Source: Candidatus Omnitrophica bacterium CG11_big_fil_rev_8_21_14_0_20_64_10 (lineage in GTDB: Bacteria; Omnitrophota; Gorgyraeia; 1-14-0-20-64-10). Taken from it: a stretch of 36,733 nt of DNA. The translations under genes and the position numbers were made by a program. The DNA lies in the NCBI GenBank assembly GCA_002787095.1, contig PCVW01000032.1:12274-49006 (forward strand), read 5' to 3'. The notes beneath the pieces were generated by a model, which did not search any database, had not been told where the DNA came from, and saw only the letters and a program-made list of their open reading frames with translations. This document shows positions 1 through 36,733 of the stretch, one piece after another; within the stretch, counting starts at the first letter, position 1; each line of letters opens with the position of its first letter.

Positions 1-1135
1 ATTCGAGACGGGCGATCAGATCCTTGTACAAATTGAACTGGTTGGTCAGGGTCAGCGACCAAAGCCGCAGATCCCCGACGCCGGTCGCGGTCCGAACGCC
101 GTCGAAATCGGCGAAGTACTCGGCCCGAGCCGCCAAACCATACCAGTCGTTGAACTGGTATTTCGCGTACCCGGCCACGCCGGCCCAGGAACCGTTCTCC
201 TGGTCCTCAACGACCACATCCTCCTCCCAACCGTAGTCAAAATTCAGCAGGAAGCTTAAGCGGTCGGTCGGATTGTAGCCGGCCGTGATGTCAATCAGGC
301 CCCGATCATCGTGGTTGTCGCTCGCCTGCTCCGGCCCGAACATCCCGGCCACCGAGAAGGAAGTCTTCTCGGTCGGCGTCGTCGCGATCTGCCACTCGAT
401 CGTCTTGCCGTTGTTGTTGTCGTCCACGACATCCCACCCGTTATTGACCCCGAAAGTCGTCGAGATCCAGTCCGCCCAGGGATAGGACAGCCGGACCCCG
501 GTATGGGTCAGCGCCTGCGCGAAACCGAACAGGTAGGAGCGGGAGAAATTCCAGTTGTCCTGGGACTCGGTCACCTCGGCCCCATGCAGGACCGTGAACT
601 TACCGAACTTCATGTCGAGTCCGTTGCCGACCGGCAGCAGGGCCTCGACATAGGCCTGCTGAAGGTCGAATTCGTCGGTCGTGGAACCCAACCCCGTCGT
701 GACCGCGCCGGTCACTTCGGCGTCCTCACCGACATGCAGATCGGTCCGGAAACCGACCCGGGAATCCTCCGAGACCGGCTTCTCGACCACCAGCTCGAAC
801 AGGTTCGGCTGGAAATCGTTGGCCTCGGTGTCGAAGACTCGGAGGGTGTTGGAACCGCTCTCCGGTTCATCGAAGTTATACACATAGGAAGCGGACACAT
901 GGCCGGAGAGGTCCACCTTGCGGACCCAGGAAGGGATCAGATCCCCCTCCACCGTCCGGACCTCCGGCTCCTTAGCCTCCTGCTTGGCCAGCCGCGTCTC
1001 CAACTGGCTCAACTGCTTCTTCAAGGCGGTGATTTCCGCCCGCAAATCCTCATCTCCGCCTGCGAAGGCGGGTAAGACCGGGGCGCCAAGCGCCAAAAAA
1101 CCGGCCAGGGACAAAACAACGGTCTTCCGAATCAT
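1..1135 (-). CDS. Outer-membrane beta-barrel porin (OmpL/BBP2-like), C-terminus beyond window edge
   Basis: ATG at 1135 on the minus strand: MIRKTVVLSLAGFLALGAPVLPAFAGGDEDLRAEITALKKQLSQLETRLAKQE...; signal peptide, short coiled coil, then aromatic/Gly-rich beta-barrel sequence; frame open to position 1. Absent from the ORF track because it has no stop in the window. Confidence 0.75.
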   Translation of the reverse strand, partial: MIRKTVVLSLAGFLALGAPVLPAFAGGDEDLRAEITALKKQLSQLETRLAKQEAKEPEVRTVEGDLIPSWVRKVDLSGHVSASYVYNFDEPESGSNTLRVFDTEANDFQPNLFELVVEKPVSEDSRVGFRTDLHVGEDAEVTGAVTTGLGSTTDEFDLQQAYVEALLPVGNGLDMKFGKFTVLHGAEVTESQDNWNFSRSYLFGFAQALTHTGVRLSYPWADWISTTFGVNNGWDVVDDNNNGKTIEWQIATTPTEKTSFSVAGMFGPEQASDNHDDRGLIDITAGYNPTDRLSFLLNFDYGWEEDVVVEDQENGSWAGVAGYAKYQFNDWYGLAARAEYFADFDGVRTATGVGDLRLWSLTLTNQFNLYKDLIARLE

Positions 1136-1179
1136 GGTTTGGGAAGCCCCCTTTTCTGTTTCGATTTGCGGGGACACGC

Positions 1180-1216
1180 GGCTGGGTTCCCTCCGTGCTG
1201 CCCGGGGAACCCAGCC
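1180..1216. repeat. Perfect 12-bp inverted repeat (GGCTGGGTTCCC / GGGAACCCAGCC), 13-nt loop
   Basis: Read directly at 1180-1191 and 1205-1216, between the response regulator stop and the porin start. Confidence 0.8.
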
Positions 1217-1296
1217 TGCGCCCCCGATGGGTAATTGCTGCGGGGATAGAATACGGAAACAGGTTAACGGGGAATAACCGGGATGTTAAATCGAGG

Positions 1297-1986
1297 TTAC
1301 GGGGTTCCGGAGAACTTGTAGCCGACGTTCCGGACCGTCTCAATCAGCGAAGCCTGGCGGGGACCCAGCTTGGCCCGCAGCCGCCGGATATGGACATCCA
1401 CGGTCCGGGTCCCTCCGATGAAGTCATAGCCCCAAACCTGGTTGAGCAACTGATCCCGGGTGAAGACCCGGTCGGGCCGGGTCGCGAGGAACTTGACCAG
1501 CTCGAACTCCTTGAAGGTCAGCTCCAGCGGGGCGCCCGCGAGCCGCACCTCAAAACGGTCCGGATCGATCTCAAGCTCCCCGATCCGGATCACCGTCCCG
1601 GGCGGCGCATGGTTGAGCCGCCCCATGACCAGCCGCAGACGGGCCTCCAGCTCCCCCGGCTGTCCCGGAAGGACCAGGAAATCCTCGATCCCCTTGCCCG
1701 GCTCCCACCGGCCCACTTGGGGCCCCTCCATCAGCAGCAGCATCGGGGGAAAGTTTTGGGCCGCCCCGCCCCGCAGTTCATGGATCCAGCCGGCCGGATC
1801 CTTCAGGGCGCTTAAATCCGCCAGGAGCAACAGGCAGTCCCCCTCCGAATCAGATGCCGCGGCCGCCAGATCTCCGGCCGACAGGATTCGGACCTCGAAG
1901 CCGGCCCGGACCAGACGCCCCTTGAGGGTCTTGAGTCCCTGCGGCTTGGGGGCGATCAGGCCGATCCAGGCCGCCATCTCAGACAT
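1297..1986 (-). CDS. OmpR/PhoB-type response regulator with atypical receiver domain
   Basis: C-terminal winged helix: ELEIDPDRFEVRLAGAPLELTFKEFELVKFLATRPDRVFTRDQLLNQVWGYDFIGGTRTVDVHIRRLRAKLG...IETVRNVGYKF. Confidence 0.85.
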   Translation of the reverse strand: MSEMAAWIGLIAPKPQGLKTLKGRLVRAGFEVRILSAGDLAAAASDSEGDCLLLLADLSALKDPAGWIHELRGGAAQNFPPMLLLMEGPQVGRWEPGKGIEDFLVLPGQPGELEARLRLVMGRLNHAPPGTVIRIGELEIDPDRFEVRLAGAPLELTFKEFELVKFLATRPDRVFTRDQLLNQVWGYDFIGGTRTVDVHIRRLRAKLGPRQASLIETVRNVGYKFSGTP

Positions 1987-3643
1987 CCCTGAAACGGTTG
2001 GTCACCGGCATCCGGTGGTCCTTGCCAAAGGCCCGGGGGGTGATCTTAATCCCCATCGGCGCCTGGCGCCGCTTGTACTCGTTGCGGTCGATGAGCCGGA
2101 GCAACCGGACAATTTCGCCGGCAGGACGGCGCAGCCGGATCCGGATCTCCCCCGCCGACCGGTTCTCCTCCACATAAGCCCGGATCACCGGATCCAACCG
2201 GCGGTAAGGAGGCAGCGTATCGGCGTCCCGCTGGTTGGGCCTCAGTTCGGCGGTGGGGGCCCGGCGCAGGACGGAGGCGGGGATCACCGGCCGGCCGAAA
2301 AAACGGTTCACTTCCCGGCTCACCCCGTACACCTGCGTCTTGGTCAGATCCTTGATCACCGCGAATCCCCCCACCATGTCCCCATACAGCGTGCAGTAGC
2401 CGGTCGAAAGCTCCGACTTGTTGCCGGGCGCCAGCACCAGCCACCCGAACTTGTTCGACAGCGCCATCAGCAGAAACCCCCGAATCCGGGCCTGCAGGTT
2501 CTCCTCGGTCGTGTCCGGCTTCCGGTCCCGAAAAACCGGCCGCAGGGTCGCCTGCGCCGCCTGAAAGATCAGTTCAATCGGCAGGGTCTCCAGGCGCACC
2601 CCCAGGTTCCGGGCCAGGCGCTGCGCGTCCCGCCGGGTGGCCGCCGAGGAGTAGCGGGAAGGCATCGTGACCGCCCGGACCCGCTCGGGGCCCAGCGCGG
2701 CCGCCGCGACCGCCAGCGTCAGGGCCGAATCCACCCCGCCGCTTAAGCCCACCACCACTTCCCGAAAACCGTTCTTCTCCACATAGTCCCGGGTCCCCAA
2801 AAGAAGGGCCTGCAGGATCTGCCGAACCGGGGTCAGCCGGGGAGCGCTCCGGTCGGGTTTGAACCGGCCTTTCCCCTTAGCCCTGCCGCCGGCAAGGGGC
2901 AGTTCGGCGCAGAACACCCCTTCCCGGAACCGGGGGGCCCGGAACAGGATCCGCCCCGCGGGACCGACCGCCAGGGATCCCCCGTCAAAGACCAGTTCAT
3001 CCTGGCCGCCGACCAGATTCACATACAGCATCGGCAGGCCGGTCCGCCGGCTCTGCCAGGTGACGACCCGTTCCCGGGCCGCCGCCTTGTCGGCGTCGTA
3101 CGGAGAGGCGGAGATGTTGATCAAAAGCCGGGCGCCGCCCCGGGCCTGCGGGCCGGTCGGCGAAGCGGCCCCCGCCCAGATGTCCTCGCAAATCGAAAGC
3201 CCCGTCCGGACCGACTCGGAGCGGCCCAGCGGCAGGTCCACCACCAGCGCCCGCTCCCCCGGCGTGAAGTAGCGCCGCTCATCGAAAACGCCGTAATTGG
3301 GCAGGGCCATCTTCGCGGTCCGGGCGACGATCCTGCCGGCCCGCAGCAGATAGGCGGTATTGAACAACTTCCGCCCCCGCTCCTCCACCGAACCCAGGAC
3401 CACGGTGACCGGGCCCCGGACCGCCCGCCGGACCCGGTTGAGCGCCGCGCCGGCCGCCCGGATGAAAGCCGGCTTGAACAGCAGGTCCTCGGGGGGATAG
3501 CCGCAAAGGGCCAGTTCCGGAAAGAGCAGCAGCTGCGCCCCCCGGCGCTCCCCTTCCCGGATCGCCGCCAGGATCTTCCGGACATTGCCGTCGAGGTCCC
3601 CGACGGTCGGGTTGATCTGCCCGAATCCAACCCGCAGCTTCAT
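1979..3643 (-). CDS. nadE: Glutamine-dependent NAD+ synthetase
   Basis: N-terminal nitrilase/amidase domain (LLLFPELALCGYPPEDLL, GLSICEDIW) and C-terminal NAD synthase (VVGLSGGVDSALTLAVA, LAPGNKSELSTGYCTLYGDMVGGFAVIKDLTKTQVY). Confidence 0.95.
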   Translation of the reverse strand: MKLRVGFGQINPTVGDLDGNVRKILAAIREGERRGAQLLLFPELALCGYPPEDLLFKPAFIRAAGAALNRVRRAVRGPVTVVLGSVEERGRKLFNTAYLLRAGRIVARTAKMALPNYGVFDERRYFTPGERALVVDLPLGRSESVRTGLSICEDIWAGAASPTGPQARGGARLLINISASPYDADKAAARERVVTWQSRRTGLPMLYVNLVGGQDELVFDGGSLAVGPAGRILFRAPRFREGVFCAELPLAGGRAKGKGRFKPDRSAPRLTPVRQILQALLLGTRDYVEKNGFREVVVGLSGGVDSALTLAVAAAALGPERVRAVTMPSRYSSAATRRDAQRLARNLGVRLETLPIELIFQAAQATLRPVFRDRKPDTTEENLQARIRGFLLMALSNKFGWLVLAPGNKSELSTGYCTLYGDMVGGFAVIKDLTKTQVYGVSREVNRFFGRPVIPASVLRRAPTAELRPNQRDADTLPPYRRLDPVIRAYVEENRSAGEIRIRLRRPAGEIVRLLRLIDRNEYKRRQAPMGIKITPRAFGKDHRMPVTNRFRDV

Positions 3644-4446
3644 AGGGCCGTCACGAACAGCCCGAGGCGGTCGGCCAGCGCGATCAGCGCGGGCCGGTCG
3701 AACAGCAGGGTCCGCCCCGCCTCCACGCCGATCCCGGCGGCCTGAACCGCCGCCAAGCGCCTGAGCGTCTCCTCCCCGACCACCGGGATGTCAAACCGCA
3801 TGTCCTTGCCTCGCCCGCAGGCCTTGACCACGACGCAGCCGGGGCCGGCAATCCGGCCGGCCCGCTCGATCGTCTCATCGGTCCCTTCCATCCCCTCGAC
3901 CGCGGCGACCGCTCCCTGTTTGAGGATCAGGGTCTGTCCGACCCCCCAGGCGGCCAGTTTCCGGGCCAACCGAAGCCCCGACCGAAGCTCCTTTCGCTGA
4001 TCGGCCATCGGGATCAAACGGGTCAAATCCCCCCGGACCGGGATCCACTCCTTGAGCAGAAAGGCGGAATGCAGGACCCGAAATCCCTTCGATTGAAGAA
4101 CGCGGACCGCCAACTTCATCGCAGAATCGCCCGAGCGGTCCGGAAGACGGGCCAGCAGTTGTCGGGTCGCGGGATCGAATGATTGGCCGGATTGGACGAG
4201 CCGGCGGGCCTGGATCTGTCCGGCCAGGATCACCTCTCGAACCCCGGCCCCCTTGAGCCAGTCCGGGATTCCCCCCAGCTCGGAGAGAGTCACCCAATGC
4301 ATCCGATCCACTTCCGATTCCAACGCCGGGTCGGTCTCTTCCCGCAAACCGACCGCCGCCACCAACCAGCCCCGGCGGCGGGCCGCCCGAGCCACATGAA
4401 TGGGAAAAGCGCGGTTGCCGGCGATCAGACCGATGGTCTTATTCAT
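3640..4446 (-). CDS. lpxI: UDP-2,3-diacylglucosamine pyrophosphatase LpxI (DUF1009 family)
   Basis: Starts MNKTIGLIAGNRAFPIHVARAARRRG; ...DRSGDSAMKLAVRVLQSKGFRVLHSAFLLKEWI...; located in a lipid A cluster. The ORF track start (4956) runs into the upstream gene. Confidence 0.85.
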   Translation of the reverse strand: MNKTIGLIAGNRAFPIHVARAARRRGWLVAAVGLREETDPALESEVDRMHWVTLSELGGIPDWLKGAGVREVILAGQIQARRLVQSGQSFDPATRQLLARLPDRSGDSAMKLAVRVLQSKGFRVLHSAFLLKEWIPVRGDLTRLIPMADQRKELRSGLRLARKLAAWGVGQTLILKQGAVAAVEGMEGTDETIERAGRIAGPGCVVVKACGRGKDMRFDIPVVGEETLRRLAAVQAAGIGVEAGRTLLFDRPALIALADRLGLFVTAL

Positions 4447-4454
4447 CGGACCGG

Positions 4455-5804
4455 TTACGGCTTGTCCTCCCCTTCCAACAGGGCGAACATCAGGGTCGCC
4501 TCCACCGCCGGCTTCCCTTCCACCAGCGCCCGGGTCCGCATCTGACCGGTCTTGGAGCGGAGCTTCAGCACCTCGGCCTCCAGCACCAGGGTGTCCCCCG
4601 GCAGGACCGCCCGGCGGAACTTCACATCGTCCATCGCGACGAAATAGGCGTACTTGCCGAGGTTCTCCGCCTTGTTGAGCAGCAGGATGCCGCACAGTTG
4701 AGCCAGCGCCTCGATCATCATGACGCCCGGCATCACCGGCCGCTTCGGGAAATGCCCCACGAAGAACTGTTCGTTGATCGTCACATTCTTGATGCCGACC
4801 GCCCGCTTGTCCGGCACCATCTCGATCACCCGGTCCACGAGGAGGAACGGATACCGGTGGGGCAGGATCCGCTGGATCGCGTGGATATCCAGCGTGACTG
4901 CCTCGGGCTCCACATACTGGGCCAGGATCCCGCTCTCCCGCCCCCGGTCCAGCCACTGCCGGAGCCGCTGGGCAAAGCGGATGTTCAGGGTGTGTCCCGA
5001 CCGGATCGCGACGACATGCCCGTGGATCGGCCGGCCCATGAGGTTGAGGTCTCCGATCAGGTCCAGCACCTTGTGCCGGACGAATTCGTCGGCGTAGCGC
5101 AGGTGGTTGTTGATGACCCGGCCGTTGGACTCCACGACGACGGTGTTCTCGTAGTTGGCCCCCTTCCCCAGCCCGATCTTCCGGAGCTGCTCCACTTCGG
5201 AGGCCATGCAGAAGGTGCGGGACGGCGCCAACTCCTTCTCGAAACGCTTGGGGGTCACCTCGTTCGAATAAAACTGGGCCTCAAGGCCCCGGACCGGATA
5301 ACTGAGGGTGTAGGAGATCTTGAACTTGTCGTCTGGGAAGATCGCGACCGCCGCGTCCTTCTCCTCGACCCAGATCGGCTCCCGGATCTGGATCGGCCGG
5401 CGGGGGGCCGGCTGGACCTCGGCGCCGGCCTGCTTGAAGATCTCCAGGAACGGATAGGCCGAACCGTCCAGCCCCGGCACCTCCTCCCCCTGGATCTCCA
5501 CCAGCAGGTTGTCGATCCCGGCCCCGAAACAAGCCGACATCAGATGCTCGACGGTGTGGACCTCCACCCGGCCGTTTCCGATTGAAGTGCGGCGGGGCCG
5601 CTTGGCCGCCTCCAGCACCGAGGTGACCGCCGCCTCGACCGGCTGCGAGCCCCCCATGTCGATCCGCTGGAAACGGATCCCGCTGTTGGCCGGAGCCGGC
5701 TTGAACTTGACCCGGACCGGCTTGCCGGTATGCAGGCCGACCCCCTCGACCCGCATGACCCGCTGAATCGTTCTCTGGTTCTCAGCCGCCGGATTGCTCA
5801 TCAA
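4455..5804 (-). CDS. lpxC/fabZ: Bifunctional UDP-3-O-acyl-N-acetylglucosamine deacetylase / 3-hydroxyacyl-ACP dehydratase (LpxC-FabZ fusion)
   Basis: LpxC motifs ([46 protein letters not shown]) followed in frame by FabZ ([43 protein letters not shown]). Confidence 0.93.
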
Positions 5805-6912
5805 GACGCCTCTCCAGTTCCTCGATCCGTTTGCGCATCCCCTCGACCGTCTTCAGCAGGTCCGGCAGCCCCTGCAGGGCGGCGTTGACCCGTTTGGCCC
5901 GGGCCAGCGGCTTGGCCGGCGTGCCCCAAATCTGGCTGTTGGCCGGGACCGACTTGCTGATCCCCGACTGGGCGCCGGCCATCACATTGTCCCCGACCGA
6001 GATGTGGCCGACCACCCCGCACTGTCCGGCCAGCACCACATGGTTCCCCAGGACCGTCGAGCCGGAAACCCCGGCCTGGGCGACCAGGATGCAGCCGACT
6101 CCGGTCACGACATTGTGGGCGATCTGAACCAGATTGTCGATCTTGGTCCCCTTGCCGATGACCGTCTTGCCGAAACGGGCCCGGTCAATCGTCACATTGG
6201 CCCCGATCTCGACATCATCCTCCACCACGACCGTCCCGATCTGGGGAATCTTGTGGTGAACCCCCTGAACCGTCGCGAAACCGAACCCGTCGGAACCGAT
6301 GACCGTCCCGGCATGCACGGTCACCCGGTGGCCCAGCGTGATCTTCTCCCGGACCACGACCCCCGGGTAAATCAGGCAATCGTTGCCGATCCGGCTCTCC
6401 GGACCGACCGTCGCCCCGCCATGGATCACCGTCCGGTCGCCGATCACCGCGCCGTCGCCGATCACCGCGAAGGGACCGACCGCGGCGTCCCGACCAAGCC
6501 GGACCCCCTTGCCGATGTGGGCCTTCCTGCTCACTCCGGTGAAATCCTGACGGATCACCGGAACAAAGAGGCCGGCCAGCTTCGCGAACGCCAGCGACGG
6601 ATTGTCGGTCTGCACAACCGGCTTTCCGGAAACAACCGCCTCGGGCGAAGCAATGACCGCCGAAGCACGGGTCTGCTCAATCAGATACAGGTACTTGCTG
6701 TTGGCAACGAAGGTGATGTCGCCGGGGCGAGCCTCCTTGATGCCGCAGATGCCGGTGATCCGGGTCGTTCCGTCCCCGATCACCTTGCCCCCGACCAAAC
6801 GGGCAATCTCAGCCAACCGGTAGGACCGGCCGCCGTTCCCCGGCGCCGCCGGGGATGAAGCCGCCGGGCGAACGGCCCGGCGGGATTTCTGTTTGGTCTT
6901 GGCGGAAGGCAT
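5782..6912 (-). CDS. lpxD: UDP-3-O-(3-hydroxyacyl)glucosamine N-acyltransferase
   Basis: LbH hexapeptide repeats; [63 protein letters not shown]. Confidence 0.95.
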
Positions 6913-6916
6913 CGGC

Positions 6917-7459
6917 TTATCGATTCAGGATTTTCAGGACCTCATCGGTCACATCCAGCGCGTCATCATGGTACAGAACGACCCGGTCGCTGAGCACCAG
7001 GTTCAGTCCGGTCTTCTTGGCATGCTCTTCGATTGCCGCCTGAATCTTGTCGATGATCGCCCCGATCGCCTCTTCCTTGCGCTGGCGCAGCGTTCCCTCC
7101 ACCTGCCGGTCGAACTGGGCCAGATCCTTCAGCTTATCCTCGAACTGCTGGCGCCTGGCGTCGCGGCCCTCCGCGTTGAGGATAATCTCCTCCTCTCGGA
7201 GCCGCTGAATCTCGGCGACCCGCTTGTCCCGTTCCCCCTTTCTCTCCTTCGCGTAATGGTCGATCTCCTCCCGATGCTTGGAGGTGCCGCCGTAGCCGTC
7301 GAACACCCGCTCCATGTCCACATAGCCGATCCGCAGCGAGGTGCTCCCTCCCTCGGCCGCCCCGGCAACCGGAAAAACCCAGGCAACCAGGAAGGCGGTG
7401 AGCAGGGTGAGCGGAAGCGGACGGCCAACCGAAAAAATCCTGCGCATGGACCGGTTCAT
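6917..7459 (-). CDS. skp: OmpH/Skp-family periplasmic chaperone
   Basis: Signal peptide, [15 protein letters not shown], coiled-coil KE-rich region, [27 protein letters not shown]; between bamA and lpxD. Confidence 0.88.
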
Positions 7460-7480
7460 GGATGACTCCCGTGAATTTAA

Positions 7481-9859
7481 CTAAAACGCGCGACTGGCGG
7501 AGAAGTGGAGCCGGCCGGTGTCCTTCTCGTTGTCGGCCGGATTGATCGGCCAGCCATAATCCAGCTTGACCGGCCCGAAGGGGGTCTTGACCCGGACGCC
7601 CGCTCCGACGCCGATCCGGAGCTCATCCTGGAACATTTCGCCGGCGCTCGACCAGACATTGCCGGCGTCCACGAAGGCGGCCCCCTTGAGGAAATCCACG
7701 ATCGGGACCGTGTACTCGGCGTTGAAGACCGCGAGCGCCTCGCCGCCGACCGGGTCATTGGAGTTGGGATCGGTGGGACCCACCCGGCGCTCCTTGTACC
7801 CCCGCACCGAATCGGCGCCCCCGGCGAAAAACCGCTCGAAGATCGGCACCGTCTCCGAATCGCCGTAGTTGTCGGCGATCCCGAACCGGGCGCTCAGCTC
7901 CAGCACATGATCCTCCCGAATCGGATGGAAGTAGACGCTGTCACTGGCGGTCCACTTCCAGAAGTCCCGGTCGCCGCCCAGCGCCGTTCCGGCCAACTCG
8001 ACCCCGGTCGCCGCGAGATACCCGGTGTTCGGATTGAAGACATTGTTGCGGGCGTCCCGGGTGAAGGTGAGACCCACCGAGGAAATGGAGTTTTCCCCGA
8101 TCTCGTCCTTGAGGGCCTGCGAAGCATTGTTGGAGACATCGGTCACCCGGTCGGACTCCAGCCGGTAGCGGAAGAGGAGCTTGTTCTCATCGCTCAGAGT
8201 CTTGCCCAGGCGAAGGACCCCCCCCTGGCGCTTGAGCTCAAAGCTGTACCCCTCGCCGCGGGTCCGGACGGTGTTGAACAGGTCGAAACCGAAGAGGTAC
8301 GGCCGGTCGAACAACCACGGTTCGGTGAAGGAAAGTTCGAAATCGGTCCGCCGGGTCCCCAGCAGCGTCCGGAACCGCAGCTCCTGCCCTCCCCCGACGA
8401 AGCTGGGCCAGTTGAACAGATCAAAATTGCGCTGGGTGATCTCGGCGAAGCCGATGAAGTTGTCGACCGAACTGAAACCGCCGCCGAAGGCGAACTCCCC
8501 GGTCTTGCTCTCCTTGACGCCGACCTTCAAGTCCCGCTGGTCCGGCCGGTCGGTCGCGGCCGTCTCCAGGGAGACCTCCTCGAAGTAACCCAGGTTGTAC
8601 AGCCGCTCCTTGGACTTGCGCAGCTTCTGCCCGTCGAAACGATCGCCCGGGTAAAGCCGCAGCTCCCGCCGGACCACGGAGTCCCGGGTCTTGATGTTCC
8701 CCTCGATCGAGATCTTGCCGACATAGGAGAGGGAGCCCTCCGACACCTTGTGGGTGATGTCCACCCGGCCGGTGGCCGGGTTGACCGCGGTGTCGCTGTA
8801 GACCGAGGCGGTCATGTAGCCCCGGCCGAAGTAGACCGACTGCATTGCGGCGGAGTCCTGCCGCATCCGGTCCTCGCTGAAGGGATCTTCCGTCTTGAGC
8901 GCCAGCGCCGCCCGCAAATCCTCCTCCGGAAGGACCGACACCCCCCGCAGGGTCGTCTGCCCCACCAGGTACCGGGGCCCCTCTTCGATCGCAATGTCAA
9001 TCACAAGAAACCGCCTGTCCTCATCGAAGCTCACCTTGGAGGTCGCCTGAACATCCGGATACCCCTCCAGGCGATAAAGCCCCTTGACCCGCTCCAGATC
9101 CTCCTCAAGCACCTCCGGTCGGTAATAGCCGGAGGAGAACCACCACCAGGCCTGCTTGGTCGCCATCCCCTTGAGCAGCTGCTTGTCCCGCAGCTGCTGG
9201 TTGCCGGTGAAGCGGATCCGCCGGACCTTGATCTTCGCGTGCTCGTCAATGTTGATGTAGAGCGACACCTTGTTGGCGAGGTCGTCCAGCTTCACCTCGT
9301 GGGTGATGTCCACCAGGTAGAACCCCTTGGTGCGGTAAAGTTGGCGAATCTGTTCGATGTCCTCCTTGAGGGTCCGGCGGTCGAGCAGCTCCTGCTCTTT
9401 GAGCTTCATCGTCTCCTTGAGTTTGGACTCCCGGAAGTGCCGGGCCCCGGTGATGATGATCGATCCGATCACCGGCCGTTCCTTGACGATGAAGCGGACC
9501 ATTTTCCCTTCCCGATAGGGCCGAATATCGGCGGTCACATCGGCGAAGAAACCGGTGCCGTAAAGCCGCTTAATGTCCTCATTGACGGTGTCGTTGTTGA
9601 AAGCATCCCCCGGGCGGGTTCGGATCCGGGTCAGGATCGTGGTGGTGGCGACGATGGCGTTGCCTTCCACCTCCACGGCGACGACGGTCTCCTGGGAAGC
9701 GGCCGGCGCGGCCGATTCGGCGACCGGCCGGCTGTCGGAGGAAGCCGTCTGCTCCTCGGCCCAGGCGGTGGAAGCGGAGAAAAAAACCGTTGAGACAAGG
9801 GCGGCCCCGGCAAAAAACCGGAACAGCCGGCTCGTTCTTAGTGGGTTTGCGTACTGCAT
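7481..9859 (-). CDS. bamA: Outer membrane protein assembly factor BamA
   Basis: POTRA repeats then Omp85 barrel ending ...GVGAGVRVKTPFGPVKLDYGWPINP...GRLHFSASRAF; canonical VRGYKER loop. Confidence 0.96.
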   Translation of the reverse strand: MQYANPLRTSRLFRFFAGAALVSTVFFSASTAWAEEQTASSDSRPVAESAAPAASQETVVAVEVEGNAIVATTTILTRIRTRPGDAFNNDTVNEDIKRLYGTGFFADVTADIRPYREGKMVRFIVKERPVIGSIIITGARHFRESKLKETMKLKEQELLDRRTLKEDIEQIRQLYRTKGFYLVDITHEVKLDDLANKVSLYINIDEHAKIKVRRIRFTGNQQLRDKQLLKGMATKQAWWWFSSGYYRPEVLEEDLERVKGLYRLEGYPDVQATSKVSFDEDRRFLVIDIAIEEGPRYLVGQTTLRGVSVLPEEDLRAALALKTEDPFSEDRMRQDSAAMQSVYFGRGYMTASVYSDTAVNPATGRVDITHKVSEGSLSYVGKISIEGNIKTRDSVVRRELRLYPGDRFDGQKLRKSKERLYNLGYFEEVSLETAATDRPDQRDLKVGVKESKTGEFAFGGGFSSVDNFIGFAEITQRNFDLFNWPSFVGGGQELRFRTLLGTRRTDFELSFTEPWLFDRPYLFGFDLFNTVRTRGEGYSFELKRQGGVLRLGKTLSDENKLLFRYRLESDRVTDVSNNASQALKDEIGENSISSVGLTFTRDARNNVFNPNTGYLAATGVELAGTALGGDRDFWKWTASDSVYFHPIREDHVLELSARFGIADNYGDSETVPIFERFFAGGADSVRGYKERRVGPTDPNSNDPVGGEALAVFNAEYTVPIVDFLKGAAFVDAGNVWSSAGEMFQDELRIGVGAGVRVKTPFGPVKLDYGWPINPADNEKDTGRLHFSASRAF

Positions 9860-9866
9860 TTACGGT

Positions 9867-9895
9867 ACTCTAGCACAGCGGCCGGGCGGCCGCAA
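9867..9895 (-). promoter_or_regulatory. Candidate bamA promoter: TTGCGG-17 nt-TAGAGT, 7 nt before ATG
   Basis: Read directly on minus strand (-35 complement at 9890-9895, -10 complement at 9867-9872). Confidence 0.5.
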
Positions 9896-9923
9896 CGGGA
9901 AATCAGCGGGAAAATCAGCTTCC

Positions 9924-11267
9924 CTAGTCTCCCCGCTGGGAGAGGTTCTCGAAGCGGGTAAACTCCTTCAGGAAGGCCAGCGGGACATTGCCGACCGGGC
10001 CGTTGCGCTGCTTGGCGATGATCAGCTCGGCCCGGCCCCGGTTCTCATCATTCGGATTGTAGACCTCCTCCCGGAAGAGCAGCAGCACCACATCGGCGTC
10101 CTGCTCCAGGGCGCCGGACTCCCGCAGGTCCGAGAGCTGCGGCCGGCGGTTGTCCCGCTGTTCGGTCGCCCGGGAAAGCTGCGAGAGGGCGATCACCGGG
10201 ACCTTCAGCTCCTTCGCCAGCCCCTTGAGCCCCTGGGAGATCTCGGAGATCTCCTGCTGGCGGTTCTCGGTGCGGGTCCCCCCCCGCATCATCTGCAGGT
10301 AGTCCACGATGATCAGCCCGATGTGGTGCCGGGATTTCAGACGCCGCGCCTTGGCCCGCAGCTCCAGCGCCGAGATCGCCGGGGTGTCGTCGATCAGGAT
10401 CGGCGCTTCCGAGAGCTTGCCCGCGGTGTTGGTCAGCCGAGGCCAGTCGGACTGCGAAAGGAACCCGGTCCGGGCCTTGTGGACATCCACCCGGGCGTGG
10501 GAGCAGATCATCCGGTGGACGAGCTGCTCTTTGGACATTTCCAGCGAGAAAATCACGGTCGGGACCCGCTCGACGATCCCCACATGCTCGGCGATGCAGG
10601 TGGCCAGCGCCGACTTCCCCATCGAGGGACGGCCGGCCAGGATGATCAGGTCGGCCGGCTGGAAGCCGGCGGTCATGACATCCAGGTCGTGGATACCGGT
10701 CGGGATGCCGGTCACCATCTCCTTGCGCTGATAGAGCCGCTCAATCATCTCGATCGAGGCCTGCAGCATTTCCTTGATCGGCACCGCGTTGGTCTCGGCC
10801 GAGCGGTTGGTCAGCTCGAAGAGAATCTGCTCGGCCCGGTCGATCAGCTGGTCCACGTCGTCCTGGTTCTCGTAGCACTCCCCGACGATCCGGGTGGAGG
10901 CGGAGATCAGATAGCGCAGCATCCCCTTCTCCCGGATGATCTTGGCGTAGTGGGTCATGTTGGCCGCGGTCGGAACGACCGCGGTCAGGGAGGAGAGATA
11001 GGCGGCCCCGCCGGCGGCCTCCAACTGGCCGCTCCCCTTGAGCTCTTCGGTCAGAGTCACGAGGTCCACCGGCTTGTGGCGGTGGAAGAGCTGGCTGATC
11101 GCCGAGAAGATCAGGCGGTGGCTTTCCTTGTAGAAGAGGTCGGACTTGAGCATCTCCACGCCGACCGGCACCGCCTCCTCGTCGATCAGCATCGAACCCA
11201 AGACCGCCATCTCCGCCTCCAGGTTCTGCGGCGGAAGCTTCTCGGTCAGTTGCTCAACCGTCGGCAT
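9924..11267 (-). CDS. dnaB: Replicative DNA helicase DnaB
   Basis: PPQNLEAEMAVLGSML; Walker A ILAGRPSMGKSALA; LIIVDYLQMMRG; QLSRATEQRDNRRPQLSDLRESGALEQDADVVLLL. Confidence 0.97.
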   Translation of the reverse strand: MPTVEQLTEKLPPQNLEAEMAVLGSMLIDEEAVPVGVEMLKSDLFYKESHRLIFSAISQLFHRHKPVDLVTLTEELKGSGQLEAAGGAAYLSSLTAVVPTAANMTHYAKIIREKGMLRYLISASTRIVGECYENQDDVDQLIDRAEQILFELTNRSAETNAVPIKEMLQASIEMIERLYQRKEMVTGIPTGIHDLDVMTAGFQPADLIILAGRPSMGKSALATCIAEHVGIVERVPTVIFSLEMSKEQLVHRMICSHARVDVHKARTGFLSQSDWPRLTNTAGKLSEAPILIDDTPAISALELRAKARRLKSRHHIGLIIVDYLQMMRGGTRTENRQQEISEISQGLKGLAKELKVPVIALSQLSRATEQRDNRRPQLSDLRESGALEQDADVVLLLFREEVYNPNDENRGRAELIIAKQRNGPVGNVPLAFLKEFTRFENLSQRGD

Positions 11268-11706
11268 CGACGACCTTCACCATCAGGCGGGCGGTGACCT
11301 CCGGGTGGAGCTTGACCTGGACCGGGTGGTTCCCCAACTCCCCGATCGGGGCGAAATCCACCAGCGCGTGCTTCTCCAGCCGGACCGCGAAGGCATCAGC
11401 GGCCGCGGCCGCGACATCCTTGGCGGTGACCGCCCCGTGGAGCTTCCCCTGGGCCCCGAGCGCCGCCTTCACCGTCACCACCTGTCCGTTGAGCTTCTCC
11501 GCCAGGGCGCGGGCCTGAGCCCGCAGCGTCTCCGCCTGGCGCAGCCGCTGCCGGGCCTTCATGTCGGCGGCCGACTGGTTGCCGGCGGTGGCCGGCACCG
11601 CCAACCCCTGGGGAATCAGGAAGTTCCGGGCGTAACCATCCTTGACCTCCAGGGTCTGGCCGGCCTTGCCGATTTTCGGAACCTCCCGCGTCAGGATCAC
11701 CCGCAT
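11254..11706 (-). CDS. rplI: 50S ribosomal protein L9
   Basis: MRVILTREVPKIGKAGQTLEVKDGYARNFLIPQGLA... Confidence 0.95.
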   Translation of the reverse strand: MRVILTREVPKIGKAGQTLEVKDGYARNFLIPQGLAVPATAGNQSAADMKARQRLRQAETLRAQARALAEKLNGQVVTVKAALGAQGKLHGAVTAKDVAAAAADAFAVRLEKHALVDFAPIGELGNHPVQVKLHPEVTARLMVKVVDADG

Positions 11707-11710
11707 CGGA

Positions 11711-12187
11711 TCAAAACGGGACTTCCCGGCTCTCTTCTTCCCCGCCGGAGTCCCCGCCGTCGGGGGGCAGATCCCCCTCCGGCCCCGGCGCCTGTTGATC
11801 TCCGGCATCGGGCGCAGCGGACTGATACCCCTCCCCGCCGCCTCCGCCGGATCGGGCCCGCCCCAGGAACTGGATGTTCTGGGCGACCACCTCGATCATC
11901 GACCGCTTCTGCCCGTCGGGCGTCTCCCAGGAGCGGGAGGCCAGGCGTCCCTCGACGAAGCAGGGGGAGCCCTTGGTCAGGTACTCCCCGACCAGCTCCG
12001 CCTGCCGGGCCCAGGAAACGACCCGCACGAAACAGGTTTCCTCCCGCTTCTCTCCCGAAGCGGTCTTGTAAACCCGGCCGGAGGCCAGCGTGAAGGTGGC
12101 CACCGCGGTGCCGCTGGGGATGTAGCGCAGCTCCGGGTCCCGCGTCAGATTGCCGATCAGAAAGACCTTATTCAGATTCGCCATCAT
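11711..12187 (-). CDS. ssb: Single-stranded DNA-binding protein
   Basis: LNKVFLIGNLTRDPELRYIPSGTAVATFTLASGR...; acidic C-terminal tail ending EEESREVPF. Confidence 0.95.
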   Translation of the reverse strand: MMANLNKVFLIGNLTRDPELRYIPSGTAVATFTLASGRVYKTASGEKREETCFVRVVSWARQAELVGEYLTKGSPCFVEGRLASRSWETPDGQKRSMIEVVAQNIQFLGRARSGGGGGEGYQSAAPDAGDQQAPGPEGDLPPDGGDSGGEEESREVPF

Positions 12188-12512
12188 TCACCCCCGTTGA
12201 TGTTTCGGCCGACACCTTCCCGGCCAGTCCCAACCCCAGGCGAAGCAGGGCGCCGGAGGCGACGACGGTCCGCCGAAGCCCGGCCACCTGATCGGGCGCC
12301 AGTTCAAGCAGCACCTGGATCATCTGCGCCTCCGATGCCTTGCCGATCTTGTAGGCCAACGGCCGCTTCCCCAGGCGGTTCACCGCCTGGACGCTGCCGC
12401 CGGCGCGGCCGGCCGCCTCGGTGAACTGTTTCTCCGCCTTCGAAAGGGTCTCCTCATTGGCCGACGGATCAACCAACAACAGGGCCTCATATTCACGCGT
12501 CAATCCCGACAT
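12168..12512 (-). CDS. rpsF: 30S ribosomal protein S6
   Basis: MSGLTREYEALLLVDPSANEETLSKAEKQFTEAAGRAGGSVQAVNRLGKRPLAYKI...; position upstream of ssb (start could be 12533). Confidence 0.9.
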   Translation of the reverse strand: MSGLTREYEALLLVDPSANEETLSKAEKQFTEAAGRAGGSVQAVNRLGKRPLAYKIGKASEAQMIQVLLELAPDQVAGLRRTVVASGALLRLGLGLAGKVSAETSTGVNDGESE

Positions 12513-12525
12513 CACGCCTCTCCTC

Positions 12526-13077
12526 TCATCCATTGAAACGGTTCATCGCCTGTTCCAGCCCCTCCGCCGCCCAGCAGACGGCCGCCGCCTCCGCGCGAGC
12601 CAGGCCGGCCTCCACGGCATCGGCTTCCTCGGGCCGGAACGGTCCCAATACAAAATCGGTCAAATCGGCCGGCAAGGGAGCGTCTCCCGCGACCCCCACC
12701 CGCAGCCGGGGGATCCGGTCGGTGGCCAGCGCGTCCAGAACCGACTGAAGTCCGTTGTGACCGCCGGCTGAGCCGTCACCCCGCACCCGGACCGTCCCGA
12801 GCGGAAGCGCCGCATCATCCAGGATGATCAGGAACCCCTCCGGCGGGGCCGAAAACCGCTCGGCGAGGCAGCGGACCGCCTCTCCGGAATCGTTCATGAA
12901 GGTTTCCGGTTGAACCAGCCGGATCCCCTGCCCCTCCACGGAACCGGTTCCCGACCGGGAGCGGCAGCACCGCTCTGAGAGGGAGATGCCCCACCGCCGG
13001 CTCAACCGCTCGACCACCTCCCAGCCGGCGTTGTGGCGGGTGCCGGCGTAACGGGGGCCGGGATTCCCCAACCCCAC
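12526..13077 (-). CDS. pth: Peptidyl-tRNA hydrolase (non-ATG start likely)
   Basis: (PRII)VGLGNPGPRYAGTRHNAGWEVVERLSRR...VQPETFMNDSGEAV...LIILDDAALPLGTVRVRGDGSAGGHNGLQSV. No ATG near the N-terminus; GTG at 13077 is one candidate. Confidence 0.88.
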   Translation of the reverse strand: MGLGNPGPRYAGTRHNAGWEVVERLSRRWGISLSERCCRSRSGTGSVEGQGIRLVQPETFMNDSGEAVRCLAERFSAPPEGFLIILDDAALPLGTVRVRGDGSAGGHNGLQSVLDALATDRIPRLRVGVAGDAPLPADLTDFVLGPFRPEEADAVEAGLARAEAAAVCWAAEGLEQAMNRFNG

Positions 13078-13097
13078 AATGATCCGGGGAGCAGGGG

Positions 13098-13847
13098 TTA
13101 TTCCTTCTTCTCCTTCTTGTCTTCCTTGGCCCGCTGGTCCGCCTCCTTCTTCTCCTTCTTGGCGGCATCCTCGACGGCCAGCTCTTCCTTCGACTTCTGC
13201 TTGAGGACCTCCGGCTCGGCGGTCTCGGCGGCCGCGGCCTCCTCGGGTGTGGACGCCTCCTCCGCCTTCGGCGGCACGCAGGCCACCACCACCTGCTCCG
13301 GATCGGTCTTGAGGGTCACCCCCTCCGGCAACGGGACCTCCCTGGCATGCAGCGACTGGTTGAGTTTCAACCCCTCGACATGCAGGACGATCCCCTCCGG
13401 AATCTCGGTCGGAAGACACTCCACTTCCAACTCCCACCGGATGTGCTCGAGCATCCCCCCTTCCTGCTTGACGCCGACCGCCTCCCCCTTGACCTCCAGG
13501 GGCACGGTCACAACGACCCGCTTCGTCAGGGAGATGTGGTGGAAGTCCACATGGATCACATCGTGGGTCACCGGATCATGCTGAATCTCCCGGAGCAGCA
13601 CCGGGGTATCCTTGCCGGCCTTGCCCCCCTTCTCCAAACGCAGGGTGACCAAGAGACTCTCCCCGCTGTGCTGATGCAGCAGCCGGCCGAGGGTGCGGCC
13701 CGACACCTGCACCGGGACCGATTTCTCCCCCTCGCCGTAAATGATGCCGGGAATCCAACCGGACCGGCGCAGCCGGCCCATCTCCCGCGTTCCTGAAGTT
13801 TCCCGGACCGACCCTTCCAAGATCAATTGTTCCCGTTTTTTGCTCAT
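13098..13847 (-). CDS. rplY: 50S ribosomal protein L25/general stress protein Ctc
   Basis: MSKKREQLILEGSVRETSGTREMGRLRRSGWIPGIIYGEGEKSVPVQV...; CTC C-terminal domain; Lys/Glu-rich tail; SD AAGGAG upstream of ATG 13847. Confidence 0.92.
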   Translation of the reverse strand: MSKKREQLILEGSVRETSGTREMGRLRRSGWIPGIIYGEGEKSVPVQVSGRTLGRLLHQHSGESLLVTLRLEKGGKAGKDTPVLLREIQHDPVTHDVIHVDFHHISLTKRVVVTVPLEVKGEAVGVKQEGGMLEHIRWELEVECLPTEIPEGIVLHVEGLKLNQSLHAREVPLPEGVTLKTDPEQVVVACVPPKAEEASTPEEAAAAETAEPEVLKQKSKEELAVEDAAKKEKKEADQRAKEDKKEKKE

Positions 13848-13857
13848 TGAAGGCTCC

Positions 13858-14826
13858 TTAAACCCGTTCTTCCCATTGCTCGTGAAACAGGACCGCGATC
13901 GATTCCTCTTCATGGATCCGCCGGATCGCCTCGGCGAACAGCGGCGCCACCGAGAGCACCTTGACGCGATCCATCCGGCGCTCCTCGGGAATTGGAATCG
14001 AGTCGGTCACCACCAGTTCCTTCAAGTCCGATTGATTGAGGCGCTGCGCGGCCGGACCGGCCAACACCGGATGGGTGATCGCCGCGCGCACCTCCCGGGC
14101 GCCGGCCTCCTTGAGGGCCCGGACCGCCTGCACAAGGGAGCCGGCCGTCGAGACCAGGTCGTCCACAATCAGGGCGTTCCGGTCCCGGACATCCCCCATG
14201 ATGTCCATGACCTCGGTCTCCACATGATTGATCCGGCGCTTATCGATCATCGCCAGGGCCGAGCGGAACCGCTTGGCGTAGGCCCGGGCCATCTTGATCC
14301 CCCCCACATCCGGGGAGACGATCACCCAGTCCTCCATCTTGTGCCGCTCATTGAAATAATCAACGAAGGTGTTGACCGCGAAGAGGTGGTCCAGCGGGAT
14401 GTCGAAGAACCCCTGGATCTGCCCGGCGTGCAGGTCCATCGTCAGCACCCGGTTGGCGCCGGCCCCGGTGATCAGATTGGCCACCAGCTTCGCGGTGATC
14501 GGCACCCGGGGCTGGTCCTTGCGGTCCTGCCGGGCGTAGCCGTAGTAAGGAAGCACCGCGGTGATCCGCCGGGCGGAGGCCCGCCGCAGGGCGTCCAGCA
14601 GGATCAACAGCTCCATCAGGTTGTCGTTGACCGGCGGACAGGTCGGCTGGACGACGAAAACATCCCGCCCCCGGACATTCTCGTTGATCTTGACCCGAAC
14701 CTCCCCTTCGGAGAACCGGCCGACGGTCGCGTCCCCGACCGAAATCTCCAGATGGCGCGCCACCGCCTGCGCGAAGGCCGGATTGGCGTTGCCGCAAATG
14801 ATCACCGGTGGATTTTTCTTCGTCAC
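13858..14826 (-). CDS. prs: Ribose-phosphate pyrophosphokinase (GTG start)
   Basis: VIICGNANPAFAQAVARHLEISVGDATVGRFSEGEVRVKINENVRGRDVFVVQPTCPPVNDNLMELLILLDALRRASA; DLHAGQIQGFFDIPLDHLFA; ALIVDDLVSTAGSL. Confidence 0.96.
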   Translation of the reverse strand: MTKKNPPVIICGNANPAFAQAVARHLEISVGDATVGRFSEGEVRVKINENVRGRDVFVVQPTCPPVNDNLMELLILLDALRRASARRITAVLPYYGYARQDRKDQPRVPITAKLVANLITGAGANRVLTMDLHAGQIQGFFDIPLDHLFAVNTFVDYFNERHKMEDWVIVSPDVGGIKMARAYAKRFRSALAMIDKRRINHVETEVMDIMGDVRDRNALIVDDLVSTAGSLVQAVRALKEAGAREVRAAITHPVLAGPAAQRLNQSDLKELVVTDSIPIPEERRMDRVKVLSVAPLFAEAIRRIHEEESIAVLFHEQWEERV

Positions 14827-14827
14827 C

Positions 14828-15616
14828 CTATTTTTTCCTCCGAGCGCCGCCGCGCCGCGACCGGGTCCGGCGGCGCATGATCCCCCGAACCCGGGCCAGA
14901 TCAGCCCGCGTGTTGATCCCCATGAACTCCCCGACCGCCCGGGTCGGCGCGGTCGCCAACCGCCGCCGGCCCCGCACCAGAAAATCGATCGCGTCGGTCA
15001 GGTAATACTCGCCGTTGGCCGCCGGCCGGATCCGCTCCATCGCGCCGGCCAGCGCCCGGGCGTCAAAACAGTAGGCGCCGACATTGATCTCCCGAATCCC
15101 CCGCTGCCGGGGAGAGGCGTCCGCCTCCTCCACGATCCGAAGCAACCGGCCCGACCGGTCCCGGACAATCCGGCCGTAGCCGGTCGGCCGCTCTACCTCG
15201 GCGGTCAACAGCGTGGCCGCCGCCCCGGACCGACGATGGGCCCGGATCAGTCCCCGGACCGTCTCGGCGGTCAACAGCGGGGTATCGCCGTACAGAACCA
15301 CCAGATCCCCCCGGAACCCTTTGAGCTCCGGCAGGGCCTGCTGAACCGCGTGCCCGGTCCCCTTGAGTTCCCGTTGGACCGCCACGGCCACCGAGCCGTT
15401 GAACTGTTTCCGGACGAGCTCCGAGCGGTAGCCCAAGACGGCGACCACCTTCCGGACCCCCGCTCCCCGCACCGCCGCCAGCACATGGCCGATCAGCGGC
15501 TTGCCGCAAAGGGTGTGCAGCACCTTCGGAATGCGGGAACGCATCCGGGTGCCGTCCCCGGCGGCCAGGATCACGGCCGCCAGACCGCCGGTCCTACGCG
15601 ACCGCCCGGTCGCCAT
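14828..15616 (-). CDS. glmU: GlmU-type UDP-N-acetylglucosamine pyrophosphorylase domain protein lacking the acetyltransferase (LbH) domain
   Basis: [35 protein letters not shown]...[13 protein letters not shown]...[14 protein letters not shown]...GYGRIVRD...[16 protein letters not shown]...; ends after ~262 aa with a basic tail. Confidence 0.85.
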
Positions 15617-16853
15617 CCCGGCGCAGCACCCGCTGGGGCGGCGTCCGCTTCTCCACCGTCTCGGCCGTCACGATCACCTCGGCCACATCCGTCTGAGACG
15701 GCAGATCGTACATCAGGTCCATCATGAGCTCTTCCAGGATACCGCGGATCGCCCGGGCGCCGGTTTTCTTGACCAGCGCTTCGCGGGCCACCGCCGCCAG
15801 CGCCTCCGGCGTGATCGTGAGCTTCACCTGCTCCAGTTCAAAGAATTTTTCGTACTGCCGAACGATCGCGTTGCGGGGCTCCACCATGACCTGAACCATC
15901 TCCGCCTCGGTCAACGGCGCGAACGGAGCGGTCACCGGAAACCGGCCAACAAACTCCGGAATCAGCCCGAAGCGGATCAAGTCCTCCGGCTGCACCTGCT
16001 TGAGCAGCGTCCCGACATCCTCCTCGGAAACCCGCCGGGGACCCCCATCCCCATGAAAACCGATCACCTGGCGGCCCACCCGCCGGGCAATCACCCGCTC
16101 CAGTCCGGAGAAGGTGCCGCCGCAGATGAACAGAATGTTCGAGGTGTCGAACTGAATGTATTCCGACTGGGGATGCTTGCGCCCCCCCTGGGGCGGAATG
16201 CTGGCGACCGTCCCCTCGACGATCTTGAGCAAGGCCTGCTGCACCCCCTCCCCGGAAACATCCCGGGTGATCGAGACATTCTCCTGGGTCTTGCCGATCT
16301 TGTCGATCTCGTCGATGTAGACGATGCCGGTCTGCGCCCGCTTGACATCGAAATGGCAGTTCTGCATCAGCCGCAGCAGGACATTTTCCACATCCTCCCC
16401 GACATAGCCGGCCTCGGTCAGCGGGGTCGCGTCGCAGATCGCGAACGGCACATCCAGGATCTTGGCCAGCGTCCGGGCCATCAGGGTCTTCCCCGAACCG
16501 GTCGGGCCGATCAGCAGGATATTGGACTTCTCCAGCTCCACATCGGTCAGGGTGGGCGCGGCCCAAAGCCGCTTGTAGTGGTTGTAGACCGCCACCGCCA
16601 GCTGCCGTTTGGGCAGTTCCTGCCCCACAATGTACTGGTCCATCTGGGCCTTGATCTGGGCCGGTTTCGGCAGCTCCCGAACCGAGGCGGCCCGCTTCGG
16701 CGCCTCGGCGGTGTCCTCCTCCTTGGAGAGGATCTGGCCGCAGAGCTTCACGCAGAGGTCGCAAATGTAGACCCCGCCGGGTCCGCTGAAAAGCTTGCGG
16801 ATCCGTTCGCGGCCCCGGCCGCAGAAGGAACACCGATCTCGTCCTGTCGTCAT
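15594..16853 (-). CDS. clpX: ATP-dependent Clp protease ATP-binding subunit ClpX
   Basis: Zinc domain [31 protein letters not shown]; Walker [55 protein letters not shown]. Confidence 0.97.
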
Positions 16854-16890
16854 CGCATGAGGTCCCCGGGTGGGAGCGTCATTGTAGCAG

Positions 16891-16923
16891 AAAAAGCGGG
16901 CCCGGGAAAGTTCCCGGGCCCGC
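16891..16923 (-). terminator. Rho-independent terminator downstream of the cold-shock gene
   Basis: Perfect 12-bp stem GCGGGCCCGGGA-AAGT-TCCCGGGCCCGC (16896-16923) followed on the minus strand by TTTTT. Confidence 0.88.
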
Positions 16924-16945
16924 GGAATTACCCGTTCAGCCGATC

Positions 16946-17161
16946 TTACGCGCTGGCCTCAGAGAGCCGCTTCACATTGGAAGCCTGCTCACCCTTGGGG
17001 CCGTTGGTGACATCGAACTCCACCGCCTCCCCTTCCTTCAGGGTCTTAAAACCAGCCGCCTGAATCGCCGAGAAATGGACGAAAACGTCCTTCCCGTTCT
17101 CCGGGGTGATGAAACCATACCCCTTCTGATCACTGAACCACTTCACAGTGCCTTTTGCCAT
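16946..17161 (-). CDS. csp: CspA-family cold shock protein
   Basis: [66 protein letters not shown]. Confidence 0.97.
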
Positions 17162-17341
17162 ATCGAAATTGGATAACCTTCCTTTCTTCGATGGCTGCCG
17201 ATCCCCGCCTGCCCACGGCAGGCGCTTTGGATCCGCGGGGGCCCCAAACAAGAAACGACCGGCGCCTAAGTAAGAGCGACCAGTCGTTTATTCGCCTTGA
17301 TTGTGCTCCTGCACAGCCACTTCAAACTTACTTATTGCAGG
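17162..17341 (-). promoter_or_regulatory. Long structured 5' leader of csp (candidate RNA thermosensor)
   Basis: Stems read directly: AAACGACUGG/CCGGUCGUUU, UAAGUAAG/CUUACUUA, GCCUGCC/GGCAGGC, AUCGAA/UUCGAU enclosing the SD. Confidence 0.6.
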
Positions 17342-17345
17342 TCTG

Positions 17346-17373
17346 AGTGTACCAAATTGGACCGGAATGTCAA
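17346..17373 (-). promoter_or_regulatory. Candidate csp promoter TTGACA-16 nt-TACACT
   Basis: Minus strand: -35 TTGACA (17368-17373), -10 TACACT (17346-17351). Confidence 0.65.
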
Positions 17374-17384
17374 GCGGAATTATG

Positions 17385-17390
17385 TATAAT
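17385..17390 (+). promoter_or_regulatory. Consensus -10 TATAAT, 9 nt upstream of ATG
   Basis: TATAATGGGCTCTCCATG read directly; no SD. Confidence 0.55.
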
Positions 17391-17399
17391 GGGCTCTCC

Positions 17400-17768
17400 A
17401 TGAAACTGACGCCCACGAATCCCCCCCGCCGCTTCCAGGTGGGAAACCCGGAACGACCGATCACCCTCTCCGAATGCGCCCGGATCACACTGGCGCCGGA
17501 TGAACTGATCACCCTGACCACCCCGGCCGGCGCCGAGGTGGACATCACCCGCAAGGCCTGGGGGTTCTACGGGACCCCTTCCCTAAATGACCGGCTGCCC
17601 CGTTTCGGGCTGCGGGCAGCCCTGGTTCGAGACGACGGCCAGAAGTACTTCATCCACCTGGTCGAACGGGCGATGCAGGCCGACTTCGAGACTTATCTCA
17701 AGCAACAGGGCTACCGGGTGGTCCTCTGGCTGGACGACACCGAAGCGCTGAAGAAGCTGGCGGGGTAG
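17400..17768 (+). CDS. Hypothetical protein, divergent from csp
   Basis: 122-aa ORF MKLTPTNPPRRFQVGNPERPITLSECARITLAPDELITLTTPAGAEVDITRKAWGFYGTPSLNDRL...; preceded by TATAAT. Confidence 0.75.
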   Translation: MKLTPTNPPRRFQVGNPERPITLSECARITLAPDELITLTTPAGAEVDITRKAWGFYGTPSLNDRLPRFGLRAALVRDDGQKYFIHLVERAMQADFETYLKQQGYRVVLWLDDTEALKKLAG

Positions 17769-17777
17769 CGGCTCGAA

Positions 17778-18158
17778 CTACAGCCGGCGCTTGATGTCGG
17801 TCAGCAGCGCCTGGGCCGGGTCCTGTTCCCCCATCCCCACCCGGATCTCGACGCGGACCGCCTTCTTGCCGGTCTCGAAACAGTCCACCGCCACCTTCCG
17901 GTGGGCAGCGTCCTCGCCCCGCAGCTGAGTCACTTCCGTTTTCTTCACCTCGTCGGTCAGGGTGATTTTGCGGGCCTTAAAAGCGCTCTTGACCGCCGCA
18001 ACTGCCCGGTCCCGGGTGACCGTCTCCTCGGAGATCACCTTTCCCCCCTGCCAGAGGGCCGTCCCGCCGGCACCGGCGCCGACCAACAAAACGGCGCAGC
18101 CGCTCACCGAGATCACCCCGGCCGCCAGCAACCCGATCGTCAGAAACCGTTTCAGCAT
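17778..18158 (-). CDS. DUF3568-like small lipoprotein
   Basis: MLKRFLTIGLLAAGVISVSGCAVLLVGAGAGGTALWQGGKVISEE...; lipobox VSGC; SD GGAGG upstream. Confidence 0.75.
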   Translation of the reverse strand: MLKRFLTIGLLAAGVISVSGCAVLLVGAGAGGTALWQGGKVISEETVTRDRAVAAVKSAFKARKITLTDEVKKTEVTQLRGEDAAHRKVAVDCFETGKKAVRVEIRVGMGEQDPAQALLTDIKRRL

Positions 18159-18177
18159 CGTCGCCTCCTTCCTGAAA

Positions 18178-19188
18178 CTAACAGGACCGGCCAAACAACC
18201 AGGAAAACCGCTCCGCCCGTTTCGGGAGGGGCCGGGCCGCTGCCCGCTCGGCCAAGGCCCGGTACCGATCCGCCAGCTTCCCCAGGTATTCCTGCGCCTC
18301 GGCGCCGGCGGAAGTCAGACCGGTCAAGGCCCGGACATTCCACAGGCCGACCAGATGTTCGATGATCTCGGCGTAGTCCCGGGCGGTGTAGACGCCGATC
18401 CGCTGGGCCACCGCCGAGAAACGATCGAACAACCCCTCCCCGCCGTCGCTCATCCGCCGGGCCGGCATCGCCACCACATGCCGCATCATTTCCGCGAAAG
18501 CAACCATCGCGCCGGAGGGATCCACCTCGAAGATCTTCGAAACGAACCGCTTGTAGGCCTCCTCATGGCGGGACTCGTCTCCCGTCACCAGCGCGCAGAT
18601 TTTCCCCAGCAAAGGGTCGCCGCTCTCGTTGGCCAGCCGGGCGGTGTTGCCGTGCGAAATCTTCGTCGCCCGCTCCTGAAAGGAGGTGTAGACCAGTCCC
18701 CGGTAGGTATCGTTTCCGGTCCCCGGATCGAAACCGTTGCGCAACAGATGCTGGGTCGTCACCTCGACCGCCCGCAAGTCCACCCGGCCGGTCAGGTACA
18801 AATAGCGCGACAGGATCTCCCCGTGCCGGTTCTCCTCGGCGGTCCAGCCGCGGGTCCAGAGGGCCCAGCCGTCCTCCGACGCGCCGGTCGCGTCGGTCAC
18901 CCCCGGGTGCCGGTTGAGCATGGTCTGATAGGCCGGCAACGCCTCCTCGGTCACGGTGTTGCCGACCAGCACAACCAACAGACCATCGGGGACCGCTCGC
19001 GCCTGCTGCCGCAGCCGCGCCACCGCCTCGGGCCACCCCTCCCCGGTCATGTCCGGGAGGACATCCGATGGCTGCCAGCTCTCCTCAACACTCTTAAGCA
19101 GGGAGAGGTTCTCCCGGGCAAACGGCTCAAGCCCCCTGATCACTTCAGCGTGGGCCTGAATCACCGTTTGATCCGGAAGATCACTCAT
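18178..19188 (-). CDS. Acyl-ACP desaturase (ferritin-like diiron)
   Basis: Diiron motifs EENRHG and DESRHEEAY; WTRGWTAEENRHGEILSRYLYLTGRVDLRAVE; YTSFQERATKISHGNTARLA. Confidence 0.9.
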   Translation of the reverse strand: MSDLPDQTVIQAHAEVIRGLEPFARENLSLLKSVEESWQPSDVLPDMTGEGWPEAVARLRQQARAVPDGLLVVLVGNTVTEEALPAYQTMLNRHPGVTDATGASEDGWALWTRGWTAEENRHGEILSRYLYLTGRVDLRAVEVTTQHLLRNGFDPGTGNDTYRGLVYTSFQERATKISHGNTARLANESGDPLLGKICALVTGDESRHEEAYKRFVSKIFEVDPSGAMVAFAEMMRHVVAMPARRMSDGGEGLFDRFSAVAQRIGVYTARDYAEIIEHLVGLWNVRALTGLTSAGAEAQEYLGKLADRYRALAERAAARPLPKRAERFSWLFGRSC

Positions 19189-19191
19189 CCT

Positions 19192-20493
19192 TCAGCCCCT
19201 CCGCCGGCGCTGAGGACCGCCGTGAGAGCGCCGGGAGGCGCCGCCCGAAGGATGGGCCGTCCGGCCGCGGGGACGGCCGGAGCCGCTCCGGCGGCCGCTG
19301 GAAGCCGGCCCGGACCGCCGAGAGCCGCGGGGAAGCTCCGCCTGGAAGCTGCCGTCGAAGTCGGGCAAATTGACTCGAGGCAGCGGATGCCCCAGGGTCT
19401 TTTCGATATCCTGAATCAATTCCGTTTCCGCCGGGCTCATCAGGGTGAAGGCATCCCCGGTCGCCTCCGCCCGAGCGGTCCGGCCGATCCGGTGGATGTA
19501 ATCTTCCGGCTGATGCGGCACATCGTAGTTGATCACATGGCTGATCTCATCAATGTCGATCCCCCGAGCGGCGATGTCGGTCGCCACCATCACCTGGCTC
19601 TTCCCCGCCCGGAACCGCTCCAGGGCGAAAAGCCGCTGGTCCTGGCTGCGGTCGCTGTGGATCACCGAGGCCTGCACTCCCCGGCGGATCAGGTTGCGGG
19701 CCACCTCATCGGCCGAGCGCTTGGTCCGGACGAAGACGATCACCGAGACCAGTTCCTCCCCCCGCAGGAGCTTCAGCAGCAGGTCGGTCTTCCGATCGGA
19801 CGCCACCGGATAAACCGCTTGGCGGATTCCGACCGCCGCGATCGGCTTGGCGTCAATCTGGACGGTCACCGGATTTTTCAGCATCTCATGGGTGAGTTTC
19901 AGGATCTCCGCCGGCATCGTGGCCGAGAACATCAGGCTCTGCCGCTGGGTCGGAAGGAGGCAGATGATCTGGTGGATATCCGGCAGGAAACCCATGTCCA
20001 GCATCCGGTCCGCCTCATCCAGCACCAGCACCTCCAGGTCCTTGAACTCGATCCGGCCGGAGAAAACATGGTCGAGCAGCCGGCCCGGCGTCGCTGAGAT
20101 GATGTCCACCCCCCGCTCCAGCGCGGCGATCTGGTGCTGCATCGGCGCCCCCCCAAAGATCGCCTCTCCCTTCAAATGCACATAGCGGGAGAGGGACTTG
20201 AGATGCTCCATGATCTGGAGAGCCAGCTCCCGGGTGGGGGCCACGATCATCGCCCGGACATTCGGACCGCTGGGCTTGCGCATCAGCCGGTCCAGAATCG
20301 GCAGCACGAAGGCGGCGGTCTTGCCGGTGCCGGTCTGGGCGCAGCCGATCAGATCCTTGCCCTGCATGATGTGGGGAATCGCCCGGGCCTGAATGGGGGT
20401 GGGAGAACGGAATCCGAGCTCCTGGATTCCCTTCAACAGGTCGGGATGGAACCCGAACGACTCAAAGGTGACTGTGTTGTCCAGCTCTGCCAT
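19192..20493 (-). CDS. DEAD-box ATP-dependent RNA helicase (RhlE-like)
   Basis: FESFGFHPDLLKGIQELGFRSPTPIQARAIPHIMQGKDLIGCAQTGTGKTAAFVLPIL; VLDEADRMLDMGF; SATMP; ATDIAARGIDI; HRIGRTARA; basic C-terminus. Confidence 0.95.
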   Translation of the reverse strand: MAELDNTVTFESFGFHPDLLKGIQELGFRSPTPIQARAIPHIMQGKDLIGCAQTGTGKTAAFVLPILDRLMRKPSGPNVRAMIVAPTRELALQIMEHLKSLSRYVHLKGEAIFGGAPMQHQIAALERGVDIISATPGRLLDHVFSGRIEFKDLEVLVLDEADRMLDMGFLPDIHQIICLLPTQRQSLMFSATMPAEILKLTHEMLKNPVTVQIDAKPIAAVGIRQAVYPVASDRKTDLLLKLLRGEELVSVIVFVRTKRSADEVARNLIRRGVQASVIHSDRSQDQRLFALERFRAGKSQVMVATDIAARGIDIDEISHVINYDVPHQPEDYIHRIGRTARAEATGDAFTLMSPAETELIQDIEKTLGHPLPRVNLPDFDGSFQAELPRGSRRSGPASSGRRSGSGRPRGRTAHPSGGASRRSHGGPQRRRRG

Positions 20494-20502
20494 GAGGGGA
20501 AC

Positions 20503-20508
20503 ATTATA
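20503..20508 (-). promoter_or_regulatory. Consensus -10 TATAAT 9 nt upstream of helicase ATG
   Basis: Minus strand TATAATGTTCCCCTCATG. Confidence 0.55.
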
Positions 20509-20573
20509 GCAGAGGGCGGAATCGCCCGGGGGCAAACCGAACGACCCCGCCCTCCAACGGTCCAGGCGCCCCC

Positions 20574-21038
20574 CTAACGGGAAAGCGCGATCGACTCGAT
20601 CAGTTCGGCGATCTGGCGGTCCTCCGGGCTGCAGGCTCCCTCATCGGCGCCCGAATGCCGACGGGCCGCCGCGACCGCGATGTCCTTGAGTGAGAGGATG
20701 CCGACCAGCATCCCGTTGCTGACAACCGGCAGCCGATGGACCGCGGCCGTCTCCATCAGCCGGACCGCCTCATCCAGATCCGACTCCGGCGCGATCACAC
20801 GGGGCTGAGGCCGCATGCAGGCCTCCAGAGATACCCGGCTCGGCGGCGCGTCCTCTTCCAGCAGCTTCAGGGCGATGTCTCGATCGGTCACGATCCCAAC
20901 CAGCCGCTTGGTCTTGTGGCTCTCCACCACCGGAACGCAGCCGCAGTTCTTCTGCCTCATGATCTCCAGCGCCGCGGTGCAATCCTCCTTCGGCGTGCAG
21001 GCGCGGGGACCGGAACACATCAACTCGATGATTTTCAT
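20574..21038 (-). CDS. CBS-domain pair protein
   Basis: CTPKEDCTAALEIMRQKNCGCVPVVESHKTKRLVGIVTDRDIALKLLEED...PRVIAPESDLDEAVRLMETAAVHRLPVVSNGMLVGILSLKDIAVAAA. Confidence 0.9.
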   Translation of the reverse strand: MKIIELMCSGPRACTPKEDCTAALEIMRQKNCGCVPVVESHKTKRLVGIVTDRDIALKLLEEDAPPSRVSLEACMRPQPRVIAPESDLDEAVRLMETAAVHRLPVVSNGMLVGILSLKDIAVAAARRHSGADEGACSPEDRQIAELIESIALSR

Positions 21039-21039
21039 T

Positions 21040-21297
21040 TTATCGCCTCCTCACTTTATGGATGGCCGTCCTTCTCGAATGGATCCGGGGAACCAGGACC
21101 GGCTGCATTCCCCAACCGTTTTCCGCGTCCTCTTCACAGAGGCATCCCAGATCCCTCGCGCATCGCCTGCAGCAGTAAATTTCTCCGGCCTGATGGCAGC
21201 CGGCGGTATGCCACAATTCCCGCTCCTTCCCGCAGCCGGAACAGACCTCGGCCTGATCGAACAGCCCGCCATGCAGATCCACGCCGCCGTTGAACAT
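21040..21297 (-). CDS. Small Cys-rich (putative metal-binding) protein
   Basis: 85 aa: MFNGGVDLHGGLFDQAEVCSGCGKERELWHTAGCHQAGEIYCCRRCARDLGCLCEED...; SD GGAGGAGG before ATG. Confidence 0.65.
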   Translation of the reverse strand: MFNGGVDLHGGLFDQAEVCSGCGKERELWHTAGCHQAGEIYCCRRCARDLGCLCEEDAENGWGMQPVLVPRIHSRRTAIHKVRRR

Positions 21298-21331
21298 GGT
21301 TGTCCCCTCCTCCGTTGACCGAGCTTCCATC

Positions 21332-21691
21332 CTACCTTTCCTGACTGCCTGGAGCGGAAGCTCCTTCCGGCAGAATCTCGATCGTCCGGGCCAACCGCTG
21401 ATCCCCTTCCGAAACCGCCTCCACCTCCACTTGCTGTCCGACCTTCAGCGCCTCCGCCTTGGCCGGCCGCCCTTCCTGGAAGACGGTCGTCCGGGGAGAC
21501 TCAATCGTCAGGGATTGCACCTGCCCCTGCTCGTCCGTCAGCTTCAAGACCGGCGGCGTCGCATCCAGGTCGAGCATCGTGATCGCTCCCTGAAACCGCG
21601 TCGCCGGCGCTACCTGCCCGAACCCGGGGGTCACCGGCAGCAACGCCAGTCCCAAGGCGATCCCCAAAGCCGCCATCTTCGATGTTTTCAT
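21332..21691 (-). CDS. Small secreted protein (hypothetical)
   Basis: Signal peptide MKTSKMAALGIALGLALLPVTPGFG; beta-rich sequence; SD GGGAGGTG before ATG. Confidence 0.7.
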   Translation of the reverse strand: MKTSKMAALGIALGLALLPVTPGFGQVAPATRFQGAITMLDLDATPPVLKLTDEQGQVQSLTIESPRTTVFQEGRPAKAEALKVGQQVEVEAVSEGDQRLARTIEILPEGASAPGSQER

Positions 21692-21831
21692 CTCTCACCT
21701 CCCTTGGCTGGATTTCCATTGGAACCGTCCACCACCGTTGCAAGCGTACCGGAAGCATCTAACGGAGAGATGAAACCAACATGACGGTACTGTCATCCCG
21801 CTGTCACAAGGGGAGAGACCAACAAGAGAAA

Positions 21832-21861
21832 CCTTGGGGACGCTCCGGAAAGGGACACTCC
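21832..21861 (-). repeat. Inverted REP-like copy upstream of the transposase gene
   Basis: Reverse complement GGAGTGTCCCTTTCCGGAGCGTCCCCAAGG matches downstream GGACTGTCCCCCTGCGGAGCGTCCCCAAAG with a few mismatches. Confidence 0.7.
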
Positions 21862-21966
21862 TCAACACCGCTGATCTGCCCTACCGGTCCTAACACATGC
21901 TTGCCCGGATTAGTTGATTCGTGCTATCATTATTGCAGATAAACTAAACTAATTGCTTTCTAAATT

Positions 21967-22563
21967 ATGCCCAGACTTGCCAGACAACCAAGCCCCTCCG
22001 GCATTTACCACATCCTGGCTCGAGGCCACAACCGAATGCCCATCTTTCGGGCGGACGCGGATTATAGACATTACCTTGACCTCTTGGCTCGATTCAAAAA
22101 GAAGATCCCCTGCCGCTGCTATCATCTCTGCCTGATGCCCAACCACCTTCACTTCCTCCTCCAAGCTGAACTCGTCGATCATGTCACTGCGATGATGCGT
22201 CGCCTCCAGCAGGCCTTTCAACTCTATTGGCGCAAGCAATACCGTCTGGTCGGACACCTCTGGCAAGGCCGCTTTAAAAGCTTGCCCATTGATACGGAAT
22301 CCTACCTCCTGGAATGCGCCCGCTACATCGAGCGTAATCCCATCCGAGCCAAACTCTCCGCAACCCCCGAAGCTTACCCTTGGTCCAGCGCCCAAATCTA
22401 TCTGCGGGGACCTCGCAAAGGATGGGAGTTTCTCGATCTCAGCCCAGCTTATCGTAGCTTCGGGAAAAGAAGTCAAACACAAATCAAGCACTATCGAAAT
22501 TTCCTGCTGCAACCCCGGCCCTACGACCGCTTGGTCGATGCTCAATTCAATCAACTCACTTAA
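21967..22563 (+). mobile_element. rayT: REP-associated tyrosine transposase (RAYT, IS200-like Y1/HUH)
   Basis: MPRLARQPSPSGIYHILARGHNRMPIFRADADYRHYLDLL...CYHLCLMPNHLHFLLQ (HUH) ...GHLWQGRFKSLPIDTESYLLECARYIERNPIRAKLSATPEAYPWSSA. Confidence 0.93.
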
Positions 22564-22691
22564 TTCGTAACCTAGGACTGTCCCCCTGCGGAGCGTCCCC
22601 AAAGCCGCTTTCGTAACCTAGGACTGTCCCCCTGCGGAGCGTCCCCAAAGCCGCGTCCCCAAAGCCGCCCCCAAAGCCGCCTGCCCCTAGG
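22564..22691 (+). repeat. Tandem REP-like repeats: two 46-bp units plus two shorter tail repeats
   Basis: TTCGTAACCTAGGACTGTCCCCCTGCGGAGCGTCCCCAAAGCCGC at 22564 and 22610; tail GTCCCCAAAGCCGC repeated at 22641, 22655 and (as CCCCAAAGCCGC) 22669. Confidence 0.92.
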
Positions 22692-23865
22692 AAGGCCCCA
22701 CCATGATTCGGCGCTGAATCCGGCGGAAGAGGCCCGTCCTGGCGGCCAGGAAAAGCAGCCCGGCCGCCAAGGCTTTGAGAAGCGGCCCCTGGGCGACAAT
22801 CAGACCGGCGATCGGCCGCTGGAGCCGCTGGATCTCCCGGACCTCCGGCTCCCGCAGCGCCTGCACCCGGCCGAGCGCCTCCTTCGAACAGTCCCCGCTC
22901 CGAAGACAGTCGGCGATCACCTCAGCCGCCGTGATCGCCGTCCCGACGGCCACGGAGACCCCGATGGCCCCGGCCGGCGAGCAGGTGTGAGCCGCGTCCC
23001 CCACCAAGATCAGCCCGTCCTGAGCCCATTGCTTGACCCGATCGGCTTTCGCCGCCAAGACAGAGAACAGCTTAAAATTGGTCAATCCCTCGGCGAAATC
23101 GCGAAAGATCGGGTGGGCGTCCAGCAGCTCCTTTCGGAGCGAATCAATCCCCGCCTCCCGGTAACGGACGAAGCCGCCGGGCTCCACCAGCAAACCACAT
23201 TGGATGTGATCCGGATATTTGGGGAGGATGAGGTAATTGTGATTCGCCGACAGGAAGACCCGCACCGTATTGTCGTATCCCTTCGGCTTGGGGATCGTGA
23301 ACCAGATGACATCAAAATCGTGCTCTTCAACCGCCAGCTCAAACCCGCCCCGCCGCCTCAAGACCGACACCCGCCCCTCGGCCCCCACGCTGACCCTGGC
23401 CCTCACCCGAACCGGCCGGCCTTCAAGCAACGCCTCCAGTCCAACCGTCCGACCTCCCTCCCGGATCGGAGCCCGGGCGGCGGCGTTAAACCAGATTTCA
23501 AAATTCGGAAATGCCTTCGTCTGATCCAGGAGGGCCCCCAGCAGGACCGGCTGCGGCATCCAAAGGATGAACGGCGCCTCGGGGCTCAACTGGGAGACAC
23601 GGAACCGCGCGGCGAGACGCCGGCGGATGATCAACTCAAAACCATCCAGCTTCAGGTGGGGGTACCGCTGCAGGGACTCAAAGAGCCCGACCCGCCGCAT
23701 CATTTGCACAAACCGGGGCATCAGGACATCGCCCCGATACTCCCGATCGAAGTTCTCGTGCCGCTCTAAAACCAGCACCCGGAATTTCTGCCGCGCCAAA
23801 AGCAAGCCTAGGACCATCCCGGCTGGGCCGGCCCCGGCAATGCAGACATCCACTTCCCTGTCCAT
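22687..23865 (-). CDS. FAD-dependent monooxygenase/oxidoreductase (UbiH/PHBH-like)
   Basis: DVCIAGAGPAGMVLGLLLARQKFRVLVLERH; DGLILVGDAAHTCSPAGAIGVSVAVGTAITAAEVI. Confidence 0.9.
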   Translation of the reverse strand: MDREVDVCIAGAGPAGMVLGLLLARQKFRVLVLERHENFDREYRGDVLMPRFVQMMRRVGLFESLQRYPHLKLDGFELIIRRRLAARFRVSQLSPEAPFILWMPQPVLLGALLDQTKAFPNFEIWFNAAARAPIREGGRTVGLEALLEGRPVRVRARVSVGAEGRVSVLRRRGGFELAVEEHDFDVIWFTIPKPKGYDNTVRVFLSANHNYLILPKYPDHIQCGLLVEPGGFVRYREAGIDSLRKELLDAHPIFRDFAEGLTNFKLFSVLAAKADRVKQWAQDGLILVGDAAHTCSPAGAIGVSVAVGTAITAAEVIADCLRSGDCSKEALGRVQALREPEVREIQRLQRPIAGLIVAQGPLLKALAAGLLFLAARTGLFRRIQRRIMVGPS

Positions 23866-23885
23866 ACCGCCATTCTAACCCAGGG

Positions 23886-24018
23886 AAAAGTTGCCCCGCT
23901 AGGACTCGGCGCCTCGCCCGGCTCCCCGCCACTTCGTTCCGGGTCGCCAGGGGGCTCGGTCGGCCACTCGGCCTCACTTCGAGTCCTAGCCGAAAAAAAG
24001 TTGCCCCGCTAGGACTCG
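23886..24018 (-). repeat. Direct repeat of the tRNA-Gln 3' end with an internal inverted copy
   Basis: AAAAGTTGCCCCGCTAGGACTCG at 23886-23908 and 23996-24018; inverted CGAGTCCTAGC at 23980-23990. Confidence 0.92.
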
Positions 24019-24071
24019 AACCTAGATACCCAGATCCAAAATCTGGTGTCCTACCATTGGACGACGGGGCA
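24001..24071 (-). tRNA. tRNA-Gln (anticodon TTG)
   Basis: Minus strand TGCCCCGTCGTCCAATGGTAGGACACCAGATTTTGGATCTGGGTATCTAGGTTCGAGTCCTAGCGGGGCAA; 7-bp acceptor, CCAGA-TTTTGGA-TCTGG anticodon arm, T-arm GGTTCGAGTCC. Confidence 0.95.
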
Positions 24072-24076
24072 CATGG

Positions 24077-24469
24077 CTATTGGTTTTGATGGGCGGCGTA
24101 AGCCGCTAAAACTTGCTTTTGGATCTCGGCGCGGAGTTCCGGCGTGATCGGATGGGCGATGTCCCAATGCTCCCCGGCCGGGTCCTCCTGCCCCTCCCCG
24201 CCGTGGTCCATCGGCCGGTCGGAGGGGTTCAGCGCCCCGCCGCACTGGTTGCAGAACCGGCTGCGGGCGGCGTTGTGGTAGCCGCACCGTTCGCAGGGGC
24301 TTTGGCCGCGCTGGGAAGGCATCGCGACGAAGAGGCCGCGCGGTCCCTCCAGAATGCGAAGGGAACGAACCACAAAGGCGTCGTCGAAAGTGATCGCGGC
24401 GTAGGCCTTCAAGCGGCCCCCCGGCCGCCCGGTTTCGATGGGATAGATCCGGATGTCTGTGATGTCCAT
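24077..24469 (-). CDS. spoVG: SpoVG-family protein with an internal zinc-ribbon insertion
   Basis: MDITDIRIYPIETGRPGGRLKAYAAITFDDAFVVRSLRILEGPRGLFVAMPSQRGQSPCERCGYHNAARSRFCNQCGGALN...HWDIAHPITPELRAEIQKQVLAAYAA. Confidence 0.92.
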   Translation of the reverse strand: MDITDIRIYPIETGRPGGRLKAYAAITFDDAFVVRSLRILEGPRGLFVAMPSQRGQSPCERCGYHNAARSRFCNQCGGALNPSDRPMDHGGEGQEDPAGEHWDIAHPITPELRAEIQKQVLAAYAAHQNQ

Positions 24470-25308
24470 ACGCGCCAAGTCGGATGCTGTTTGGAGAGCC
24501 GTTCCATCGCCCCGGCCGCCGGCTCGCGCCCATCGCACAAGGCGAAGACGGTCGAGCCGCTTCCGGAAACCATCGGGCGCTTGAGCCCCGCTTCCTCGAG
24601 GGCCCGTTTGACCCCGGCGACCGCCGGGAACAACCGCTCCACCGACGGCTCCAGCGCGTTGTACAGATGGGGACGGATCCGCTCAACCCGGCCGGTTTTA
24701 ACCGCTTCGCTGAGGAGTCTAGCATCGGGGTGGAAGGGGGTCAAGACATGCCCCCGGTAGACAGCCGCGGTCGGGATCGGGAAGTCCGGCTGGACCAGCA
24801 GATGCCGGAGCCGGACGGAAAAATCGGCCGGAGCGATTTTATCCCCCCGCCCTTCCCCCCAGGCAAAGGGAACATCCGCCAGGAAAAAGGGAACATCCGC
24901 CCCCAGCGTCCGGGCCAGATCCAGGAGGGCCTTGGGATCCACCCCCCCACCAGTCATCTCCTGCAATCCCGCGAGAACCGCCGCCGCGTCGGAGGAGCCG
25001 CCTCCCAAACCGGCCGCCATCGGGATCCGCTTGGTCAGGGTGATCTCCACTCCCAGCGGTTTGCCCAGCAAAGCCTGATACCCCTCGGCGGCCCGAACCG
25101 CCAGGTTGCTCCGATCCGCCGGCAAGGCCGGATCGCTGCAGCGGCATCGGATCTGCGAGCCGGGGATCGGGCGCAGCGCCACCTCGTCGGCCAGATCGAT
25201 CCGCTCAAAGAGGGTTTTTAAGGTGTGGTACCCGTCAGGCCGTTTTTCAAGGGTGTCGAGGAAAAGGTTGACCTTGGCGAAGGCCGGACGGATGACCGGC
25301 GGGGTCAC
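24409..25308 (-). CDS. ispE: 4-diphosphocytidyl-2-C-methyl-D-erythritol kinase (GTG start, 4-nt GTGA overlap with upstream gene)
   Basis: AFAKVNLFLDTLEKRPDGYHTLKTLFERIDLADEV; KRIPMAAGLGGGSSDAAAVL; MVSGSGSTVFAL. Confidence 0.94.
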   Translation of the reverse strand: MTPPVIRPAFAKVNLFLDTLEKRPDGYHTLKTLFERIDLADEVALRPIPGSQIRCRCSDPALPADRSNLAVRAAEGYQALLGKPLGVEITLTKRIPMAAGLGGGSSDAAAVLAGLQEMTGGGVDPKALLDLARTLGADVPFFLADVPFAWGEGRGDKIAPADFSVRLRHLLVQPDFPIPTAAVYRGHVLTPFHPDARLLSEAVKTGRVERIRPHLYNALEPSVERLFPAVAGVKRALEEAGLKRPMVSGSGSTVFALCDGREPAAGAMERLSKQHPTWRVWTSQTSGSIPSKPGGRGAA

Positions 25309-26678
25309 CGGAGCGGCTGGACTTCCGGGGCGGGCCGGTTGAGGTAAAGCGGCAGCTTCTCCCCCGGCACCTGCCAAGTCGTCTGGGTCTTCAGATCAAA
25401 GAGCCACAGGCCGCCGGGGATCTCCACCTGGTAGATGTCGGCCACCTTCGCGGTGGTCTCGGCGAAGAACTGGGCCACATCCTGCTCCCCGGCCTCGACC
25501 GGAGGAGCGGCCGGCCTCTTCCAGAACTGCCACCCAACCTTCCCTTCCGGCGGGACCGCATCCGGCTTGGACTGGGTCCCTTTCTTGCTGACCGGCTCCG
25601 GCTCCGCCTCAGGAAACGGCTCGAAAGCGGAAAGGGCCCTGTCCTTGATTTGGGCCGCCAGGAACTGCTTTAAACTCACCGGTTCCAGATAAAACTTCCC
25701 GGACCATTGTTCGGCCGGTCCCCAGACGGTTCGCAGCCCCTCCGGCAGGGTCCCATCCGGAAGCCACCGGATATCGGCCAGCGCCCCAACCGCCCCCTGG
25801 GTCAAAACCCGTTCCTGACCGAGCCGGTTGACGGTGAAGAGGACCGCCCCCTCCGGCTCCGTCGGGACGAAGACCTGGACCTCATCGGAACCGGTTTGCA
25901 GGACCGGCCAGGTCCCCTCCCCTTCCAGCAGATCCCCGGCCTGAAGCCCCAAATCTTCGGAGGCGGCGAGAATTCGGGCCGAAAGCTGCTGAAAACGCCT
26001 GATGTCCCCCACATAATCCCGCAGCAGCTCGGTGACCGGCCGCCGGTCCCGAAGATCGGCGAGGAAATCCCCCACCGTCTGCCGGGCGGTCTCCTCGGGA
26101 ATCACCCGGACATCCACCCATCTTCGGCTGCCGTATTCCGTGTAGGAGAATTGCTGAGCAAAATAGAGCTTGGTGTCCAGCGCGTAGGTGATATAGATCA
26201 AGTCCCTGCTCACGGCGGAATCTCGAACAATGGCGACGAGAAATTCCACATCGGAATCGCTTGACAGAACAACCCGATGGATCGCCTCGAAAACATGCCG
26301 CAGCCGCTTCAGGTGCTCGCTCTCATCCGCTTGCCGGACATACGGCCGCTCCTTCGGGGCCTTCACAAAGGGACGGTAGGAAAAAAACTGGAGGTGAAGC
26401 TGATCGTCGGAGAAATCCTCCTGGATCAGAAAGGGAGCCGGCTGGGACCCGCTCCCGCTCATCATGCTCAAATCCATCAAAATGCCCGGAATGTCAACCA
26501 GCACGCCGAAGGTATTGCCGGCCTGGGCCGCCTTCGCCTCCAGACCGTATTCCGTTCGGCAAAGCTCCTGGACGGATTCGACCAGCCGCTCCTTAGGATA
26601 GGTCGGAGCCATCGGACTGCAGGCGGAAAGGAGGGCCGCGGCCGTGAGAGCGGAGGCCCAAGCGGAGCGGCGGATCAT
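25305..26678 (-). CDS. Uncharacterised lipoprotein
   Basis: MIRRSAWASALTAAALLSACSPMAPTYPKERLVESVQELC...; lipobox LSAC; 457 aa, no family recognised. Confidence 0.75.
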   Translation of the reverse strand: MIRRSAWASALTAAALLSACSPMAPTYPKERLVESVQELCRTEYGLEAKAAQAGNTFGVLVDIPGILMDLSMMSGSGSQPAPFLIQEDFSDDQLHLQFFSYRPFVKAPKERPYVRQADESEHLKRLRHVFEAIHRVVLSSDSDVEFLVAIVRDSAVSRDLIYITYALDTKLYFAQQFSYTEYGSRRWVDVRVIPEETARQTVGDFLADLRDRRPVTELLRDYVGDIRRFQQLSARILAASEDLGLQAGDLLEGEGTWPVLQTGSDEVQVFVPTEPEGAVLFTVNRLGQERVLTQGAVGALADIRWLPDGTLPEGLRTVWGPAEQWSGKFYLEPVSLKQFLAAQIKDRALSAFEPFPEAEPEPVSKKGTQSKPDAVPPEGKVGWQFWKRPAAPPVEAGEQDVAQFFAETTAKVADIYQVEIPGGLWLFDLKTQTTWQVPGEKLPLYLNRPAPEVQPLR

Positions 26679-26682
26679 CAGA

Positions 26683-28374
26683 TCAATCGGCCGCCTTGGG
26701 ATCGGCCAGCTGCTTGCGGGACTGGCCGAACTCGGCGAAAATCGCCTCGATCTCGTCGTACTCCAGTTCCTCCTTCTTCAGGAGCTCCTGGGCGAACCGG
26801 TCCAGAATTTTCCGCTCGGTCTTCAGCAGCTTCTCCACCTCGGCGGCGCAGTCGGTCAGAATCTTGTTGGTCTCCTGATCCAACTCCCGTTTGGTGTCCT
26901 CCGAGATCATCACCGCCCAGGCCACCCCGTCCTGCCCGGCGGCGCTCATCCAGTCGCCGATGTAGCGGCCCCCCATCCCCAGCCGCCCCACCATCGCCCG
27001 GGCGATCGAGAAGGCGTGCCGGAAATCGGACGCGACCCCGTCGGAGGTGACGCCGAAGACCACCTTCTCCGCGACATAACCGGCCAGGGAGACCTTGATG
27101 TCGGCCAGGAGCCGCTCCCGACTGTGGGTGTGCAGTTCCTCCCGGGCCCGGGGCTGGACCATCCCCAGCGAATCCCGGCGGGCGATGATCGACGCCTTGA
27201 AGACATCGTCAGTCGGGTGGATCAGGTAGGTCGTGACCAGGTGCCCCCCCTCATGGTAGGCAATCAGCTTGCGCTCCCCCTCGGTCATCGACTTGCGGTG
27301 CTTGACTCCCAGCTCGATCCGGTCCATCGCCTCGGAGAGGTCCTTGTAGGCAATCACATCCCGGCCGTTCCGGGTGGCGATCAGCGCCCCCTCCTTGACG
27401 ATGTTCTCGATGTCGGCCGGCGACTTGTAGACCGACCAGCGGGCCAACCGCCCCACATCGATGTCCGGTTCCGCCTTGACCTTGCTCAGGTAGTACTCGA
27501 AGACCTCCTTGCGCCCCTCCAGGTTCGGGCGATCCACATAGATCTTCCGGTCGAAGCGGCCGGGCCGCAGCAGCGCCACATCCAGCGAGGATTCCGGCGC
27601 GTTGGTGGCGCCGATCACAACGACATTGGCATCGGTGTCCTGAATCCCGTCCATCTCCACCAGGAGGGAGTTCAGGGTGGAGTTGGTCTCGATACTCCCC
27701 CCCCAGCCAAAGGTCCGGTTCCGGCCGATCGCGTCCACCTCGTCAATGAAGATGATCGCCGCGCCATGGATCTGCGCCAGCCGGCGGGCGTCCCGGAAGA
27801 TCCGCCGCACCCGGGAGGAGCCGACCCCGACGAAGATCTCCACGAAGTCGGAGGCGGCCATCGAGATGAAGGGGACTTTCGCCTCGGTCGCGATCGCCTT
27901 GGCCAGATAGGTCTTGCCGCAGCCGGGCGGCCCCTGCATCAGGAGTCCCCGGATCGCCTTGCCGCCGATCTGCTGGACCCGGCGATGGTCCTTGAGCAGC
28001 TGGACCATCTCTCGGGCCTCCTCCTTGGCCTCGTCAATCCCGATCACATCCTTGAAATGGACATTGATCAGCTCCCCGATGATCTTCTTCTTCTTCTGCC
28101 GGGACATGAGGCCAAACATCAGGGAGACATAAATCAGGGCGGAAATGATGGAACTGATGATGATGATCAGGAACCAGAGCGGCATGAAGGAAAGCTGCTG
28201 CAGGCGGTAGAAGGACTCCATCTGGGAGAGCGCCCAGACCGACACCCCGGCCATTCCAATCACGAAGAAAGCGATCGCGATTTTGACCCAGTTGTCCTCC
28301 AGGAAAAAGAGCGTCCGGCGCACCCAGTAGGGCGAATTTTTCACGAAAGAACGCCAGCCGGTTCCTAGACCCAT
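26683..28374 (-). CDS. FtsH-like membrane AAA+ zinc metalloprotease (peptidase M41) lacking a periplasmic domain
   Basis: Two N-terminal hydrophobic segments, GPPGCGKTYLAKAIATEA, FVEIFVGVGSSRVRRIF, IIFIDEVDAIG, LLRPGRFDRKIYVDRP, AYHEGGH (HExxH), SDGVASDFRHAFSIARAMV. Confidence 0.9.
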   Translation of the reverse strand: MGLGTGWRSFVKNSPYWVRRTLFFLEDNWVKIAIAFFVIGMAGVSVWALSQMESFYRLQQLSFMPLWFLIIIISSIISALIYVSLMFGLMSRQKKKKIIGELINVHFKDVIGIDEAKEEAREMVQLLKDHRRVQQIGGKAIRGLLMQGPPGCGKTYLAKAIATEAKVPFISMAASDFVEIFVGVGSSRVRRIFRDARRLAQIHGAAIIFIDEVDAIGRNRTFGWGGSIETNSTLNSLLVEMDGIQDTDANVVVIGATNAPESSLDVALLRPGRFDRKIYVDRPNLEGRKEVFEYYLSKVKAEPDIDVGRLARWSVYKSPADIENIVKEGALIATRNGRDVIAYKDLSEAMDRIELGVKHRKSMTEGERKLIAYHEGGHLVTTYLIHPTDDVFKASIIARRDSLGMVQPRAREELHTHSRERLLADIKVSLAGYVAEKVVFGVTSDGVASDFRHAFSIARAMVGRLGMGGRYIGDWMSAAGQDGVAWAVMISEDTKRELDQETNKILTDCAAEVEKLLKTERKILDRFAQELLKKEELEYDEIEAIFAEFGQSRKQLADPKAAD

Positions 28375-28410
28375 CGGTTGAATCCCCTTTTGATGTTCGG
28401 TCGGTTTCGG

Positions 28411-29958
28411 TTAAGGTTTGCCTGTCTTGAGGCGCCGCAGGTTGGACTGAATTTTATTTCGCAGAGGGGTTTCCTTCCGCTCCAGTTCCAAAGCCCGTTC
28501 CCATGCCTTCCGCGCGGCCTGCAATCGTCCCAACGACAAGTATACCTGACCCAGGTGTTCGAAGACTTCGGAATCTTCCACCCGCGCGGCGGCCCGTTCG
28601 ATCAGCGCCAGCGCCTCCTCTTTTTTCCCCTGCCGGAAATAGGCCCATCCCAGGGAGTCCAGGTAGGCCCCCTCCTCCGGTTCCTTGGCCAACGCCCGCT
28701 GGATCAGGGCCGCCGCCTCCTCCAGATGAACCCCCCAATCGGCGTAAAGATAGCCCAGCGCATTAAGCAGACGGGGCGCCTCGGGGTGGCGCTTCATTCC
28801 CTCCCGCAGGATTGTCTCCGCCTGGTCAAAATGCCGCTGCCGGTGATGGAGGGAGGCGGCGTACAGAACCGGCAGGAGCGCCTCCGGGTCCGTCTCCATC
28901 CCCTTGAGATAAGCCGCTTGGGCCTGGGCCCACTGGGCGCCGGTCTCATGGGCCAGCCCGATCATCACCCAGAAATCGGTCCCATTCCCTTCCGCCGACT
29001 GCAGCGCCAGTCCCCCTTCCAAGAGACTGAGCGCCTCCCGCCACCGCTCCTGTTCAAGCCAAAGGGAGGCCAGCCGGAGGTAGCTGTTGGGATCGCGGGG
29101 ATAGAACGAGAGGTACTTCTGGAGCCACTGTTCGGCCGTCTTGAGGTCCTTCAATTGATAGGCGATCGAAGCCATGTGGGAAATCAGCACGGCATTGGCC
29201 GGCTCCAGCGTCAACGCCTGCCGGTAGGCGCCCTGGGCAGCCGACAGATCCCCGGCCTGCTCATGACAGGCCCCCAGCGCCAGAAAAACTTCGGGGTTGG
29301 TCAAATCCAGTTCCCCGGCTCGTTTCAGGTGCCGGATCGCCGCCGGCCAATCGGCCGCCTTCGCGTACAGGACCCCGACATTGAAGTGGGCCACCGCGGA
29401 GTCAGGTCGGGACTCCAGCATCTTCTCGTAGATCCCGATCCCCTCCTGAAGCTTCTCCTGCAGCAGGTACAGATCGGCCAAGTGGCTTAAGGCCCCAAGG
29501 TTGCCCGGGTCGGCGGAGAGAACCTTCACATACTGGACGACCGCCTCATCGAACCGCTCCATCGAAGCGTAGAGGACCGCCAACAGGTAGCTGTTCTTGA
29601 TGTCGGCCGGCGCCTGTGCCTCGACCCACTGGAACAGCTCCAGCGCCTTTTCAAGCCGGTCGTTCCGAAGATAGAGGGAACCCAGACGGGTGGCGATCGT
29701 GGTGTTTTCCGGCTGAAGCTTCCGGGCGGTCAGGTATTCCCGCTCGGCGGTGTCGGTCTCTCCCTCGAATTCAGCCACCATCCCGGCCAGGTAATGGGCC
29801 AACCCCTTCTCCTCCTTCTGGTAGGAGGCGCGGGAAGCGGGCGTACCGAACCAGGGGAATTGAAAGCCGGCAGCGGCCTGGGTAACGGAAGCCGGGTCCT
29901 GCCGGCCGCAGCCGGAGAGGATGATGAGCAGCGTGAGTCCCAGCAGCAGCCGGGTCAC
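28411..29958 (-). CDS. TPR-repeat lipoprotein (GTG start)
   Basis: MTRLLLGLTLLIILSGCGRQDPASV (lipobox LSGC) followed by many TPR units, e.g. AVAHFNVGVLYAKAADWPAAIRHLKRAGELDLTNPEVFLALGACHEQAGDLSAAQGAYRQALTLEP. Confidence 0.9.
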   Translation of the reverse strand: MTRLLLGLTLLIILSGCGRQDPASVTQAAAGFQFPWFGTPASRASYQKEEKGLAHYLAGMVAEFEGETDTAEREYLTARKLQPENTTIATRLGSLYLRNDRLEKALELFQWVEAQAPADIKNSYLLAVLYASMERFDEAVVQYVKVLSADPGNLGALSHLADLYLLQEKLQEGIGIYEKMLESRPDSAVAHFNVGVLYAKAADWPAAIRHLKRAGELDLTNPEVFLALGACHEQAGDLSAAQGAYRQALTLEPANAVLISHMASIAYQLKDLKTAEQWLQKYLSFYPRDPNSYLRLASLWLEQERWREALSLLEGGLALQSAEGNGTDFWVMIGLAHETGAQWAQAQAAYLKGMETDPEALLPVLYAASLHHRQRHFDQAETILREGMKRHPEAPRLLNALGYLYADWGVHLEEAAALIQRALAKEPEEGAYLDSLGWAYFRQGKKEEALALIERAAARVEDSEVFEHLGQVYLSLGRLQAARKAWERALELERKETPLRNKIQSNLRRLKTGKP

Positions 29959-29962
29959 GGCG

Positions 29963-30052
29963 TCACTTCTTCTTGTGTCGGTCCCGCCGCAGGCGCTTCT
30001 TGCGCTTGTGCTTCGACATCTTTTTGCGGCGCTTTTTCTTGAGGTTGGGCAT
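29963..30052 (-). CDS. 29-aa AURKAIP1/COX24-domain (bS22-like) ribosomal small protein
   Basis: MPNLKKKRRKKMSKHKRKKRLRRDRHKKK, encoded between hisG and the TPR gene; below the ORF-track length cut-off. Confidence 0.85.
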   Translation of the reverse strand: MPNLKKKRRKKMSKHKRKKRLRRDRHKKK

Positions 30053-30055
30053 CGG

Positions 30056-30928
30056 TCAGTAGATGATCTTATTCAACGAATACTCAATGAGTCCTTCGGC
30101 GCCGGCCTTCTTGAGCTCCGGGATCAGCACCCGGACCGCCTTCTCCTCCAGCACCGTCTCCACCGCGTACCAGCTCGCGGTGCTCAGCTCCGAGACGGTC
30201 GGTTTCCGAATGGCCGGCAACAGCGTCAGCACCTTCTTTAAATTCTTCTTGGAGACATTCATCTTGAGGACCACCATCGAGCGGGCCGAGATCGCCCCCT
30301 TGATCAGGGTGGCCACCGACTCCAGCTTCTTCTTCTTCCAGGGATCCTTCCAGGCCGCCTTGTTGGCAATCAGCTGGGTCGTGGAAGTGCAGATGGTATC
30401 CACAATCCTCAGCTTGTTCGCCCGCAGCGAGGCGCCGGTCTCGGTCAGTTCCACGATCGCGTCCACCAGGTTAGTCGCCACCTTCGCCTCGGTGGCCCCC
30501 CAGGAGTACTCCACATCGGCGTTGACCCGATGTCCCTTGAGGTACCCCTTCGTGACGCTGACCAGCTCGGTCGCGATCCGCTTGCCGCTTAAGTCCTTCG
30601 GGCGGGTGATCTTGGAGTCCACCGGAACCGCCAGAACCCACCGGACCGGGTTGAGCCCCTGTTTGGCGTAGGTCAGGTCGGCCACCTTAACCACATCGGA
30701 CCCGTTCTCCATGATCCAGTCCTGCCCGGTGATCCCCCCATCCAGAGCGCCGGCCTCCACATAGCGGGACATCTCCTGCGCCCGGAGGAGAATGATCTCC
30801 AGCTCCTCATCGTCAATCATGGGGAAATAGGAGCGGGCGGACGAAGTGATCCGGAATCCCGCCTGCTTGAACAACTCGAAGGTGGATTCCTGCAAACTCC
30901 CCTTGGGCAATCCCAATTTGCAACGCAT
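30056..30928 (-). CDS. hisG: ATP phosphoribosyltransferase, long form
   Basis: [25 protein letters not shown]...[20 protein letters not shown]...[25 protein letters not shown]...; C-terminal regulatory domain. Confidence 0.95.
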
Positions 30929-31139
30929 GATCCGGCCTCCTGTTGGAGCAAAAGATGGGCAAAGAAAGGGTAATTATAAGGGCAAGCCTGTAGGAAGTCA
31001 ATTCAAGGAAACCGGTTTTGAAGCCGTCCCAAAAAATTAAAATAGACATTCATATTAAAATATTCGTTATAGCTAACTTATCAAATTGTAAATCCTTCCG
31101 ATCCGGGAACGACGCTTCCCTTCCCCGAAGGAAGTCTGA

Positions 31140-31145
31140 TACAAT
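31140..31145 (+). promoter_or_regulatory. -10-like TACAAT 9 nt upstream of ATG
   Basis: GATACAATACCTCCCCTATG read directly; no SD. Confidence 0.45.
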
Positions 31146-31154
31146 ACCTCCCCT

Positions 31155-31913
31155 ATGCTCAAGTGGCTTCGAAAGAACATCGCCCTGGTCGGCGGAATCC
31201 TGGTGGGGGTCTTCATCATCTGGACCGTCGGGACCGCCCTCACCATGCAGGCCGGTTCCCCCAAATCAGCCGGGCAGTTGTTCGGAAGACCGGTCGCTCT
31301 GCAGGACTTCGTCAAGGCGCTGGAGGCGGCCCGGATGGAGGGGATGCTCCGCTACGGAGACCGCTACCGCCAGTTCCTCCCCGATCAGGTCCTGCAAAAC
31401 CAAGCCTGGGAACGGCTGATCCTGCTTCATGAAGCCAAGAAACAAAGGATCCGGGTCTCCGACCGGGAAGTGGTGGAGCGGGTCCAACAGCTCTTCGGCG
31501 GAGCCGAAGGGTTCCGGCCGGAGATCTACAAGCAGATCGTCCAGGGGAACATGGGGATCACCCCCCGCGCCTTCGAGGAACAGCAGCGGGAGAGCCTGAT
31601 GATCGCCAAGCTGATCGAGCAGGCGCTGGGGGCCGAGCCGGAGGTGACGGAAACGGAGATCCTGGCGCTGCACGCGGAACGACTTAAGAGCGCCGAGGAG
31701 AAAGAGAAACAATCGGAGCTGACCGACGAACGGCGGCAAAACCTCATCCAGGAGATCCGGCTCAAGAAGCGGCTGGAGGCCTACCAGCGCTGGCATGCCG
31801 AACTGCTTGAGCGCGCCGGCGTCCGGCAGACCCTCCCGGCGGAAACCCCGGCTCCCCAAGCGACCGATGTCCTCCCGTCGGAAACGCCCCCGCAGACGGA
31901 CACCCCCTCCTGA
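31155..31913 (+). CDS. Membrane-anchored SurA/PpiD N-terminal-like protein, no PPIase domain seen
   Basis: MLKWLRKNIALVGGILVGVFIIWTVGTALT anchor; GRPVALQDFVKALEAARMEGMLRYGD...LPDQVLQNQAWERLILLHEAKKQRIRVSDREVVERVQQLFGGAEGF chaperone-like helices. Confidence 0.75.
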   Translation: MLKWLRKNIALVGGILVGVFIIWTVGTALTMQAGSPKSAGQLFGRPVALQDFVKALEAARMEGMLRYGDRYRQFLPDQVLQNQAWERLILLHEAKKQRIRVSDREVVERVQQLFGGAEGFRPEIYKQIVQGNMGITPRAFEEQQRESLMIAKLIEQALGAEPEVTETEILALHAERLKSAEEKEKQSELTDERRQNLIQEIRLKKRLEAYQRWHAELLERAGVRQTLPAETPAPQATDVLPSETPPQTDTPS

Positions 31914-32499
31914 TCGTCCGCTGAGCGGCCGGCTGATCCTGGCCTCCGCCTCCCCCCGACGCCGTTCCCTGCTGAGAGAAGCGGGATTCCATTTCATCGT
32001 CGTCCCCAGCCGGATTCCGGAACGGCTCCCGGCCGGCCGACCGCCGGTCGAGCAGGCCCGGCAATTGGCCCTCCGGAAAGCCCGGGCGATCGCCCGTCGG
32101 GTCGAAAGCGGTTGGGTTCTGGGAGCCGACACCATCGTCGTCGCCGGCCGGCGACGCCTCGGAAAACCGGCTTCCCTCCAGGCGGCCTGCCGGATGCTCC
32201 AGGCCCTGCAAGGGACCCGCCACAAGGTAATCACCGGGGTGGCCCTGGTCCAGGCCCCCGGTCGCCGGTACCTCCTTCGGCATGCGGTCAGTTTCGTGAC
32301 GATGCGGCCCCTCTCCGCCGGCCAAGTCCGGCGACTTGCCCGAAAACATGCCGACAAGGCCGGCGCCTACGCGGTGCAGGACCGGCGGGACCCGGTGGTC
32401 CGGAAGGTAGAGGGATCGACCACGAATGTGGTGGGGCTGCCGATGGAGATCGTCCGCCCCCTGCTTCGGAAACTGGGGGCCGACAGAAGGACTACTTGA
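31867..32499 (+). CDS. maf: Maf-like nucleoside triphosphate pyrophosphatase
   Basis: [93 protein letters not shown]. Confidence 0.93.
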
Positions 32500-32959
32500 T
32501 CTTGCCGCGGGCGTCGAGGATGTCCCGCAGTTCCTTCATGAACTGATTGATGTCCTTGAAGGAGCGATAGACCGAGGCGAACCGGACATAGGCCACCTCG
32601 TCGAGGTCATGGAGACGGATCATCACCCGTTCCCCCACCTTCGTCGAGGGGATCTCCCGCTCCTCGGCCCGCATCAGGTCCCGTTCGACCGCCTCGATCA
32701 GCCCTTCGATCCGCTCCATCGGGACCGGCCGCTTCTCACAGGCCTTGATCAGGCCGCCCAGGATCTTCTTGCGGTCGAACGGCTCCCGGCGGCCGTCCCG
32801 CTTGATCACCAGCAGCGGCACCTCTTCGAGCCGCTCATAGGTGGTGTAGCGCTGGCGGCATTTCTCGCACTCGCGGCGGCGGCGGATCGCCGAGCCCTCG
32901 AGCGCCTCGCGGGAGTCCATGACCTTGTCCTGGTTCTTCCCGCAGAAGGGACAGCGCAT
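32492..32959 (-). CDS. nrdR: Transcriptional repressor NrdR
   Basis: [49 protein letters not shown]-cone [29 protein letters not shown]. Confidence 0.97.
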
Positions 32960-34209
32960 TACGGCTTGAGCTCCGGATAGAGGGGGAAACGCTCGGTCAG
33001 CGCCCGCACCTGACCGCCCACCCGGGCCGCGGTCTTCTCATCGGTGATGTTCGAGAGGACCTCATGAATGAAGCCGACGATCTGCTTCATCTCTCCTTCC
33101 TTCATACCGCGGGTCGTGACCGCCGGGGTCCCGATCCGGATGCCGCCGGCCTGCATCGGCGGGTTCGGATCGAACGGGATCGCGTTCTTGTTGACCGTGA
33201 TCCGGGCCCGGTCCAGCGCGGCGGAAGCCTCCTTGCCAGTCAACTTCCGAACGGTCAGGTCGGCCAGGACCAGATGGTTGTCGGTCCCGCCGGAGACGAT
33301 CCGCCAGCCATGCTCCGCCAGCGCCGCCCCGATCGCCCGGGCGTTGGCGACCACCTGCCTCTGGTAGCTCTTGAAGGCCGGCGTCATCGCCTCCTTGAGC
33401 GCCACCGCCTTGGCGGCGATCACATGCATCAGCGGCCCTCCCTGCGTGCCGGGGAAGATCTGCGCGTTGATCTTTTTCCTGAATTCCTCCCGGCAGAGGA
33501 TCAGCCCGCCCCGGGGGCCCCGCAGCGTCTTGTGGGTGGTCGTCGTCACGAACTCGGCGTACGGCACCGGGTTGGGATGGACGCCGGCGGCCACCAGCCC
33601 CGCGAAGTGGGCCATGTCCACCACCAGCATCGCCCCGACCGAATCGGCGATCTGCCGGAACCGCTTGAAGTCCAGCTCCCGGGGATAGGCGGAGTAGCCG
33701 GCCATGATCAGCTTGGGCTTCCGTTCCTTGGCGAGCGCCGCCAAAGCGTCGTAATCGATCCGCTCATCCTGCTTGCTCACCCCGTAAGGGATGATCTGGA
33801 AGAGGCGGCCCGAAACATTCTTCGGGTGGCCGTGGGTCAGGTGCCCCCCGCAGGCCAGGTCCATCGCCATGATCTTGTCTCCCGGCTCCAACACCGCCAG
33901 GTAGACCGCGATGTTCGCCTGGGAGCCGGAGTGGGGCTGCACATTCGCGTGCTCGGCGCCGAAGAGGGCCTTGGCCCGGTCGATCGCCAGTTGTTCGGCC
34001 TGGTCCACATGTTCACAGCCGCCGTACCAGCGGGCGGCCGGATACCCCTCGGCGTACTTGTTGGTCATCACCGAGCCGGTCGCCTCCATCACGGCCAGCG
34101 AGGTAAAGTTTTCGCTGGCGATCAGTTCGAGGTTCCCCTCCTGGCGGCGGATCTCCTCGGTGATCGCGTTGTAGATCTCCGGATCGGCCTTCCTCAGATG
34201 GTCAAACAT
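32959..34209 (-). CDS. glyA: Serine hydroxymethyltransferase
   Basis: [52 protein letters not shown]...; [17 protein letters not shown]. Confidence 0.98.
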
Positions 34210-34675
34210 GCGCGCGAAGCTTCCTTTCGATTTTTTCGATCAACCGGAGCCGGCGGGCATGGCGTCCCCCGGCGAAATCGGCGTTCAGCCAGGCCGTCAG
34301 AATGGCCCGGGCCCGCCGGAAGTCCAAACCCTCGGCCCCCAGCACCAGCACATTGGCGTCGTTGTGTTCCCGGGCATGCCGAGCCAATTTGGCGGAGGAA
34401 GCGACGACCGCCCGGACGCCGGGAAAGCGGTTGGCGGCGATCCCCATTCCCCCGCCCGACTTGCAGAGGAGCAGCCCCCGCTGCGCCCGACCGAGCGCCA
34501 CCGCCCGGGCCACCCGTTCGGCGTAAAGCGGATAATCACAGGGGGCGGAGGAGCGGCAGCCCAGGTCCCGCGGCTGCCAGCCGGCCTGGCGAAGCACCGG
34601 CAGCAGGCGGCGCTTGAGAAGATAGCCGCCGTGATCGGCGCCCACCGCGATCCGGCAGGAAAGATTCGTCCCCAT
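34202..34675 (-). CDS. rpiB: Ribose-5-phosphate isomerase B
   Basis: [32 protein letters not shown]...[16 protein letters not shown]...[47 protein letters not shown]. Confidence 0.92.
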
Positions 34676-35139
34676 CAGCTCTTCATCACCTGTTGGACGA
34701 TCCGCTCCACCCCATCCCGGATCATCAACAGGCAGGCCTCGTACACCTCCTTGGGCCGGCCGATCGGATCGGGGACATCGGGGCTCCCATTGGAGCCGGA
34801 CTTGCCGTAGGTCCGAAGCAGGTGGACCTTTGACTCCGCCTCCGGAACCGCCAAGAGGATCATCTCCCGGTGCCCCGCTTCCATGCAGAAAACCGCGTCG
34901 GCATGCTCGATCAGAGTGGTGTCCACCTGCTTGCCGCGGTGCTTGGAGACATCGATCCCGACCGCCTTCATCACCTCGATCGTCTCCCCGGTCGGAGGAA
35001 GCCCGACGGCGGCGGCGGTGCCGGCCGACATCACCCGGACATCGGAGCGGCCCGCCTTCTCCAGCAGATAACGGGCCAACCCCTCGGCCATGACCGAGCG
35101 GCAGCTGTTTCCGGTGCAGATAAAAAGAATCTTCTTCAT
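34675..35139 (-). CDS. Low-molecular-weight protein-tyrosine phosphatase family protein
   Basis: ILFICTGNSCRSVMAEGLARYLL (CX5R loop); VPDPIGRPKEVYEACLLMI; ATGA overlap with rpiB. Confidence 0.9.
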   Translation of the reverse strand: MKKILFICTGNSCRSVMAEGLARYLLEKAGRSDVRVMSAGTAAAVGLPPTGETIEVMKAVGIDVSKHRGKQVDTTLIEHADAVFCMEAGHREMILLAVPEAESKVHLLRTYGKSGSNGSPDVPDPIGRPKEVYEACLLMIRDGVERIVQQVMKS

Positions 35140-35756
35140 AACAAAGCCTGTATCGCCTCGACATTCGCCCCCGCCCGAAGAACCTCCGGCTGGGGACCGG
35201 TGACCCGGACAACGGTCGAAGCGGCGCCGATCGCCGTCGGTCCGGAGTCCACAATCATATCAATATCCCCGTCAAACTCAGCCAAAACTTGGCTTGCGTT
35301 GACGGCCGGCGGCCGGCCGCTCCGGTTGGCCGACGGAGCGGCCACCGGCACTCCGGCCGCCTGGAGCAGCGCCAGCGTCACCGGATGGTCCGGCACCCGG
35401 AAACCGGTCGTTGAGCCGTCGGTCCGCCCCAACACCAGGGTCATCGGCCCCGGCCAGAAACGCTTCATCAACCGCTCGGCCGCCGGCGGAATTTCAGCCC
35501 CCGAGCGCCGGACCGATTCGATGTCCGGCAACAGCAGCGTCACCTGCTTGTCAAACGGCCGCTCCTTGACCTGATACAGCATCTGAACCGCCTGCGGGTC
35601 GTCGAAGTTGACCCCCAGGCCGTAAACGGTCTCGGTCGGGAAGGCCACCAGCCCCCCCCGCCGCAGGAGGACCGCCGCCTCCTTGATGAGGGCCGGCTCC
35701 GGATTCCGGGCATCCACCCGGATCAGCCGGGTCCGGTGGGACCGGGTGGCGGTCAT
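35136..35756 (-). CDS. tsaC: L-threonylcarbamoyladenylate synthase
   Basis: IKEAAVLLRRGGLVAFPTETVYGLGVN; KERPFDKQVTLLL; WPGPMTLVL; PSANRSGRPPAVNASQVLAEF. Confidence 0.93.
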   Translation of the reverse strand: MTATRSHRTRLIRVDARNPEPALIKEAAVLLRRGGLVAFPTETVYGLGVNFDDPQAVQMLYQVKERPFDKQVTLLLPDIESVRRSGAEIPPAAERLMKRFWPGPMTLVLGRTDGSTTGFRVPDHPVTLALLQAAGVPVAAPSANRSGRPPAVNASQVLAEFDGDIDMIVDSGPTAIGAASTVVRVTGPQPEVLRAGANVEAIQALL

Positions 35757-35759
35757 CGG

Positions 35760-36266
35760 TTACCGGAGGCCGGCGTCCTTGGCCAGGACCTCTTCCCGCA
35801 TCTTGGCCTTCATCGCCGTCAGCTTCTTAGCCAGCTTCTCATCGGAGAGGGCCAGGATCTGCAGCGCCAGGATCCCGGCGTTGCAGGCCCCCCAGGCGCC
35901 GATCGAAACGGTCGCCACCGGAACCCCCGGCGGCATCTGCAGCGTCGAGAGCATCGCGTCCAGGCCGTTGAGGGAAGTGGCCGCCAGCGGCACCCCGATC
36001 ACCGGCAGGGTCGTGTGGGCCGCGACGATCCCGGCCAAATGGGCCGCCCCGCCGGCCCCGGCGATCATCACCCGGATTCCCCGCCCCGCCGCCTTTTGGG
36101 CGAAATCGGCGGTGTCGGCCGGCGCCCGATGGGCCGACAGGACCCGGATCTCGCTGGCCACCCCGGCATCGGCCAGCACCTTCTCCGCTTCCCGCATCAC
36201 CGGCAGGTCGGAGTCGGAGCCCATGACAATCCCCACCAACGGCTTGCCCCGCTTCGCTTCCGTCAT
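35760..36266 (-). CDS. purE: N5-carboxyaminoimidazole ribonucleotide mutase
   Basis: [39 protein letters not shown]...[34 protein letters not shown]. Confidence 0.97.
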
Positions 36267-36733
36267 CGCTTCCTCCTTGCTGTGGCCTCCAGATTTCCCA
36301 AGGTCTTGGCGCCGATGTCCCGGCGCAGCCACTTACCGATGTACTCGATCCGGTCGGCGGTCCCGTAGGCCTGCGTGAGGGCCGCCGAAAGGGTCTCCCC
36401 CAACCCCACGACATTCAGCACCCGCCCGCCGGAGTTGATCAGCCGCCCCTTCTCGATCCGGGTGCCGGCATGGAAGACCAACGCCTCCCCCTCGCTGTCG
36501 GGGGACGGGATGCCGGTGATCGCCCGGCCGATGTCCGGCTTGGCCGGGTACCCCTCGGAGGCCAGGACGACGCAGGCGGCCAGTTCCTTCTTCCAGACCG
36601 GCGGGGTCCCCGCCACCCGGCCCTCGTTGCAGGCCAGGATCAGCTCCACCAGATCGCTCTGAAGCCTTGGCAGGATCGCCTGGCATTCCGGGTCCCCGAA
36701 CCGGACATTGAACTCCAACACTTTCGGTCCCGA
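36263..36733 (-). CDS. purD: Phosphoribosylamine-glycine ligase, C-terminal part (truncated by window edge)
   Basis: ...[37 protein letters not shown]...; frame open at window end. Confidence 0.94.

Follow-up and report, generated by a model that had tools for sequence, protein, structure and literature searches.

The window analysed here, a stretch of 36,733 nucleotides, comes from a Candidatus Omnitrophota MAG of 1.7 Mb that is 92% complete. On its minus strand lies a csp gene for a small cold-shock domain protein, and the closest named csp records are mostly groundwater MAGs of Candidatus Omnitrophota. The gene is preceded by a near-consensus promoter, exactly as an initial annotation of this DNA had described it; no other promoter-like site was detected in 700 bp. 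Transcription most likely starts at a G seven nucleotides beyond the -10 element, because the spacing in relatives is nearly the same, and this start gives a csp leader of about 177 nt (Table 1). With its own promoter and its own strong terminator, csp reads as a separate transcription unit. The ORF on the far side of the promoter is divergent, so the hairpin in the leader does not mark the end of an upstream gene. A crude motif scan found no csp-clpX order in relatives.

Table 1. Features of the csp unit and its leader, from the promoter to the terminator, in coordinates of the window
Feature	Position	Strand	Remark
csp promoter TTGACA-16-TACACT, TG before -10	17346..17373	-	near-consensus
Most likely transcription start, G	17338	-	7 nt after -10; 6-7 nt in relatives
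5'-end element UAAGUAAG	17327..17334	-	partner of hairpin loop
AGUGGCU	17315..17321	-	possible partner of 17281-17275 until the 3' arm emerges; inner alternative fold, no significant covariation
P0, 5' strand (GAGA..UAGACAAG in relatives)	17295..17316	-	limits approximate
Terminator-like hairpin, 5' arm	17280..17289	-	
Loop strand CUUACUUA	17267..17274	-	partner of 5'-end element
Terminator-like hairpin, 3' arm	17253..17262	-	
U-run UUUCUUGUUU after stem	17246..17255	-	first three U also counted in 3' arm
P0, 3' strand	17233..17253	-	U-run and downstream G/C-rich part; limits approximate
Insertion hairpin GCCUGCC-GUG-GGCAGGC	17207..17223	-	window genome only
Shine-Dalgarno (SD) region GAAAGGAAGG	17177..17186	-	conserved GGTTATCC overlaps its 3' end and extends beyond
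csp coding sequence	16946..17161	-	71 aa cold-shock domain protein, PF00313, E 2.4e-30
Intrinsic terminator downstream of csp, strong	16896..16923	-	csp a separate transcription unit

Two elements form the core of what the initial annotation had described in the leader, and both were confirmed. The stem is exactly as reported, 10 bp with one G-U pair. The strand in its loop is perfectly complementary to an element near the 5' end of the RNA, and six of six same-type orthologues keep 7-9 bp of this match. The comparison rests on six relatives from the same family and order as the window (L003-L008), which together with it define the type A leader. All six keep the hairpin, and all seven type A leaders keep the helix between the 5' end and the loop. 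Covariation, which the annotation had named as a check, was found: at one helix position a G-C pair is exchanged for A-U in the window and in L008. Outside the alignment, L009, from the same family, forms the pairing with a wholly replaced sequence (UAGUUGUG/CAUAACUA), as does the paralogue L032 (AGUUUGAG/CUCAAACU). Because it is kept in every type A leader and replaced as a unit in these two, we judge from the sequences that the pairing is real; its covariation is thin, amounting to one pair in the alignment and two replacements outside it.

The leader as a whole is conserved among relatives and the sequence upstream of it is not. Folding of the entire leader is more stable than that of 200 out of 200 dinucleotide shuffles (z -2.7). 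A type A sequence model run against 384 genomes of the class found matches confined to the window's order, plus one weak paralogue. The second csp leader of the window genome (L002) has the hairpin and lacks the pairing of 5' end and loop. Taken together, the comparative data make it very probable that the leader structure and its conservation are real. Near the start codon, GAAGAAAGGAAGGTTATCC is nearly invariant in the window and L003-L008, including the GGTTATCC that lies beyond the Shine-Dalgarno core.

Three further features had gone unmentioned in the initial annotation: a U-run after the stem, a terminator-like score and an enclosing helix, here called P0. When the seven full leaders are folded with RNAalifold, GAGA..UGUAGACAAG before the hairpin pairs with UUUUGUUUA..GGUCUC after it. 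P0 thus pairs the U-run, and it is the best-covarying element of the leader. Both sides have changed in 7 of its 15 pairs. Its covariation score was reached by none of 500 shuffles, and the signal was destroyed when the partner was slid by 1-3 columns; deriving the structure from the very sequences under test inflates the sliding control and, less strongly, the shuffle control. L009 retains P0 in other letters (p 0.013); the window's P0 contains bulges and by itself gives p 0.19. Together with the hairpin and the loop pairing, P0 makes up a single compact domain that covaries.

The hairpin and U-run sit between the promoter and the csp start codon, as expected of an attenuator. On a terminator score d of the d'Aubenton-Carafa type, the window reaches 16, and all 10 scorable leaders of the window's order score above zero. 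Terminator-like hairpins occur upstream of csp in 87 of 114 distinct leaders, against 19 of 114 dinucleotide shuffles, a few of the 87 (L020+1500, for example) belonging to the preceding gene and not to the csp unit; most lie 20-60 nt downstream of a near-consensus promoter. The U-run is not uniform. It is interrupted in the window (UUUCUUGUUU) and impure in L007 and L008 too, and these three leaders retain P0 in part or in full. Impure U-runs alongside a retained P0 suggest that selection acts on folding and not on termination alone.

How might such a leader work? Our working model, which we consider somewhat better than an even bet, is a csp transcription attenuator with alternative pairings of the 5' end. 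RNA polymerase would start at about 17338, and the first 12 or so nucleotides of the transcript would hold the element able to pair with the future loop strand. Closure of the hairpin (17289-17253), with the U-run behind it, would tend to end transcription ahead of csp. If instead the 5' element, aided by 17321-17315, takes the loop strand first, the hairpin would be delayed and csp transcribed. In the read-through RNA, P0 would capture the U-run, and the pairing of 5' end and loop may persist on top of it as a pseudoknot. What the analysis itself shows is the anatomy of the leader and how it is conserved, the U-run, the covariation in P0, and different MFE folds before and after the 3' arm has emerged; that termination occurs, which way the switch works, and that its input is Csp protein and/or cold, we infer.

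The alternative folds are those of the nascent RNA. A transcript that has reached 17263 is predicted to pair its 5' element with the loop strand and 17321-17315 with 17281-17275, at -20.7 kcal/mol (37 C); completion of the stem shifts the optimum to the terminator fold, at -31.5 kcal/mol. Such a change of fold upon emergence of the 3' arm is how an attenuator would behave. At equilibrium, the two alternatives lie close together in L003 and L007. The inner antiterminator helices carry no covariation signal in type A or in the type B leaders described below. In the window, the helix between 5' end and loop touches loop bases only; it is therefore possibly a pseudoknot, in which hairpin and 5'-end pairing would coexist, and not an antiterminator.

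The initial annotation had proposed a temperature-responsive translational switch with an SD-masking hairpin. Its reading of the region as a leader RNA that regulates csp and pairs its 5' end with a loop is supported by the conservation and some covariation. The switch is not: its other structural elements are unconserved, the core is a hairpin followed by a U-run, and equilibrium folding without pseudoknots predicts one state from 0 to 60 C, with no switch between 0 and 37 C in the window. A kissing loop of CCUGCA and UGCAGG is present in the sequence; it was discarded, being absent from all relatives and having one half upstream of the likely +1. The hairpin at 17223-17207 exists, yet it is not part of the conserved element: it lies inside an insertion of about 34 nt that is missing from all six relatives. 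As a candidate mobile repeat it was rejected, being a single copy in the genome. The complementary AUCGAA and UUCGAU around the Shine-Dalgarno sequence are there as described; only one relative of six has an equivalent (L006, GUUGAA/UUCAAC), so that masking of the SD or AUG is not a conserved property of this leader. With an equilibrium temperature switch rejected as the mechanism, any effect of cold would have to be kinetic or mediated by Csp, and a switch of either kind would be invisible to equilibrium folding. Temperature or Csp is a plausible guess for the input. Csp proteins are known to influence terminators: those of E. coli are antiterminators, and those of B. subtilis apparently promote termination (PMC8307031, citing Bae 2000).

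Leaders with a similar layout and different sequence occur in other Omnitrophota families. These type B leaders begin 5'-GUAGUAAAUAAGGG(A/G)UUAG and continue to a hairpin CCGYAAGG/CCUUGCGG and a run of 6-8 U. Their 5' AAGG..UUAG can pair with CUAA.CCUU, which is the terminator's own 3' arm; alternatives in other lineages include GAGU/ACUC and GAAUU/AAUUC. One type B leader, L059, belongs to Candidatus Velamenicoccus archaeovorus. Among 384 genomes of the class, a type B covariance model matches 226 (154 of the 221 good ones), and among 285 of the phylum it matches 176; these samples overlap and put type B in about 60-70% of sampled Omnitrophota. The model matches none of the 10 genomes that were fetched with csp records from other phyla (E<=0.001). 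In all 30 top matches inspected, the element lies directly upstream of a csp ORF. An energy permutation test for antiterminator coevolution in type B was significant; the reversed-sequence control was equally so, and for that reason these statistics are not counted.

A second possible partner of the type B 5' end is a segment ahead of the Shine-Dalgarno sequence (16 of 31 leaders), and the same segment can bury the SD-AUG spacer and the AUG in a hairpin (13 of 31). In several type B loci, among them L081, L084, L018, L020, L061 and L110, a segment ..CATTATTTACTAT.. that precedes the SD pairs with GTAGTAAATAATG, covering the SD and extending through the AUG, or alternatively with GTAGTAAAT at the RNA 5' end, a possible translational gate besides the hairpin. 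L020 (1082-2518) carries two csp genes in tandem, both with their own type B leader; matches to group II introns (RF02001, RF01998) come after them. A third class of csp leader, without similarity to types A or B, appears in L051, L064, L128, L134 and L030, with TTTTCAGC(C)TCAT near the 5' end and then a terminator-like hairpin with (A)AACCGTGGAGCU. A promoter, a short 5' segment and a terminator-like hairpin also precede csp in L058 and L062, both titled Nitrospirae, and in L038, titled Firestonebacteria; judging by these sequences, the layout may extend beyond Omnitrophota. That Omnitrophota csp attenuators in general are sensitive to cold or Csp, that the extreme 5' end decides between terminator and read-through, and that in type B this end also gates the ribosome site is a tentative generalization, and we think it doubtful in so broad a form.

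Could the leader instead act on translation, as in cspA, with a pseudoknotted cold form (P0 closed) that exposes the SD and a warm form that masks it? A passage in PMC4496569 describing Giuliodori 2010 reports just such a pseudoknot and a free SD in the cold form of E. coli cspA. In L003, L004 and L005, a CUCUUCC between the U-run and the ATG, beside P0, is complementary to the SD GGAAGG and could mask it, and the type B hairpins that can bury the AUG fit the same idea. In the window, however, the SD-masking parts are unconserved: CUCUUCC has been lost, an insertion standing in its place, and AUCGAA/UUCGAU recurs in a single relative. The equilibrium fold does not change from 0 to 37 C, and U-runs found across the phylum would be left unexplained. 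We regard this alternative as unlikely, and the leader as best explained by the attenuator model, not primarily as an SD-masking thermosensor. Somewhat less likely still is an element for mRNA stability, in which the 5' end, held in the hairpin loop on top of P0, would be shielded from ribonucleases and prolong the life of csp mRNA, perhaps only in the cold. The 5' element does begin about 5 nt from the likely +1, the three helices form a compact covarying domain, and stabilization of the cspA 5'UTR against RNase E in the cold has been described (PMC6239172). Protection of this kind would not account for a U-run after a G/C-rich stem in unrelated classes of csp leader.

Two further explanations rank lower still. 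A strong promoter and a terminator within about 95 nt would give a discrete short RNA, so that the main product of the leader might be a terminated small RNA and csp expression a matter of constitutive leak-through. We found no second promoter between the leader hairpin and csp, and the coevolution of loop and 5' end within the leader points to folding in cis; this reading is improbable. The least probable of all is that the hairpin is incidental and the complementarity due to chance. In its favour, the 8 bp between loop and 5' end, considered by themselves, have a chance probability of about 0.02 in the window sequence; against it stand the conservation across seven genomes in two families, the covariation of P0, and the recurrence of the arrangement throughout the phylum.

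The csp leaders are textbook examples of temperature control by RNA; the known cases come from a small number of cultured bacteria and mostly concern translation. An attenuator-like csp leader that runs through a phylum, is absent from Rfam and can be read in uncultured bacteria would, if the model is true, offer a second, testable route by which cold-shock genes are controlled and a simple model of how RNA chaperones regulate their own synthesis. In Rfam 15, no family matched the leader above its gathering score, nor at E<=10, and the covariance model of the cspA thermoregulator (RF01766) gave no match. The csp thermosensors found in the literature act on translation (PMC9947658, PMC4496569). 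A search of the open-access literature found no intrinsic attenuator in a csp leader, which leaves the absence of one unproven.

The E. coli cspA thermosensor (RF01766; Giuliodori et al. 2010) likewise has a long csp 5'UTR with alternative folds. Unlike it, the Omnitrophota leader has as its core a terminator-like hairpin, a U-run and an enclosing helix, and no equilibrium switch is predicted for it. Transcription also stops early in the 5'UTR/ORF of E. coli cspB and cspG, but there the stop is Rho-dependent, and here the signal looks intrinsic (PMC7815308). The cspB and cspC leaders of B. subtilis, with their cold-shock boxes, are regulatory csp 5'UTRs too, and point mutations near the box raise expression; no terminator hairpin has been described in them (PMC8307031). 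There is a formal likeness to terminator/antiterminator attenuators, both riboswitch-type and protein-controlled (B. subtilis pyr, for example), which share the succession of promoter, early 5' element, intrinsic-terminator-like hairpin and gene, and whose competing fold may have its counterpart here. The Omnitrophota leader differs from these in that the gene is csp and no ligand domain is seen, in that the very 5' end of the RNA would serve as the antiterminator, and in that the U-run is itself paired in P0.
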